This document shows, piece after piece, positions 1-64,000 of a stretch of DNA of 64,000 nt (within the stretch, counting starts at the first letter, position 1; each line of letters opens with the position of its first letter). A program made the position numbers and the translations under genes. The notes below the pieces were generated by a model, which was not told where the DNA came from, did not search any database, and saw only the letters and a program-made list of their open reading frames with translations. This DNA is from Paraflavisolibacter caeni. GTDB taxonomy: Bacteria > Bacteroidota > Bacteroidia > Chitinophagales > Chitinophagaceae. The DNA lies in contig NZ_JAOTIF010000004.1 of the NCBI RefSeq assembly GCF_025628885.1, forward strand, positions 1-64,000, in the 5' to 3' direction.

Positions 1-378
1 GAGCGGGTCGAAGACAAGGTCTATACCGACAAGACGGCCTCCATTTCGGGGGTGCAGTACCGCTACACCAACTCGGTACCCATTATTGTGGGGGCCAAGT
101 ATTACCCCCATACCAATAATGACATGCTGATGCCCTATGTGGGGGCGGGCCTGGGCACGACTTATACCAACCGGGCTACCGACTTTGGGTTGTATCGCAT
201 CACCACCAACACCTGGCAGTTTTGCCTGCGGCCGGAGTTGGGGGTAAGGATCAAGGGGCCCTCGGGTATGGATTTGATGGTGGGGGGCAAGTATTATGCG
301 AATTTCAACAATGATGAACTGGATGGGCAGTCCTTTTTGAGCCTTAATGTGGGCTTTATCTTCCACACCGGCCACTGA
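1..378 (+). CDS. Outer-membrane beta-barrel protein, C-terminal part (5' end outside window)
   Basis: The reading frame is open from the first base and ends at the TGA at 376-378, so only the last 125 residues are present. The sequence alternates aromatic and polar residues in short strands with repeated Gly-rich turns (YVGAGLGTTYTN, LMVGGKYYANFNND). It ends in a hydrophobic strand LSLNVGFIFHTGH, as expected of a small 8-stranded outer-membrane barrel of the OmpW/opacity-like type. Local base composition is GC-richer than downstream genes. The exact family cannot be fixed without the N-terminus. A hairpin terminator follows at 448. Confidence 0.7.
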   Translation, partial: ERVEDKVYTDKTASISGVQYRYTNSVPIIVGAKYYPHTNNDMLMPYVGAGLGTTYTNRATDFGLYRITTNTWQFCLRPELGVRIKGPSGMDLMVGGKYYANFNNDELDGQSFLSLNVGFIFHTGH

Positions 379-447
379 GGCTGAGGAAGGCGCCTGTCCT
401 TCAAATAGATTCAGGGTGTAATGACAGATAAGCAAATGGCGAGTACA

Positions 448-482
448 AAGGCCGTGTATGTCTATACATGGCCTTCTTTATT
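448..482 (+). terminator. Hairpin terminator after the outer-membrane protein
   Basis: AAGGCC (448-453) pairs with GGCCTT (470-475), and the inner TGTAT pairs with ATACA around a GTCT loop. CTTTATT follows. The T-tract is short, so termination strength is uncertain. Confidence 0.5.
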
Positions 483-504
483 GCCCTACATTATTGATGA
501 ATCA

Positions 505-2958
505 TCAATTGGCAAGTCTGCCCTGTTCTTCTTCTGATGCGGTTTTACGCTCTCTCTTGGCCGCTAATTTTTGATCACCGAAATTATGAGTGTAGGTTAG
601 TCTGAAATTTCTATTCCAGAATTGAAGCTCACCCCGCACCACCAGGTTTTGCTCTGGTAAATTGGCACTGGGTTTAAATACGGGTGCTCCTGTTATACTA
701 TTAAGAGCAAACTTTAAATTGTCCTTGTTATCATTGAACTTTTTCTGAATCCCAAAATCAAAAATTTCAAATGACTTTACTTTATAAATCCCAAAAACGC
801 CTGCTGATTGATAAAATCCCCTCAGTTCTATAAAAAAGTTCTTGGGTAATGTAAAGTTTTGAATAGAACTTATATTGAAACCTTTTTGCCTGATTTGAAA
901 TGGCTCGCTTTTATAAACCCCATTCAGTTGTTGAAAGGTTCCAATAATGTTGTTTTGCATATTCCACCATTTGTTGATGGTAATTGGTAATGAAAAAGTC
1001 AAAGCAAGAGTTTGTTTATTTCTCTGGTTTTCAGCGGCAAGGGTTTGTTTATTGCTGATAGAATCTATTTTAGGAGTAAAATTGGTAATGGGCCTTGACT
1101 CATAAGTGTATGCAATAGAAAAGATCCACTTTTTAAGAAGATAATCGAATTTCAAAGCATCTGAAATAGCAGGTTGTAATGCTGGATTCCCTGAAAAAAA
1201 AGTATTGGGATCAACAAAAAGTACAAAAGGCGCTAGGTTCCAGAAGGAAGGCCTTGTAATTCTTCGGCTGTATGAAAAATTAAGCGCGTTTTTATCATCT
1301 AACTTTTGTGATAGGAAGAAACTGGGAAATAATTTTCCATAATGCCTGTCTACAATATCTTTTTCAGTAGCAGAGTTTAGGTTGGAATTAGTATACTCAT
1401 AACGCAAGCCGATCTTTGCATTTGTTTTATCACTCAAACTCACACTGAACGTAGTATATGCTGCACTTATATTTTCTTTTAAATCGTAGATAGCGGTTAG
1501 GCTTTCGTCTTTAACCCAGTTATTATCTACAGTTTTCTCAACATTCACATCATTGGTGAATTTAGAAAATGTACCTTTTATACCAGCATCCATGCTTATT
1601 TTCTTGCTCCATTTCTTTGTATAGTCTGCAGTACCTACCCAGAACCTTAAAGGCGTATATTTATCACTCTTTGCCTTTTCTGTAAATAAATAATTCCATA
1701 ATTCATCAAAATACGTATTTACATAATCTGATGGATTCCGGTCTTTGGTATATATGTAATCAAGATTGACAGTAAATTTATCGTCTGCATTGATGCTATG
1801 CTGTACATTCATGTTAGCCGTATAGTTCTGTAGTGGATGGGACTCTATATTTGCAATTTGAATAATCGTATCCAACTTTTGATTTAACGATATATAACTG
1901 TTGTTATCTGATTCCACATACCATTTATTATAGTTTCCAGTAATTAAGCCACCAATTACCGTTTTCTTGGAAGCATAATAATCCAGTCCAATCCTGCCAT
2001 TGACATTTGATATTTTAGCTTCCCGGTCTGTTGTTATTTTACTTTCAATGATATTGCCACTATTGGAAACTTTACGGTAGAAATCCATACTTTGTACAAT
2101 ATTGCTGACCGCAGCAGAGCCATCGCCATATAAGTTCCATTTGGCTTTCCGGTGATTGAAGTTGATGCTGCCGGAAGATAACAATCCTTTACCATAGCCT
2201 CCCATCAACGTATATGTGCCATTAGTGCCGAATTGTGTATTGGTCTTCAATACAATATTGATGTAGCCCGCATTGCCTTCTGCATCAAAATTGGCAGGTG
2301 GTGTGGTGATCAGTTCAATCTTTTCAATATTACTCGACGACATACCAGCCAGCATTTGTACAATAGTGGCCATAGGCATGCGGCTGATCCTTCCATTGAT
2401 CATGAACACGACTCCATCCTTACCGTTAAGGGAAATGGAATTATTTTGGTAATCAACAATCACACCCGGGGAACGGGCCAGGACATCTAATGCGGTGCTG
2501 CCTGATGAGGTAATGCTTGCAGCAACGTTGATCACCATCCGATCCATCTTTTGTTCGTATAAAGGCACTTTTGTAGAAACCGTTACTCCTGAAAGTTGCA
2601 CTTCTTTTTCTGTTAATTTTAAAGCAGTTACATTGAACTCAGTTTTTGTGCTTTCTATTGTAAAATGAGGCGTGTACACTTGTTTATAACCTGAAAAGGT
2701 TGAGGAGATCAGGTACACACCAGGTTTGATATTATCAAAAGAGTAACGACCGTTTTTTGGAGTGATAAATCCCTTAACAAGGGATGAATCTTTGGAGTTG
2801 AGCAATAAAACACTGGCATTGAATATGGGTAGTCCATTCCCATCAATTACTTGTCCATTAATTTTCGTCTGGGCAAACCCGTTGATGAATAATAAATGAA
2901 GCAGCAGCAATAAACAAGTGCACCTGGCTCTTGTATGATCGGCAGTGGTTTGTTGCAT
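505..2958 (-). CDS. TonB-dependent receptor, outer-membrane beta-barrel family
   Basis: This 817-residue protein has a signal peptide ending near residue 30 (FINGFAQ). A carboxypeptidase-regulatory-like beta-sandwich follows (about 33-115, starting [19 protein letters not shown]). Next comes a plug-like domain (about 140-240, with [11 protein letters not shown] and the [13 protein letters not shown] end), then a long barrel to about residue 800. This is the Bacteroidota family often annotated as outer membrane beta-barrel family protein. It probably sits in the outer membrane and imports or binds an unknown ligand. There is no SusD partner beside it, so it is not part of a normal polysaccharide-utilisation locus. 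The ATG at 2958 gives a complete signal peptide. The C-terminal tail after the barrel is charged and unusual for a terminal strand. Confidence 0.85.
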
Positions 2959-3322
2959 ATCCGTATCATTTTAAATTGTGGTAATGCTATTGACACAACC
3001 ACAAAAACTCCATAAAGCACAAGGTATATGCAATTTTTACAGGAAAGGATTACTTTAAATTTACAAACATTTAGTATGCTGCCAATGTTATTTGTGATGG
3101 ACGGGCAAGGTTCAGAATCTGATTTAACCCTTCATTATTCTATTTGTTTGTAAGTGGAATAATGTATAAACAAGAGCCTGTTTAATTACAAAGAATTCAT
3201 ACTTCAAACTTTTGCCCATGTAACTAAGCTTTAATGACAAGCGCCTATTAAGCATTGTTGTACACTTTCAATACGGTTTCCCTTAATGGTGAAGCTGCAT
3301 CTAAGCATGTAAATTCCAATAT
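2959..3322. other. Intergenic region upstream of the TonB receptor
   Basis: This 364-bp gap lies between the end of the aldehyde dehydrogenase gene and the start of the receptor, both on the minus strand. It is AT-rich and should hold the receptor promoter. I found no convincing TTTG / TAnnTTTG pair, repeat or RNA gene in it. Confidence 0.4.
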
Positions 3323-4771
3323 TTATGACTTGACCCCACCATAACACAGGTATTTGATCTCCATAAAATAATCCATTCCATATTTTGATCCTTCTCTTCC
3401 AAAGCCGGATTCCTTCATTCCTCCGAACGGTGCCACTTCTGTAGAAATAATACCTTCATTGATGCCCACCATACCGTATTCTAAAGCTTCTGCCACGCGC
3501 CAGCAGCGGTTGACATCCTTGCTGTAGAAATAGGAGGCAAGACCATATTCTGTATCATTGGCCATCTGGATCGCTTCTTCTTCTGTATGAAAACGGAAAA
3601 TAGGAGCCACAGGGCCGAACACTTCTTCACGTGCTATGATCATTTCCTGGGTAGCGTTGGCAAGCACTGTTGGTTGAAAGAACAATCCTCCTGTACCTTT
3701 TCCACCGGTAGTGATGATGGCACCCTTATCTACTGCATCCTTGATAAACTCTTTTACTTTATTCAACCCTTTTTCATTGATCAACGGCCCAACCTGTACA
3801 TCCTTGTCAAGCACATTACCTGACTTTAAGCCCTGTACAGCTTGTGTAAACTTATCGACAAACTCATCATATACCTTGTCCTGTACCAGTATCCGGTTCA
3901 CGCATACGCAAGTCTGTCCGTTATGACGATACTTCGATATCAGTGCACCTTTTACAGCCGCATCAATATCTGCGTCATCAAATACAATGAAAGGCGCATT
4001 CCCACCTAACTCAAGGGAAAGTTTCTTTAATGTTGGAGCCGATTGGCTCATTAATATTTTTCCTACAGGTGTAGAACCTGTAAAAGAAAGTTTACGGACT
4101 TTTTTGTTTTCACAAAATTCTTTACCGACTTCGCTGCTGTTCGTAGAGGTTACTGTATTATAAACACCAGGAGGAAATCCTGCATTTTCTGCCAGGTAAG
4201 ATATAGCCAATCCTGTAAGTGGTGTTTCAGAAGGTGGTTTCACGATAACAGGACTGCCTGCCGCCAGGGCGGGACCAACCTTACGCGTGATCATTGCCAA
4301 AGGAAAGTTCCAGGGAGTAATCGCTGCAGCCACACCCACCGATTGTTTGATCACCACAAGGCGCCTGTCTCTTGTATGTTGGGGGATAACGTCTCCATAA
4401 GCCCGTTTGGCCTCTTCTGCAAACCATTCAATAAAAGAAGCACCATATGTCACCTCTCCCAGGCTTTCTGTCATCACTTTCCCTGATTCAATTGTCATAA
4501 GGTAAGCAAGTTCATCCTTATTTTCCATCATCAGGTTAAACCAGTTGCGCATGATACCTGCCCGCTCCTTGCCCGTCATATCTCTATAAGCCGGCCAGGC
4601 AGCATCAGCTGCATCAATGGCCTTCTGTACATCACTGCGGTCCATATCAGGTATCGCCGCAATGATCTCGCCTGTTGCCGGGTTAGTAACATCAAAAGTT
4701 TTCCCACTAGCTGCACCAACCCACTTGCCGTTAATATATGCCTGTGTTTTTAGAAGACCTTTTAATTCCAT
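3323..4771 (-). CDS. gabD: NAD(P)-dependent succinate-semialdehyde dehydrogenase
   Basis: This 482-residue aldehyde dehydrogenase oxidises succinate semialdehyde to succinate in GABA degradation, in the cytoplasm. Visible signatures are the oxyanion Asn in TPWNFP (N155), the cofactor loop FTGSTPVGK (about 230-238), the general-base Glu in LELGGNAP (E254), and the nucleophile in GQTCVCVNR (C288). C290 sits two residues later, matching the CxC pair of E. coli-type GabD. The C-terminus GGMKESGFGREGSKYG is typical of this subfamily. Length and start match the family. It appears monocistronic. A broader semialdehyde substrate range cannot be excluded. Confidence 0.9.
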   Translation of the reverse strand: MELKGLLKTQAYINGKWVGAASGKTFDVTNPATGEIIAAIPDMDRSDVQKAIDAADAAWPAYRDMTGKERAGIMRNWFNLMMENKDELAYLMTIESGKVMTESLGEVTYGASFIEWFAEEAKRAYGDVIPQHTRDRRLVVIKQSVGVAAAITPWNFPLAMITRKVGPALAAGSPVIVKPPSETPLTGLAISYLAENAGFPPGVYNTVTSTNSSEVGKEFCENKKVRKLSFTGSTPVGKILMSQSAPTLKKLSLELGGNAPFIVFDDADIDAAVKGALISKYRHNGQTCVCVNRILVQDKVYDEFVDKFTQAVQGLKSGNVLDKDVQVGPLINEKGLNKVKEFIKDAVDKGAIITTGGKGTGGLFFQPTVLANATQEMIIAREEVFGPVAPIFRFHTEEEAIQMANDTEYGLASYFYSKDVNRCWRVAEALEYGMVGINEGIISTEVAPFGGMKESGFGREGSKYGMDYFMEIKYLCYGGVKS

Positions 4772-4881
4772 AGTTTTAAAATTACATCTTCACCTTCAAT
4801 TGCAAAAAAAGCATCACTATATGTCAAAATTGTAGTTGTTTGTAACTGGCATAAAAATAACCTTTCGCTAAGAATAAACAT

Positions 4882-6009
4882 ATGAAAAGAAATTTAATTG
4901 CTCTTGCATTATTAGCGCCCTGCGCCTTGATTGCTCAACAAAAAGAATTCTCCATTAAAGGGAAAATAGGAAAGGTAAATGCACCAGCGACGGCATACCT
5001 TACCTATCGCCAGGCAAATAGCAGTGTTACAGATTCTTCGGCTGTTACCAACGGTGTATTTGAATTCAAGGGTGCTATTGATGAACCGGTACAAGGAGTG
5101 ATTACTTTAAATTACCTGGGGACCGGAACCAAAGGAAAGCTTGTGCATAGGCGGCCTTTTTACCTGGAAGCCACCCGTATCAAAATAAATAGTAAAGACT
5201 CGCTCACCACTGCTAAGATATCTGGTAAGATCAATGTCGATAATGAAAAGCTTACACAGGCATTAAAACCTTCCTCAGACAAGATGGCCGCCTTCATGGC
5301 TGATTATTTCGCCCTGCCACCCGATAAGCAGAAGGACTCATCAGTAAGAGCTGTATTGGACAAGAAGTATAACGCTATTGATGAAGAGCAGAAAGCAGCT
5401 TATGTAGGTTTTATTAAATCACATCCGAACACAATCGTCAGTTTGGATGCCTTAAAAAGGTTTGGTGGAGCAACTCCGGATATTGCAGTCGTTGCTCCTT
5501 TATTTGAGTCTTTCTCAGAGTCTGTGAAAAACAGTACTGCAGGAAAAGAATATGCAGTACTGCTTGATAAATTGAACGCCACTTCAATTGGCTCGATGGC
5601 TCCTGAATTTACGCAGAATGATCCTTCTGGAAATATGGTAAAATTATCCAGCTTCCGGGGCAAATACTTGCTGGTGGACTTTTGGGCATCGTGGTGCGGT
5701 CCTTGCAGGGTTGAAAATCCCAATGTCGTTAAAGCCTATGCGAAGTATCATGAAAAGGGATTTGAAATTTTGGGTGTTTCCCTCGACAATGAGAAGGGAA
5801 AAGAGAATTGGATAAAAGCCATTGAGAAGGATGGGTTAAAATGGCCGCAGGTTTCTGATTTGAAATACTGGAACAATGAAGTTGCGCAGCTTTATGCCAT
5901 TAGATCCATTCCTCAAAATTTTCTGTTGGATCCAACCGGTAAAATCATTGCGAAGAACCTAAGAGGTGAAGCATTGGAAAAGAAACTGGCCGAGTTATTT
6001 CAGTTGTAG
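4882..6009 (+). CDS. TlpA-family thiol-disulfide oxidoreductase with N-terminal DUF4369-type domain
   Basis: This 375-residue secreted protein has a signal peptide (residues 1-19, ending LIAQQ). A beta-rich DUF4369-like domain follows (about 23-120, FSIKGKIGKVNAPATAYLTY), then a helical linker and a C-terminal TlpA/AhpC-type thioredoxin domain (about 240-375). The redox motif WCGPC is at C272/C275 and the cis-proline loop SIPQNF is near 343. Such proteins reduce or shuffle disulfides in the periplasm of Bacteroidota. It is the first gene of a three-gene operon, with a 67-bp gap to another secreted thioredoxin. The substrate is unknown. Confidence 0.88.
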   Translation: MKRNLIALALLAPCALIAQQKEFSIKGKIGKVNAPATAYLTYRQANSSVTDSSAVTNGVFEFKGAIDEPVQGVITLNYLGTGTKGKLVHRRPFYLEATRIKINSKDSLTTAKISGKINVDNEKLTQALKPSSDKMAAFMADYFALPPDKQKDSSVRAVLDKKYNAIDEEQKAAYVGFIKSHPNTIVSLDALKRFGGATPDIAVVAPLFESFSESVKNSTAGKEYAVLLDKLNATSIGSMAPEFTQNDPSGNMVKLSSFRGKYLLVDFWASWCGPCRVENPNVVKAYAKYHEKGFEILGVSLDNEKGKENWIKAIEKDGLKWPQVSDLKYWNNEVAQLYAIRSIPQNFLLDPTGKIIAKNLRGEALEKKLAELFQL

Positions 6010-6076
6010 CATTCCATCTGTATGATATCATATTAATGTGCAGCCTTTACTTAATCACCATTAAATTTTAGTTTAA

Positions 6077-7321
6077 ATGGACCTTAATAGAATTAAAGCT
6101 ATTCCTGTTATATTATTGGGAATGGCTTGTAGTCCTTTTATGTTGCATGCTCAGGGTATTGAGTTTATGCATGACCTGGATGCCGCGCTGGTAAAAGCAA
6201 AAGCGGAAAATAAGATTGTGTTTATAGATTTTTATACTTCCTGGTGTGGTCCGTGTAAGACCATGTCTAATGAAGTATTTCCTTTGGAAAAAGTAGGCAG
6301 CTTTTACAACAAGCAATTCATTAGCTGTAAGGTTCAGTGTGATGATAATGGAGTAGGGGTAGAGCTTGGAAAGAAATATCAGGTCAACGCTTATCCTACG
6401 TTGATGTATCTTGATAAAAACGGAGAGCTCCTTCATTCTGCTGCAGGGTCTTCTTCAGCCGAACAATTTATAGAATTGGGTAAAATTGCACTGAATCCTG
6501 ATCGCAACCTGTTTTCACTGATTAAAGAATGGAACGCCGGAAATAGGCAAGAGGAATTTGTCTCCAAATATTTCAAGGCATTGAAAACAGCTTACCGGGG
6601 CGAAAAACTAAATAATGATTTTGCTATTTACTTCAATGATCTGACAGATAAAGACAAATCTAAAAAAAGTACGTTCGAATTGACTCAATATGTAAAGCCA
6701 GTGCCTTTCTCACCGGTATTTACCTATATCGAGGAAAACCGGAAGAAATATGACAAGTCCGTTGGCCGCGCGCAAATCGATAAATATATAGCCGATTCCT
6801 ATCTGTGGTACCTGAAGAACATGATCCAGCCAAAGAATCTGAAAGAATATTACAGCGCAAAGGCCAGGTTTAAAGCTAAAAACTATCCCTTTTACGAAGA
6901 GTTTGATATGTTTTATAGTGCCTTTGAGGTCATGGACAGCACTGGCCATATTGACGTCAACGAATACATGAAACGAGGGGATGCTTTTTTGAAAAAATAC
7001 GGTAAGAACAATGATAGTTATACCATTGCACTAACAAGCTTGTTGGGCAACTGTGTCGGCAAAGCTGACGAGGGAGTGGCAGGAATCAAATGGATGGAAG
7101 ACCTTTTACAAAGAAAACGTGATCCTAAGTATCTGGATACTTATTTTTATATACTTTGGAGAAATTTCCACTTTGACCAGGCCCTTGAAATTGCAAAAGA
7201 GATACGAGCCAATGCCATCAGTACCAATCAATCAACCAAAACGATCGATTCACAGGTCGCTATGATTCAGGAATACAGGGAAAAACTGGCAAAAAGAGCA
7301 GCGGAAAATAAAAGTAAATAA
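6077..7321 (+). CDS. Secreted thioredoxin-fold protein with long helical C-terminal extension
   Basis: This 414-residue protein has a signal peptide ending near residue 26 (MLHAQG). A thioredoxin domain follows (about 30-140) with SWCGPCKTM (C57/C60) and the cis-proline loop NAYPT (P107). The remaining 270 residues are mainly helical, Lys/Tyr-rich and have no motif I recognise. Similar two-part proteins in Bacteroidota are annotated only as thioredoxin family protein. It is the middle gene of the operon, and the next gene starts 16 bp downstream. That gene's product has many Cys residues, so a role in its disulfide formation or repair is a reasonable inference. Confidence 0.85.
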   Translation: MDLNRIKAIPVILLGMACSPFMLHAQGIEFMHDLDAALVKAKAENKIVFIDFYTSWCGPCKTMSNEVFPLEKVGSFYNKQFISCKVQCDDNGVGVELGKKYQVNAYPTLMYLDKNGELLHSAAGSSSAEQFIELGKIALNPDRNLFSLIKEWNAGNRQEEFVSKYFKALKTAYRGEKLNNDFAIYFNDLTDKDKSKKSTFELTQYVKPVPFSPVFTYIEENRKKYDKSVGRAQIDKYIADSYLWYLKNMIQPKNLKEYYSAKARFKAKNYPFYEEFDMFYSAFEVMDSTGHIDVNEYMKRGDAFLKKYGKNNDSYTIALTSLLGNCVGKADEGVAGIKWMEDLLQRKRDPKYLDTYFYILWRNFHFDQALEIAKEIRANAISTNQSTKTIDSQVAMIQEYREKLAKRAAENKSK

Positions 7322-7337
7322 AATACAAATAGAAGAT

Positions 7338-9266
7338 ATGTTACAACGTTTTTGCCTGCTATGTGTTCTGATGCTCTGTTTTAATATCCACAATGCTTTG
7401 GCTCAATCACCCGTTATGGATCATGTAATAACACATAACCGGGTAACCATAGTTACCGATCCTTCAAAAGGTGAAAATTCTTACAAACAATGGGGTGTTT
7501 TTCCAAAGGATAGTAAAAAGATTCGCTCCGTAAAGATGCTGTTGACATTGGGTTCACCGGATTCAATTCCTACTGCACATTGGGACTATTGCGATAATAT
7601 CAATATTAGAAGAGTCAAAAGTAAAGACAGTGCAGACAAGCATATAGAAATTGGAAGAATGTTAACGCCTTATGGAAGTATTTACCGTAAAGGATGGCAA
7701 TGGCAATGGGAAGTAGATGTTACTGATTTTAAGTCTTTATTACAAGATAGTGTAGAAATAGAATATTTACATACCGGCTACGAACCTGTATCGGTTGGAT
7801 GGGCTTTAACCCTTGATTTTGCCATTACTTACGGACCTGAAATTGTAAAGCCGATGGGTATGATTCCTTTGTGGAATGATAAATATAAATATGGCGATGA
7901 CAAACAGCCCATCACCGCTTCTTTATTACCTGTTCAATATACTGTTCCCCAAGGCGCTGCTATCAATCGTATCAGGATTCAGCATACCGGGCACGGTGCC
8001 GATCAACCTCGCCAGTGTAGCGAATTTTGCACTCGCTGGCGCAAGATAATGATCGATCAAAATGTGGTAGACCAAAGGAATCTCTGGAAAGATTGCAGCG
8101 TAAATCCTTTATATCCTCAAGGGGGTACATGGATTTACAGCAGGGCATACTGGTGCCCCGGCGATTTGCAACAGCCCGATGTTATTGATGTTCCCATTCA
8201 GGCAGGAAAACATGAAGCATCTGTTTTTATGCAACCCTATACGGCAACGGGAAATATCCAGGCTTATGAACATATAGGCTCTTATCTGTTTTTTTATGCT
8301 GCTCCTCAACAGAAATATGATGCTGCGATAGAAGAAATTTGGGCACCTACTAATAAACAGCAATATGCCAGGTTAAACCCCGCAATAGACCAAGCAAAAA
8401 TCCTGGTTCGTAATGTAGGCAGCAATAATTTGACTTCATTGCAGATTGAGTACGGAACAGTTGGTTTTGCAAAAAAACGTTATATCTGGAAAGGTAATTT
8501 AACTTTTAATCAAACTGCATTGGTTGTATTACCCGGAGAAATTTATGCCAGGCCCGGAGAGAATAAATTTTCAGTTACCATCAGCAAACCTAATGGTAAA
8601 GCAGATGCATGGACTGGCGACAACAGTATGACCAGCAGTTTTATGGCACCAAAACAATTCCCGCAACAAATGATTGTGCAATATAAAACCAATAATAACC
8701 CGCAGGACAATACGATTTTGTTGATAAATGCTTCCGGCGATACATTGTTTAAAAAACTGCCAGCTGATGTAAAACCCAGTACAATTTATGCAGACACTTT
8801 ACAATTAAAAGAAGGAAAATATGCGTTGATTTTACAGGATACTGCTGGTGATGGCTTACAGTTTTGGGCCAATCCGCGACAAGGCGATGGCTATTTAAGG
8901 TTAACTGATATGAATGGAAATTTAGTACACATAGTAGAAAGCGATTGTGGCAAAGGCGAAACAACTTTCATAGATGCATCCGCTCAATATAAATTAGATA
9001 CCAGCAAAATCGTCGGAGCATTTTCTATGTATCCAAGACGTACAAGAGACAAGATTGATTTGGATGTTCTGTTAAGTAAAGCTGCAAAGCTTACTGTTAA
9101 AATAACAGTTGATGGTATATTGCAACAGCTGCACGAATATGAATCAGTAAAGCAGGGCATTTTTACGTATAGTATCGCATCCTTACCTCCGGGAAGATAT
9201 ATAGTAGACGTATATGCAAACGATGAAAGGATGTTTACCGGAAGAGTAAACAAGGAAAGCAGGTAG
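7338..9266 (+). CDS. Secreted PNGase F-like peptide-N-glycosidase family protein
   Basis: This 642-residue protein has a signal peptide (1-22, NALAQ). Its core resembles the two jelly-roll domains of peptide-N-glycosidase F, which removes N-glycans by cleaving the GlcNAc-Asn bond. Visible signatures are HWDYCDN (D83), WQWEVDVTD (E125), GHG...CSEFC (E229), KDCSVNPLYPQGGTW (about 251-265) and YWCPG. I believe D83, E125 and E229 correspond to the acidic active-site residues of Flavobacterium PNGase F, from motif context and not an alignment. Residues from about 340 form extra beta-rich domains, possibly CARDB-like with a sorting-type tail. It ends an operon with two secreted thioredoxins. Confidence 0.82.
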   Translation: MLQRFCLLCVLMLCFNIHNALAQSPVMDHVITHNRVTIVTDPSKGENSYKQWGVFPKDSKKIRSVKMLLTLGSPDSIPTAHWDYCDNINIRRVKSKDSADKHIEIGRMLTPYGSIYRKGWQWQWEVDVTDFKSLLQDSVEIEYLHTGYEPVSVGWALTLDFAITYGPEIVKPMGMIPLWNDKYKYGDDKQPITASLLPVQYTVPQGAAINRIRIQHTGHGADQPRQCSEFCTRWRKIMIDQNVVDQRNLWKDCSVNPLYPQGGTWIYSRAYWCPGDLQQPDVIDVPIQAGKHEASVFMQPYTATGNIQAYEHIGSYLFFYAAPQQKYDAAIEEIWAPTNKQQYARLNPAIDQAKILVRNVGSNNLTSLQIEYGTVGFAKKRYIWKGNLTFNQTALVVLPGEIYARPGENKFSVTISKPNGKADAWTGDNSMTSSFMAPKQFPQQMIVQYKTNNNPQDNTILLINASGDTLFKKLPADVKPSTIYADTLQLKEGKYALILQDTAGDGLQFWANPRQGDGYLRLTDMNGNLVHIVESDCGKGETTFIDASAQYKLDTSKIVGAFSMYPRRTRDKIDLDVLLSKAAKLTVKITVDGILQQLHEYESVKQGIFTYSIASLPPGRYIVDVYANDERMFTGRVNKESR

Positions 9267-9360
9267 TTTGTCAGCCCGGAACTGTCGCAGCCGTAGTGAA
9301 ATAGTGAAATGACAACATATTTGTGGTTGAAAGGCATCTGTCTAATTTCTTGATGACATA

Positions 9361-9395
9361 AAACAAAAGGCAGTGGAACTCGCTGCCTTTTGTTT
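9361..9395. terminator. Bidirectional terminator between PNGase-like gene and katG
   Basis: The 13-bp arms AAACAAAAGGCAG (9361-9373) and CTGCCTTTTGTTT (9383-9395) are perfectly complementary around a 9-nt loop. The T-rich arm serves the plus strand, and the A-rich arm gives a T-rich tail on the minus strand. It lies between two convergent genes, as expected for a shared terminator. Confidence 0.8.
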
Positions 9396-9416
9396 CAACT
9401 TTTACTTTTTGCCAGC

Positions 9417-11732
<2,316 letters not shown>

Positions 11733-11862
11733 CTACTACAGTACCTGGATGAAATGTAGTGATATTGCAAAATAAGTACAATTGGCAAATAGCTGAAATC
11801 AGTTAATTCTATGATTCAATAGTTTAAATCTATAACTTTTGGATCACTTGAAAACATAATAA

Positions 11863-11997
11863 CGAGGCAACATCCGAGAGGAAGTGGAGCAGGAACTGGG
11901 ATTTTCGGTCTCGGATGATTATCTGTGGGGACTAATAAAACGTCTTCAGTGGAAAAAGAAAGTCCCACGTCCTAAGCATTTCGGTTACAAATGCTAA
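11863..11997 (+). pseudogene. Remnant of an IS630-type transposase (winged-helix N-terminal piece)
   Basis: A short stop-to-stop frame reads REEVEQELGFSVSDDYLWG, then LIKRLQWKKKVPRPKHF and a stop. The pattern of an HTH helix, LxxLxWxxKxPRPxH and then the catalytic domain matches the winged-helix end of IS630/Tc1-like transposases. There is no start codon and no DDE domain follows. Its last four bases overlap the 3' end of the uracil permease gene, which is on the other strand. It is a scrap and not a functional gene. Confidence 0.6.
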
Positions 11998-13286
11998 GAT
12001 TCTTTATTCAGCAATCCCAAATTGTCGAACAGCCAAAATATCAACGAAAGCACCACACCGACTATTGCAGCAAGCGCCATTCCTTTCAATTCAACGGTTC
12101 CAATTTGGATGCCTGCGCCGCTGATGCCCGCAACGAAAGTGAGCGCGCCAAGCACCATATTGCGGTTGCGACTGAAATCAACTTTTTGTTCAACATACAT
12201 TCTAAAACCCTGAACGGCTATTACGCCATACAACAACATGGTGATGCCGCCCATAACCGGCGTAGGAATGGTTGAAATAGCTGCTGACACTTTGCCAATC
12301 ATGGAAAACGCAATGGCCAGTAGAGCCGCGCCGCCAATAACCCAAACGGAATACACACGGGTAATAGCCATTACCCCGATGTTCTCGCCATAAGTTGTAT
12401 TGGGCGGAGAACCCACTAAACCCGATACAATATTGCTAATTCCGTCGCCCAGTAAGGACCGATGCAATCCGGGCTTTTTCATCAGGTCGTTTTCGGTAAT
12501 CTTTCCTGTTACAATCAAGTGACTGATATGTTCCGCCAGCACTACAATGCAGGCAGGAGCAATGATCACAATTGCATTCAAATCAAAAACAGGCGCGCCG
12601 AATTTCGGCAATGCAAACCAGGCAGCTTCGCTGATTTTGGCGGTATCCACCATGTTCATGCCCAGCGCAAGAAGATAACCTGCAATCACGGCGGTAAGAA
12701 TAGGGATCACTTTCATAAAACCTCTGAACATGACAATACCGATAATGCCCACAGCTAACGTAAACATGGATACAATCAACGTATTGGTATCAGGCGTAAA
12801 GGCGGCAACCACCTTTCCTGCATCGGTTGGCCAGGGAGCCAAACCTGCTTGCCGGACAGCAACGGGTGCCAGTTCCAAACCGATAATGGCCACCACGGCA
12901 CCCATTACGGCAGGCGGCATCACTACATCAATCCAACGAATGCCCCACAGCTTTACAACAAAAGATATCAGCACAAAAAATATCCCGAAAAAGATAAATC
13001 CTGATTGGGCATGGGCAAGTCCGCCGCCCGAACTGATGATTAAACTTGCCGGCGCGATAAATGCGAAACTTGAACCCAGGTAGGCGGGAATGCCGCCTCT
13101 TGTAACCAGGATATAAATCAGTGTGCCGATTCCATTCATCAACAATGCAATCGCGGGGTCAACACCTATCAGTATCGGAACCAGAATGGTTGCTCCGAAC
13201 ATTGCAGTGAGGTGTTGAAAACTTAGCGGTAAACTTTCTAAAAGCGGTAGTTTTTCATTAATACCGATAACTCGTTTTGTTGCCAT
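11994..13286 (-). CDS. uraA: Uracil-xanthine permease (NCS2 family)
   Basis: This 430-residue inner-membrane nucleobase transporter has about 14 hydrophobic segments. Signatures include LPLSFQHLTAMFGATILVP near the N-terminus, the pore-lining GIPAYLGSSFAFIAP (about 66-80), and the substrate-site region EHISHLIVTGKITEND with GDGISNIVSGLVGSPPNTTYGENIG. The last of these is diagnostic of UraA/PyrP-type uracil:H+ symporters. Length and start match the family. No pyrimidine biosynthesis gene is next to it. The transposase scrap touches its stop codon but leaves the protein intact. Confidence 0.93.
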   Translation of the reverse strand: MATKRVIGINEKLPLLESLPLSFQHLTAMFGATILVPILIGVDPAIALLMNGIGTLIYILVTRGGIPAYLGSSFAFIAPASLIISSGGGLAHAQSGFIFFGIFFVLISFVVKLWGIRWIDVVMPPAVMGAVVAIIGLELAPVAVRQAGLAPWPTDAGKVVAAFTPDTNTLIVSMFTLAVGIIGIVMFRGFMKVIPILTAVIAGYLLALGMNMVDTAKISEAAWFALPKFGAPVFDLNAIVIIAPACIVVLAEHISHLIVTGKITENDLMKKPGLHRSLLGDGISNIVSGLVGSPPNTTYGENIGVMAITRVYSVWVIGGAALLAIAFSMIGKVSAAISTIPTPVMGGITMLLYGVIAVQGFRMYVEQKVDFSRNRNMVLGALTFVAGISGAGIQIGTVELKGMALAAIVGVVLSLIFWLFDNLGLLNKES

Positions 13287-13314
13287 TCATAGAGTGTTGA
13301 AAATTAAATAATAA

Positions 13315-13580
13315 AGTGTCCAATATTTTTTCTTTCGTTTATTCATTCACACTAAACACAGGAGGGCCGAATTTGCCGCCAAAGAGCAGAATGCACAAAG
13401 GTAACTGCGGTTCACCAGGTTTTAAGGTCTCTATCGACCGGGTCGGCAAGTAGCGCGTCAAACCCTTGCAATTCCCCGGCCTTCATTCGGGCAGCTACTG
13501 TGTCCTTCTCCAATCTGCCTGGATGTTACAGGGTAGATAATCTACGTCAGTATTGCAGCGATAATTTTAAAAGGGACACT
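13315..13580. repeat. 266-bp segment bounded by short inverted repeats, possible MITE or mobile-element scar
   Basis: AGTGTCC (13315-13321) and its inverse GGACACT (13574-13580) bound a segment that is visibly GC-richer in its middle than both AT-rich flanks. On the minus strand, pieces of reading frame are visible without starts, for example TLKPGEPQLPLCILLFGG running to a stop, and RMKAGELQGFDALLADP in another frame. This suggests decayed coding DNA. Seven-base inverted ends are weak evidence and no clear target-site duplication is visible. Confidence 0.3.
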
Positions 13581-13605
13581 ATTAAGATATAACTTATTGT
13601 TCTTT

Positions 13606-13719
13606 ATGAATAAGAAAAACTCTGTTGTAATAACTTTACTGGTAGCCTTAACTTTTACAATTACAAATATTTACTGGCTGTTTCATAAAAACTTAAATCC
13701 GCAACCCTTTAATGATTAA
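13606..13719 (+). CDS. 37-residue predicted single-pass membrane protein upstream of the Nramp-like gene
   Basis: ATG at 13606 opens a frame starting MNKKNSVVITLLVALTFTI, with one hydrophobic span (about residues 7-26) after a basic N-terminus. The tail is HKNLNPQPFND. Its stop overlaps the start of the next micro-ORF (ATG at 13712, TAA at 13717). That micro-ORF ends two bases before the transporter ATG, so all three could be translated from one message. I know no family. A regulatory or leader role for the transporter is inferred from position only. Confidence 0.45.
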   Translation: MNKKNSVVITLLVALTFTITNIYWLFHKNLNPQPFND

Positions 13720-13780
13720 TATAATAACCGGATTATTTCTTTTACTAATAATTGTCGTAGCTATAAGCAATAGAAAATAA
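13712..13780 (+). CDS. 22-residue hydrophobic micro-ORF directly before the Nramp-like gene
   Basis: ATG at 13712 encodes a peptide that is almost only one hydrophobic helix (INIITGLFLLLIIVVAIS) ending in NRK. It overlaps the preceding 37-residue ORF by 8 bp and ends 2 bp before the ATG at 13783. The tight coupling and positive-inside tail resemble known transporter-associated micro-proteins such as KdpF in layout only. No sequence family is recognised. Confidence 0.4.
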   Translation: MINIITGLFLLLIIVVAISNRK

Positions 13781-13782
13781 AA

Positions 13783-15039
13783 ATGAAAGAAAGAAGAACA
13801 ATATCGTTTAAACGTTTCTGGTCTAAACTTGGGCCCGGATTAATTACCGGTGCAAGTGATGATGACCCATCGGGCATTGCAACCTATTCGCAGGCCGGAG
13901 CAAAATTTGGCTTGTCTTTTTTGTGGACGGCTATCCTTACCTATCCGTTAATGATATCTATCCAGAAAATGTGTGCTCGCATTGGACTTGTTACTTCTCT
14001 CGGCTTGACTGGGATTGTCAAAAGAAATTATCCTAAGCCAATATTATGGCTGCTGGTCTTATTTAGTTTTCCAGCAATTACGCTCAACATTGGAGCAGAT
14101 ATTGCCGGGATGGGTGCGGTAGCTAACATGATTGTTCCTCAAATTCCAACTTTTGCCTTTTCTTTTATATTTACTATTGTTATTGTTGTATTGGTTATCT
14201 GGCTACCTTACTACAAAATAGCTTCAACTTTAAAATGGTTATGCCTGGTTTTGTTCTGCTACCTGATAGTTCCGTTTATTTCAAAACCTGGCTTTGTAGA
14301 TGTGATCCTTCATACATTCATTCCACAGTTCAAATTTGATAAAGATTTTCTTTTGGTATTGGTAGGAATTCTTGGAACTACTATTTCACCATATTTATTT
14401 TTTTGGCAAACTGCTATGGAAGTCGAAGAAAAGAATCATCGAAAACTGATAGTTGACAAGACTATTATTCACGATATGGAAGTGGATGTGAATTCCGGCA
14501 TATTCTTTTCAAATCTTGTATTCTACTTTATCATCCTTACAACCGGCTCTGTCTTATTCAATGCAGGTTTGCATAAGATTGATACTGTTGATCAGGCAGC
14601 CCTGGCATTACGGCCACTTACCGGTGAACTTTCTTATACACTGTTTACGATAGGAGTAATCGGTACAGGTTTTCTTGCTGTTCCGGTACTCGCCGGATCA
14701 CTTTCTTATATTATTTCTGAAACATTTAGCTGGCAGGAAGGGCTTGACAAAAAATTTCATGAAGCGCATGGGTTTTATATTGTGCTGATCATCTCGATGG
14801 GTATTGCTCTCCTTATCAATCTTACCGGAGTAAGCCCGGTACAAGCATTAATTTATACAGCGGTTCTGTATGGCATAACAGCACCTGTACTCATTGCCAT
14901 TATACTCCACGTTTGCAATAATAAAGAAGTGATGGGGAGTTATACAAATAGCCGGCTATCCAATTTCATAGGGTTCACAACACTTATTTTGATGACAGCG
15001 GCCGCAGTGTTATTAATTTATTTACAGTTCAAAAATTAA
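13783..15039 (+). CDS. Nramp-family divalent metal transporter, divergent subfamily
   Basis: This 418-residue inner-membrane protein has about 11 hydrophobic segments and the Nramp beginning KLGPGLITGASDDDPSG. Canonical MntH has DPGN in helix 1 and MPHN in helix 6. Here helix 1 reads DPSG and the helix 6 region reads TTISPYLFFWQ, so Ser replaces the metal-selective Met. This departs from Mn/Fe transporters and recalls Nramp-related proteins with altered selectivity, such as Mg-transporting or Al-transporting relatives. It should carry a divalent or trivalent cation, but which one cannot be told from sequence. Two micro-ORFs precede it directly. Confidence 0.85.
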   Translation: MKERRTISFKRFWSKLGPGLITGASDDDPSGIATYSQAGAKFGLSFLWTAILTYPLMISIQKMCARIGLVTSLGLTGIVKRNYPKPILWLLVLFSFPAITLNIGADIAGMGAVANMIVPQIPTFAFSFIFTIVIVVLVIWLPYYKIASTLKWLCLVLFCYLIVPFISKPGFVDVILHTFIPQFKFDKDFLLVLVGILGTTISPYLFFWQTAMEVEEKNHRKLIVDKTIIHDMEVDVNSGIFFSNLVFYFIILTTGSVLFNAGLHKIDTVDQAALALRPLTGELSYTLFTIGVIGTGFLAVPVLAGSLSYIISETFSWQEGLDKKFHEAHGFYIVLIISMGIALLINLTGVSPVQALIYTAVLYGITAPVLIAIILHVCNNKEVMGSYTNSRLSNFIGFTTLILMTAAAVLLIYLQFKN

Positions 15040-15121
15040 ATCATGTTCCAGGCACAAGTGAGTGATAAAGACGTACTTTCTTTCCGCTGGGTTTTAACAT
15101 GCTCTATCAGCAGTGGAACTT

Positions 15122-15280
15122 TTATTGACTGAACCGACACCGGCCTTTGCTTTTGTAGGATTTCGTCAACAGCTTCAGGCACTCTTCACAACAACGAACC
15201 TTTAACTGCCGGGCAGTTTGTAATTCACGTTCCAATGGCTGATCATCCTGCTTTCGTAATTTTATATAGAATTCCGTCAC
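15122..15280 (-). CDS. Possible small Cys-rich protein (52 residues), uncertain
   Basis: A minus-strand frame starting at GTG 15280 reads MTEFYIKLRKQDDQPLERE and ends with a basic, Cys-rich part (RCCEECLKLLTKSYKSKGRC) and a TAA stop. An ATG lies just upstream but in another frame, separated by a run of six T in the plus strand. A one-base indel would join them. The amino-acid pattern looks protein-like but no family is recognised. It fills most of the otherwise empty gap between the transporter and the acyl-CoA synthetase. Confidence 0.25.
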   Translation of the reverse strand: MTEFYIKLRKQDDQPLERELQTARQLKVRCCEECLKLLTKSYKSKGRCRFSQ

Positions 15281-15324
15281 CTTTTTTCTTCCATTTTATT
15301 AACCTTAAGTAACTTTTGCCATCC

Positions 15325-17238
15325 ATGAACTATAAAGAGTTTTATCAATACAGCATTGATGAGAAAGAAAAATTCTGGGCAGAGCAGGCACGCATGCTTA
15401 AATGGTTTAAAGAGCCTTTAAACATTTTAAGTAAAAATGAAAAAGGTTTTTATCGCTGGTTTTCTGATGGTGAAATGAATACTTGTTATCTGTGTCTTGA
15501 TTTCCAAATAGAACAGGGGAGAGGTGAGCAAACAGCATTGATATACGACTCCCCAGTTACTGGTATAATAAAAAAATACACTTACTCAGAATTACAAAAT
15601 GCAGTTGCGAAATTTGCTGGTGGCCTAAATAGTCTTGGAATTACCAAAGGCGATACAGTGGTAATATATATGCCTGTAATACCCGAGGCCGCAATTGCCA
15701 TGCTGGCATGTGCAAGGATCGGGGCCATTCATTCTGTTGTATTTGGAGGTTTTGCCCCGCGTGAATTAAGTATTCGCATTGATGATGCCCAGCCTAAAGT
15801 GATCATCTCTGCATCATTCGGAATTGAGATTGACAAGGTGATCCCATACAAACCACTTGTTGATGAGGCAATCAAACAGGCACAACATAAACCTGCTTAT
15901 AAAATTTATTTCCAGCGCCACCCGGACTATGATGTTTTAAACGGGAAAGATGAACTTGATTTTACAAATGTGCTGGAGAGTGGTATTGCAGCCAATTATG
16001 TTCCATTACTATCAACTGATCCTTTATATATTCTTTATACTTCAGGCACCACTGGAAAGCCAAAAGGCATAATAAGGGATAATGGGGGCCATGCTACTGC
16101 TCTAAAATTCAGCATGACCTATTTCTATAATATTGATCCCGGTGATGTGTTCTGGGCAGCGAGTGATATAGGTTGGGCTGTAGGTCACTCCTATATGATA
16201 TATGCTCCGCTGCTTCAGGGGTGCACCAGCATTATGTATGAAGGTAAACCTGTGAAAACACCTGATGCCGGTGCCTTCTGGCGTGTGATAGAACAACATA
16301 AAGTAAGAAGTCTATTTACGGCTCCCACTGCCATTCGTGCCATAAAGAAAGAAGATCCCCAGGGAAAATTATTGAAGCTTTATGATCTCAGCCATTTTGA
16401 TACGTTGTTTCTTGCGGGCGAACGTTGTGATCCGCCCACTTATTACTGGATGAAAGACTTGTTGCAGCGCCCTGTAATTGACCACTGGTGGCAAACGGAA
16501 AGCGGATGGCCTATGCTGGGCATCATGACAGGCATTGAACAATTGCCAGCCAAAGCCGGTTCAGCAGGAATGCCTGTTTGCGGATTCGATGTACAAATTC
16601 TTTCTGAAGACGGTCATCAAGTGGAAGAAAACCGAGAAGGAACGGTGGTAGTAAAATTACCGATGCCTCCAGGTTGTTTACTCACACTATGGAATAATGA
16701 TGAACGATTCATAAAGGGATACCTCGAGCGTTTTCCTGGTTATTATTTAACGGGTGATGGTGGTCATAAAGACCCTGATGGATATTTCTCCATCATGGGT
16801 CGCATTGATGATGTGATCAATGTTTCAGGTCATCGCTTAAGCACGGGAGCAATGGAAGAACTGGTAGCCATGCATGCTTCTGTGGCCGAATGTGCTGTAG
16901 TAGGAATTGCGGATGAGTTACGGGGGCAACGTCCTGTTGCATTGGTTTTACTAAAGGATGGCACAACCATAGAAGAAAAAAAGCTGGAAGAAGAACTCGT
17001 AAGTATAATCAAGGAAAGAATTGGTGCACTCGCTTGTTTTAAAAATGCAGCCATCGTAAAAAGATTACCCAAAACACGTTCCGGCAAAATTCTTCGTAAA
17101 ATCATCTGCAATATTGCAGACGGTGTTGAATACGCAGTACCTTCTACAATCGATGATCCGCTAATTCTTACCGAGATATCAGAAAAATTAAAAGAGCGCA
17201 AAATTGGTCTGGCATTTCAGCAGGATAGTAGTGCTTAA
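15325..17238 (+). CDS. prpE: Propionyl-CoA synthetase / acyl-CoA ligase (PrpE-like)
   Basis: This 637-residue AMP-forming acyl-CoA synthetase activates a short-chain acid, most likely propionate, with ATP and CoA. The N-terminus NYKEFYQYSIDEKEKFWAEQ is the acetyl/propionyl-CoA synthetase cap. The P-loop-like motif YTSGTTGKPKG is near residue 240 and the motif HWWQTESGWP near 395. YYLTGDGGHKDPDG and the acylatable Lys in LPKTRSGKILRK complete the adenylating fold. The ATG at 15325 is preferred over an in-frame TTG nine bases upstream. No methylcitrate or methylmalonyl genes adjoin it. Acetate cannot be excluded as a substrate. Confidence 0.85.
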   Translation: MNYKEFYQYSIDEKEKFWAEQARMLKWFKEPLNILSKNEKGFYRWFSDGEMNTCYLCLDFQIEQGRGEQTALIYDSPVTGIIKKYTYSELQNAVAKFAGGLNSLGITKGDTVVIYMPVIPEAAIAMLACARIGAIHSVVFGGFAPRELSIRIDDAQPKVIISASFGIEIDKVIPYKPLVDEAIKQAQHKPAYKIYFQRHPDYDVLNGKDELDFTNVLESGIAANYVPLLSTDPLYILYTSGTTGKPKGIIRDNGGHATALKFSMTYFYNIDPGDVFWAASDIGWAVGHSYMIYAPLLQGCTSIMYEGKPVKTPDAGAFWRVIEQHKVRSLFTAPTAIRAIKKEDPQGKLLKLYDLSHFDTLFLAGERCDPPTYYWMKDLLQRPVIDHWWQTESGWPMLGIMTGIEQLPAKAGSAGMPVCGFDVQILSEDGHQVEENREGTVVVKLPMPPGCLLTLWNNDERFIKGYLERFPGYYLTGDGGHKDPDGYFSIMGRIDDVINVSGHRLSTGAMEELVAMHASVAECAVVGIADELRGQRPVALVLLKDGTTIEEKKLEEELVSIIKERIGALACFKNAAIVKRLPKTRSGKILRKIICNIADGVEYAVPSTIDDPLILTEISEKLKERKIGLAFQQDSSA

Positions 17239-17260
17239 AAGGCCGGAGGCTTCCTGTCAC

Positions 17261-19729
17261 CTACTCAGTATGTATAGAGGCAACAGGGTTAGCTAGTGCT
17301 GCACTCACGCTTTGTATACTACTAGTGATCAAAGCAATAAACAGTAACAGTAATGGCGGCAATACAAACATTACCCAGTTTAGCTTAATATGAAATGCAT
17401 AATTCTGAAGCCATATGTTCGATACAAAATAAAAAATAGGAATGGCGATGACAGAAGCAATGAGCACCAGTTTTACAAAGTCTTTTGAAAGTAAAACCAA
17501 TATGCTATAAACAGAAGCTCCAAGCACTTTGCGTATGCCTATTTCTTTTATGCGCAGTCTGCTTACAAAACTGCTCAAACCCAAAAGGCCAAGACAAGCA
17601 ACAAAAATTGCGAGTATGGTGAACAAACTAAACACCTTCCCAAACCGCTGATCTCCCTGGTATTGCATGTTGAAAAAATCATCTAAAAAAAAGTACTCAA
17701 AAACATTGGCTGTAAAAATGCCTTTATATACAGCTTCAATAGAAGCAATATTCTGAGACAGATTTTTTGTTTCCACACGAATAGATATATAATTCCAATT
17801 GTTCCCGGATGGACGGAGATAAATGATCGGGTCGTAAACTTCCTTCAAAGATCTTTGATGATAGTTTTTTACCACACCAACTATTTCTCCCTTGTTCTCT
17901 CCATTTCCATAGCTGAATATAACGGGCTGATGGATGGCTGCTTCATTACTTTCAAAGCCTAGAGCCCTAACCACTTCTTCATTCACCATAATTTTGGGAT
18001 ATTGTGTTGGCGCAAAAAAGCTGGCAGTATCGGTTGGCAAAAATTTTCTGCCTGCGATCAGGTTCATTTCATAAGTGTCCAAAAAGTTTTCATCTGTTTC
18101 CTGGATAAATGTAATGAAGTTATGGGTCTTGTCGACACTGGCTTTTCTGATCGAATTCCTGCCAATAATTAATTTGCCTGGAATTTCAGAAGAACCACTT
18201 ACCCCGGTTACAGACGGATTTTTAAGCAACTCATTTTTTAGGGCCACAATCCTGGAGCCAAAGGATGAGTCTGAACTAACAGGTGCCTTGACTACTACTA
18301 TTTGATCTTTATTATAACCCAATTGCTGGCTTCGCATAAAGGATAATTGTTTATATACGACAATAGTTCCAGCTATGAGAAGAACAGACAAAATAAACTG
18401 GAGAGTCACCAGCGCTTTTCTTAAAAAAATCCCTTTTACTGATTGAGAAAACTTTCCTTTTAACACTAGGGCAGGTTTATAACGAACCAGGACAAATGCA
18501 GGATAAGCGCCTACAAGAAATGCTCCTGTAATAAACAAGGCTACAACGATGGCCCAGAACTTTGGTTGTTGTAATAATCCAGACGAGATAAACTCTTGGC
18601 TTATATTTTTACCTATGAAATTGCTGAAAAAAGGAAAACAGCATAATACAATGAGGGCTGCTATAAAAATGGCCATCAGGTTAAGGATAAAAGACTCAGA
18701 AATAAACTGTGTAATTAATTGTGCTTGTGATGCGCCTATTACCTTTCGCAACCCTACTTCTTTTACACGTTCCATTGATTTTGCTGTTGACAGATTAACA
18801 TAATTGATCCAACCAACTAAGAGAATCAAGACGCCAATGATGGAAAGGAAATAAATGTCTTTTTCACTACCATTGGATTCTGCCTCTTTCATGAGGTGTG
18901 ACTTGAGATGTATATCAGTAACCTTTTGTAAGTGCAACTGGCAACCAAAATTTAACTGCGCCATCGTTGGCCCCAGGTATTTATTGACAAAGGCAGGAAG
19001 TTTTGTTTCCAGTTTTCTTATATCAACACCGGGTTTTAATAAAACATAGTTATAGTATTCAGGCCAGGTCCAGTTATCATAACCGAAGTTCTCTCCCAAT
19101 GTTTTAAAAGAAACAAGCATATTGAATTTGATATGGGAATTTTCAGGGACTTCTTTTATAATACCAGTTACTTTAAGAGGTAACTGTTGGTTGATAAATA
19201 GTGTTTTGCCTATAGGATTTTCGTTTCCAAAATATTTTGCGGCGGTGTTTTGGGATATAACTACTGTGTTCCCATCTGACAGCGCAGTTTTATGGTTACC
19301 TGTGATAAGCGGAAAGGAAAACAGTCTAAGAAAGGAGTCGTCAACAATGAGAATTTTATCTTCATTGAAAGTAACAGGATTTGCTTTATTGTTTGTGTAC
19401 GATACAACTACACCGCCGAACAAGGAAGTATTTACTGCCCTGGTAAAATCAATCACCTCCGGAAAATTATTCTTCATAGCAGGCCCTACTGCCGGATGGT
19501 TAGAGGCCATAGGGGGTAGGTTGGAAAAGCTCCCTGAGTAGCTGATAGTAACTCTATATAAGTTGGCTGCATTCTTATGAAAACGGTCATAGCTCGATTC
19601 GAAGTTTACATAAAGAAAGACAAAAAAACATGCGGCCATTCCTATGGCAAGCCCAAGTATATTTACTGCCGAAAAAACTTTGTTTTTCAACAGGTTGCGC
19701 ACAGCAATAGTGAGATAATTTCTAAACAT
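17261..19729 (-). CDS. ABC transporter permease, MacB/FtsX type
   Basis: This 822-residue inner-membrane protein has the Bacteroidota double-FtsX layout. A first membrane helix lies at about 18-40 (NILGLAIGMAACFFVFLYV), followed by a large periplasmic MacB_PCD domain and FtsX three-helix bundles at about 285-420 and 690-810. The conserved cytoplasmic loops are VKEVGLRKVIGASQAQL and IKEIGIRKVLGASV. Such permeases work with a separate ATPase in efflux or mechanotransmission, often under stress control. No ATPase gene is adjacent, so the partner must be elsewhere. It is convergent with the acyl-CoA ligase across 22 bp. Confidence 0.92.
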   Translation of the reverse strand: MFRNYLTIAVRNLLKNKVFSAVNILGLAIGMAACFFVFLYVNFESSYDRFHKNAANLYRVTISYSGSFSNLPPMASNHPAVGPAMKNNFPEVIDFTRAVNTSLFGGVVVSYTNNKANPVTFNEDKILIVDDSFLRLFSFPLITGNHKTALSDGNTVVISQNTAAKYFGNENPIGKTLFINQQLPLKVTGIIKEVPENSHIKFNMLVSFKTLGENFGYDNWTWPEYYNYVLLKPGVDIRKLETKLPAFVNKYLGPTMAQLNFGCQLHLQKVTDIHLKSHLMKEAESNGSEKDIYFLSIIGVLILLVGWINYVNLSTAKSMERVKEVGLRKVIGASQAQLITQFISESFILNLMAIFIAALIVLCCFPFFSNFIGKNISQEFISSGLLQQPKFWAIVVALFITGAFLVGAYPAFVLVRYKPALVLKGKFSQSVKGIFLRKALVTLQFILSVLLIAGTIVVYKQLSFMRSQQLGYNKDQIVVVKAPVSSDSSFGSRIVALKNELLKNPSVTGVSGSSEIPGKLIIGRNSIRKASVDKTHNFITFIQETDENFLDTYEMNLIAGRKFLPTDTASFFAPTQYPKIMVNEEVVRALGFESNEAAIHQPVIFSYGNGENKGEIVGVVKNYHQRSLKEVYDPIIYLRPSGNNWNYISIRVETKNLSQNIASIEAVYKGIFTANVFEYFFLDDFFNMQYQGDQRFGKVFSLFTILAIFVACLGLLGLSSFVSRLRIKEIGIRKVLGASVYSILVLLSKDFVKLVLIASVIAIPIFYFVSNIWLQNYAFHIKLNWVMFVLPPLLLLFIALITSSIQSVSAALANPVASIHTE

Positions 19730-20089
19730 AAAAGCATGTTTTAAGGCAGTAAAAGAAAGAGCTCAATGAGGTGCAGCTAAAAATCAACAAATGAGATACC
19801 ACCAACTTATCTAGCTGATATTCAGACCTTGTCAAATTGATACCGGTTAAGCACTGTGCGATTTTGATACAGCAACTGTACGGATATTATACATTGTTGA
19901 TATCAGGATGCTACTATTTCGAATTTTCTCTGTGTCTCCTCTTCCCAGCTCTGTGTGTAAAGTTTCCGTTTCCTTTCCCTTCCAACTCAACAGCACTTCA
20001 ATACCATAAATCATCACAATGTATTGTAAACCTACAGCTAAGTGCAAAGTAGCATCCGGTTAGCAAATATTGATAATATGTCCTTTTAT
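19730..20089. other. Intergenic region upstream of the ABC permease
   Basis: This 360-bp gap between two minus-strand genes is AT-rich and should hold the permease promoter. I see no convincing gene, repeat or RNA in it. Overlapping frames on the two strands have no protein-like features. Confidence 0.35.
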
Positions 20090-20470
20090 TTATTCTTGAA
20101 GGATACTCTCTAATATACTTATTTGCTGTTCTAGTGCCTGACCAAGCCCCACTGATTTGTGTCTTGAAAATTGTGGTTCTGTTATGCGAGCCAGGTTTAT
20201 GGCCCGCCTTGCATGTTCTTTTGCTTCAGACGTTTTATTTAAGGAATTACAGACCAAGGATGCCAATTGGTAGAAATAGAACAATTGGTCATTGAGCGTT
20301 AGTTCACTTTCTGGAAAAGCGCTAATGAGTTGGTAGGCTTCTAACGATGCATCTTTACTTGCAAGGTTCAATAAGGCGTCGGCCAATTTTAGTTCAGCCC
20401 TTCTGTATGTCCTATGGATGTAGGGAGTATCAAAGTGGCTGATTACTAACCTGAAATAATGCTCGGCCAT
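20090..20470 (-). pseudogene. Orphan helical-repeat (TPR-like) fragment fused behind truncated doc
   Basis: The frame codes up to 126 residues of amphipathic helices (AELKLADALLNLASKDASLEAY, QLASLVCNSLNKTSEAKEHARRAI), suggestive of tetratricopeptide-like repeats. It begins inside the doc gene, 41 bp before the doc stop, in another frame. Just upstream it is closed by a stop inside sequence that clearly codes for Doc. The simplest reading is that a deletion or insertion joined the 5' part of doc to the 3' part of an unrelated helical-repeat gene. It may still be translated from the ATG at 20470. Function unknown. Confidence 0.45.
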
Positions 20471-20726
20471 TATCCAGTAACAAAAGTCTCATAAGCACAT
20501 AACCTGTCCTTTTATTTCCATCAATAAAGGGGTGCTTATTTATTAAACTTTCTATCAGAGCGGCAGCTTTTTCAATGACTGTAATATACAAATCGCTGCC
20601 TTCAAAGGTTTGAAAGGGTCTTGAAAGAGCTGACATCAAACCTCCTTGATCTCTGATCCCCTTTGTACCACCAAAACTATCTATTAGAATATTGTGAATT
20701 TTTTCAGCCTGAATTAATGTAATCAT
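20430..20726 (-). pseudogene. doc: Truncated Doc-family (Fic fold) toxin
   Basis: The 98 residues match the Doc/Fic fold from the start (MITLIQAEKIHNILIDSFGG, GIRDQGGL, EKAAALIESLINKHPFIDGN). They include a full active motif HPFIDGNKRTG (H65, N71-R73). Doc enzymes phosphorylate EF-Tu and are about 125-130 residues. Here the normal sequence stops after LLLLDNG and is replaced by RALFQVSNQPL and a stop, so the last 30 or so residues are missing. The start overlaps the antitoxin stop by ATGA, a typical toxin-antitoxin junction. The catalytic motif is intact, but a stable fold without the C-terminal helix is doubtful. Confidence 0.75.
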
Positions 20727-20908
20727 TGAGCCAGTCTTGAAAGTAACTCTTTGTCTTCTGAAAGAATTTTATGAAGATGATCCTGGTCCAAATCCTTTAG
20801 ATTCTTTTGTTCCAAGTTCTTCAAAAAAGCTAAAAGCTCCTTCAGTGCAGTATCTGAGAGATGATCTAGCACCCGGTTTATTTCAAGTTTTAACTGATCT
20901 TTTGACAT
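20723..20908 (-). CDS. Probable antitoxin partner of Doc
   Basis: This 61-residue acidic helical protein starts MSKDQLKLEINRVLDHLSD and contains KELLAFLKNLEQKN and a C-terminus HLHKILSEDKELLSRLAQ. It precedes doc with a 4-bp ATGA overlap, the standard order for antitoxin and toxin. The tail likely embraces the toxin, as Phd does. An upstream in-frame ATG at 20995 would add 29 residues but they look non-coding (poly-Phe). The DNA-binding type is not recognised. Confidence 0.65.
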   Translation of the reverse strand: MSKDQLKLEINRVLDHLSDTALKELLAFLKNLEQKNLKDLDQDHLHKILSEDKELLSRLAQ

Positions 20909-21085
20909 AAAAAAGAAAAACAAGTTACTAATTTTATTTTTGAGGATTATAGAATGGTGTATAACAGACCAGATGCCTCCCAAAATATCAGCCATCCCTA
21001 TTCCTTTCCCAGTACATCCGCCTGTTAACTATTTGCATTTAAAGCACCAAATTACTACTTAGCTATAATTATAGACCTCCAATCG

Positions 21086-21733
21086 CTACATCCCATCTTC
21101 TTCAACCCGCGCAAATGTTTCTTCTTCACTAAAACCATCCCGCCTTACAAACTTTTTGAATTGTCGCCTTGACAAAGCAAAGTGCTTAGCCATTGTATCA
21201 TTAGTTGTCTCTGTTATTGCTTTTAACTTCTGAATATCATCTATGTCAGAAATGCTGCCAACGGACAACACACCATTTTGAAGGGATAACTTATTTACCT
21301 CCCAGGCATTGTCACCATAGTATTTGTTCAGAAAATAGTATCCTTTGAATTTCTTAATAACATTCCTAGTTGTTACACTAAATAAAGTGTCTGTCCAATT
21401 TGCATGAAAAATAATGGAGTCGTCTGTTACAACAACCTTTTCCTTTGTTCCATCTGTTTGATCAACAACTGTGTCACCTACCAACTTGTAGGAAGATCCA
21501 ATATTGTCTTTATGTTCTTTGACATCAAAATCGTACTGTCTTGTGATTAGTTGATCTGTTATGGTGATTACGGATGCCTGGTTAGCGCTTATATATTTCC
21601 CCTGTAAGCGTCTGGGAAAAGATGTCAACGATTTTACATCGGCAGGCTGAGGTTTATCAAATGTTGCGGCAGGTTCACAACCAAGAAGCAAAAAAGCGGT
21701 AATGAAGAGGCTTGCAGCTACAAACTTTTTCAT
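21086..21733 (-). CDS. Hypothetical lipoprotein
   Basis: This 215-residue protein has a lipoprotein signal peptide with the lipobox LLLGC (Cys19). The body is beta-rich (GKYISANQASVITITDQLI, DSIIFHANWTDTLF) with a charged C-terminus FKKFVRRDGFSEEETFARV. It is expected to be anchored to the outer or inner membrane facing the periplasm. I recognise no domain. It stands alone between the toxin-antitoxin remnant and the quinone oxidoreductase. Confidence 0.65.
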   Translation of the reverse strand: MKKFVAASLFITAFLLLGCEPAATFDKPQPADVKSLTSFPRRLQGKYISANQASVITITDQLITRQYDFDVKEHKDNIGSSYKLVGDTVVDQTDGTKEKVVVTDDSIIFHANWTDTLFSVTTRNVIKKFKGYYFLNKYYGDNAWEVNKLSLQNGVLSVGSISDIDDIQKLKAITETTNDTMAKHFALSRRQFKKFVRRDGFSEEETFARVEEDGM

Positions 21734-21787
21734 AACAAGTCTTTCTCTTTAATATCGAAAAAGGGAGAAAGGTAACCGCAGCCATTG

Positions 21788-22855
21788 TTATGCTCTTCCT
21801 GGTTCAGGGGATGCTTCGTTACACACAAGCACGATCTTGCCTGTCACACCTCCCTTCCCAAGTAATTCCTGTGCTTGTCTGGCCTCGGCAAGAGGCATGC
21901 GCTGCGAAATGAGCGGCTTGATCTTTTGTTGTAGAAGGAGGTCAAACAAAGTGCTTAAATCTTGTCTGAAGAATTCCGGTTTCAGGCGTTCAAGCCACTG
22001 TATGCTGTAGGGGACCACTCGTTTCCGTCCAGGGAGCAGCCAGCTAACAGCGATGTACCACGCAAAGATGGCGATGGCACGAAAGCGTTGACGACGACCT
22101 GGACTACCTAAAGTCGATCGCCCCCCACGTAGTGATCCTGTAAGACCATAAGCCACGACCTTTCCTCCGCGACGAAGCGCTTTGCGGGAAAGCCAGGTGT
22201 GGGTGCCTCCGATGCTTTCAAACACAGCATCTACACCATCGCCTGTAAGCCTCTGAATTTCTTTAACGAAGTCTTGACTCTTGTAATCAATGGGGATACC
22301 GCCCATATTGGAAACAGTCGATGCATCCCGCGCTGAACAGGTGCCGTACATCTCTAGGCCCGCGAGACGCCCAAGCTGCAAGAGTGCCGTGCCCACCCCG
22401 CCTGCTGCGCCATGGATCAACACGCGCTGGCCGGGTTTGACCTTTGCGGAACGATGCAACATCTGGTACGCTGTGATGTAGTTTAACACAAGGCTGACAG
22501 CCTCGGAAGGGTCCAGGCCGGGTGGCACCGGGACCAGTTTACGTGGTGGCAGGCAGACAAACTCCGCATAGGCACCAAAGATGGGTAGGGCAGCAACTAG
22601 CTGGCCTGGTTCTATTCCTAAGACACCATCACCGAGCCGGTCTACCACGCCAACCAAATCCCATCCTGGCGTGAAGGGCAGCCGGGGCGTCTCGGGATGA
22701 AAACCCTCGCGCATCATGATGTCTGGTAAGGAAACTCCTGCAGTAAGTACTTTCACGCGCACTTCACCCGGCTTTGGTTCAGGACATTCTTCCTCAACCA
22801 CCCGAAGTTCATCGGGCCCGCCGTAGTGGTACACGATGATGCGCGTATGTTTCAT
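21788..22855 (-). CDS. Zinc-independent medium-chain quinone oxidoreductase / alcohol dehydrogenase-like protein
   Basis: This 355-residue MDR-superfamily reductase starts MKHTRIIVYHYGGPDELRV. The GroES-like domain (about 1-120) lacks the structural-zinc Cys cluster. The nucleotide-binding loop is HGAAGGVGTALLQLG (near residue 150). This is the NADPH:quinone oxidoreductase (QOR) branch, which reduces quinones or enones in the cytoplasm. The ATG at 22855 is chosen because a perfect AGGAGG lies 9 nt upstream. A longer in-frame start at 22936 is less likely. The coding sequence is visibly GC-richer than its neighbours and uses many GGC, CGC and CCG codons. With the Shine-Dalgarno site, this suggests transfer from outside Bacteroidota. 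Confidence 0.85.
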   Translation of the reverse strand: MKHTRIIVYHYGGPDELRVVEEECPEPKPGEVRVKVLTAGVSLPDIMMREGFHPETPRLPFTPGWDLVGVVDRLGDGVLGIEPGQLVAALPIFGAYAEFVCLPPRKLVPVPPGLDPSEAVSLVLNYITAYQMLHRSAKVKPGQRVLIHGAAGGVGTALLQLGRLAGLEMYGTCSARDASTVSNMGGIPIDYKSQDFVKEIQRLTGDGVDAVFESIGGTHTWLSRKALRRGGKVVAYGLTGSLRGGRSTLGSPGRRQRFRAIAIFAWYIAVSWLLPGRKRVVPYSIQWLERLKPEFFRQDLSTLFDLLLQQKIKPLISQRMPLAEARQAQELLGKGGVTGKIVLVCNEASPEPGRA

Positions 22856-22864
22856 AGATCTATT

Positions 22865-22870
22865 CCTCCT
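22865..22870 (-). promoter_or_regulatory. Shine-Dalgarno site of the quinone oxidoreductase gene
   Basis: AGGAGG on the minus strand ends 9 nt before the ATG at 22855. Genes around it lack such a site, as is usual in Bacteroidota. It decides the start codon and points to foreign origin. Confidence 0.75.
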
Positions 22871-22915
22871 ATACCGGGCATTGGGACTTGATTCTGGGGC
22901 CTCGGTAATTGTGGT

Positions 22916-22942
22916 GACAAGGATATTTATTACCATCTTGTC
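22916..22942. promoter_or_regulatory. Possible operator dyad upstream of the quinone oxidoreductase
   Basis: GACAAG (22916-22921) and CTTGTC (22937-22942) form an inverted repeat with a 15-bp spacer. It lies in the divergent interval between the oxidoreductase and the glucosidase-like gene. The rest of this 321-bp interval is AT-rich and shows nothing else I can support. Quinone oxidoreductase genes are often controlled by MarR/HxlR-type repressors that bind such dyads, but no regulator gene is present here. Confidence 0.3.
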
Positions 22943-23176
22943 CTTATCTAATTTAATTGAAAAAACTGAAACTAGAAAGAATAATTTAATAGCTAATATT
23001 AACGGCAGGGGAGAGACGAAGGCATTTCATCCTAGCGCCTCTTATTCGTATCTTAGCTATAATAGTAAACACCATAATCCGGCTGTGGCAACCAGTATAT
23101 TTTCCAAAATAATAATCATGCATCAAAATGCTGAACACTTTTTTGGGAACGTCTATTCATAAATGTGAAATCCATA

Positions 23177-25783
23177 ATGATGACGATTGAACAGGAAAGA
23201 ATGAAACTGGCAAATTGGAAAAAATGGGGGCCATATGTCAGTGACCGGCAGTGGGGGACGGTGCGTGAAGATTACAGTGCTAACGGCGATGCCTGGAATT
23301 ATACGACACATGATATGGCTCGAAGCAAAGCTTACCGCTGGGGCGAGGAAGGCATTGCTGGTATTTGTGATGACGAACAGCTATTGTGTTTTGCATTATC
23401 CCTATGGAATAAAAAAGATCCTGTTCTGAAAGAGCGCTATTTTGGCTTAACCAATACGGAAGGCAATCATGGCGAGGATGTTAAGGAGCTCTATTATTAC
23501 CTGGACAATACGCCTACGCATTCATACATGAAAATGTTGTATAAATATTCTCAAGCTCTTTTTCCTTATACCCAGCTCCTTGAAGAAAATCACCGCAGAA
23601 CCAGGCAACACCCTGAATTTGAAATCGTAGACACAGGCGTTTTTGATGACGATCATTATTTTGATATTGTAGTAGAATATGCTAAACAATCGCCACAACA
23701 TATTTTAATCCGGATTTCCATCTATAACTGGTCAAACGGAGAGCAAGCCATCAACCTACTGCCCACCTTTTGGTTCCGGAACACCTGGGCCTGGGGGTAT
23801 GATACTTACAAGCCCCAATTAGCTTCCAGTCGTGCTGGGGCCATTGAAGCTGATCATCAGGCTTTGGGGCAATATTATCTTCATGGTGAAGGCTTGCCTG
23901 GATCATTGTTCTGCGACAATGAAACCAATACCGTTCGCTTGTATGGGCATCATGGAAACACCGGGTATTATAAAGATGGCATTAACGATTATTTGATCCA
24001 TGGTTCCGCAAGCGTTAATCCGGCAAAGAGAGGTACCAAAGCTGCCTTCAATTACGACCTGGCCATCCCTGCCGGTGAACATATTGTTGTTCGCTTGTCG
24101 CTGTCACAGGATCCGGATTACGCATTTGAAAACTTTGACAACATCTTCACCCAAAGAAAGAACGAAGCCGATGCCTTTTATCAGGAAGTTTTAAAAGGTG
24201 AAAGAAATCCGGATGTGATCAATATCAAAAGGCAGGCACTGTCGGGCCTGTTGTGGAACAAGCAATTTTATTATTATGATGTGCACCAGTGGCTCAAGGG
24301 AGATCCTGGGCAACCTCCGCCTCCTCCGCATCGATTGCAATTACGCAATGTTGATTGGAAACACCTGCACAGTAAAGAAATTCTTTCGATGCCGGATAAG
24401 TGGGAGTTTCCCTGGTTTGCCTCCTGGGATATGGCTTTTCACTGTTATACCTTGGCCATGATAGATATGGAATTTGCCAAAAGTCAATTATTGTACCTGG
24501 CAACGGAGTGGTACATGCACCCCAATGGACAACTGCCGGCCTATGAGTGGAACTTCAGTGATTGCAACCCGCCAATTCATGCAATGGCCACCTGGGAAAT
24601 TTACAAAGCTGAAAAGGAAGCCAATCAAGGCAAAGGGGATGTATTGTTTTTGGAAAAAGTTTTTCATAAACTCATGCTCAATTTTAACTGGTGGGTGAAT
24701 AGGAGAGATGCAAAGGGTAATAATATTTTCGAAGGAGGTTTTTTAGGGCTGGACAATATTGGCGTGATTGACAGGAGCAGCCCATTGCCTAACGGTGAAT
24801 ACCTGCAACAATCAGATGCCACTGGTTGGATGGCCATGTATGCACTGAACCTGCTTCGTATTGCCCACGAGCTTTTATGGCATAATCCCGCATATACCGA
24901 AATAACGTCGAAGTATTTTGAACATTTTTTGTACATCGCCGGTGCCATGAATGGTGTAGAAGAAAATTTATGGGATGATGTAGACAACTTTTATTACGAC
25001 CAGTTGTCCTTGCCCGGTAACCTGTCTGTACCACTAAAGGTCAGAAGTCTTGTGGGGTTGATTCCGCTTTTTGTAGTAGAAACTGTAGCGGACAGTGAGA
25101 TCAAGCAAGATGAATTTTTTGAAAAGCGCAGAAAATGGTTTGAGGAAAACCGGCCTGACTTAGCCAGCCTTGTTGCACACTGGAATACAGTAAATAAAAA
25201 TGGCACTCATCTCTTCAGCCTGATGCGGGGCTTCAGGATGAAGAGGACCCTGGAACGTTTATTGGACGAAAATGAATTTCTAAGTGATTACGGTATTCGT
25301 TCCCTTTCTAAATTCCATTTAGAGCATCCTTATCAATTCAACGGAGACGAAAAAACGTCCACGATAAAATACATACCTGGTGAAAGCGACAATAATATGT
25401 TCGGCGGCAACAGTAACTGGCGGGGACCTATATGGCTACCGATGAATTGGCTGGTTATTGAAAGCTTAAGGCGATATTATATTTTTTATGGTGATGACTT
25501 TAAAGTGGAATGCCCGACCGGGTCGGGCAGATTGATGACTTTAAACGAAGTGGCTGATGAATTAAGCCGTCGTGTATTCCGGATCTTTGAGCGAAACAGC
25601 AATGGTATGCGTCCGGTATTTGGCAATTCGGAAAAAATGCAAAAAGATGAACACTTTAAAGATTACCTTCTTTTCCACGAATACTTTCACGGCGAAAGCG
25701 GCAAAGGGCTGGGCGCCTCGCACCAAACTGGGTGGACAGCTTTAATTGCTACTTTCTATATACAATCTCAATCAAATATGTAG
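23177..25783 (+). CDS. GH63-like glucosidase (MGH1-type glycoside hydrolase)
   Basis: This roughly 868-residue protein without a signal peptide starts near MTIEQERMKLANWKKWGPY. It has the bacterial GH63-like signature QWGTVREDYSANGDAWNY. The C-terminal (alpha/alpha)6-barrel region holds PWFASWDMAFHCYTLAMID (about 415-435) and YFHGESGKGLGASHQTGW near the end, where GH63 catalytic residues lie. Family members hydrolyse alpha-glucosides, for example mannosylglycerate or oligosaccharides with terminal alpha-glucose. The bacterial cytoplasmic branch is poorly characterised. In-frame starts at 23165 (GTG), 23177 and 23180 are all possible. It is transcribed alone, away from the oxidoreductase. Confidence 0.85.
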   Translation: MMTIEQERMKLANWKKWGPYVSDRQWGTVREDYSANGDAWNYTTHDMARSKAYRWGEEGIAGICDDEQLLCFALSLWNKKDPVLKERYFGLTNTEGNHGEDVKELYYYLDNTPTHSYMKMLYKYSQALFPYTQLLEENHRRTRQHPEFEIVDTGVFDDDHYFDIVVEYAKQSPQHILIRISIYNWSNGEQAINLLPTFWFRNTWAWGYDTYKPQLASSRAGAIEADHQALGQYYLHGEGLPGSLFCDNETNTVRLYGHHGNTGYYKDGINDYLIHGSASVNPAKRGTKAAFNYDLAIPAGEHIVVRLSLSQDPDYAFENFDNIFTQRKNEADAFYQEVLKGERNPDVINIKRQALSGLLWNKQFYYYDVHQWLKGDPGQPPPPPHRLQLRNVDWKHLHSKEILSMPDKWEFPWFASWDMAFHCYTLAMIDMEFAKSQLLYLATEWYMHPNGQLPAYEWNFSDCNPPIHAMATWEIYKAEKEANQGKGDVLFLEKVFHKLMLNFNWWVNRRDAKGNNIFEGGFLGLDNIGVIDRSSPLPNGEYLQQSDATGWMAMYALNLLRIAHELLWHNPAYTEITSKYFEHFLYIAGAMNGVEENLWDDVDNFYYDQLSLPGNLSVPLKVRSLVGLIPLFVVETVADSEIKQDEFFEKRRKWFEENRPDLASLVAHWNTVNKNGTHLFSLMRGFRMKRTLERLLDENEFLSDYGIRSLSKFHLEHPYQFNGDEKTSTIKYIPGESDNNMFGGNSNWRGPIWLPMNWLVIESLRRYYIFYGDDFKVECPTGSGRLMTLNEVADELSRRVFRIFERNSNGMRPVFGNSEKMQKDEHFKDYLLFHEYFHGESGKGLGASHQTGWTALIATFYIQSQSNM

Positions 25784-25812
25784 CAGCCTTTTCCTATGCA
25801 CGTAAAATACCG

Positions 25813-27042
25813 CTATTTTCCCTTTCTTAATTCAATGATAATGTCTCTTGCACCGGTATTTGTAGGGTCCATTGCAAAAGCCTTTTCATAGTTGATCAGG
25901 GCATTTTCTTTGTCTCCCTTTACTAGCAATGCTTCTGCATAACTATCATACACATTCGCCGATTGCGGGTAGTTCTCAACATTTTTTTTGAAAAATTCTA
26001 ACGCTCTATCAACATCCTTGGCGCTATTTAGAAGATAGTAGCCATAACTGTTTATCATGCCCTCATCCGGCTTCATTGCATATCCAAATATCTGGGAAAG
26101 GTTTTTATAGTGATCCTCGAACTTGCTGTATGTGATATTGGACAGCGGAGTCTCATACACGGGCAACTCCTCCATTCGAAAAATATATTGAAAGCCGTCT
26201 TGCATCGCTTTTAGTGTTGAATGTCCTTCTTTTGGATAATAAGTAAACCGGTAAGTCAGACCTTTAAAGTTTTTGTTTTTTAGAAGCGAATCAATTTTCC
26301 TGGCATTTGGAAGGTAAGGGTCTGGTTCATTTCCCACACTAAAAAAAAGCCGGTTGTTTCGTTCAGTCGCATTAAGGATGGTCTCTTCCACAGTTTGCAT
26401 ATATGCACTCTTATCCATTTGCATCGCCGGGCTAGTGGCTATATAAGCATTAAACATACCGGGGTGCTTTAAGAAAGTATGCATTACTAGCCAGCCACCC
26501 AGTGAGTTACCCGCAAAAACACGATAAGGCATTTTTTTATAATCTTTTTCAACAAAAGGAACCAGTTCTTCATTAATGAACTGCAAGAATTTTTCAGCGC
26601 CACCGCTGGTTTTATAAAAGGTACTGTCACGGGCAACAATAGGAGTAAAATCCCTGTTACGGCCTATGGAGTTAGTACCGCCGCTTTCAGTGATAAAGCT
26701 TGGTTCATTTTCTATTCCTACTACCGTAATGGGTGGCAACCCAGGCATTCGCTGGCAACAATAATTAACCAGCGTGCAATAATAAAATGCCGAGAACTCT
26801 CCGTCCAGTACATAAAAAACCGGCGATACCGACTCACTGTATTTAGATAATACTGGAGGTCTGTAGATCGTAATTTTTCTTTTTTGATTTAAAACCTTTG
26901 AAGTTAGCGTGTATTCCTTAATATCAGGTTTTGCTGTACTCCATTGTGCATACAACGGAACGGCAGCCATCATCATGATGATAATAACTACTGCTTTTCG
27001 ACGTAAATGCAAGACTGCAGGGAATGGGAAGTTTCTATGCAT
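25813..27042 (-). CDS. Secreted alpha/beta-hydrolase esterase (IroE/Fes-like) with C-terminal TPR
   Basis: This 409-residue protein has a signal peptide (about 1-31, AAVPLYAQ). The esterase-D-like hydrolase domain has VFYVLDGEFSAFYY, the nucleophile elbow FAGNSLGGWL (Ser in GNSLGG) and a likely catalytic His in PKEGHSTL. The last 90 residues form one or two tetratricopeptide repeats (SANVYDSYAEALLVKGDKEN, ALINYEKAFAMDPTN). Members cleave esters such as siderophore trilactones or acylated sugars in the periplasm. The substrate here is unknown, as no siderophore genes adjoin. It is convergent with the glucosidase-like gene. Confidence 0.85.
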   Translation of the reverse strand: MHRNFPFPAVLHLRRKAVVIIIMMMAAVPLYAQWSTAKPDIKEYTLTSKVLNQKRKITIYRPPVLSKYSESVSPVFYVLDGEFSAFYYCTLVNYCCQRMPGLPPITVVGIENEPSFITESGGTNSIGRNRDFTPIVARDSTFYKTSGGAEKFLQFINEELVPFVEKDYKKMPYRVFAGNSLGGWLVMHTFLKHPGMFNAYIATSPAMQMDKSAYMQTVEETILNATERNNRLFFSVGNEPDPYLPNARKIDSLLKNKNFKGLTYRFTYYPKEGHSTLKAMQDGFQYIFRMEELPVYETPLSNITYSKFEDHYKNLSQIFGYAMKPDEGMINSYGYYLLNSAKDVDRALEFFKKNVENYPQSANVYDSYAEALLVKGDKENALINYEKAFAMDPTNTGARDIIIELRKGK

Positions 27043-27310
27043 ATAGGTGGTTTTTTAATACATGAACTAAGCCCTACACTGATCTTAATTAAGTTGCCAA
27101 TTACTTAGGAATAAAGTGACGCACAGCGTTTTTCATCGATTTTGTAGAAGTGGATGTTTCTATTACCAGAGCTACTCTTTCGCACAAATGCTGATTAAAA
27201 ATATAGTGTTTAATTGTTTTCTCATAGCCTCACTTGCATGAAACTGATGCTTTCTGCCGCTTTGCTGAAGGCAGGAAATGCAACTACTTCCCATCTCTCA
27301 ACTCACCTCT

Positions 27311-27883
27311 CTAAATCCGCAATACCTCACACCCATCCTGTTTCCCATATACTACTGCCACTTCTTGTCCAATTATTTCTTTTTTCCACCAAATTTGCCA
27401 AGGCCCCATCTGCTCAAACCCATTCCTATCTTTCATCTCCACCCTTTCCCTTCTGCCTGTGCTCATCATAACCCTCACCGCCAACTGCTTTCTCAGCCAC
27501 TGCTTATCCCCCTGCATGTTCATATACAACCGGATAGCCGCCTGGTAGACATGTTTCCTCTTCTTCCTGGGCAGGGTCTTTCGGAAGGCCTCCTTCCTTT
27601 CCGCATCCGAGAGGATCCACTGGGCATAGACCACGGCCTCCCGGAACAGATCCCTCCTTACCCGCTGCTTTTCAGAAGCCACCACTCCACTCATGTCCGG
27701 GTACTTGGTGATCACAATCCTTTTCTTCCACTTCTTTTTCTTGTTGGCCCGGTAGTGCTTCACCACAAAGCACTTCCCAATGGAGCCCCGGATGATGCCC
27801 AGCAGCAGCCGGGACATCACCTTGTCATCCACCACCACCAAGCGGGTCCTGTTGTCAATGTAAAGCTGTTTCATCTTTTTCAT
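27311..27883 (-). CDS. Hypothetical basic protein next to 11-bp repeat arrays
   Basis: This 190-residue, strongly basic protein begins MKKMKQLYIDNRTRLVVVDD. It has many Lys/Arg runs (NKKKKWKKRIVITKYPDMSG, TLPRKKRKHVYQAAIRLYM). It also contains ASEKQRVRRDLFREAVVYAQ and a C-terminal stretch GPWQIWWKKEIIGQEVAVVYG. No signal peptide or known domain is seen. The charge suggests nucleic-acid or ribosome binding. The opposite strand has a long open frame here (27278-28045) but it is Pro/His/Leu-rich shadow coding. The 600 bp upstream are filled with 11-bp-periodic repeats, which may share its history. Confidence 0.6.
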   Translation of the reverse strand: MKKMKQLYIDNRTRLVVVDDKVMSRLLLGIIRGSIGKCFVVKHYRANKKKKWKKRIVITKYPDMSGVVASEKQRVRRDLFREAVVYAQWILSDAERKEAFRKTLPRKKRKHVYQAAIRLYMNMQGDKQWLRKQLAVRVMMSTGRRERVEMKDRNGFEQMGPWQIWWKKEIIGQEVAVVYGKQDGCEVLRI

Positions 27884-27982
27884 TTCCCCCTAAAGCTAGG
27901 GCTGCCCATCCACCCCTCCAACCCCTCTGGCCGCTTTGGCAGGAAATGGCAGGAAATGACCGCTTTTGTCCGCTTCCCCTTC

Positions 27983-28081
27983 AGGTTACAAGTAGGGATC
28001 CTTCGTAGATCAAGTATACCTGAAGCATACCATCAGTATACCTAGAGTATACCTACAGTATGCCCCCTTCGTTCCTGAACC
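27983..28081. repeat. 11-bp-periodic repeat block A (nine units)
   Basis: Nine consecutive 11-mers run in strict phase. The core units are atacctgaagc, ataccatcagt, atacctagagt and atacctacagt (28016-28059), flanked by more diverged units such as aggttacaagt. On the minus strand the core reads GGTATACTnnA. Eleven is not a multiple of three, so the block is not coding. It lies 100 bp upstream of the basic hypothetical gene, with aggaaatggc/aggaaatgac between them. Confidence 0.8.
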
Positions 28082-28175
28082 CCTTTTTCCCAATCCCCCT
28101 CCACTGCCTCCTCCATCAAAAAATCCTATTCCTCCCTTTCTAATCGTGCAAATCCGCGGTTCATCTTTCGTTGCT

Positions 28176-28230
28176 CAGCCCTACCTGAGCCCTACTGAAT
28201 CCATAGCTAAGCCTAGGAAAAGCCTAGAAA
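28176..28230. repeat. 11-bp-periodic repeat block B (five units)
   Basis: The five in-phase units are cagccctacct, gagccctactg, aatccatagct, aagcctaggaa and aagcctagaaa. The minus strand shows TAGGGCT repeated at 11 bp, a core that recurs in the block at 54.5 kb. The sequence between blocks A and B is pyrimidine-rich with no clear unit. Confidence 0.75.
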
Positions 28231-28327
28231 ACCACTTTTATCTCCCATATCATGCCATTCCAATACCCCAATACCTCATTTCACCTTTCCCTATGGACCA
28301 ATAATCAATAATTAATTATTAATAATC

Positions 28328-28404
28328 CAGCATCTGCTATCCATCATCTTCCTCCTACCTGCTCCCAGGATACTCCCTACCAAAGCCCAGGATAATGCCT
28401 GAAA
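28328..28404. repeat. 11-bp-periodic repeat block C (seven units)
   Basis: Read on the minus strand the units are tttcaggcatt, atcctgggctt, tggtagggagt, atcctgggagc, aggtaggagga, agatgatggat and agcagatgctg. ATCCTGGG recurs at 22 bp. The stretch ATCCTGGGCTTTGGTAGGG is almost identical to 54507-54525 on the plus strand. It ends about 140 bp before the next gene. Confidence 0.75.
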
Positions 28405-28547
28405 ACGCAAATCTTTTATTCTGCAATCAATAATTCGGGTATACCTTACAGTAATTCCCGAAATAAACTTAATTGCCCTTTTTTGTAAATCCGGCAAATC
28501 ATTTGATGTAGCTCTTCTTTAGTAACAGTACGGCTAAGCAATATCAG

Positions 28548-30038
28548 ATGGAACTATCAGAAATAACAAGAAGAAGCATATACACATGTTGGGCTTTATG
28601 GATTTTAGTACCATTAAAAGCTCAGAATTCTTTTAGTCGTATTGTCGCGCCTGATTCTGTAACAGTGGTGGCCAGTGAAAAATTTAAGAATCCAACTGTG
28701 CTTGAGCGCTTTTTAATCGGGGAAAATTATAGCAAAGTGTGGTCCACAGCCGTAAAGATGCCGGTATTCCGGTTGACTCATACCGATATGAAAGTCGTTG
28801 AGCTGGGTGGTGGACAACAAACAAAATCCCTGAAATTGGAAGACCACCAGGGTCGTGAATGGTCCCTGCGCACTGTAGATAAGGACGCTGCTGGCGCTAT
28901 TCCAAAAGTGATGAGAGGTACTTTAGTCCAAACGATTGTACAGGAATCAATTTCAGGTTCTTTTCCTTATGGTGCATTAGTTGCCGGTTCCCTGGCAAAA
29001 TCTGTTGGAGTCGTGGCGCCGGATCCTGAATTGTATTATGTACCTGCTGATGCGGGATTGGGAAAATACCAGGATATTTTTACTGGTAAGGTTTGTTTTT
29101 TAGAAGAAAGAGAACCTACTCGGAAAAAAAGTGAAAAAACGGAAAGTACGTTGGAAGTAAAGGAAGACATCTTTGAAGCAAACGACCGGCTGGTCCTGCA
29201 GCGTGAAGTGTTAAAGGCCCGCTTATTGGATATGTTGATCGCCGATTGGGACAGGCATGCAGACCAATGGAGGTGGGGCATAGTCGATTCCACGAAGGCT
29301 AAATACTATTATGCAATACCGAAAGATCGTGACCAGGCTTTCTTTTTGGCCAAAGGGTTGATCCCTCGGGTAGGCAAGTTTGTGGGCATGCATCATATCA
29401 ATTGGTTCAAAGATGAGGCAAAAGGACTCCAGTGGCTGAGTTATAAATCCTGGAATTTCGATCAGCTGTTTTTAAATGATTTGGATAAGGCTCAATGGGA
29501 AAGAACAACTAAGGAATTTATAACAAGACTGGCAGACCAGGAAATTGCTAACGCCGTGAATAGGTTGCCACCCGAAATCTATGCATTGAGCGGTAAAGAA
29601 CTGGAGAAGAAGTTAATAAGCAGGAGAAATTCTTTGCTGACCAATGTAATGAAATATTATAAGTATATATCCGAAAACGTTCAGGTAAATGGAACGAATG
29701 AAGATGAGATTTTCCAGGTGAGCGGAGCTGATAATGGTCTCAATATTTCTGTTTTCAGGGAAGGGGCCCAGGGGCAAAAAGGTACTAAGATCTATGAACG
29801 GAAATTTAAAAAAGGCGAAACTTTCCACATTTACCTGATGGGCTATAATGGTAACGACAAATTCCTGATCGATACCTCCGTAAATACAAAAATTAAAGTT
29901 TATATGTATGGCGGCGAAGGCCGTGATGAATACATATTCAATGGCAAAATGAGAAATGAAATTCGTGATTTCAACGGGAAAGAGGACATAATTTCCAAAT
30001 CATCCCACACAAAAGTTGCATTGGAAAAAGGAAACTGA
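28548..30038 (+). CDS. Secreted protein with HipA/FAM20/CotH-like kinase motifs, unknown function
   Basis: This 496-residue protein has a signal peptide (about 1-26, WILVPLKAQ). It carries a conserved-looking core: GGGQQTKSLKLED (88-100), EWSLRTVDKD (105-113), CFLEEREP (about 183-190), IADWDRHADQWRW (231-243) and AIPKDRDQAFF (257-266). DWDRHxxQ followed by DRDxAF resembles the catalytic and metal-binding motifs of HipA-, FAM20- or CotH-type atypical kinases. That assignment is inference. From memory, longer Bacteroidota relatives carry a C-terminal outer-membrane barrel. Here the protein stops after a beta-rich tail (VYMYGGEGRDEYIFNGK), so it may be a natural short form or a truncation. It stands alone. 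Confidence 0.6.
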   Translation: MELSEITRRSIYTCWALWILVPLKAQNSFSRIVAPDSVTVVASEKFKNPTVLERFLIGENYSKVWSTAVKMPVFRLTHTDMKVVELGGGQQTKSLKLEDHQGREWSLRTVDKDAAGAIPKVMRGTLVQTIVQESISGSFPYGALVAGSLAKSVGVVAPDPELYYVPADAGLGKYQDIFTGKVCFLEEREPTRKKSEKTESTLEVKEDIFEANDRLVLQREVLKARLLDMLIADWDRHADQWRWGIVDSTKAKYYYAIPKDRDQAFFLAKGLIPRVGKFVGMHHINWFKDEAKGLQWLSYKSWNFDQLFLNDLDKAQWERTTKEFITRLADQEIANAVNRLPPEIYALSGKELEKKLISRRNSLLTNVMKYYKYISENVQVNGTNEDEIFQVSGADNGLNISVFREGAQGQKGTKIYERKFKKGETFHIYLMGYNGNDKFLIDTSVNTKIKVYMYGGEGRDEYIFNGKMRNEIRDFNGKEDIISKSSHTKVALEKGN

Positions 30039-30137
30039 GGATAAAAATATGGTGCTAATATTTTTAGTAAAGAGATAAAATGTTATATTTACACTTTGTT
30101 TGTTCTGTTCTTGTTGAAAAGAATGGGTTAGTTGTTT

Positions 30138-30169
30138 GGGCCTCATTTTTATGGGGCCCTTTTTATTTA
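30138..30169 (+). terminator. Rho-independent terminator downstream of the kinase-like gene
   Basis: A 9-bp stem, GGGCCTCAT (30138-30146) with ATGGGGCCC (30151-30159), has a TTTT loop and is followed by TTTTTATTT. It lies 100 bp after the stop codon at 30038. Confidence 0.75.
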
Positions 30170-30226
30170 GCTTTTGTAATTAATTTACTATTAAAATATT
30201 TTTGTAAGCGTTTGCCTGCAGAGCAA

Positions 30227-30463
30227 TTATTCTTCAATAGCCTCTCTCAAACTGTCCTCTACTTCATAGACCCATTTGGGGAGTCCGGTTTCTTCTATCT
30301 TCCAGCTTCCATTATCTTTCTTCACCTTGAATATGATGCGGTTGCCACGGTCGTCACTGACATCTACATGGAATAAGTTATCATTGGGACTAGCCAGCTT
30401 TCTGAAGTTAAACTCACGTAATCTGCCTCCTGATTTGATCAATTTTGTAAAATGCTTTTTCAT
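30227..30463 (-). CDS. Small conserved-looking hypothetical protein (78 residues)
   Basis: The protein starts MKKHFTKLIKSGGRLREFNF. Its short beta-strands (FHVDVSDDRGNRIIFKVKKD) and a helical acidic end (WVYEVEDSLREAIEE) look like a compact folded domain. No signal peptide is seen. The composition is clearly protein-like, and the opposite-strand frames are poorer. I recognise no family. Confidence 0.6.
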   Translation of the reverse strand: MKKHFTKLIKSGGRLREFNFRKLASPNDNLFHVDVSDDRGNRIIFKVKKDNGSWKIEETGLPKWVYEVEDSLREAIEE

Positions 30464-30917
30464 TATGTTTAGATTAAGGGCTTTAAGTAATGTTACTGAA
30501 ATTTGAATAATAATATCAGTAAAGGTTTCTAAATATAGAATTGCATCAAAGTAATTCTATATTCCTCCAATTATCTTTTTATCAAAGTTCAACTTCTCTT
30601 TTATAATCTATTAGTAATTAACGGTTTAAAAATAGAGTTTTCAACCAAAAGTTTGCTTGGAAAGTATTCAAATTCCAAACGACGCAAAGTAAACTTTATT
30701 TTGTTTCAACTGGACAATATTACAAAAATCTCATCCTTATGCAAAGAAGCAGGGCGTAGAATTCTTAGTGAAAACTTATAAATATTTTTAGGGGTATTAT
30801 GGCATTTTTGCTCCAGGAATAGGAAGTTTAGAAGACTCGATCTTTAAAACAATAGGCATGGTTTTTTTTATAATTATTTGGTATAACCTATTTGTTTATT
30901 ATAAAACACCTTTAACT
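30464..30917. other. Divergent intergenic region before the BON-domain gene
   Basis: This 454-bp AT-rich gap separates two divergent genes and should hold both promoters. I see no repeat, RNA gene or further coding frame that I can support. An in-frame ATG at 30858 would extend the BON protein by 20 residues (a hydrophobic stretch FFIIIWYNLFVYY), which I consider upstream sequence and not a signal. Confidence 0.35.
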
Positions 30918-31814
30918 ATGGCAGACAAAAATCGTGATCAATGGAGCAATCCTTATGGCCAGGATTGGGATCAAAATGAAAATCGCTACAATCGGTATCA
31001 GGATGATCAGCGGAGAAACAGGAATTATGGTAATGCTAATTATGACCGTGATGATGACCAAAGAAGGAGGGATTACGGGAATTTCAATCAGGGATACGGC
31101 AACGATTACCAGGATGATTATAACAGGGGAAAATATGGTACATCAGGGAATCAGAACCAGGGTTATGGTAGCAGGTATGGCACTTCTGGTGGATACGGAA
31201 ATAGGGAAGGAGATTGGGACCTAAGGGGTTATGATCAGGGACGGCGGAACAGGGAAAATGACTGGGATTACAACCAGCGAACTTCTTTTGGAGAACAAGG
31301 GTATTACGGTGGCAACTATGAGAAGAGTAATTATGCTAGAGGTGACTATGGTAGAAACCGGGACTATGATAGAAATCGGGGTAGAGAAAATGTAAGAGAG
31401 GATCGTTCCTGGTGGGATAAAACGACGGATGAGGTTTCTTCATGGTTTGGAGATGATGCGGCTGAAAGGAGACGTGAGGGAGATAAGCAATTTGCCGGGC
31501 AACATAGAGGTAAAGGTCCTAAGGGGTATAGTCGCTCCGATGAAAGAATCAGGGAAGACGTCAGCGACCGGTTGAGTGATGATGATTATGTTGACGCATC
31601 AGATATTGATGTGCAGGTGACCAGCGGTGAAGTGATCTTATTGGGAACTGTAGACAGTCGGGATGCAAAACGCCGGGCTGAAGATATTGCGGAGCATATT
31701 TCTGGCGTTCGGAATGTTGAAAATCGTTTGCATGTAGGTACCGAAAGGCTCTCCGTAGGAAGCAGTACCGTTAATGTCTCAAATACCAACAGGAACAGGA
31801 ATACAAACGTTTAA
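30918..31814 (+). CDS. BON-domain protein with Tyr/Gly/Asn/Arg-rich low-complexity N-terminus
   Basis: This 298-residue protein starts MADKNRDQWSNPYGQDWDQ. Residues 1-170 are low complexity, with repeated short motifs of Tyr, Gly, Asn, Arg and Asp (for example QGYGSRYGTSGGYGNREGDW). A helical patch SWWDKTTDEVSSWFGDDAAE follows. The C-terminal BON domain (about 213-280) reads IREDVSDRLSDDDYVDASD and VTSGEVILLGTVDSRDAK. BON domains bind membranes or other proteins, often under osmotic or envelope stress. This layout is common as a stress-induced protein in Chitinophagaceae-like genomes. The disordered N-terminus resembles phase-separating proteins, but that is inference. Confidence 0.82.
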   Translation: MADKNRDQWSNPYGQDWDQNENRYNRYQDDQRRNRNYGNANYDRDDDQRRRDYGNFNQGYGNDYQDDYNRGKYGTSGNQNQGYGSRYGTSGGYGNREGDWDLRGYDQGRRNRENDWDYNQRTSFGEQGYYGGNYEKSNYARGDYGRNRDYDRNRGRENVREDRSWWDKTTDEVSSWFGDDAAERRREGDKQFAGQHRGKGPKGYSRSDERIREDVSDRLSDDDYVDASDIDVQVTSGEVILLGTVDSRDAKRRAEDIAEHISGVRNVENRLHVGTERLSVGSSTVNVSNTNRNRNTNV

Positions 31815-31844
31815 TGATTGTGTTTACCCATTGGTTGCTCTTTT

Positions 31845-31880
31845 AAAAGCTATCTCAATGATCTGGGATAGCTTTTAATT
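31845..31880 (+). terminator. Rho-independent terminator after the BON-domain gene
   Basis: AAAAGCTATC (31845-31854) pairs with GATAGCTTTT (31867-31876) around a 12-nt loop, followed by AATTTT. It lies 30 bp after the stop codon. Confidence 0.7.
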
Positions 31881-31964
31881 TTAACATAGGTTGAATTATC
31901 TTCAATCCTGTGATCAATGTATTTAAAAAGAGTGGCATTTACTTACCTGTTAAAGGTTAGACCA

Positions 31965-32879
31965 ATGAAGTACATATCTTTTATACTACTTTTTCTAATA
32001 TCATGTTCTATAGGAAAGAAAATGAATTCCAATCAACCAGATCAAATGCCAGGTTTTGATTTAGAAGGGCATCGGGGCTGCCGGGGACTAATGCCCGAAA
32101 ATACGATCCCTGCAATGCTGATTGCCTTGGACCTAGGTGTAACGACATTAGAAATGGATGCGGTCATTACTAAAGACAGCCAGGTTATCTTATCACATGA
32201 CCCATATTTCAATCATGAGATCTCTTCCAAACCAGATGGTAGTTCCGTTTCTGAAAATGAGGAAAAACAATTGAACATCTTCAAGATGCTCTACAAAGAG
32301 GTAGAACAATATGATGTAGGAATGAAGCCTCATCCACGTTTCCCTGGACAAAGAAAAATGAATGCTGTAAAGCCTTTATTGAGAGATGTTATAGACAGTG
32401 TTGAGCATTACATAAAAACTAATAAACTTCAACCGGTTTTTTACAACATAGAAACGAAATCCACTCCATATACAGATGGATTGTACCATCCAGCCCCTTT
32501 CCAGTTCGTTGAATTGTTGATGAAAGTTGTTAAGGATAGAGGAATTGGCAAGCGGACAATCATACAATCATTTGATATCAGGACACTGCAATACCTTCAC
32601 AAAAGATATTCATCCATCAAGACATCCCTGTTGATCGAAGACTTTGACAAAAGGGGAGTGGATGAACAATTGCGGGCATTAGGATTTAATCCCAGTATCT
32701 ATAGTCCACATTATTCTTTAGTAACTAAAGAGCTCATTAAGAAATGTCATGAAAAAAGCATAAAAGTGATTCCCTGGACGGTTAATGATCTTAGTGAAAT
32801 GCAGCAATTGAAAAACATGGGGGTGGATGGCTTGATCAGTGATTTTCCGGATTTATATAAGAATTTGAACACATTTTAA
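31965..32879 (+). CDS. Glycerophosphodiester phosphodiesterase lipoprotein
   Basis: This 304-residue protein hydrolyses glycerophosphodiesters to glycerol-3-phosphate and an alcohol. The start at 31965 gives a lipoprotein signal MKYISFILLFLISC (Cys14). The GDPD barrel has the catalytic start EGHRGCRGLMPENT (H36, R37, E45), the metal-site motif LEMDAVITKD and the second catalytic His in LSHDP. The end VIPWTVNDLSEMQQLKNMG and GLISDFPD is typical. An upstream in-frame ATG (31917) would hide the lipobox. The SDR gene follows after 10 bp, so the two may be cotranscribed. Confidence 0.9.
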   Translation: MKYISFILLFLISCSIGKKMNSNQPDQMPGFDLEGHRGCRGLMPENTIPAMLIALDLGVTTLEMDAVITKDSQVILSHDPYFNHEISSKPDGSSVSENEEKQLNIFKMLYKEVEQYDVGMKPHPRFPGQRKMNAVKPLLRDVIDSVEHYIKTNKLQPVFYNIETKSTPYTDGLYHPAPFQFVELLMKVVKDRGIGKRTIIQSFDIRTLQYLHKRYSSIKTSLLIEDFDKRGVDEQLRALGFNPSIYSPHYSLVTKELIKKCHEKSIKVIPWTVNDLSEMQQLKNMGVDGLISDFPDLYKNLNTF

Positions 32880-32889
32880 TTCCAGCATT

Positions 32890-33675
32890 ATGAATTTATC
32901 ATTAGAGAGGAAAAATGCACTTATTTGTGGTAGTAGCCAGGGAATAGGATTTGCTATTGCTCAGGAACTAGCCTTGCTGGGTGCTAATTGTATTTTATTG
33001 GCACGAAATACAGGTGCTCTGGAGCATGCTGTGCAAAAGCTCAGCACAGACTTTAATCAGGAGCATTCCTATGCGGTAGCAGATTTTTCCAAACAGGAAG
33101 AGGTTCAGGTAGCCATTGCCCAAATTGTAAAACAGAAACCTGTTCATATTCTGGTGAATAATACGGGCGGGCCTGCTGCAGGACCCATAATGGATGCGCA
33201 GGAGGAGGACTTTCTGAATGCTTTTCAACAGCATCTTATCTGCAATCATATTCTAACAAAAGCTGTCGTTCCTGGAATGAAAGAAGAGGGATATGGACGC
33301 ATTATCAATGTAATATCAACTTCTGTAAAAACACCTCTACAAAATTTGGGTGTATCTAATACCATACGTGCCGCCGTAGCTTCCTGGGCTAAGACGATGG
33401 CTAATGAATTAGGGATGTTTAATATAACAGTCAATAATGTGCTGCCGGGACTAACAAAAACCGCACGGTTGGAGAGCCTGGTTCAGAACACGGCGCAGAA
33501 GAGGCAGGTTTCAACTGTGGCTGTTGAAGAAGCAATGAAAAATGAGATCCCCTTGAAGCGCTTTGGGCAGCCTTCCGAGATTGCTGCCATGGCCGCATTC
33601 CTGGCATCGCCTGCAGCTTCATTTGTAAGTGGTACCAGTATTCCTGTTGATGGTGGCAGAACGGGTAGTATTTAA
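32890..33675 (+). CDS. SDR-family oxidoreductase with altered catalytic motif
   Basis: This 261-residue short-chain dehydrogenase/reductase fold has the NAD(P) loop CGSSQGIG (13-20), the structural motif VNNTGGP (89-95) and a C-terminus SFVSGTSIPVDGGRTGSI. The active-site YxxxK is replaced by S156-N-T-I-R160 (GVSNTIRAAVASWAK), so Tyr and Lys are both missing. A group of SDRs with SNTIR at this place exists and is poorly characterised. Classical reductase chemistry is therefore doubtful. It lies 18 bp before kynureninase and probably shares its operon, suggesting a link to tryptophan or kynurenine metabolism. Confidence 0.85.
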   Translation: MNLSLERKNALICGSSQGIGFAIAQELALLGANCILLARNTGALEHAVQKLSTDFNQEHSYAVADFSKQEEVQVAIAQIVKQKPVHILVNNTGGPAAGPIMDAQEEDFLNAFQQHLICNHILTKAVVPGMKEEGYGRIINVISTSVKTPLQNLGVSNTIRAAVASWAKTMANELGMFNITVNNVLPGLTKTARLESLVQNTAQKRQVSTVAVEEAMKNEIPLKRFGQPSEIAAMAAFLASPAASFVSGTSIPVDGGRTGSI

Positions 33676-33693
33676 AAAGAACAGTTTGTAAAG

Positions 33694-34977
33694 ATGCCTC
33701 AGGAATATCACAATACGCTTTCTTTTGCAAGGCAAATGGATGCAGAAGATCCCTTGCAGCCATTCCGCAAGGAGTTTTTGATTCCTGTACATGAAAATAA
33801 AGAGCAGGTATATTTTTTAGGGAATTCCCTGGGTCTACAGCCTAAAAGAGCCAGGTCTTATATCGAACAGGTATTGCGACAGTGGAATCAGTTTGGTGTT
33901 GAAGGATTTTTTACAGGAGATCAACCTTGGTTAGATTATCATGATCAATTGATTCACCCGCTGTCCTCACTTGTTGGAGCCAGGCCAGGGGAAGTTGTCG
34001 TTATGAATTCCCTGACAGTGAATCTTCATTTGTTACTAGTCAGTTTCTATAATCCGGTGGGTAAACGGAATAAAATACTGTGTGAAGAAAAAGCATTCCC
34101 CAGTGATCAGTACCTGCTGGAAACCCATATAAGGCAAAGAGGATTGGATCCTGGTGAAGTTATCATCGAGGTGAAGGCCAGGGATGGAGAATCCCTCATC
34201 AGGTATGAGGACATTATTACTGCTATAAAAGAAAATGAAGATGAACTGGCTTTAGTATTCTGGGGAGGAGTGAACTATTATTCAGGACAGGTATTTGATA
34301 TTAAAGGTATAACCCAGGCAGCACATCAGGCTGGCGCAATAGCTGGCTTTGATCTGGCACATGCTGCCGGCAATATTAAGTTGCAACTTCATGATTGGAA
34401 TGTTGATTTTGCAAGCTGGTGTAGCTATAAATATTTGAATTCAGGGCCGGGGGCCATCGGTGGTGCCTATATTCATAACCGTTATCATGCGGATAATTCC
34501 ATCAACCGTTTTGCAGGGTGGTGGGGGAATGATAAAAACACCCGCTTTTTAATGGAAAAAGGTTTCAGGCCTACATTGACAGCAGAAGGTTGGCAACTGA
34601 GCACACCTTCCCCCATTTTATATGCCACTCATAAAGCTGCTTTAGAAATATTCGCAGAAGCCGGCCTCGATGCTGTCTTTCATAAGGGGCAGCAGCTCAG
34701 TAATTACCTGCAATTTATTCTTCAGGATGTTCAAAAGGAGATCGGTAATCAATTTCAAATGATCACACCATTGCAGGAGAAGGGATGCCAGGTATCTATG
34801 CTTGTCCCAAAGAAGGGTAGATTCGTATTTGATTACCTGACAAAAAAAGGAATTTTTGTTGATTGGCGGGAGCCTGACGTCATACGCTTAGCACCGGTTC
34901 CTTTGTATAATAAGTATGAAGAAATATGGCAATTTGGGCAGGTTTTGAAAGAAGCATTCCTTACTTTTACCCCATGA
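33694..34977 (+). CDS. kynU: Kynureninase
   Basis: This 427-residue PLP enzyme cleaves kynurenine or 3-hydroxykynurenine to anthranilate or 3-hydroxyanthranilate plus alanine. Signatures are YFLGNSLGLQPK near residue 45, the gatekeeper region WLDYHD, GFDLAHAAGN with the PLP-contacting Asp, and the Schiff-base Lys in WCSYKYLNSGPGAIGG (near 248). Length matches KynU. Its stop overlaps the pyrF start by ATGA. Other kynurenine genes (kmo, haao) are not in the window. The link may be de novo NAD synthesis or tryptophan degradation. Confidence 0.95.
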   Translation: MPQEYHNTLSFARQMDAEDPLQPFRKEFLIPVHENKEQVYFLGNSLGLQPKRARSYIEQVLRQWNQFGVEGFFTGDQPWLDYHDQLIHPLSSLVGARPGEVVVMNSLTVNLHLLLVSFYNPVGKRNKILCEEKAFPSDQYLLETHIRQRGLDPGEVIIEVKARDGESLIRYEDIITAIKENEDELALVFWGGVNYYSGQVFDIKGITQAAHQAGAIAGFDLAHAAGNIKLQLHDWNVDFASWCSYKYLNSGPGAIGGAYIHNRYHADNSINRFAGWWGNDKNTRFLMEKGFRPTLTAEGWQLSTPSPILYATHKAALEIFAEAGLDAVFHKGQQLSNYLQFILQDVQKEIGNQFQMITPLQEKGCQVSMLVPKKGRFVFDYLTKKGIFVDWREPDVIRLAPVPLYNKYEEIWQFGQVLKEAFLTFTP

Positions 34978-35774
34978 CCCGTAAGCAATTAACAGAACAG
35001 ATCTTCAGTAAGAAGTCCTATTTATGTATTGGTTTAGATACAGATATTACAAAGATTCCTAAGCATTTGCAATCTCATCCTGATGCAATTTTTGAATTCA
35101 ACAGGCAGATCATTGATGCTACGAAAGATTATTGTGTTAGTTATAAGATCAATACTGCCTTCTACGAAGCTCTTGGATTGAAAGGTTGGGAGGCAATGGA
35201 AAAGACCGTCAACTATATCCCTGCAACACATTTTAAAATTGCTGATGCCAAACGTGGCGATATTGGTAATACTTCAGCCCAATATGCAAAAGCTTTCTTT
35301 GAAACTTTAAATTTTGATGCCATTACAGTAGCTCCTTATATGGGAGAAGACAGCATCAAGCCTTTTTTGGAACATACAGATAAATGGACCATTCTTTTAG
35401 GTTTGACTTCAAATGCCGGGGCGAAAGATTTCGAATTGCAAAAGTCTGGCGATGAATACTTATATGAAAAAGTATTGAAGACGGCTTCAGGCTGGGGAAC
35501 TACTGATAACCTGATGTTCGTGATTGGCGCTACCCAGGCAGATGAATTTACCAATATACGGAAGCTGACCCCTGGTCATTTTTACCTGGTGCCTGGAGTG
35601 GGTACTCAGGGCGGTAGTTTGAAAGAAATATCCAAAAAGGCTATGATTGATGATTGCGGAATATTGGTCAATGTGAGCCGCGCTGTGATCTATGCATCCA
35701 ATGGTGAAGATTTTGCTGATGAGGCATCATTAATTGTTCAGCAGTACCAGGAAGAAATGAGTTTGTACCTATAG
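34974..35774 (+). CDS. pyrF: Orotidine 5'-phosphate decarboxylase
   Basis: This 266-residue enzyme decarboxylates OMP to UMP, the last step of UMP synthesis. The start MTRKQLTEQIFSKKSYLCIG at 34974 overlaps the kynU stop. Motifs are the first catalytic Asp strand CIGLDTDITKIP, SYKINTAFYE and the core DAKRGDIGNTSAQYAK with the Asp-Lys-Asp set. The phosphate loop is VPGVGTQGGSLKEI. It belongs to the longer PyrF group 2, common in Bacteroidota. Coupling to kynU is probably historical. Confidence 0.94.
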   Translation: MTRKQLTEQIFSKKSYLCIGLDTDITKIPKHLQSHPDAIFEFNRQIIDATKDYCVSYKINTAFYEALGLKGWEAMEKTVNYIPATHFKIADAKRGDIGNTSAQYAKAFFETLNFDAITVAPYMGEDSIKPFLEHTDKWTILLGLTSNAGAKDFELQKSGDEYLYEKVLKTASGWGTTDNLMFVIGATQADEFTNIRKLTPGHFYLVPGVGTQGGSLKEISKKAMIDDCGILVNVSRAVIYASNGEDFADEASLIVQQYQEEMSLYL

Positions 35775-35848
35775 CAGAAAGCAGTTCAACAATCTTTTAA
35801 CGTTCGTTATTACAATATTTAGACAGGGGAATAGTTAATTAATATAAT

Positions 35849-36358
35849 ATGAAGATATATATGATTATTCCCCTTCTTTTTGCTGCTTTGTTGTCTATAT
35901 CCTGTACCAGGGCAGAAGGGGTGACTGATCCGCCTCCAGGCAACAAGATCGTGTTGCCCAACTCCATCAATAAAGAAATGCTGTTGCAACTCGTAAATGA
36001 TGCCCGTAAAAAAGGCTGCCAGTGCGGGGACACATATTATGCGCCGGCATCTCCTTTAACATGGAACGATTTGCTGGAAAAAGCCGCTTTCAACCACGCG
36101 AACGATATGTTTCAAAATAATTATTTTGATCATACAGGCAAAGATGGATCAAGCGTAAGTGAAAGGATGGAATCCGTAGGTTATCATTGGATCTCATTTG
36201 GCGAAAATATTGGATTGGGATACAAGGATGAAAAGGATGTAATTAAAGGATGGCTCAGTAGCCCGGGGCATTGTAAGAATATCATGAACAAGAAGTTTAA
36301 GGAAATGGCAATAGCCCGGGTAGGAAATTATTGGACCCAAACGCTAGGTTCAAGATAA
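35849..36358 (+). CDS. CAP/SCP-domain lipoprotein
   Basis: This 169-residue protein has a lipoprotein signal (lipobox LSISC, Cys19). A CAP (SCP/PR1) domain follows, with WNDLLEKAAFNHANDM, the His of FDHTGKDGSSVSERM and GENIGLGYKDEKDVIKGW. It ends with SSPGHCKNIMNKKFKEMAI. Bacterial CAP lipoproteins are secreted and mostly of unknown function. Some bind lipids or metals. It appears monocistronic and is followed by a terminator hairpin. Confidence 0.88.
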   Translation: MKIYMIIPLLFAALLSISCTRAEGVTDPPPGNKIVLPNSINKEMLLQLVNDARKKGCQCGDTYYAPASPLTWNDLLEKAAFNHANDMFQNNYFDHTGKDGSSVSERMESVGYHWISFGENIGLGYKDEKDVIKGWLSSPGHCKNIMNKKFKEMAIARVGNYWTQTLGSR

Positions 36359-36446
36359 TGGAGGTTGCTCTCATACAAATCTGGTTCAGAGCTTATTATC
36401 TCACTTAATTAATATTATAATTCATTTGTAAGCCTACCTTGGCAAT

Positions 36447-36472
36447 GAAGCCCCATCTCAGGGGCTTATTTA
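36447..36472 (+). terminator. Hairpin terminator after the CAP lipoprotein gene
   Basis: AAGCCCC (36448-36454) pairs with GGGGCTT (36461-36467) around ATCTCA, followed by ATTTATT. It lies about 90 bp after the stop codon. Confidence 0.6.
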
Positions 36473-36559
36473 TTCATAGCACTAAAACAGTTCAATATTG
36501 TTTTAGAACTACTTCAGGCGTAGTATCTTTCATCTTGAATTGATTAAATTGTAAACGCC

Positions 36560-37738
36560 ATGGCTACCGATCTCTTCCAATCGCCTGATTACTTTAATGT
36601 TGATGAACTTTTAACAGAAGAGCAGAAACTGGTTCGTGAATCAGTACGTAATTATGTAAAGAAAGAGATTTCTCCAATTATTGAGGAATATGCTCAAAAG
36701 GCAGAGTTTCCGGAACAGATCGTAAAACAACTGGGAGAAATGGGTTGCTTTGGCCCTACCATTCCGCAGGAATACGGTGGAGGAGGATTGGATTATATTT
36801 CTTATGGATTGATGATGCAGGAGTTGGAGAGAGGTGATAGCGGGGTACGTTCCACAGCTTCTGTTCAGGGATCCCTGGTCATGTTTCCCATTTATGCTTA
36901 TGGAAGTGAAGAGCAAAAAAGAAAATTCCTCCCAAAGCTTGCCTCTGGTGAGTGGTTGGGATGTTTCGGCTTGACGGAACCTGATTTTGGAAGCAATCCT
37001 GCCGGCATGATGTCAAGTTTTAAAGACGCCGGTGACAATGTTGTTCTTAATGGCAGTAAAATGTGGATCAGCAATGCGCCTTTTTCCCAGGTGGCAGTGG
37101 TTTGGGCCAAGGATGAAAATGGCGAGGTAAGGGGATTGATATTGGAAAGAGGTATGGAAGGATTTAGTACGCCCACAACGCATGGAAAATGGAGCTTACG
37201 TGCTTCTGCAACCGGCGAGCTGGTGTTTGACCAGGTAAAGGTGCCCAAGGGAAACATTTTACCTGGCGTTAAAGGGATGCGTGGCCCTTTGAGTTGTTTG
37301 ACAAAGGCACGTTATGGAATTGCATGGGGAAGTGTTGGTGCTGCTATGGACTGTTACGATACTGCATTGCGGTATAGCAAGGAACGCATTCAGTTTGACA
37401 GGCCAATTGGAGCTTTCCAGTTACAGCAAAAAAAGCTGGCTGAAATGGTAACAGAAATTACCAAGGCACAATTGTTGAACTGGCGGTTGGGTGTTTTAAT
37501 GAATGAAGGCAAAGCCACTCCTCAACAGGTAAGTATGGCAAAAAGAAACGGCTGTGAAATAGCAACGAATATTGCTAGGCAGGCAAGACAAATGTTGGGT
37601 GGAATGGGTATAACAGGTGAGTTTAGTATCATGAGACACATGATGAACCTGGAAAGCGTGATCACTTATGAAGGAACGCATGACATTCATTTATTGATTA
37701 CAGGTATGGATGTTACCGGGTTAAATGCATTCAAATAA
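36560..37738 (+). CDS. gcdH: Acyl-CoA dehydrogenase, glutaryl-CoA dehydrogenase type
   Basis: This 392-residue FAD enzyme oxidatively decarboxylates glutaryl-CoA to crotonyl-CoA, in lysine and tryptophan degradation. Two GCDH hallmarks are visible. They are the substrate-binding Arg in RSTASVQGSLVM (R97) and the catalytic Glu in VITYEGTHDIH (E371). FGLTEPDFGSNPAGM and RIQFDRPIGAFQLQQKKLA are the FAD and core motifs. Length fits the family. It is preceded by a likely promoter region and stands alone. A general short-chain acyl-CoA dehydrogenase is the alternative. Confidence 0.88.
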   Translation: MATDLFQSPDYFNVDELLTEEQKLVRESVRNYVKKEISPIIEEYAQKAEFPEQIVKQLGEMGCFGPTIPQEYGGGGLDYISYGLMMQELERGDSGVRSTASVQGSLVMFPIYAYGSEEQKRKFLPKLASGEWLGCFGLTEPDFGSNPAGMMSSFKDAGDNVVLNGSKMWISNAPFSQVAVVWAKDENGEVRGLILERGMEGFSTPTTHGKWSLRASATGELVFDQVKVPKGNILPGVKGMRGPLSCLTKARYGIAWGSVGAAMDCYDTALRYSKERIQFDRPIGAFQLQQKKLAEMVTEITKAQLLNWRLGVLMNEGKATPQQVSMAKRNGCEIATNIARQARQMLGGMGITGEFSIMRHMMNLESVITYEGTHDIHLLITGMDVTGLNAFK

Positions 37739-37872
37739 AAAACATGTATTTTATTTATACTATTCCACCTAGATTCGCAAAATACATTTTTCAAACAGTA
37801 GCTTCCATTTCTTCGCAAGTTTAAGCATCAAAACTTTTGCTTTACGAAGATTGGAGGCATGAAGGAATACTT

Positions 37873-38406
37873 ATGAAAATTTATTTGATCGGTTTTATGG
37901 GTTGCGGTAAAACCCATTGGGGTAAGCAATTAAGTCGGAAGCTAGGAATACCATTTTTCGACTTGGATGAACAGGTTGTTGCTAATGAAGGTAGGAGTAT
38001 TAATGAGATTTTCGAAAAAGAGGGTGAAGAATACTTTAGGTTAAAAGAGAAGGAAGTACTTTATATTATAACAGAAAGCCATGATGATTTTGTTATGGCC
38101 TGCGGAGGTGGGGCACCCTGTTTCTATAACAACATTGATTACATGAATAGGTCTGGTACTACGATCTGGATCAACAGTTCTGTTGACAAACTGTTTGAAC
38201 GGTTAATAAAAGAAAAAGAAGGCCGTCCTTTGATCAGGGATCTGTCCGACGATCAGCTACGTTCGTATATTGCAAAGAAGTATGCAGACCGCCGCATTTA
38301 CTACCAGCAGGCTTCAGTTATTATTGAAAATGATGAAGTGTCATTAGAAAAGTTGACTGAAGAGATCATGAATGCTGAATCTTTCCATACGAAGCGCAGA
38401 TGGTGA
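37873..38406 (+). CDS. aroK: Shikimate kinase
   Basis: This 177-residue P-loop kinase phosphorylates shikimate in the aromatic amino acid pathway. The start at 37873 gives MKIYLIGFMGCGKTHWGK, with the Walker A loop GFMGCGKT. Further motifs are FFDLDEQV (metal and shikimate Asp), FRLKEKEVL with the shikimate-contacting Arg, the Gly-rich loop CGGGAPC, and GRPLIRDL in the lid. An in-frame start 36 bp upstream would add unconserved residues. It is monocistronic. Confidence 0.93.
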   Translation: MKIYLIGFMGCGKTHWGKQLSRKLGIPFFDLDEQVVANEGRSINEIFEKEGEEYFRLKEKEVLYIITESHDDFVMACGGGAPCFYNNIDYMNRSGTTIWINSSVDKLFERLIKEKEGRPLIRDLSDDQLRSYIAKKYADRRIYYQQASVIIENDEVSLEKLTEEIMNAESFHTKRRW

Positions 38407-38430
38407 GTACTCAATAGGGAGGGAAGTACA

Positions 38431-39543
38431 TTAAAATGAAAAGCTGACCTTTCCTCTCTTTGATTTTCTTTTCCATTTAGGCCCTTCTTCCAGGAGTCTT
38501 AAAGTTTCTTCATCACATTTCTGACAGAGGGATTTTTCAACATGAATATTTACAGGCTTACCTGAAGGGTTAACATCAAAAGAAAGCCTGACAGTTCCTT
38601 TAATTGTTTCTGTTTGTAAGTCTTCTGGAAGATTGTCAGAAATGTATTCCCCAAAGGAACTCCAACTTTCTTCTGGTTCTGCTTCTTCAATAATAATGCG
38701 AGGCCCTTTTTTAGCCAGGGAATCTCTTTTGTTCTGTTTTAAAACGTATTCATTGACGCTGTCCTGGGATTCCTTCAATGTGATGATCACCTGGTTGCCA
38801 TTCCGGGTAATCTCAACTTTCGGATTGGCAGATATGCCTATGCCTGCACTCATGGGCATTGCTCTCTTCATAGATACAATAGAAGATTCTTGGCGGCCTT
38901 CCGGTCTTGCTGCTGATGCGGCTACCTGGTCTTGAGCCATACTTACAACCTGTTCATTCCTTTCAGAAAGTGAAGAGTCTTGAGTTGGGTTCTGTGTACC
39001 ATTAAAAACAACTGGTTCGTTATTTTGCTTTATAACTGGAGTGGAGGATCTTTTTACTTTAGTTACTGGTTTGCTGTTGTCCTTATGTTCGGTTGTAGCG
39101 TCACTCTTTGAAACATTTTGTTCTATGGGAGCCTGTTCTTCAATTGATTTTTCAGGCGCTGGCTTTTCCTGTCTTGCAGGCTGGTCATTTAAAGAAATAT
39201 TGGTTTCCGGCTTGTTGATGGCAAACTCGTATACGAGCCATCCGGCACCAAGTAATAGTAGGAGCATAGCCGCTACTCTGAAGAGCCTGGAGTTGTTTTT
39301 CTGTGTATTCAATGGAATGATATGTCCTCTCCGATGGGTGTCACTCAATCTGGCTTTTAATGCTGCAACATCTGCTTCAGGAGTGGAGGTATAATTGTAA
39401 CCTTCCAGGGCCTCAGCCAGGAAGGAATCTTCCAGCGCAGCTTTTTCCAGCTCATGCATCTCTTGTGGTGACATCTCACCATTGTAATAGCGTTCGAAAT
39501 CTGCTGCGCTATAGTTCCTGGTATGTTTCGATTGATCGGACAT
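38431..39543 (-). CDS. Anti-sigma factor-like membrane protein with C-terminal TonB-type domain
   Basis: This 370-residue single-pass protein has an N-terminal cytoplasmic part with FERYYNGEMSPQEMHELEKA, a zinc-finger-free anti-sigma-like segment. One membrane helix follows near 92-110 (LFRVAAMLLLLLGAGWLVYE), then a low-complexity periplasmic linker rich in Glu, Lys and Pro. The C-terminal domain (about 280-370) is TonB-like: GTVRLSFDVNPSGKPVNIHV with KSLCQKCDEETLRLLEEG. It starts 1 bp after the sigma-factor stop codon, so it is almost certainly the partner of that sigma factor. The TonB end may sense envelope state. Confidence 0.82.
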   Translation of the reverse strand: MSDQSKHTRNYSAADFERYYNGEMSPQEMHELEKAALEDSFLAEALEGYNYTSTPEADVAALKARLSDTHRRGHIIPLNTQKNNSRLFRVAAMLLLLLGAGWLVYEFAINKPETNISLNDQPARQEKPAPEKSIEEQAPIEQNVSKSDATTEHKDNSKPVTKVKRSSTPVIKQNNEPVVFNGTQNPTQDSSLSERNEQVVSMAQDQVAASAARPEGRQESSIVSMKRAMPMSAGIGISANPKVEITRNGNQVIITLKESQDSVNEYVLKQNKRDSLAKKGPRIIIEEAEPEESWSSFGEYISDNLPEDLQTETIKGTVRLSFDVNPSGKPVNIHVEKSLCQKCDEETLRLLEEGPKWKRKSKRGKVSFSF

Positions 39544-39544
39544 T

Positions 39545-40129
39545 TTAAAAAGCTGTAGCTGTATTTTGCTTATCCATGCATATTTTTAAGTTTCTCCTTC
39601 CATTTTGTATAAAACTTCTTACTTTATTCCATTCCAATCCAGTATGCGCTGCAATTTCCTGGTAACATTTACCTTCCAGGTAAAATAATTCCACTGCTGT
39701 TTTCTGTTTCCCGGGAAGACTTTCCAGGCAAAGCTGTAACTGAGTTAAAAGTTCTTCCTTTTCTAATATACCATTCAGATGCACATTTTCTTCTAATTGC
39801 ATAAGATCGGGGTCAAAATTGGCTTTTGAAAATCTTTTTTCACTTCGCATTCTCATTAAGCAATGATTTTTAGATAGTTGGTGCAGCCAATTCTTAAAAT
39901 TTGTTACATCATGTTTTGGGAGTTTTATGATCAATTCTTCAAATATCAACATGACGCTGTCTTTAGCACCCTCAACATCCTTGAGGTATTTCAGGCAAAC
40001 ACCATAAACAAGTTCCATATACCGCTCATACAATTGCCCAAGCCTCTGTAGGTCATTGGTCTGCTTAAAAGCAGCAATGAGCTCTTCATCGGTTGCAACT
40101 GGGGCCAATTTGCTTCTTAGAAATTTCAC
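39545..40129 (-). CDS. ECF-type RNA polymerase sigma factor
   Basis: This 194-residue sigma-70-family protein has region 2 at about 25-95 (LGQLYERYMELVYGVCLKYL, GAKDSVMLIFEEL, FKNWLHQLSKNHCL). Region 4 is at about 125-185, with ESLPGKQKTAVELFYLEGK and the helix-turn-helix YQEIAAHTGLEWNKVRSFIQ. It directs transcription of an envelope or stress regulon not visible here. It is followed at once by an anti-sigma-like membrane protein with a TonB-type C-terminus. Autoregulation is likely but no promoter motif was identified. Confidence 0.9.
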   Translation of the reverse strand: MKFLRSKLAPVATDEELIAAFKQTNDLQRLGQLYERYMELVYGVCLKYLKDVEGAKDSVMLIFEELIIKLPKHDVTNFKNWLHQLSKNHCLMRMRSEKRFSKANFDPDLMQLEENVHLNGILEKEELLTQLQLCLESLPGKQKTAVELFYLEGKCYQEIAAHTGLEWNKVRSFIQNGRRNLKICMDKQNTATAF

Positions 40130-40237
40130 CTTAAATAAATTAGCACAAATATGGTTTACTGTGGCTTTTGTACCTAAAATTACATATTCAATTAGGATTC
40201 TTTTTGGTGAAGACAGACTGAAAGATTAAGATGAGAT

Positions 40238-41128
40238 TCAGGCCAGTTTCAAGTTTTTCATATATACTGCATCATCTTTTACTGCCTGTAAAGGCGTTGT
40301 GCCTTCATACTTTTCCTGTTCAACAATAAAATACTGTAATCCTTTTTTTCTGCCTTCGTTCAGTATTTCAGTAAAATTGATGACTCCAGTACCTAAAGTG
40401 GTTGATGCATCTCCTACACCTGCTGGGACGTTTTTCATTCTATCTTTTATATGACACAGCCGGAAGCGATCCGGATATTTGTTGAACCATGAAATGGGAT
40501 CTTGTCCAGCTGTGACTACCCAGTAAATATCCATTTCAAAATCGACAGTATTCTTATCTGTCATCTGCATCATTACATCTTGAGGGAGCTGATTTTCAAC
40601 TGGTTTAAAAGAGTAATCATGATTATGGTAAGCAAATCTGATTCCTCTTTGTTTACAGATATTGCCACATACATTAAATTGTTCTGCAGCCTTTTTATAA
40701 AAGTCTAACTCTTTATGAGGTCCCAGGTAGGGAGCAATCAGGTATTGCATTCCGATAGCTGCGGCTTCGTCTGCTTTTTGTTCAAAATTCTCGTTGAAAT
40801 TGCAATGGCTGGATATAATTTGCATTCCAAGATCATCCATGAATTTTTTAAACTCAGTATTTTTCATGCCCCAAAACATGCCTTGTGGGCCTTCATAGCT
40901 CTCGATTTGTTTATATCCAAAAGAGGCAACCTGTTTTAAAACGCCCTTGGGGTCTTTGGGTAGATCATCTCTTAGAGTGTACAATTGGAGGCCAAAATTT
41001 TCATTCATAGAAGGTGTTTTAGAAGTAGGAGGTTTACAGCCTAAAAGATTACTATTCACTAAACCCAGTGCTAAACCAGATGTAAGTAATGTAGATGTTT
41101 TCAGAAATGCTCTACGTTGAATTGGCAT
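40238..41128 (-). CDS. Secreted sugar phosphate isomerase/epimerase-like TIM-barrel protein
   Basis: This 296-residue protein has a Tat-like leader (QRRAFLKTSTLLTSG, then LLGCKPP). It has the xylose-isomerase-like TIM-barrel fold with GLQLYTLRDDLPKDP, ISSHCNF, RFAYHNHDYSF, DFEMDIYWV and the metal-site HIKDR. Such proteins epimerise or isomerise (keto-)sugars. It is the last gene of the five-gene minus-strand arm of the sugar-oxidation cluster, so a periplasmic role on an oxidised sugar is inferred. Confidence 0.85.
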   Translation of the reverse strand: MPIQRRAFLKTSTLLTSGLALGLVNSNLLGCKPPTSKTPSMNENFGLQLYTLRDDLPKDPKGVLKQVASFGYKQIESYEGPQGMFWGMKNTEFKKFMDDLGMQIISSHCNFNENFEQKADEAAAIGMQYLIAPYLGPHKELDFYKKAAEQFNVCGNICKQRGIRFAYHNHDYSFKPVENQLPQDVMMQMTDKNTVDFEMDIYWVVTAGQDPISWFNKYPDRFRLCHIKDRMKNVPAGVGDASTTLGTGVINFTEILNEGRKKGLQYFIVEQEKYEGTTPLQAVKDDAVYMKNLKLA

Positions 41129-41255
41129 GAAATGTTGAATTTAATTATTCAAATTGATGTATTTAAATGAGTCCTTTTGTTCAATTACCACTTGTTATAA
41201 AATCATTATCAGGTAATTATGATTTTATCAATTTTTCACATTTGCTCTGATTGTT

Positions 41256-41816
41256 TTAAGCCCATGCTTTATCGCCCTTTTGGTAAGGAACGCAACCTTC
41301 AAATTTTCCAGGTGTTTCAATATAACGCCTGGCTTGTGTACAGCCAATTTCAGAAGTGAAATAACCATTTAGGGTTAATTCTTTCATAAGGCGGAAATAA
41401 TGTGGCGGATCGGTCGGCTTTTTCTTTTTATTATACTCTTTCTGTTCAGCGTCCAGCTTTACCAATAATGCATGACGTTGCGCCGGATCAATCTCCATGA
41501 AATCCTTGCTGTATTCTTTGTTGGATAGTTCATTGATTTTCTTCATTCCTTCTTTGAAAACCTTTTGTTGATCTTCCTCGTAGCAGTCGTTGACCATTAC
41601 TGTCATAAACATGCCTACTTTAGCAGCTTTAGCACCTGGAGTTTTGGTTGCTGGTAAAATAGTTTCGGCTATTTCGTCCAGGTAGGCTATATCATCCTCG
41701 GTGAATGCATGTTCTTTTCCTGTTTCGCTTTTACACCCTGTAATAAAGGCATTAGCGCCTACAATAGTGCCCCCAAGTAATATACTGATGTATTCTACGG
41801 CTTCTCTTCTGGTCAT
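41256..41816 (-). CDS. Gluconate 2-dehydrogenase subunit 3 family protein
   Basis: This 186-residue protein has a short Tat-type leader (MTRREAVEYISILLGG) and a likely lipobox-like Cys (ITGC). The DUF1348-like small-subunit domain contains FTEDDIAYLDEIAETILPAT and DPPHYFRLMKELTLNGYFTSE. In known enzymes it chaperones or exports the flavin GMC dehydrogenase and helps pass electrons to cytochrome c. The matching GMC gene lies two genes upstream in the same operon, and a cytochrome c is in the opposite arm. This completes a dehydrogenase complex. Confidence 0.88.
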   Translation of the reverse strand: MTRREAVEYISILLGGTIVGANAFITGCKSETGKEHAFTEDDIAYLDEIAETILPATKTPGAKAAKVGMFMTVMVNDCYEEDQQKVFKEGMKKINELSNKEYSKDFMEIDPAQRHALLVKLDAEQKEYNKKKKPTDPPHYFRLMKELTLNGYFTSEIGCTQARRYIETPGKFEGCVPYQKGDKAWA

Positions 41817-41901
41817 GTAAGTAGTTTGAATTATTAAAGAATTCTAAATTGTTGCTTCTTCTAATTTAAACAGGATTATATTTTGAAGCAATGATGAAAC
41901 A

Positions 41902-43365
41902 TTACACCTTCAAGCTATATCCATCTCTATATTCACGTTTTACAAACTGGTTGACGATGTCAAAGTTTGTAACCTTCATGTTGTCATAATCCCAAAGCAG
42001 CTTACGGTACCTTCCGGGAAAATTAAAGCCTTTACCATCTGCTTTTGGGATGCGGATGTCATATGCTCTGATGGCTAAATTGGCCATCAGCAAGCATTCA
42101 GTTAAAGGACCTGAAATTTCAAAAGGAGCGCTGACTTCCTTTTTGCCATAGCCAGCAATACAAGCTTCAACCCATTGTGCATAATGACCTCCTGCACCTC
42201 CCGGAACACGGGCTATGGTTTGCTTCAACTGTACTTCATTTGTTCTCTTGGTGGGTAATAACTGTGGATTCTCGCCATATGTACTACACATCATTTTTCC
42301 TTTCGTACCAATAAACAATGTTCCGTTACCACCATCTCCGAACATTTCGTCTGCACCGAGTTCCTCGGGGCGTTCAGGTTGTATACCTCCATCCATCCAA
42401 TGCAGTACTACATTATTTCTTGTTTTATTTGTTTTGGGAAAGGTTAAGGTTACATGGCTTGAAGGAGGAATACTCTCTGGGAAATAGCCTCTTTTGAATT
42501 CATCAACATAAACGCTGCCGACACTTGCCTGAACGTCAGTTGCATATTTTAAGTTCAACACCCGGAATGCTGGTTCCAGCATATGACATCCCATATCGCC
42601 TAAAGCGCCTGTGCCATAGTCCCACCATCCTCTCCAGTTAAATGGTACCAGTTTTTCAATATAATCCCTGTAAGGTGCGGTACCTAACCATAGATCCCAA
42701 TCCAGTTCTTTAGGTATTTCTGCCTTGGCTGCTGGCCAGGGAATTCCTTGCGGCCATACAGGACGGTCTGTCCATGAATAGATGGTATGAACTTCACCTA
42801 TAAGACCAGCGTCATACCATTCTACCAATTGCCGTACACCATCTCCTGAGGCGCCTTGGTTGCCCATCTGTGTCACTACTTTATATTTTTTGGCGGCTTC
42901 AGTAAGCATCCTTGCTTCGTAGATATCGTGCGTTAATGGTTTCTGTACATATACGTGTTTACCCAGCTGCATAGCGGCAAGGGTAGGGGCCGCATGGTTA
43001 TGGTCAGGTGTTGAAACAGATACTGCATCAAAATGTTTTGCTTCTTTTTCAAACAGTTTTCTCCAGTCTTTGTAGTATTTAGCCTTTGGAAATCTTTGCA
43101 CTGAAGTTGCTGCCCTGCGGTCATCTACATCGCAGGAAAATGCAATATCAGCTTTTCCACTTTGGTAAAAATTCCAAATATCACTTTCTCCTTTGCCGCC
43201 AACGCCAATTCCTGCAACCAGTAAACGGTCACTTGGCGGAATAAACCCTTTTCCTCCTAATACATGACGGGGTACAATGAAAAATCCTGCAGCGGCAAGA
43301 GTTGTATTTTTTAAAAAGCTTCTTCTGGAATTCCCCGAAGAGTTCTCTTTTTCTTTGTCAGTCAT
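41902..43365 (-). CDS. Tat-exported Gfo/Idh/MocA-family oxidoreductase
   Basis: This 487-residue protein has a Tat leader with NSRRSFLKNTTLAAAGFF. The Rossmann start is RLLVAGIGVGGKGESDIW, then the typical VSVSTPDHNHAAPTLAAM and KHVYVQKPLTHDIYEARML (Lys in QKPL). The C-terminal substrate domain contains WWDYGTGALGDMGCHMLEP with the conserved Asp/His. These enzymes oxidise or reduce sugar hydroxyl and keto groups with tightly bound NAD(H), and some act on 3-keto sugars in the periplasm. It is the third gene of the minus-strand arm. Substrate unknown. Confidence 0.9.
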   Translation of the reverse strand: MTDKEKENSSGNSRRSFLKNTTLAAAGFFIVPRHVLGGKGFIPPSDRLLVAGIGVGGKGESDIWNFYQSGKADIAFSCDVDDRRAATSVQRFPKAKYYKDWRKLFEKEAKHFDAVSVSTPDHNHAAPTLAAMQLGKHVYVQKPLTHDIYEARMLTEAAKKYKVVTQMGNQGASGDGVRQLVEWYDAGLIGEVHTIYSWTDRPVWPQGIPWPAAKAEIPKELDWDLWLGTAPYRDYIEKLVPFNWRGWWDYGTGALGDMGCHMLEPAFRVLNLKYATDVQASVGSVYVDEFKRGYFPESIPPSSHVTLTFPKTNKTRNNVVLHWMDGGIQPERPEELGADEMFGDGGNGTLFIGTKGKMMCSTYGENPQLLPTKRTNEVQLKQTIARVPGGAGGHYAQWVEACIAGYGKKEVSAPFEISGPLTECLLMANLAIRAYDIRIPKADGKGFNFPGRYRKLLWDYDNMKVTNFDIVNQFVKREYRDGYSLKV

Positions 43366-43451
43366 ACTGGTTTATTTTAAGGATGAGACACTGCTTTGAA
43401 TGACGAATCATTGGAAAGGTTACTGACATATGATTTCAAATCATAGCATTT

Positions 43452-45131
43452 TTAAATGTTCCCCTTTTTCAATTCTTTTACTGCAAAATCAGCTGCACGG
43501 GCTGTCAGGGCCATATAGGTCAATGATGGATTCACGCAGGACGCCGATGTCATACAAGCTCCGTCTGTAACGAATACATTGGGCGCATCCCAAACCTGGT
43601 TGTTCGCATTCAGAACTGATGTCTTTGGATCTTTTCCCATACGTGCTGTCCCCATTTCATGGATACCGCGGCCAATAGTGCCATCTCCTTGCCGGGGTTT
43701 TACATTTTTGGCTCCGGCTGCTGTCAGCATTTCCATTGCATCATTAACCATATCAATACGCATTTTTCTTTCATTTTCTTTCCACTCAGAATCAATGGCT
43801 AAAACTGGTAGTCCCCATTTGTCTTTTTTGCTTTTATCTAAGGTGATCTTGTTTTCATGGTACGGTAGAATTTCCCCAAAGCCACCAATACCCATTACCC
43901 AAGGACCGGGTTCTGATAATGCGTCTTTTAAATCTCCACCTATTTGCAATTCTGCCACGTCGCGGCTCCATCCCTCACGGCTGGCACTTCCCTGGTAACC
44001 GAAACCTCGTAAGTAATCCCGTTTGTCATCACCATAGTTACGGTACCTGGGAATATAAATTCCATTGGCCCTGCGACCAAAGTAGTATTTGTCTTCAAAA
44101 CCTTCAACTAGACCAGAGGCGCCCACACCCAAGTGATGGTCCATTACATTATGTCCTAATTCTCCACTGCTACTGCCCAATCCATCAGGCCAAACATCTG
44201 TTGCGGAATTCATAAGTACCCATGCACTGTTTAATGCAGAGGCATTCACGAATACGATCTTCGCCTGGTATTCATAAGTTTTATTGTCCTGGGCGTCAAT
44301 GATTTCAACGCCTGTTGCTCTTTTTTTATTTTTATCGTATAATATTCTTGTAACAATGGACCATGGCCGAAGTGTTAAGTTCCCAGTTTTCATGGCAGCA
44401 GGTAAGGTTGAAGATTGAGTGCTGAAGTAAGCACCAAACGGACAACCCAACCAGCATTTGTTTCTATATTGACAATTGGTTCTTCCGGGTAAGGGTTCTG
44501 TGATATTAGCCACACGACCAATGATCATTGTCCGTTTATTATTATAGTGTTTCTTTATCCGGGCTGCCACTTCTTTTTCAACACAGTTCATTTCCATTGC
44601 TGGCAAAAATTGGCTGTCGGGTAATTGGGGCAGATTTTCCTTTGAACCACTGATGCCTGCAAATCTTTCAACATAATCATACCAGGGCGCTATATCCTTG
44701 TAGCGTATTGGCCAGTCAATAGCAATACCATCTTTTGCATTGGCTTCAAAGTCCAGGTCACTCCAGCGGTAACACTGACGTCCCCATAATAGCGATCGTC
44801 CGCCAACCTGGTAACCCCGAAACCAATCAAATCGTTTGACTTCTGTATATGGATTATCTTTTTCATTGGCCCAGAAATCCAGGTTTGTTTCATTTAATGG
44901 ATAATCCCTTTTCAGTACAGGATAGTCTTTAATCATTTGCTGGGTGCGGCCTCCACGATGTGGGAATTCCCAGGGTTTTTTGGTTGCGTTTACATAGTCC
45001 TTTACATGTTCAACATTCCGGCCTCTTTCCAATAATAATACTTTGAGTCCCTTCTCGGTTAGTTCTTTTGCTGCCCAACCTCCGGAAATCCCCGAACCAA
45101 TTACAATCGCATCATAAACATTATTTGCCAT
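43452..45131 (-). CDS. GMC-family FAD oxidoreductase (glucoside 3-dehydrogenase-like)
   Basis: This 559-residue flavoprotein starts MANNVYDAIVIGSGISGGWA, with the FAD dinucleotide fold. Further motifs are GGRSLLWGRQCYRWSDLDF, CWLGCPFGAYF, the catalytic-His region GRGIHEMGTARMG and the C-terminal VFVTDGACMTSASCVNPSLT. The type matches bacterial dehydrogenases that oxidise sugars, including glucoside 3-dehydrogenase, and work with a subunit-3 partner. The ATG at 45131 is preferred over a TTG nine bases upstream. It is probably exported with the Tat-signalled subunit. It is the second gene of the arm. Confidence 0.9.
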   Translation of the reverse strand: MANNVYDAIVIGSGISGGWAAKELTEKGLKVLLLERGRNVEHVKDYVNATKKPWEFPHRGGRTQQMIKDYPVLKRDYPLNETNLDFWANEKDNPYTEVKRFDWFRGYQVGGRSLLWGRQCYRWSDLDFEANAKDGIAIDWPIRYKDIAPWYDYVERFAGISGSKENLPQLPDSQFLPAMEMNCVEKEVAARIKKHYNNKRTMIIGRVANITEPLPGRTNCQYRNKCWLGCPFGAYFSTQSSTLPAAMKTGNLTLRPWSIVTRILYDKNKKRATGVEIIDAQDNKTYEYQAKIVFVNASALNSAWVLMNSATDVWPDGLGSSSGELGHNVMDHHLGVGASGLVEGFEDKYYFGRRANGIYIPRYRNYGDDKRDYLRGFGYQGSASREGWSRDVAELQIGGDLKDALSEPGPWVMGIGGFGEILPYHENKITLDKSKKDKWGLPVLAIDSEWKENERKMRIDMVNDAMEMLTAAGAKNVKPRQGDGTIGRGIHEMGTARMGKDPKTSVLNANNQVWDAPNVFVTDGACMTSASCVNPSLTYMALTARAADFAVKELKKGNI

Positions 45132-45195
45132 ATTGCCCAATCGTTTAATTAATATAAAATAATAGATGAAATCACCTGGTGATTTTGCTGTTTAC

Positions 45196-46071
45196 TTAAA
45201 TATCACAAACCTTTATAGCAGCTTGCAAGGAAGCTATTTTGTCTTCTTTTGCTGGAATAAATTCCTGTGCTACATATCCTTTAAAACCTGTTTTTACAAT
45301 TGCACGCATAATCGCCGGATAATATAATTCCTGTGATTCATCAATTTCATGACGTCCAGGCACACCTCCCGTATGATAATGTCCCAGGTGGTTGTGATTT
45401 TCTGTAATTGTTTGTATTACATTTCCTTCGTCTATCTGCATATGGTAAATATCATACAGTAATTTAAAGTTTTCAGAGCCCACACGCTTACATAGTTCTA
45501 CACCCCAGGCGGTATGGTCACACATGTAATCTTTATGGTTCACTTTGCTGTTTAAAAGTTCCATTAGTATGATCACTCCTTTTTTTTCTGCCAGGGCCAT
45601 AATTTGTTTTATACCTTCCGCACAATTAATCATGCCAGTTTCGTCATCAATATTCCTACGGTTGCCACTAAAGCATATCAGGTTTTTATAGCCAGCTTTC
45701 GCTACCAGATCAATGTGCTCGGTATAATTTTGAATGAGTTTTTGGTGGTATTGTTTATCATTCCAGCCTTCAGTTAAACTAATCTCAGCTCCGTTACACA
45801 TTGAAGAATAAACATCATGCTTCTTCAAAGTAGCCCAATCCTTTGGACCTACAAGGTCAATGGCGTTAAAACCTATTTTTTTAACTGTGGTGCACAGTTC
45901 GTCTAATGATAAAAATGAATAGGTCCAGCGGCAAACTGAATGATTAATATTTTTCATAAGGTTTCCTGTTTTTAATGCCTCACTTTTAGAGGCAAAGGCA
46001 GATGAATTGAATGTTGCTGCGGCTAATGTTCCTGCAACCAATTGTTTCATCATTTTTCTTCTATGGAGCAT
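45196..46071 (-). CDS. Hydroxypyruvate isomerase-like TIM-barrel protein with leader
   Basis: This 291-residue protein has an N-terminal export leader (MLHRRKMMKQLVAGTLAAAT). The AP-endonuclease-2-type TIM barrel contains HSVCRWTYSFLSLDELC, MELLNSKVNHKDYMCDH, LLYDIYHMQIDEGN and GHYHTGGVPGRHEIDE. GRHEIDE and YDIYHMQ are close to hydroxypyruvate isomerase. In this context it more likely acts on an oxidised sugar than on hydroxypyruvate. It is the first gene of the minus-strand arm, read from the divergent control region at 46.1-46.5 kb. Confidence 0.85.
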   Translation of the reverse strand: MLHRRKMMKQLVAGTLAAATFNSSAFASKSEALKTGNLMKNINHSVCRWTYSFLSLDELCTTVKKIGFNAIDLVGPKDWATLKKHDVYSSMCNGAEISLTEGWNDKQYHQKLIQNYTEHIDLVAKAGYKNLICFSGNRRNIDDETGMINCAEGIKQIMALAEKKGVIILMELLNSKVNHKDYMCDHTAWGVELCKRVGSENFKLLYDIYHMQIDEGNVIQTITENHNHLGHYHTGGVPGRHEIDESQELYYPAIMRAIVKTGFKGYVAQEFIPAKEDKIASLQAAIKVCDI

Positions 46072-46496
46072 CTATTTAGTATTAATTAATGAATGTTCGA
46101 TTGAATTGTAGTTGGAATATTCAGCCATTGTCTATAAACTATGATTAATAACGACAATTCCTGTGGATTATAGTAAATAATGATAATGCTTTTGGAAAGT
46201 AGGGCCTATCACCTATGAAGTAGTGGAATGATTCATTATGTTTCTGTACATACATGACAATCAATTGCTTTTATCGTTAGAATTATAGGGCTAAATGTAA
46301 TTTTTTTATTTTAAAAATGTTTATAAACTTGTCTTTTAATGAACATTTTTTAATTATTGGGATATATTTCTATAAGATTATTTATTTTTTGGTGAATAAT
46401 GGCAAATAGGTAGGTAATTGAACAAAAGGATAATTAGTCATTGCTATTTCATATTGTTTATTATCTTTTGCAATAAATTTCATTAAACAAATCAAT
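46072..46496. promoter_or_regulatory. Divergent control region of the sugar-oxidation cluster
   Basis: This 425-bp, very AT-rich gap separates the two arms of the cluster. A Bacteroidota-type promoter candidate for the right arm has ATTG near 46440 and TATCTTTTG at 46462-46470, with the ATG at 46497. Both elements deviate by one base from TTTG / TAnnTTTG. No strong palindrome or regulator gene is seen. I found no clear promoter for the left arm. Confidence 0.4.
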
Positions 46497-47654
46497 ATGA
46501 AAAGAAAACTAAGGATGGGGATGATTGGAGGAGGGACCGGGTCTTTTATCGGGGCTGTGCATCGAATTGCAGCAAATACAGATGGGTTGATTGAATTAGT
46601 TTGTGGCGCTTTCAGCACGCGCAAGGATGTCGCTATGGAGAGTGGACGCAATCTGTTTTTGCCGGACGAAAGGATTTATGCCAGTTATGATGAAATGATC
46701 GAAAGGGAAAGTAAATTACCTTCTAATGAGAGAATGGATTTTGTTAGTATTGTAACGCCTAACCATGCACATTTTGATCCAGCTTACAAAGCTTTAGACA
46801 GCGGTTTCCATGTAATGATTGATAAGCCGATTACGCTTTCTTTAGAGGAGGCTAAATTACTCAAAGAGAAGGTTTCTAAATCAGGCTTGTTACTTGGGCT
46901 TACACATACCTATACGGGTTATCCTATGGTCAAGCAGGCGAAGGAAATAGTAGCCAGTGGCGCATTGGGTAATATTGTTAAAATATATGTTTCCTATCAC
47001 CAGGGGTGGCTCAGTAAATTTTCTGGTAGCAAAGAAGGTACACAGGCAGCCTGGAGGACTGATCCTAAAAGATCCGGAAAAGCTGGTGGAATGGGGGATA
47101 TCGGCACCCATGCATTTAATTTAGCTGAATACATAACGGGGCTTCAGGTAACAGAACTTTGTGCCCAATTAAACATTGTAGTTGAGGGCAGGCTTTTGGA
47201 TGATGATGGTGCTGTATTACTTAAATTCAATAATGGGGCATCTGGTGTATTAACTGCTACCCAAATTGCAGCTGGGGAAGAAAATGAATTAATCATAAAA
47301 GTATATGGAGAAAAGGGAGGCTTAGTCTGGCAGCAGCAGGAGCCCAATACCTTGATCTTAAAATGGCAGGATAAGCCAGCTGAAATACTTCGCGCCGGAT
47401 CCGGATATTTATCTTCCATTGCACAACACAATAGTCGCACGCCAGGTGGCCATCCGGAAGGCTACTTAGAAGCGTTTGCAAACATCTATAGAAACTTTGC
47501 AATCACCCTTTCTTCAAGAATCAATGCTGAAAATATAGATGCGGGCAATATAGAATTCCCTTCAGTAGAGGAAGGCGTTAGAGGTATGGCATTTATTGAG
47601 AATGTTGTGCGTAGTTCAGGCAGCAGTAAAAAATGGACAGAATTCGAAATTTAA
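46497..47654 (+). CDS. Gfo/Idh/MocA-family oxidoreductase
   Basis: This 385-residue cytoplasmic-type enzyme starts MKRKLRMGMIGGGTGSFIG. It has a Rossmann GGGxGSF loop, FVSIVTPNHAHFDPAYKAL, the Lys of MIDKPITLSLEEA and the substrate-side GGMGDIGTHAFNLAEYITG. It lacks a leader, unlike the paralogue in the other arm, so it probably handles the sugar after uptake. It is the first gene of the right arm, 30 bp before a TIM-barrel isomerase. Confidence 0.9.
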   Translation: MKRKLRMGMIGGGTGSFIGAVHRIAANTDGLIELVCGAFSTRKDVAMESGRNLFLPDERIYASYDEMIERESKLPSNERMDFVSIVTPNHAHFDPAYKALDSGFHVMIDKPITLSLEEAKLLKEKVSKSGLLLGLTHTYTGYPMVKQAKEIVASGALGNIVKIYVSYHQGWLSKFSGSKEGTQAAWRTDPKRSGKAGGMGDIGTHAFNLAEYITGLQVTELCAQLNIVVEGRLLDDDGAVLLKFNNGASGVLTATQIAAGEENELIIKVYGEKGGLVWQQQEPNTLILKWQDKPAEILRAGSGYLSSIAQHNSRTPGGHPEGYLEAFANIYRNFAITLSSRINAENIDAGNIEFPSVEEGVRGMAFIENVVRSSGSSKKWTEFEI

Positions 47655-47684
47655 TAATTAGTAAACCTCTCAAATTAGAACATC

Positions 47685-48737
47685 ATGCAAACTATTAAAG
47701 GGCCAGGCATTTTTTTAGCGCAATTTTTAGGGGACCAGGCTCCATTCAATGATCTTAAAAGTATATGTCAGTGGGCTAAAGGATTGGGATATGTAGGCGT
47801 TCAAATTCCAACATGGGATGCGCGTTGTATAGACCTGCAAAAGGCAGCAGAAAGTAAAACTTATGCTGATGAACTAAAAGGCCTGGTTAATGAATGTGGC
47901 TTGCAGATCACTGAACTTTCGACCCATTTGCAAGGACAATTGGTAGCAGTACATCCGGCATATGACAGTTTGTTTGATGGTTTTGCGCCCGAGCAATACC
48001 GGGGGAAAGGGAAGGTGCGTACAGAGTGGGCGGTTCAGCAATTGAAGTGGGCTGCCAGGGCTTCCCAGAATCTTGGGCTTAATGCACATGCTACTTTCAG
48101 CGGAGCATTATTATGGCATACCGTATATCCGTGGCCACAGCGTCCTGCCGGACTAGTTGAAACTGGTTTTAAGGAGCTTGCCAATCGATGGTTGCCTATT
48201 TTAAATGAATTTGATAACTGTGGTGTGGATGTTTGCTATGAAATACATCCGGGTGAAGATTTGCATGATGGTATTAGCTATGAACGATTTTTAAAAGAAG
48301 TAGATAATCACCCAAGGGCCTGCCTTCTTTATGATCCATCACACTTTGTATTACAATGTCTCGATTATTTAGAATATATAGATTTTTACCACGAACGTAT
48401 CAGGGCATTTCATGTTAAGGATGCCGAGTTTAATCCAACTGGAAAACAGGGTGTTTATGGTGGGTACCAGAGCTGGATCGATCGTGCTGGTCGTTTTCGC
48501 TCTTTAGGTGATGGGCAAGTGAACTTTAAAGCTATTTTCAGTAAACTGGCGCAATATGATTATAAAGGCTGGGCTGTACTGGAATGGGAGTGTTGCATGA
48601 AGCATCCTGAAGCAGGAGCTCGTGAGGGTGCAACTTTTATTAAGGAGCACATTATTCCTGTTACTGATAAAACTTTTGATGATTTTGCCGGCACAGGTTC
48701 AAATGAAACGTTTAATAAAACTATACTGGGCATTTAG
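47685..48737 (+). CDS. Sugar phosphate isomerase/epimerase-family TIM-barrel protein
   Basis: This 350-residue protein without a leader has xylose-isomerase-like barrel features: GYVGVQIPTWDARCIDL, ELSTHLQGQLVAVHP, DVCYEIHPGEDLHDG (metal Glu), CLLYDPSHFVLQCLDYLEY and RAFHVKDAEFNPTGKQGV. The end WAVLEWECCMKHPEAGA fits the same family. It pairs with the preceding Gfo/Idh/MocA gene, a common couple in inositol- and sugar-degradation loci. The exact sugar is unknown. It is about 60 residues longer than typical epimerases of this family. Confidence 0.87.
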   Translation: MQTIKGPGIFLAQFLGDQAPFNDLKSICQWAKGLGYVGVQIPTWDARCIDLQKAAESKTYADELKGLVNECGLQITELSTHLQGQLVAVHPAYDSLFDGFAPEQYRGKGKVRTEWAVQQLKWAARASQNLGLNAHATFSGALLWHTVYPWPQRPAGLVETGFKELANRWLPILNEFDNCGVDVCYEIHPGEDLHDGISYERFLKEVDNHPRACLLYDPSHFVLQCLDYLEYIDFYHERIRAFHVKDAEFNPTGKQGVYGGYQSWIDRAGRFRSLGDGQVNFKAIFSKLAQYDYKGWAVLEWECCMKHPEAGAREGATFIKEHIIPVTDKTFDDFAGTGSNETFNKTILGI

Positions 48738-48856
48738 GGTTCTGGCATTGTATTTATTATGTATAGCTCGATCATGAAACCTGACTTTTGTCATAAGTGT
48801 AAACATCATACCTTGTATTTAAATTTGTGATTCAATTTTAAACCAAACCAAACATC

Positions 48857-49270
48857 ATGAAAAAATCTTTCATTGTATTTTCAGTTCTGGTTGCTATGAT
48901 TGCTTGCAACTCAAGCGGGGATAAGTCTGCTGAAGAAAAAACAACTGAGACTCCGGCCACTGAACAACCTGCAGAAGCTGCACCTGCTACTGATTTATCA
49001 AGTAATCCAGATTATGTAAAAGGCATAGAGTTGGAAGCCAAAAATGATTGTGGAACCTGTCATAAGATAGATGAAAAGTTGATTGGTCCACCTTTCCGCG
49101 AAATAGCTGCTAAATACCCGATGACAGATGAGAACTTAGATTCTTTGTCCGCAAAGGTAATCAGGGGCGGTACCGGAGTTTGGGGGAAAGTTCCTATGAC
49201 GCCTCACCCGAATTTGTCAAAAGATGATGCAAAGGCTATAGTTAAATACATTTTGCTGCTTAAAAAATAA
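48857..49270 (+). CDS. Class I cytochrome c lipoprotein
   Basis: This 137-residue protein has a lipoprotein signal (Cys17 in MIACNSS) and a Glu/Ala/Thr/Pro-rich linker. A mono-haem domain follows with NDCGTCHKI (C65, C68, H69) and the axial Met in KVPMTPHPN (M114). It should sit in the periplasm and accept electrons from the GMC dehydrogenase of the other arm. The DUF1080 gene starts 7 bp after its stop, so they are cotranscribed. Confidence 0.9.
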   Translation: MKKSFIVFSVLVAMIACNSSGDKSAEEKTTETPATEQPAEAAPATDLSSNPDYVKGIELEAKNDCGTCHKIDEKLIGPPFREIAAKYPMTDENLDSLSAKVIRGGTGVWGKVPMTPHPNLSKDDAKAIVKYILLLKK

Positions 49271-49277
49271 AGTAGTA

Positions 49278-50021
49278 ATGCGTTTACTCTTCTCAACAGT
49301 AGTGCTGGCAGCTCTTTTGGCTGCCTGCACTGCTTTAAAACAAACCAAGATGAATCCGACAGTAAATACATTAGGCAATAATGAAACAGATGATGGGTGG
49401 CAATTACTGTTTGACGGGAATACTACTCAGGGATGGCATACCTATGGTAAAGCAAGTGCAGGTTCAGCATGGAAAGTAGTTGACCATTCACTTTATCTGG
49501 ATCCATCGTATAAGGAAAAGGGACAAACAAATGAAGGCGGGGATCTTGTGACCAATGAGGAGTTTGAAGATTTTCATTTACAAGTAGACTGGAAGATAGC
49601 TCCGAAGGGAAATAGCGGCATCATTTTCTATGTCCAGGAGGACACAACAAAATACAAACAGACCTGGCATACGGGCCTGGAAATGCAGGTTTTGGATAAT
49701 GTCGCTCACAAGGATGCGCAAATCTATAAGCATCGTGCAGGAGATTTATATGATTTAATAGCTTCTTCTTCAGAAGCTCAGAAACCTGCGGGGGAGTGGA
49801 ATCATGTAGAAATTATTGCAAATGACGGCAAATTAGATTTCATTTTAAATGGTGTACCTATTGTCTCCACCACTCTTTGGAATGAACAATGGAAAAGCCT
49901 GATCGCTCAAAGTAAGTTTAAAGACATGCCAGATTTTGGGACCTTCAGGAAAGGCAAAATAGCCTTACAAGATCATGGTGATCAGGTCTGGTACCGTAAT
50001 ATTAAAATAAAACGACTTTGA
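49278..50021 (+). CDS. 3-keto-disaccharide hydrolase (DUF1080) lipoprotein
   Basis: This 247-residue protein has a lipobox (LLAAC, Cys17). The DUF1080 concanavalin-like fold contains DDGWQLLFDGNTTQGWHTYG, DLVTNEEFEDFHLQVDWKIA, GNSGIIFYVQED and the C-terminal KIALQDHGDQVWYRNIKIKR. The family cleaves 3-keto-glycosides after oxidation at C3, by elimination and not classical hydrolysis in several members. With the GMC enzyme, cytochrome c and Gfo/Idh/MocA partners nearby, this is strong support for an oxidative glycoside-cleavage pathway. Confidence 0.92.
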   Translation: MRLLFSTVVLAALLAACTALKQTKMNPTVNTLGNNETDDGWQLLFDGNTTQGWHTYGKASAGSAWKVVDHSLYLDPSYKEKGQTNEGGDLVTNEEFEDFHLQVDWKIAPKGNSGIIFYVQEDTTKYKQTWHTGLEMQVLDNVAHKDAQIYKHRAGDLYDLIASSSEAQKPAGEWNHVEIIANDGKLDFILNGVPIVSTTLWNEQWKSLIAQSKFKDMPDFGTFRKGKIALQDHGDQVWYRNIKIKRL

Positions 50022-50022
50022 A

Positions 50023-50772
50023 TCATTCATTACGGTTGGTAGTCCACCTTTTTACCCATTCTTCCATATGCTCATAATGTGAGCCTTTCCAATACACTCT
50101 CTTGCAATTGGTACATTGAAAGAACTCAGTAAACAATTGTTTACTCACAAGCGGCAGTTGATCTATAACCACATCTTTAGAAACAGGTTCGATGATGCCA
50201 TTACAGACAGTACATCTTGTAAAAGGTTTCATTTTATTTCTTAGGTTAAACCGCTCTACTACTTCGCTGAGCTGTTCTTCCCAGTATTGTGACCTGATCC
50301 AATAGCCACATTTAATTACTTTATGTTTTAACAGACCGACATCCCGGGTGAGTACGATCCTGTTTTCAGAAGCAGCTATTTGTGCAATCTTTTGATCACT
50401 GAAGTTATTTTCCATCAAAGAGTCAATCCCCAGAACACGCATAGCTTTACCTAATTTGCCAAGGTGTACATCTAAAACAAATTGATCAAGACCGATATAT
50501 TTTTTGGATAATGAATAGTTTTCCGGAAACACATGATCTGGCAAAATCGGGTATACATCTATGTGGTCATTTTCTTTTAGGCGGTAGGTAAAGTCAACTG
50601 ATAAATTATGAACAAGAATAATGTCCACTTCCGGATGAGGAATGCCTAAAGCTTCAATGGCGTCTTTAACAGATGATATTCCATGGAAGGTATAACTAAT
50701 CCAGCTATTTCTTTTTGATACTGAAAGAAAGTCATTAAGTGATTTATGAAAATAGAAGAAAGTTGTCACCAA
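50023..50772 (-). CDS. Mut7-C RNase-domain protein with ubiquitin-like N-terminus
   Basis: This 249-residue cytoplasmic protein has an N-terminal ubiquitin-like (TGS/MoaD-like) domain at about 1-85. The Mut7-C PIN-like domain has FVLDVHLGKLGKAMRVLGID (about 100-120) and RIVLTRDVGLLKH, giving the conserved Asp residues. A zinc ribbon follows with Cys pairs RCTVCNG and QCTNCKR. Such proteins are predicted toxin-type or housekeeping RNases and are little studied. It is convergent with the DUF1080 gene, with one base between the stops. Confidence 0.88.
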   Translation of the reverse strand: MVTTFFYFHKSLNDFLSVSKRNSWISYTFHGISSVKDAIEALGIPHPEVDIILVHNLSVDFTYRLKENDHIDVYPILPDHVFPENYSLSKKYIGLDQFVLDVHLGKLGKAMRVLGIDSLMENNFSDQKIAQIAASENRIVLTRDVGLLKHKVIKCGYWIRSQYWEEQLSEVVERFNLRNKMKPFTRCTVCNGIIEPVSKDVVIDQLPLVSKQLFTEFFQCTNCKRVYWKGSHYEHMEEWVKRWTTNRNE

Positions 50773-50822
50773 TCATCAGGAAGATTATCATTCAATTATA
50801 ATTCGATTTCATCATTATCAAC

Positions 50823-52190
50823 TCACCATTGTGCCCGAACCTGCTTGCTTGCAAACATTTTACTATCGGCATCATTTTTCATTTTTAACTTCTCTACAAT
50901 ATACGTACCGATCTGTTTTCCTTCCTGATTACCATTGACAATATCCGAGCGGAAGTGAATGCCTCCATAAAGGCGGGATAATGATGCTTCCCAAGCTGCA
51001 TCCCTGAATGATTTAAAAGTCATATCATTAATTCCGAATTCTCTTAGAGAAGAGTCTCTATAAACGAATTGATCGCCAAAATAATGAGACATTACCTCGG
51101 CAGCAGCAGCGGAGATCACTGAGTGTCCGCTTGTATATGAGGGGAAGGGAGGTGTTTGAATATATGGCCTCCAGTCGGGGTTGATATATTTATTGATGAC
51201 GGTTTCAGGACGGATGCTATTGTAGCTGAATTTTGTTTTCCAGCAGGAGATAAATCCATCAAACAAAGCGATGGATGTTTCCGCATAAGCCGCTACTGTG
51301 GAATTGAAATCTGCCTTTGCTTTTCGTGCTGCGATGCCTACGATGTTCATCCAATGCCCTGGAGGAGAGAATTTCTTTGTTGCAAACATCATGTGTCCGC
51401 TAACGTTTAGCTTAAAAGGATTGTCATCGAAAAAGTCGGCAACATGTCTTTGTTCTTCTGTTAAGCTGTCGCCGGTATTTTTAACCTCCATTACTTCTTT
51501 ATAATAAGGACTGTTTTTATACATGTCAAATTTGGGAGGTGGTGGTGACTGGAATTGCGAGCATGTATCCAATACAAGTGGTCGAATGTCACACCAGTGT
51601 GGCTCCAGGGCCTGGGCATAAGCAGGAGGAGTAGGGATCCATCTACCATCTTCAGTGGTCACAGTAAACTTTTCAGCACTGCGTGTTTCAGCATATTTGT
51701 CGCCCTTACTCCATTTCAATATTGAAGCAGCTATGGTATCTGAAAAAGCAACTGTGTAGTTCAGTATGTTTTCAGGCATACCAGCGTCTGAAGCCTGTTC
51801 CTTTAGTTCATTGTAATAGTCCATCAGAACACCTTCCGGGAAGGTAACCGCATTGCCCACTTTGACAAATGCTAACAAAGCCGCCAGGTTAAAATCTATA
51901 TTCTGGCCAGCTAGTGGTCTTGGCATGGGCGGGAGGTGTTTGATTTGTCCTGATAACGAATGATAATTGCTATCACCGGCAGCGATGCATTCATAAGCCG
52001 CGATGTTGGCATATGCATAATTTCGGGAGGCAATTACAGGAGGAAAGTTGTTTTCCAGGACAACATCGTTCAGTCTTTTGACTGTTTTACAGTACAAAAG
52101 CGGATCGCCAGTGAACTGGTGGTAATCTTTTTGTTGTGAACAGGACAATAAACCTGTTATGACGAGGCAGAGATAGAAATAAGCCTTCAT
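50823..52190 (-). CDS. Vanadium-dependent haloperoxidase / PAP2-family lipoprotein
   Basis: This 455-residue protein has a lipobox (LLSC, Cys17). The all-helical PAP2/haloperoxidase fold carries the phosphate/vanadate-site motifs PFPSYTSGHSVISA (about 365-378) and LYGGIHFRSDIVNG (about 423-436). An N-terminal half starts at FTGDPLLYCKTVKRLNDVV. Members with this length are usually secreted phosphatases or haloperoxidases of unknown substrate. It stands alone between the RNase-like gene and the GH65 gene. Confidence 0.88.
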   Translation of the reverse strand: MKAYFYLCLVITGLLSCSQQKDYHQFTGDPLLYCKTVKRLNDVVLENNFPPVIASRNYAYANIAAYECIAAGDSNYHSLSGQIKHLPPMPRPLAGQNIDFNLAALLAFVKVGNAVTFPEGVLMDYYNELKEQASDAGMPENILNYTVAFSDTIAASILKWSKGDKYAETRSAEKFTVTTEDGRWIPTPPAYAQALEPHWCDIRPLVLDTCSQFQSPPPPKFDMYKNSPYYKEVMEVKNTGDSLTEEQRHVADFFDDNPFKLNVSGHMMFATKKFSPPGHWMNIVGIAARKAKADFNSTVAAYAETSIALFDGFISCWKTKFSYNSIRPETVINKYINPDWRPYIQTPPFPSYTSGHSVISAAAAEVMSHYFGDQFVYRDSSLREFGINDMTFKSFRDAAWEASLSRLYGGIHFRSDIVNGNQEGKQIGTYIVEKLKMKNDADSKMFASKQVRAQW

Positions 52191-52333
52191 ATGGTTAAAG
52201 CAATTATTATTTAGATGTTACATTGTTTTGGCAGCCTTTCTAATCGCTCTACAATTTAACTTTAATTGATCATTTTAACTAGTATTAGACAGACCAAATA
52301 TTTAAGTGACCTGTTGCATATTCGTTGAATAAT

Positions 52334-54385
52334 TTAGTCCTGCACCCTGCGGAAGGTTTTCTTATCCGGACCTACACCTGTTATCGTAAGGCTTTTCCAA
52401 TTTTTTGGTAAAGCCGATTTAATTTGCCTGATGCCCTGGGGTGTGATTTCAATGCCACCAAAACCCATAATTACAGATTGCAGAATGCCGCCAGCCCCTG
52501 TAGCAAAATACGGATTGGTACCGCCCTTGGTTTCCGCAATAACCCGGAAAGGCGGGTTCAGGTTAGGAATGTACGCATCTTTGAACCAGAAATAGGCTTT
52601 GTCGCTATTGCCCAATCTTGCATGTAATAAGGAAAAAACTCCCTGTGTCATGGCAGGAGTGCCTTCAGTAGGCACACGCGTTTCGTAATATTCCAGGTCT
52701 TTTTTGATTTGATCTGCATTTGTAATTTCTTTTAAGGGATATGCCAGCAGATTCACATCGGCTTGTTTGATGCCCTCGCCTTTATAGGAGGCATGTTCTT
52801 GTGTAACTCCATTGTCCAACTTTAAAATGGGAATATTTTGAGCTACATGCAGCCAATCAGGATTGGCCTGTATTCCCAATATGCCGGCCGCTTGAGAAGC
52901 ATATTGCAGGTTCGCTTTAGCTGCTGCATTGGTGAAGGCGTTGTTGTCTACGTTTTCGGCCCATTCGTCGGCGGCTACAACATTTTTAATATCATAGTGG
53001 CCTGGGCTGTTTCTTTCTACCCGGCTTGTCCAAAAGTCGGCTGTTTCCTTTAAGATTGGCCAGCCTTTTTCTCTTAACCATTGCTTATCCTGTGTTACCT
53101 GGTAATAGTTCCAGGCAGCTATAGCAACATCAGCAGTAATGTGGTGTTCAAATGGACCGCTTAAAGCCCAGACCGGAGTTTCTTCCACACCTGTTTCAGC
53201 ACTTTCCCAAGGGAACATGGCGCCTTTGAATCCTTTTGAGAAAGCATTACGTTTGGCTGCTTCGAGACGTTGGAACCTGTATTCGATCATACTCCTGGCC
53301 AGTTCGGGGCGCATTACCAGCAAAGCCGGGAACATCCACAATTCTGTATCCCAGAATACGTGGCCGTTATAACCTAGTCCGCTTAAGCCCATAGGGGAAG
53401 GAGAGAGGGCGGTACCTGGCCTTACAAAGGAATACAAATGGTAGAGCATACTGTGTACATCTTGCTGAGATTGATCATCACCTTCTATTTTGATATCACC
53501 TTGCCAGAGGTCATCCCAGGCTTTCTGATGAAACTGAAGCAAACGTTCACGTCCTTCCAGTTTAGCGTAGATGGTCAGGCGTTCAGCCTCGTTGAGGGGA
53601 TCATCGTGGTGGGCAGATGTTATGGAGGAGCCTGCTACCGAGTAAGTATAAGTTTCACCGCTTTTCAATTTCCTGTTGAACTTCATCAGGTGCAAGTTAT
53701 TGTCCCACATTTCATGAATAACCCTGGGTTCCTGGCCGTGCGGTTCGGTGAAAATAAAAGTATTAGAGGCACACATCAGTAATTTGCCGGTAGGACTTTT
53801 AGCAGAAGATGTCAAAAGACTGATCACAATATGGGGGCGATCGATCTCATTGTAATAGTTTTCTACATCACGTAGGGCATCCGGGGCTTCCATGACACTA
53901 CTACCGGTAAAGGTTATGTCTTTTTTGGCGGTAATGGAAACGTCCATTAAAACTGTGAAAGGCAAATGCCGCAGTGAGTAGTATGTATAGGTAACTGTTG
54001 CTTTATCTTCAAAATCAAACGATGTGGTAAAGCGAGCATGCTGCATATCCAGTTCTTGTTTGAGGTTTGAGGTGTTGCGGTTGCTAATTCTTTTACCATC
54101 GATATCAAGGTACATGTTCAAAAGATTGAAACTACGAAGGAAGTTACTGACACGGCCCCTGCCGTACTGGTCATAGGCGCCTGCCAGCACTACATCTTTT
54201 ACCTTTAATGGTTCGGGAGAAGAAACGATCCCGATCATGCCATTCGCCACGGTGACACCATAGTAATTAGCTGGATTGATGCTATCGGCTTTGATGATCC
54301 ATGGGTCAATTGGTTGGGAGAAGGTTTTGAAGGAGATCAAGAAAATAATTACGAGTGTACAGGCTTTCAATACTTTCATATTCAA
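52334..54385 (-). CDS. Secreted GH65-family glycoside hydrolase/phosphorylase
   Basis: This 683-residue protein has a signal peptide (about 1-23, ISFKTFSQ). It has the GH65 layout of an N-terminal beta-sandwich (about 30-260) and an (alpha/alpha)6 barrel with GHVFWDTELWMFPALLV and KGFKGAMFPWESAETGVEE. The catalytic acid is probably the Glu in AADEWAENVDNNAFTN (near 470). GH65 enzymes act on alpha-glucosides such as trehalose, kojibiose or glucosylglycerol. A secreted form is more likely a hydrolase (acid-trehalase-like) than a phosphorylase. The 11-bp repeat block lies 122 bp upstream of its start. Confidence 0.88.
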   Translation of the reverse strand: MNMKVLKACTLVIIFLISFKTFSQPIDPWIIKADSINPANYYGVTVANGMIGIVSSPEPLKVKDVVLAGAYDQYGRGRVSNFLRSFNLLNMYLDIDGKRISNRNTSNLKQELDMQHARFTTSFDFEDKATVTYTYYSLRHLPFTVLMDVSITAKKDITFTGSSVMEAPDALRDVENYYNEIDRPHIVISLLTSSAKSPTGKLLMCASNTFIFTEPHGQEPRVIHEMWDNNLHLMKFNRKLKSGETYTYSVAGSSITSAHHDDPLNEAERLTIYAKLEGRERLLQFHQKAWDDLWQGDIKIEGDDQSQQDVHSMLYHLYSFVRPGTALSPSPMGLSGLGYNGHVFWDTELWMFPALLVMRPELARSMIEYRFQRLEAAKRNAFSKGFKGAMFPWESAETGVEETPVWALSGPFEHHITADVAIAAWNYYQVTQDKQWLREKGWPILKETADFWTSRVERNSPGHYDIKNVVAADEWAENVDNNAFTNAAAKANLQYASQAAGILGIQANPDWLHVAQNIPILKLDNGVTQEHASYKGEGIKQADVNLLAYPLKEITNADQIKKDLEYYETRVPTEGTPAMTQGVFSLLHARLGNSDKAYFWFKDAYIPNLNPPFRVIAETKGGTNPYFATGAGGILQSVIMGFGGIEITPQGIRQIKSALPKNWKSLTITGVGPDKKTFRRVQD

Positions 54386-54506
54386 ACGTTGAGTAATCAG
54401 TACTAGTTTATGGCTTCAGCAGAGCTAAAGGTACGTTATTAAAACAGAGAATTCAATGGGTATCGGTGAGGGTTAGGAGGAAGTGAAATTTGCATTTTCA
54501 TGCTTT

Positions 54507-54627
54507 ATCCTGGGCTTTGATAGGGCTTTGGTATAGAGTAGACAGGGAGTTCCTATGCAGTTAGACAGCAGTAAGGTCTCTATAAGGTCTCTATAATGTC
54601 TCTATAATGTCTCTATTAGGTCGGGGG
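54507..54627. repeat. 11-bp-periodic repeat block D (eleven units)
   Basis: Eleven exact-length units fill 121 bp. They are atcctgggctt, tgatagggctt, tggtatagagt, agacagggagt, tcctatgcagt, tagacagcagt, aaggtctctat twice, aatgtctctat twice, and taggtcggggg. The first two units are nearly the same as block C read on the minus strand. The gap lies between the AraC gene and the GH65 gene. The graded divergence from left to right suggests tandem growth from the right end. Confidence 0.85.
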
Positions 54628-54666
54628 AGGAAATGTAAAATGTGGCATCAAAAGGTATAAAATAAA

Positions 54667-55575
54667 TCAGGAGGTCAGGCTTCTGATTTGTTGGTTAATT
54701 TCCAGTGTTTCTTTCATTTTAGTAAGTTTATTATTTACTAGTTCTTTCCTGTAAGCAGAGGGGGTTAGTCCTTTTACTTTCATAAACTGGCGGTTAAAGT
54801 TAGCTACGGAGTTGTAGCCGCTATCGAAACAGACATCCAGTATGCTTTGCTCTGTGGTGAGCAATAGTTTACATGCGTGGCCAATCCGGATCTCATTTAC
54901 AAAATCTATATAGGTTTTGCGTGTACGTTTTTTAAAATAATTGCAAAATGCAGGGATCGTCATTCCGGCGATATCGGCCAGTTCTGCTAATTGTATTGGT
55001 TGCCTGAAATGATCCATTGTATATTGGAAAATGCGGTCGATGCGGTCCCGGTCTCTGGGATTGAGTTCTTTTATTTCCTGTGTTGAAACAGTGGTGTATT
55101 CTTCTGTTTCCGACATTAATGCAAGGCATTCCAGTAAACTGAGGATACGTCGAAAGCCTTTTTCCTTTTCCAGGGAAAGAATCATTTTGCCCAATTGACT
55201 CTTCATTTCACCGGAAAATTTTACACCATGTGCGGCTGTTTTCAAAAGCTTACTGATCAACTTGCTTTCTGGTAATTGCAGTAATTCCGGGCCCCAGAAA
55301 TCTTCACGAAAATGAACAACCACAGCGCTTACAACCATGTCCTCATTGTTCTTTTGAAAGGTGTGAGGAAGGTTTGATCCTAAGAAGAATACATCCCCGG
55401 CCTCAAATTCACCCACATAGTTTCCAATAAAGCTCATACCTGCCCCTTCCGTAAAGAAAATCAATTCATACTCCAGGTGCTGGTGCCAGGGTACTTCAAA
55501 TAAAGGCGTACGGTGGGTACGTGCCACAAAAGAAGTATCACCAGAAAGCGGAAGTTTCTCAATTAAAGGCTTCAT
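54667..55575 (-). CDS. AraC-family transcriptional regulator with cupin sensor, probably of xylose genes
   Basis: This 302-residue protein has an N-terminal cupin-like domain (about 1-110) with FEVPWHQHLEYELIFFTEG and GDVFFLGSNLPHTFQKN. The C-terminal double helix-turn-helix (about 190-290) has IQLAELADIAGMTIPAFCNY and ILDVCFDSGYNSVANFNRQF. It is divergent from xylB-xylA with a 148-bp gap, which suggests it controls them and perhaps the GH65 gene behind it. Sugar binding by the cupin is inferred. Confidence 0.9.
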   Translation of the reverse strand: MKPLIEKLPLSGDTSFVARTHRTPLFEVPWHQHLEYELIFFTEGAGMSFIGNYVGEFEAGDVFFLGSNLPHTFQKNNEDMVVSAVVVHFREDFWGPELLQLPESKLISKLLKTAAHGVKFSGEMKSQLGKMILSLEKEKGFRRILSLLECLALMSETEEYTTVSTQEIKELNPRDRDRIDRIFQYTMDHFRQPIQLAELADIAGMTIPAFCNYFKKRTRKTYIDFVNEIRIGHACKLLLTTEQSILDVCFDSGYNSVANFNRQFMKVKGLTPSAYRKELVNNKLTKMKETLEINQQIRSLTS

Positions 55576-55723
55576 AATACGATATTAAGTTCATCAGTAG
55601 TGTAAAAGTAGATAAAAATATTAAAATCGTATCAGTAATCATTAATAGAGTAGTTGTTGAACGGAAAAGTTGCTGTTAACTTGCATTGCTTTTAAAATCT
55701 AAACCTTCACTAAAAATCTAACG
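55576..55723. promoter_or_regulatory. Divergent regulatory region between AraC-type gene and xylB
   Basis: ATACGAT (55577-55583) and ATCGTAT (55626-55632) form a perfect 7-bp dyad 49 bp apart. ATCAGTA is repeated directly at 55593 and 55631. These suit AraC-type half-sites. A promoter candidate for xylB has TTGTTG at 55654 and TAACTTG at 55677, close to the Bacteroidota TTTG / TAnnTTTG pair. Confidence 0.45.
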
Positions 55724-57202
55724 ATGCTTTTACTCGGTATAGACGTAGGCACCTCTTCCATAAAAGTTTCTGTAGTTGATGCACAAACCAGGCAGTGCGT
55801 TGCATCTGCCCAGTATCCCGAAACCGAAAGTGATATTAAGTCCCTTCAGCCAGGTTGGGCTGAACAAGCGCCACAAATGTGGTGGGAACATACCCAGCAG
55901 GCTTTTCAGAAAGCTAAGACCAAGGGTAACTTCGATCCTAAGCAAATTGCTGCCATTGGGATCGCTTATCAAATGCATGGATTGGTGGTTGTGGATAAGG
56001 ACGGTGAAGTGTTGCGTGATTCAATTATCTGGTGTGACAGCCGTGCTGTGCCTTATGGTGAAAAAGCTTTCCAGGCAATAGGTTGTGATACCTGCTTAAG
56101 CAGCCTTTTGAATTCTCCCGGCAATTTTACTGCTGCTAAGCTGGCTTGGGTAAAAGATGCTGAGCCCCAGGTTTACGACCGTATTTCAAAAGTGATGCTG
56201 CCTGGCGATTATATCGCCTTGAAACTAACAGGGGAAATAACCACCAGCGCATCTGCACTTTCGGAAGGCGTTTTCTGGGACTTTCAAAAAGATGAAGTCT
56301 CCCGTGCGGTCATGTCATACTTTGGATTCAAGGATTCTTTTATTCCAACAGTAAACCCGGTATTCTCTGAGCATGGAAGGTTGCAAAAAGAAGTCGCCCA
56401 ACAATTAGGGTTAACCGAAGGTATACCGGTAACATATAAAGCAGGCGACCAACCAAACAATGCTTTATCGCTGAATGTGCTGCAACCTGGTGAAGTAGCT
56501 GCCACAGCCGGTACATCCGGGGTGATCTATGGTGTCAGTGATCAATTGACCTATGACCAGCAATCACGCATCAATACCTTTGCTCATGTAAATCATGCAC
56601 CTGATCAAAAGCGGCTGGGCGTATTGTTGTGCATCAATGGTACCGGAATTTTAAATCGTTGGGTGAGGGATGTAGCAGCTCCTGGCATTTCTTATGCAGT
56701 AATTGACAGAGAAGCTGCAGACATAATGCCAGGCAGTAATGGACTGACCATACTTCCTTTCGGCAATGGTGCTGAGCGGATGTTGAATAATAAAATTGTT
56801 GGCGCCCAGGTAAAAGATATTGATCTGAATATCCATACACGCGCCCATATTTTCCGTGCCGCCCAGGAGGGCATTGCTTTTGCTTTCCGTTATGGTCTGG
56901 ATATCATGAGAGAGAATGGGATGAATCCAGGAGTGATCCGTGCGGGAAGGGCCAACATGTTCTTTAGTCCTGTATTTACTGAAGCCTTTGTGAATGCAAC
57001 AGGCGTACCTGTGGAGTTATATGCAGCTGATGGTAGTGTTGGCGCGGCCATAGGTGCCGGAATTGGCGCCGGAGTTTTCAGTGAGCGGGAAGCTTTTGAT
57101 GGGATCAAGCCATTGCAATTAATTGAACCGGGTAATGCGGAGTTGTATGATGAATTGTATGTTGGTTGGAAGAAACACCTGATCCAAGCCCTTGGGCAAT
57201 AG
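55724..57202 (+). CDS. xylB: Xylulokinase
   Basis: This 492-residue FGGY-family kinase phosphorylates D-xylulose to xylulose-5-phosphate. Motifs are the phosphate loop GIDVGTSSIKVSVVD, the substrate region AIGIAYQMHGLVVVD, SIIWCDSRAVPYGE, KVMLPGDYIALKLTGE and the ATP-side AATAGTSGVIYGVSD with GCxGxA-type end VGAAIGAGIGAG. It is followed 82 bp downstream by xylose isomerase. The pair feeds xylose into the pentose phosphate pathway. Confidence 0.93.
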   Translation: MLLLGIDVGTSSIKVSVVDAQTRQCVASAQYPETESDIKSLQPGWAEQAPQMWWEHTQQAFQKAKTKGNFDPKQIAAIGIAYQMHGLVVVDKDGEVLRDSIIWCDSRAVPYGEKAFQAIGCDTCLSSLLNSPGNFTAAKLAWVKDAEPQVYDRISKVMLPGDYIALKLTGEITTSASALSEGVFWDFQKDEVSRAVMSYFGFKDSFIPTVNPVFSEHGRLQKEVAQQLGLTEGIPVTYKAGDQPNNALSLNVLQPGEVAATAGTSGVIYGVSDQLTYDQQSRINTFAHVNHAPDQKRLGVLLCINGTGILNRWVRDVAAPGISYAVIDREAADIMPGSNGLTILPFGNGAERMLNNKIVGAQVKDIDLNIHTRAHIFRAAQEGIAFAFRYGLDIMRENGMNPGVIRAGRANMFFSPVFTEAFVNATGVPVELYAADGSVGAAIGAGIGAGVFSEREAFDGIKPLQLIEPGNAELYDELYVGWKKHLIQALGQ

Positions 57203-57284
57203 CAGCGCGTTGACTAAAAGATATCATAAGCGATTCAAATTTTAATATTATAAACCTCAATTTCTAATCTATAAATTCAATCAC

Positions 57285-58613
57285 ATGTCTGTATTATTAG
57301 GTGCGCAAGAGTACTATAAAGGCATTGGGCAGATCAAATATGAAGGGCCCCAGAGCGACAATCCACTGGCCTTCCGCTGGTATGATGAAAACAAAGTAGT
57401 AGCGGGCAAGACTTTGAAAGATCACTTCAAGTTTGCCTGTGCTTACTGGCACTCTTTCAACGGCAATGGTTCAGATCCCTTTGGAGCTCCCACTCACCTG
57501 TTTCCATGGGAAAGCATCCAGGACCCCATTGAAAAGGCAAAAGCCAAGATGGATGCAGCTTTTGAATTCATTACCAAGATGAACCTTCCTTACTACTGCT
57601 TCCATGATGTGGATGTTGTGGACTATGGTAATGACATTGTAAAAAATGAGCAGCGTCTGCAAACCATGGTGGAATATGCCAAGGAAAAACAAAGGCAGAG
57701 CGGTGTGAAACTTCTGTGGGGTACTGCTAACCTGTTCTCCCATCCAAGATACATGAATGGAGCTGCCACCAACCCTGATTTTCAAGTACTCAGCCATGGT
57801 GCAGCACAAGTGAAAGCTGCTTTGGATGCTACCATTGCACTGGGTGGTGAAAACTATGTATTCTGGGGTGGTAGAGAAGGCTACATGAGCCTCCTGAATA
57901 CCAATATGAAAATGGAGCAGGAAAACCTTGCCCGCTTCCTGCATGCCGCAAAAGATTATGCACGCAAGCAAGGATTTAAAGGCACATTTTTTATTGAGCC
58001 TAAACCAGCAGAACCTTCCAAGCACCAGTATGACTATGACTGTGCTACTGTGATTGGCTTTTTGAACCAATTTGGTTTGCAGAATGACTTCAAGATCAAC
58101 ATTGAAGTAAACCATGCTACTTTGGCCGGCCATACGTTTACACATGAATTGCAGGTGGCTGCGGATCATGGTATGCTGGGTTCTATTGATGCCAACCGTG
58201 GTGATTACCAGAATGGCTGGGATACTGACCAATTCCCGAACGACCTCAATGAAATTACAGAAGCCATGTTGATCTTCCTGCAAGCAGGTGGATTGCAAGG
58301 CGGCGGTGTGAACTTTGATGCCAAGATCCGCAGGAATTCTACGGATAATGCAGATCTGTTCTATGCGCACATTGGTGGTATGGATACGTTTGCAAGAGCA
58401 TTGGTGACAGCTGATGCCATTTTGCAAAAGTCAGAATACAAGAAATTCCGTGAGGATCGTTATGCATCTTACAATAGTGGTAAGGGCAAGGAATTCAGGG
58501 AAGGCAAGCTGACACTGGAAGACCTGAGGTCTTATGCTGTAGAGCAAGGAGAACCTGCGGTTATCAGTGGCAAACAGGAGTACCTGGAAAACCTTATTAA
58601 CAGGTATATCTAA
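57285..58613 (+). CDS. xylA: Xylose isomerase
   Basis: This 442-residue TIM-barrel metalloenzyme converts D-xylose to D-xylulose. Signatures are [13 protein letters not shown] (catalytic His), [19 protein letters not shown], the metal site [18 protein letters not shown] and [14 protein letters not shown]. It ends with [19 protein letters not shown] and [11 protein letters not shown]. Its length matches class II isomerases of Bacteroidota. The coding strand is codon-optimised-looking compared with neighbours, suggesting high expression. A strong terminator follows. Confidence 0.97.
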
Positions 58614-58643
58614 TCGTTGTTTATTGTTTAGTTGAATAAGGGG

Positions 58644-58673
58644 CCGCCTCAGTAGTATGAGGCGGTCTTTTTT
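58644..58673 (+). terminator. Rho-independent terminator of the xyl operon
   Basis: CCGCCTC (58644-58650) pairs with GAGGCGG (58659-58665) around an 8-nt loop, followed by TCTTTTTT. It lies 30 bp after the xylA stop. Confidence 0.85.
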
Positions 58674-58676
58674 ATT

Positions 58677-58796
58677 CTATCCCAAAAGGGCTGCAATAGC
58701 CCGACCAATTGCCAGGGCTAATAGAAAAAGCAATACTCCGTAAATTATACGCACTCTTCTCTTATAGGTCGCATTTTTAGAGTAGTTATTATCCAT
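58677..58796 (-). CDS. Small predicted membrane protein (39 residues)
   Basis: The frame from ATG 58796 to TAG 58677 reads MDNNYSKNATYKRRVRIIYG, then a hydrophobic helix VLLFLLALAIGRAIAALLG. The basic N-terminal part and single helix fit a type II micro-protein. Its stop lies 4 bp after the xyl terminator T-tract on the other strand. No family is recognised, and transcription is not proven. Confidence 0.5.
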   Translation of the reverse strand: MDNNYSKNATYKRRVRIIYGVLLFLLALAIGRAIAALLG

Positions 58797-58950
58797 AGAA
58801 TTAAGATAATAACGGATAAGATTAAATGCAAATCTATTGATAAACCAATGTTTGAAAAACCAGGAAATGGCCTCTCTTTATTCGGTTAGGTGATGGATAT
58901 ACCATTTTGGATAGGTGATTTCCATTATAGATAGAAGCTAAGAGGCTCAC

Positions 58951-58979
58951 AAAAAATAAGGGCCAGCGTTTGCCGGCCC
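58951..58979 (-). terminator. Rho-independent terminator of the Spy-like gene
   Basis: On the minus strand GGGCCGGC and GCTGGCCC form a stem around AAAC (58960-58979), followed by TTATTTTTT. It lies 16 bp after the stop at 58996. Confidence 0.75.
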
Positions 58980-58995
58980 ATAATATTCTTTTCAT

Positions 58996-59370
58996 TTAGT
59001 AACCTTTGGGAGCCATTTGTTTTTCTTTCATCTTCTCTTCGATCAACCCCTTGTAGGTTGTTTGTTGCTCAGGTGTAAGGAATTCAAACAGCTTGCTTTG
59101 CTTTTCTTTTTTCAAAGCCATCTTTTTTTCTTTTTGAGCATCCTTACTTAAAGTAGCATCCTGCATCACTTTATCAATCTTGGCATCATACTCTTTGCAA
59201 AGAGCATCATACTTTTCGGTTTGCTCAGTAGTTAAATTCAATTCATCCTTAACCTTTTTATTCCATTCAGTGCGTTCTTTATTTATATCTTTTACATCTT
59301 TCTGTTCCTGCGCTATTGCTGCGGTTGCTACCATACCCATAATGATAAATGATAACAATAGTTTTTTCAT
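58996..59370 (-). CDS. Spy/CpxP-like periplasmic helical protein
   Basis: This 124-residue protein has a signal peptide (about 1-20, TAAIAQ). A charged helical body follows with two LTxEQ-type motifs: ELNLTTEQTEKYDALCKEY and LFEFLTPEQQTTYKGLIEEK. The LTPEQ signature is typical of Spy/CpxP-like chaperones and of the related DUF4890 proteins in Bacteroidota. It is Lys/Glu-rich and free of Trp. A periplasmic stress role is inferred. Confidence 0.8.
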   Translation of the reverse strand: MKKLLLSFIIMGMVATAAIAQEQKDVKDINKERTEWNKKVKDELNLTTEQTEKYDALCKEYDAKIDKVMQDATLSKDAQKEKKMALKKEKQSKLFEFLTPEQQTTYKGLIEEKMKEKQMAPKGY

Positions 59371-59653
59371 GTCAAAAAATTTAAATGATAAAAATGGGCA
59401 CTTGGATTAATAAAGTTGTAGTATTCACTATGGCAGAAAATGAAAAAATGGTGCCAGTTGATTTTTTGTAGAGCTTACAATAGGATGAATGGATTATCCT
59501 GTTAAACATTTCATTTTTACCCCCATACAATTATTTGTATGAATGGTAAATTGAAAGGAAACCTGAGTTTACACCCAATATCCAGCTGGGAAGAGCCCGG
59601 TCGGACACCAAGCTGTTCAATTTGCATTTTAAATTTTACCTTCGCAACTTTCA

Positions 59654-59700
59654 GGGCTGTTAGCTCAGTTGGTTTAGAGCATTACCTTGACATGGTAGGG
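59654..59700 (+). pseudogene. 5' half of a tRNA-Val(GAC) gene
   Basis: The sequence has a complete acceptor 5' strand (GGGCTGT), the D arm GCTC...GAGC and the anticodon arm TTACC-TTGACAT-GGTAG with anticodon GAC. After GGTAGGG the tRNA ends. The variable loop, T arm and acceptor 3' strand are replaced by AT-rich DNA (attactgctatg...). No CCA end or T-loop GGTTCGAATCC follows. It lies in a 488-bp gap that otherwise shows no gene. It looks like a scar of recombination at a tRNA gene, or a tRNA fragment carried by an element. Confidence 0.75.
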
Positions 59701-59858
59701 ATTACTGCTATGTATTTTAATCTTTTTTGCTAAAATTCAGGCTGGGGAAGGAAGCTAATTTAATAATCCCCTAACAACCAATTCCTGATCTCATTTTTAT
59801 CTCATCTGCCAGTCATTTACTTTTGCAGCTTTATTTTATTCATTAAATCTAAGAAGCT

Positions 59859-61862
59859 GTGCTTGCAGGATTACAAAATGTTACGTTTGAGTTTGGAGCC
59901 AGGGCCATTATTAAAGAAGCGACATGGCATATTCATCCACAGGAGCGTATAGGATTGGTTGGGTACAACGGGACCGGGAAATCTACTATTTTAAAATTAT
60001 TGGCGGGGGAGTACCTGCCTTCGGCAGGGACAGTGGAAAGAAGCCGCAGCACCAGTATTGGCTACCTTCACCAGGACCTGTTGAGCTTTAGCACCAGTGA
60101 ATCCATTCTGCAGGTAGCACTGCATGCTTTTGATAAAGTGAAAGCCCTGGAAAAGGAAATTGAAAGGCTGACCAAAGAACTGGAACACAATGCAACAGAT
60201 GACATGCTGTTGGAGTACAGTGATAAACTGCACCAGTTTGAGGAGGCCGGCGGCTATACCGTTGAACACAGGACTGAAGAAGTACTACAAGGGCTTGGAT
60301 TCAGTAATGATGATTTGAAGCGTCCTTATAAGGAATTCAGCGGGGGCTGGCGTATGAGGGTATTGCTGGCCAAGATGATCCTGCAGCAGCCTGACCTGCT
60401 GTTGCTCGATGAGCCTACCAACCACCTTGACCTTCCTTCCATCGAATGGCTGGAAAAATATCTGCAGCATTATAAAGGTTCTGTAGTGATTGTGAGCCAC
60501 GATAAGTTTTTCCTGAATCGCATGGTGAAGAAGATCGTGGAAGTATATCAAAAAGAATTGCACATTTATAATGGCAACTATGATTTCTATGAAACGGAGA
60601 AGGAGCAGCGTGTAGAATTGCAGCAGCGTGCTTTTGAAAACCAACAGGAATATATCCGGCAGCAGGAGCGCTTTATCGAACGTTTCCGGGCAAAAGCCAC
60701 CAAAGCGGCACAGGCCCAGAGCGCTATTAAAAGGCTGGAAAAGCTGGATAGAATAGAAGATGTTGAAATTGAAAGACCTGATATCCGCATCAATTTTACG
60801 ATTGATAAGACGCCGGGTAGAGTGTTGGCAGAGTTAAAACATGTTTCCAAGCACTTCAAGGATATTGAAATTTTAAGAAATGCGTCTGCCGAAATTGACC
60901 GGGGAGATAAGATTGCTCTTATTGGGGCGAATGGTAAAGGGAAATCCACTCTTTTGCGGGTTGTAGCCGGAACAGAACCAATTGAGGGTGAGCGCAAATG
61001 GGGGCACAATGTGGATGAAGCTTTTTATGCCCAGCACCAATTGGAAGCCCTTAATGTCAATAATACCATCCTGGATGAATTGAAGGAAGCGGGTTCTCAA
61101 AAGACAGAATTGGAACTCCGGACCATTTTAGGATGCTTTTTGTTCAGCGGTGATGATGTAGATAAAAAAATTAAAGTATTGAGTGGGGGCGAGAAGGCGA
61201 GGGTGGCCCTGGCAAAGACCATCATCAGCAAGGCAAACTTTTTATTGCTCGATGAGCCTACCAACCACCTTGATCTCCATTCCACAGAATTGCTCGCAGA
61301 TGCCTTGAACCGATATTCCGGAAGTTATTTGCTGGTGAGTCACGATCGATACTTTATTTCCAAAACTGCCAATAAGATCTGGGAAATTGTAGACCATGAG
61401 ATCAAGGAGTTCAAAGGCAGTTACCAGGAATGGGTAGAGTGGAAGGAGCGAATGAGTTCTGAGGCGAAAGTGCAAAATCCAAAACCTGAGAAAGGGACAG
61501 TCAATAAGGATGCAGGAAATAGAAATCCGGAAGCTGGCAATAAGAACAAAGCCCCGGAAGCGGAAGTAAATCAAAATATTGTTGAAGCCGGAAAGCCTGT
61601 CAATAAATCGGTTCAGTCCGTAGTCAAGAAGGAGTTGCAAAAATTGCAACGTCAATTTCAAAAGCTGGAGGAGGACATTGCGCAGGCCAATAAAACTAAA
61701 GCAGAATTGGAATTGCAACTAGGTGCACCGGAAATTTATGCTGACAGACAAAAGTTCATTCAAACCGAAGAAAAATATAAAGAAATCACCAGTCGTCTTG
61801 TTCAGCTCAATCAAACCTATGAGCAGACTTTTGAAAAGATGATGGAGCTGGAAGAGCAATAA
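59859..61862 (+). CDS. ABC-F family ATPase
   Basis: This 667-residue soluble protein has two ABC domains. Walker A loops are GYNGTGKST (near 35) and GANGKGKST (near 354). Signature motifs are FSGGWRMR and LSGGEKAR, and the Walker B segments are LLLLDEPTNHLDLPS and FLLLDEPTNHLDLHS. The linker between them is charged and helical, and the C-terminal 120 residues form a low-complexity linker (NRNPEAGNKNKAPEAE) and a coiled coil like that of Uup. ABC-F proteins act on the ribosome. It starts with GTG at 59859, and no drug-resistance context is visible. Confidence 0.92.
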   Translation: MLAGLQNVTFEFGARAIIKEATWHIHPQERIGLVGYNGTGKSTILKLLAGEYLPSAGTVERSRSTSIGYLHQDLLSFSTSESILQVALHAFDKVKALEKEIERLTKELEHNATDDMLLEYSDKLHQFEEAGGYTVEHRTEEVLQGLGFSNDDLKRPYKEFSGGWRMRVLLAKMILQQPDLLLLDEPTNHLDLPSIEWLEKYLQHYKGSVVIVSHDKFFLNRMVKKIVEVYQKELHIYNGNYDFYETEKEQRVELQQRAFENQQEYIRQQERFIERFRAKATKAAQAQSAIKRLEKLDRIEDVEIERPDIRINFTIDKTPGRVLAELKHVSKHFKDIEILRNASAEIDRGDKIALIGANGKGKSTLLRVVAGTEPIEGERKWGHNVDEAFYAQHQLEALNVNNTILDELKEAGSQKTELELRTILGCFLFSGDDVDKKIKVLSGGEKARVALAKTIISKANFLLLDEPTNHLDLHSTELLADALNRYSGSYLLVSHDRYFISKTANKIWEIVDHEIKEFKGSYQEWVEWKERMSSEAKVQNPKPEKGTVNKDAGNRNPEAGNKNKAPEAEVNQNIVEAGKPVNKSVQSVVKKELQKLQRQFQKLEEDIAQANKTKAELELQLGAPEIYADRQKFIQTEEKYKEITSRLVQLNQTYEQTFEKMMELEEQ

Positions 61863-61883
61863 TGTTTACTTTGTTATTTGAAG

Positions 61884-61919
61884 AAGCCTCTTGATGATCC
61901 GTTTATTAAGGGGCTTTTT
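61884..61919 (+). terminator. Rho-independent terminator after the ABC-F gene
   Basis: AAGCCTCTT (61884-61892) pairs with AAGGGGCTT (61908-61916), with one G-T pair, followed by a T-run. It lies 21 bp after the stop. Confidence 0.7.
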
Positions 61920-61973
61920 AATATGACGCTCTATTCGGTTGAAAAAGAGATCAGATAGAAAAAATCGATCTAT

Positions 61974-62004
61974 CTGTATAAAAACAATCATTGTTTTTAT
62001 ACAG
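61974..62004. promoter_or_regulatory. Perfect 31-bp palindrome upstream of leuC
   Basis: Fifteen-base arms CTGTATAAAAACAAT and ATTGTTTTTATACAG surround a single C. The palindrome lies about 195 bp before the leuC start, in a 336-bp leader that is otherwise AT-rich. It could be an operator for a dimeric repressor or an RNA hairpin acting in attenuation. No T-tract follows at once. Leucine-linked control is inferred only from position. Confidence 0.55.
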
Positions 62005-62198
62005 CAGCCAAAAGCAGGCATTTCCTTTAAAAACGTGGATTTGGGAGGTTAAAAGCCGGGCTGGATTGTCAGAATATCTTAAAAAGATTGGTAACGAGGT
62101 TATAAAATTCAATAAAATGCGGAATTTTCGCTTAGATTTTAGGAATTTCGCGTAAAATTTTAAAAATTCAGTAAAGAAACCCCTTAAAGTATTTAAGT

Positions 62199-63602
62199 AT
62201 GAGCAACACGCCAAGCACCTTGTTTGATAAAGTGTGGGATGCACACGTGGTTCGAAAAATAGAAGATGGGCCAGATGTATTTTTCATTGACAGGCATTTT
62301 ATCCATGAAGTTACCAGCCCAGTGGCTTTTCTTGGTCTGCAAAACAGGGGTATCAATGTAATGTTTTCTGAACGCACATTTGCTACCGCCGATCACAACA
62401 CACCAACTATTAACCAGCACCTTCCGGTAGAGGATCCGCTTTCTGCCAACCAGTTGAAAGCCCTGGAGCAGAATTCTGCAAAATATGGTATTTCGCATTG
62501 GGGTCTTGGTAATCCTAAAAACGGTATTGTGCACGTTGTAGGACCTGAAAATGGTATTACGCTCCCTGGTATGACCATTGTTTGTGGTGATTCTCATACA
62601 TCTACGCACGGCGCTTTTGGCGCTATTGCTTTTGGTATTGGTACTTCTGAGGTAGAGATGGTACTTTCTTCCCAGTGTATCATGCAGCCTAAGCCCAAGA
62701 AAATGCGTATTAATGTGAATGGTGCTTTAAACAAGGGTGTTACTCCTAAAGATGTTATTCTTTACATTATTTCAAAATTGACTACGGCAGGTGCTACCGG
62801 ATATTTTGTTGAATATGCAGGTGATGTTTTCGAGAACATGAGCATGGAAGGTCGTATGACTGTATGTAACATGAGTATCGAAATGGGTGCACGCGGTGGT
62901 ATGATTGCTCCGGACGAAACAACATACGCTTACATTAAGGGTCGTGAGAAAGCTCCTCAAGGTGAAGCCTGGGATAAGGCGTTGGCATACTGGAAAACCT
63001 TGAAAACGGATGAAGGTGCTTCTTTTGATGTTGAATATAATTATAATGCAGCTGATATCGAACCCATGATCACTTATGGTACCAATCCAGGTATGGGTAT
63101 CGGCATCACCAAGAATATTCCCCTGTCTACAGAAGTAGAAGGTGGTAAATCCACTTATGAGAAATCATTGAATTACATGGGCTTCCATGAAGGAGAGCAG
63201 ATGCTTGGTAAAAAAGTTGACTATGTGTTCATTGGAAGTTGCACCAATGGCCGTATAGAAGACTTCAGGGCTTTTGCTTCAATTATTAAAGGCCGTAAGA
63301 AGGCTGATAATGTAACAGCATGGATCGTTCCTGGTTCTCATATTGTTGAACGTCAAATTAGAGAAGAAGGCATTTTGGATGTTCTCACTGAAGCTGGATT
63401 CCAATTACGTCAGCCTGGTTGCTCAGCTTGCCTGGCTATGAATGATGATAAAATTCCAGCCGGCAAATATGCAGTAAGTACCAGCAACCGCAACTTCGAA
63501 GGCCGCCAGGGTCCCGGAGCCCGCACATTGCTGGCAAGCCCATTAGTTGCTGCTGCAGCTGCTGTAACAGGCGTTGTAACTGATCCAAGAGAATTCATCT
63601 AA
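62199..63602 (+). CDS. leuC: 3-isopropylmalate dehydratase large subunit
   Basis: This 467-residue aconitase-family enzyme converts 2-isopropylmalate to 3-isopropylmalate in leucine synthesis, together with LeuD. The 4Fe-4S ligands are in [16 protein letters not shown] (near 348) and [12 protein letters not shown] (C408, C411). Other motifs are [20 protein letters not shown] and [12 protein letters not shown]. The ATG at 62199 matches the family start. leuD begins 41 bp after its stop. Confidence 0.97.
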
Positions 63603-63642
63603 ATTTCAAACAATTATCCTTCTCACTCTAACAAAATAAATA

Positions 63643-64000
63643 ATGGCTTACGATAAATTCACAGTTCTTAAAAGTACGGCAGTGCCGATGCCGATTGAAA
63701 ATGTTGACACTGACCAGATCATTCCAGCTCGCTTTTTAAAAGCGACTAAGCGTGAAGGGTTTGGTGATAACCTTTTCAGAGACTGGCGTTATAATGTGGA
63801 CAATACACCCAAACAGGATTTTGTGTTGAACAATCCTATCTATTCGGGTGAAATTTTAGTTGGTGGTAAGAACTTTGGTAGTGGTAGCAGCCGCGAACAT
63901 GCCGCCTGGGCTATTTATGACTATGGTTTTCGTTGCGTAGTATCCAGCTTTTTTGCTGATATCTTCAAGAACAACTCATTAAATATTGGCATTTTACCAG
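63643..64000 (+). CDS. leuD: 3-isopropylmalate dehydratase small subunit (3' end outside window)
   Basis: The first 119 codons are present, starting [20 protein letters not shown]. Motifs are [14 protein letters not shown] (the swivel-domain start) and [18 protein letters not shown], the substrate-binding loop of LeuD. It lies directly behind leuC and forms the heterodimer with it. The family length is about 195-200 residues, so 75-80 are missing beyond the window. The other leu genes are probably further downstream. Confidence 0.95.

Follow-up and report, generated by a model that had tools for sequence, protein, structure and literature searches.

Introduction

The defining feature of the protein in REP/RAYT systems is an HUH site with a nucleophilic tyrosine, the mark of an HUH/Y1 transposase. 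In the extract of one account, RAYT are described as combining a gene-linked repeat, dispersed copies, coevolution of the two and a gene that evolves fast while keeping its locus (PMC2817692); REP repeats themselves, according to an excerpt of another, are palindromes of 20–40 bp (PMC3733652). In parC/ParR, as far as the excerpted source goes, phased arrays lie upstream of the gene for a small DNA-binding protein, and a row of ParR dimers binds parC one repeat after another and also represses the gene (PMC5016525). Short repeats of 5–11 nt are a known phenomenon as well (extract of PMC4679880).

We analysed a window (the whole stretch of DNA under study, 64,000 nucleotides) in which blocks of 11-bp units lie beside a gene for a Lys/Arg-rich protein. 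By form, the nearest known repeats are the heptamer sets. Intergenic heptamer repeats (TAACTGA sets, long simple sequence repeats), as portrayed in the extract of PMC4679880, resemble the blocks in being short-unit intergenic arrays that are sporadic between genomes; the blocks differ in their 11-bp unit, tolerant sequence, strict length and linked gene family. In array geometry, ParR on parC is the nearest known case: parC/ParR, omega/parS and TubR/tubC iteron arrays share with our locus, in the excerpts available, a phased array upstream of a small gene. In open-licence PMC literature we found neither a described family of 11-bp arrays in Bacteroidetes nor this gene family. We propose, with a probability of roughly 0.55, that a family of small basic proteins, mostly of Chitinophagaceae, has a cognate helix-phased array which it binds, and that these arrays disperse.

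Results

An earlier note on this DNA had described three blocks of at least 21 units, with constant length and diverged sequence, upstream of a gene for a basic protein. This description holds: written in register the blocks contain 8 + 6 + 7 = 21 units, and they lie on the 5′ side of the minus-strand gene (Table 1).

Table 1. Features of the window
Feature	Position	Strand	Description
Gene for 190-aa Lys/Arg-rich protein	27311-27883	-	ORF; 1 of 22 near-full copies in the genome
Block of about 10-bp period	27928-27971	.	TGGCAGGAAA / TGACCGCTTT; between gene and array A
Array A	27990-28077	+	8 units of 11 bp; core NAGTATACCNN; CTTCGT units at both bounds
Array B	28171-28236	+	6 units of 11 bp; ends with GCCTAGAAAACCACTTTTA
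Array C	28328-28404	+	7 weaker units; ends with AAAGCCCAGGATAATGCCTGAAA, an end type recurrent in the genome
Second array of the window	54496-54622	-	same kind; orientation opposite, judged by the C-like end type

We compared the blocks (limits 27983-28081 for A, 28176-28230 for B and 28328-28404 for C) with dinucleotide-preserving shuffles. Identity at lag 11 was 0.545, 0.636 and 0.439, respectively, against shuffle means of 0.25–0.27, and was reached by 0/2000 shuffles for A, 0/2000 for B and 10/2000 for C. When any lag from 5 to 23 was allowed, the corresponding numbers were 0/1000, 0/1000 and 52/1000. The 11-bp periodicity of A and B is real without outside support, and that of C, taken alone, is borderline. 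Block C gains support, however, from near-unchanged copies elsewhere in the genome: 28358-28405 is 92% identical in L011, 28362-28389 is 100% identical in L036 and L040, and 28375-28415 is 98% identical in L013. An independent TRF run called period 11 at 28013-28061 and 28209-28231, with no period-11 call at block C. There was no lag-11 excess in the gaps between the blocks (values reached by 1254/2000 and 461/2000 shuffles). The block next to the gene has a different period, 10, detected at 27937-27958, and is also present in the gene-carrying copies inspected. The second array of the window includes four near-identical units of the AAGGTCTCTAT type and has the end type of block C.

Both the gene and the arrays are amplified in the window's 7.0-Mb genome, where the stretch 27900-28500 has 45 matches. 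The gene has 27, comprising 22 near-full-length copies (71–100% identity), the divergent and longer C11, and fragments. Of 23 gene copies inspected, 20 have an array with the AGTATACC core upstream; among the rest, L066 starts at a contig end, L065 has no array that we could see and the divergent L075 has a degenerate one. Over the first 137 residues of the 22 copies, median dN/dS was 0.11, with dN below dS in 231/231 pairs, and over the variable tail it was 0.42 (below 1 in 198/231 pairs). Judged by these substitution rates, the copies show purifying selection on the protein. With a median dS of 0.57 and a low dN/dS, the copies are old, and the protein has been maintained.

Many arrays of the same genome stand away from the gene. 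The sequence AGTATACCNNNAGTATACC, with up to 2 mismatches, has 150 matches in the genome versus 4 for a reversed control, and the CTTCG pattern CTTCGNNCATCCTTCG, with up to 1 mismatch, has 142 versus 0 for its control; matches overlap inside one array, and 150 and 142 are therefore not numbers of arrays. We sampled 38 array places (18 from the AGTATACCNNNAGTATACC search and 20 from among the matches listed for the CTTCG pattern), and at 37 of them no family gene was recognisable in the retrieved stretch, the exception being L032. Twenty of the 38, written in 11-bp register, keep one frame across many units of few related types, with occasional register slips (for example, in L126 and L128). 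The phase was tested in 19 own-genome arrays, 16 steps each, or 304 unit steps. Setting aside 73 ambiguous ones, the best predecessor offset of the remaining 231 was 11 in 202, 10 in 6, 12 in 1 and another value in 22, which bears out the earlier claim of a fixed unit length with diverged sequence. In addition, among the 38 arrays examined, both a start motif on the left and an anchor on the right were found in 17; the distance between the two equals 4 mod 11 in 11 of these, although in those 11 arrays it ranges from 158 to 235 bp. Of the 38 places, 19 lie between co-oriented neighbouring genes, 13 between divergent and 3 between convergent ones; 2 fall within an ORF, and 1 is at the edge of a contig. 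The places thus lean to the 5′ sides of genes, as far as predicted, unverified ORFs can tell.

To the right of the array, 29 of the 38 places share a module of about 150 bp, which indicates that the arrays spread by copying. The ends of the copies vary among members in this genome. The module (29 of L030-L047 and L113-L131) holds a possible degenerate short ORF (ATGCTCATAAATAAGGGGAAAAC...), and it often precedes heptamer-like AACTTCAAACTCC and ATTCGTCATTC repeats.

Of 97 other relatives, 4 yielded weak homologues of the protein. These five proteins are 29–39% identical to that of the window; four have about 100 aa and one (L051) has 192 aa. Four homologues, used as queries against named genomes, gave 34 loci (5 previously found under other ids), one or two per genome. 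They come from Cnuella, Lacibacter, Ilyomonas, Flavisolibacter, Niastella (3), Flavihumibacter (2) and Ferruginibacter (7), all of which we take to be Chitinophagaceae, and otherwise from other Chitinophagaceae or Bacteroidetes MAGs, one Sphingobacteriales, one Pseudopedobacter and one MAG titled Gammaproteobacteria.

We scored the 240 bp before each start for local lag-11 periodicity, with a threshold of 10. The score was at least 10 upstream of 22 of the 34 family genes, compared with 3/574 control windows from the same loci and 3/86 upstream regions of other ORFs. Lag 11 was the sole best lag in 21/34 versus 9/574 windows. The ATCCTTCG core was present upstream in 20/34 loci versus 6/574 windows, and twice or more in 10/34 versus 0/574. 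The arrays sit roughly 40–150 bp upstream of the starts. Downstream of the gene the threshold was reached in 3/34 loci (L191, L195 and L199), and in 0/20 of the window genome's own copies with enough sequence. Units are lineage-specific (CTTCGTTCATC, CCCAGTCCTAT, CCCCGTAGTAA and GACCCTAGGAT); their sequence varies with lineage, and their length is constant. The 34 loci are not independent (close pairs are L185/L186, L191/L198 and L195/L199). The association of array and gene across the family is shown statistically, and the view that strict 11-bp arrays are cognate to this undescribed family of genes is well supported.

The remaining 12 of the 34 loci are below the upstream threshold. L196, L200, L201 and L204 have a single inverted pair of the ATCCTTCGT/ACGAAGGAT type only, L182 has no obvious array upstream, and L214 has 7-bp repeats. 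In the close homologue loci L195 and L199, lag-11 periodicity occurs within 240 bp downstream only, and this is a poor fit to a simple operator. Eight further loci are more distant and, according to GTDB, lie outside the family; lag 11 was the best upstream lag in none of them and second-best in one, L083. Upstream of L079, which is the L214 locus, the 7-bp units are ATCAGCT-like.

The Niastella genomes allow the same locus to be followed between species. N. caeni, N. populi and N. soli carry the gene at one locus with the same neighbours, and the family protein is 67–73% identical between them, versus 83–95% for the neighbours; the gene keeps its locus and evolves faster than its surroundings. 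Upstream, five units of the TCATCCTAGGG type (gene strand) align without indels among the three species, and four units of Flavihumibacter solisilvae, in the aligned part, align with them equally free of indels. The Niastella-type pattern ATCCTRGGGTNATCCTRGGG was found in 5 of 10 genomes searched, namely the three Niastella, one Flavihumibacter and one MAG (one match), and in none of the four CTTCG-type genomes searched. It marks 5 places in N. caeni, 6 in N. populi, 3 in N. soli and 3 in F. solisilvae, against 0 for the control. The same lineage's unit is therefore common to gene-linked and gene-less arrays: the family gene was absent from all 13 retrieved stretches of array places away from the gene (0/13). 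Neighbours of the gene-less arrays in these genera include ferrochelatase, recG and pheT. An array precedes pheT in N. soli only and is missing in N. caeni and N. populi; at recG an array is present in N. populi only and missing in its two sister species. Neither type of empty site has a ATCCTRGGGTNATCCTRGGG match. The array before hemH is common to N. caeni and N. populi, and in N. soli this site aligns poorly and has no pattern match. Gene-less arrays thus differ between close species. Clean insertion boundaries or target-site duplications were not found at these sites, where occupied and empty sequences are too diverged for exact limits.

The earlier note had suggested comparing autocorrelation at lag 11 with other lags and looking for such blocks elsewhere. 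In 20 stretches of 20 kb of the window's genome, chosen at round coordinates, the commonest lags were 22 (7 segments) and 11 (5 segments), followed by lag 7 with 4, and blocks are present at other sites of the genome and in relatives, as described above. Neither check thus speaks against the note. The periodicity had been observed correctly and was understated. Of the earlier interpretation, the strict 11-bp phase stands, whereas membership of the blocks in a dispersed gene-plus-array family had not been foreseen.

Other genomes differ in this respect. In 200 kb of G003, of the same genus, lag 7 accounted for 13 segments, lag 8 for 8 and lag 11 for 1, and the preferred repeat period thus seems to vary within a genus. 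G012 was left out of this lag survey, as 7 of its 9 lag-11 rows came from runs of N. Arrays of period 7 and period 8 dominate the G003 sample (L163-L172). Of 98 genomes searched for the CTTCG pattern, only the window's genome (142) and G007 (63 versus 3 for the control) are rich in it, the others having at most 6 matches each. The 13 loci seen in G007 are composite multi-copy arrays in 11-bp register with shared flanks. The family gene was not found at these 13 loci, nor genome-wide in this 84% complete genome. Where both occur, the pattern lies at the gene in 2/2 matches in G012, 4/6 in G040, 1/2 in G005 and 0/1 in G024. Thus, the correlation between abundance of gene and of repeat is not clean: the window's genome is high in both, G007 has arrays without a detected gene, and several gene-bearing relatives carry few gene-less arrays.

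An alternative is that the arrays are slippage minisatellites that grew by chance beside an ancestral gene and hitch-hiked with it, 11 bp being a functionless slippage length. The mostly 7-bp intergenic arrays of G003, the 7-bp repeats at other family loci, the clear shuffling of unit types within arrays and the precedent of repeats of 5–11 nt (PMC4679880, in extract) are all compatible with this. However, gene and array stay associated in species whose units are unrelated in sequence, the phase persists as the sequence diverges, and only 3/574 control windows are periodic, which makes slippage a distinctly unlikely explanation.

Since 11 nt is also one turn of A-form helix, we considered that the array is transcribed into a leader RNA, the hairpins of which are sensed by the protein or the ribosome. 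The position of the arrays, within some 150 bp of the starts, would suit such a regulator. Folding z-scores were also low for some elements: 11 of 12 gene-less elements of Niastella and Flavihumibacter were at −3.0 to −9.1 (the other at −1.8), and four gene-linked ones at −2.6 to −6.3. In the window's genome, in turn, 19 gene-less arrays ranged from −0.3 to −4.9, and z was −0.7 for array A, −2.1 for A to C together and 0.0 for the 54-kb array. However, mean pairing of arms within elements (−50.0 kcal/mol, n=16) was no better than between arms of different elements (−48.7 kcal/mol, n=240; sd 12.4), and although 5 of 30 consensus pairs were changed on both sides, the covariation term of 0.12 amounts to no gain. 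We rejected a structured RNA on these grounds. In addition, many of the direct arrays fail to fold, Rfam gave nothing at E ≤ 1 for 27200-28700, and gene-less arrays occur in many gene contexts. A leader-RNA regulator is thus very unlikely. Because the arms pair no better within elements, the Niastella-type hairpins are better read as one kind of site present in both orientations; the equal pairing favours double-stranded sites.

The protein of the window has no Pfam, PHROGs or NCBIfam match at E ≤ 1 and no match in the genome contig collection, and a search of PDB sequences with the family profile gave a best E of 0.83. Its structural model was poor (pLDDT 63), and Foldseek returned nothing for it from PDB or BFVD at E ≤ 0.001. 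For the Cnuella homologue, the best of five models reached pLDDT 86 (the others 76–78); the predicted fold has three strands followed by three helices, and this model, too, had no Foldseek match at E ≤ 0.001. The C-terminus of L051 gave a weak winged-helix match, below curated cut-offs. An origin from plasmids was tried and rejected, as the window protein had no match in PLSDB, and so was an origin from phages, as the Cnuella homologue had no INPHARED match and a four-member profile no IMG/VR match.

The 190-aa protein could still be an unrecognised transposase, the arrays its binding ends, and the gene-less arrays MITE-like elements moved in trans. The 22 near-full gene copies, similarity to the window copy that stops at the element ends, the many gene-less arrays with their shared module, and the species-specific presence of arrays at pheT and recG would all be natural for a conventional transposable element. 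Five Tyr and two Asp are at least 90% conserved among 20 aligned members, which leaves room for a catalytic site, but no Asp, Glu, His or Tyr is invariant among these 20. No transposase family was matched in Pfam, NCBIfam or PHROGs, and no terminal inverted repeats or target-site duplications were recognised. Finally, the gene stays at one locus in Niastella and has one or two loci per genome among the named genomes scanned. We consider a conventional transposon unlikely.

Discussion

The favoured reading of the 11-bp blocks is that they are predicted helix-phased protein-binding sites. We propose that the cognate cis-element consists of direct, or direct and inverted, units spaced 11 bp apart, usually just upstream of the gene. 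Eleven bp is close to one helical turn of DNA, and the protein would most likely bind the units in register, its subunits lined up cooperatively along one face of the helix. Such a row of DNA-binding subunits is proposed because the spacing is constant and near the helical turn, the sequence is tolerant and the array lies at the basic protein's own gene. DNA binding by the family protein is suggested by its basic composition and by the array association. Binding at its own leader array would control its own gene. Gene-less arrays of the same lineage-specific unit behave as short, non-autonomous elements dispersed between genes, possibly with some help from the protein. The genetic logic resembles that of REP/RAYT, with unrelated parts.

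The likeness to REP/RAYT, as given in the extract of PMC2817692, lies in the position of the gene next to a repeat of its own, in further repeats that are scattered between genes without it, in the lineage specificity of the repeat and in faster evolution of the gene than of its syntenic neighbours. The H-x-H motif occurs in 0/23 own copies and 1/34 homologues, and the conserved part of the protein holds no HUH motif; the family protein also has no transposase family match. Instead of palindromes of 20–40 bp (PMC3733652, excerpt), the system has rows of 11-bp units, and these lie on one side of the gene (upstream in 22/34 loci, downstream in 3/34). We do not file the system under REP/RAYT, because it has no HUH site and the gene is not flanked on both sides.

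The resemblance to parC raises the question of whether the arrays are sites of chromosome architecture or partition, of the parC/ParR or parS type, with the protein as a nucleoid protein. Phased arrays upstream of a small gene indeed recall parC before its operon (excerpt of PMC5016525), and the sites are dispersed. Their number, however, varies widely by species, from few to more than 100 matches. No ribbon-helix-helix match was found for the family protein, and the three strands predicted before the helices in the best Cnuella model would differ from the one-strand topology that the excerpted source gives for ParR (PMC5016525). Gene-less 11-bp arrays, unlike parC, are dispersed genome-wide, and PLSDB offered no plasmid match for the window protein. 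Partition sites are thus a highly improbable explanation.

Our placing of the gene–repeat pair outside the known classes rests on these differences and on the lack of a match in databases and in the open-licence literature, rather than on its mechanism. Tentatively, it may represent a new class of gene-linked repeat, in which the protein reads the 11-bp phase rather than a fixed sequence, its arrays spread through genomes as short elements, and the REP/RAYT logic was reinvented independently without a recognisable transposase. If the proposal is right, a cognate protein exists for intergenic repeats that are scattered through genomes of a group of Bacteroidetes, and their origin becomes testable via one gene. 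There would then be a second, unrelated case of a gene-linked dispersed repeat beside REP/RAYT. Sites that keep their spacing while their sequence drifts would also offer a route to study helical phase in binding specificity.

A wider superfamily occurs elsewhere in the class (L080-L083, L086 and L088), with a similar N-terminal domain followed by a tail of about 90 aa; L080, L082 and L088 have no significant Pfam match. Upstream of L088, a GCTT run lies between inverted copies of a GC-rich sequence. The tails of these proteins have a common GD-x-I ... VEEG-x-A pattern.
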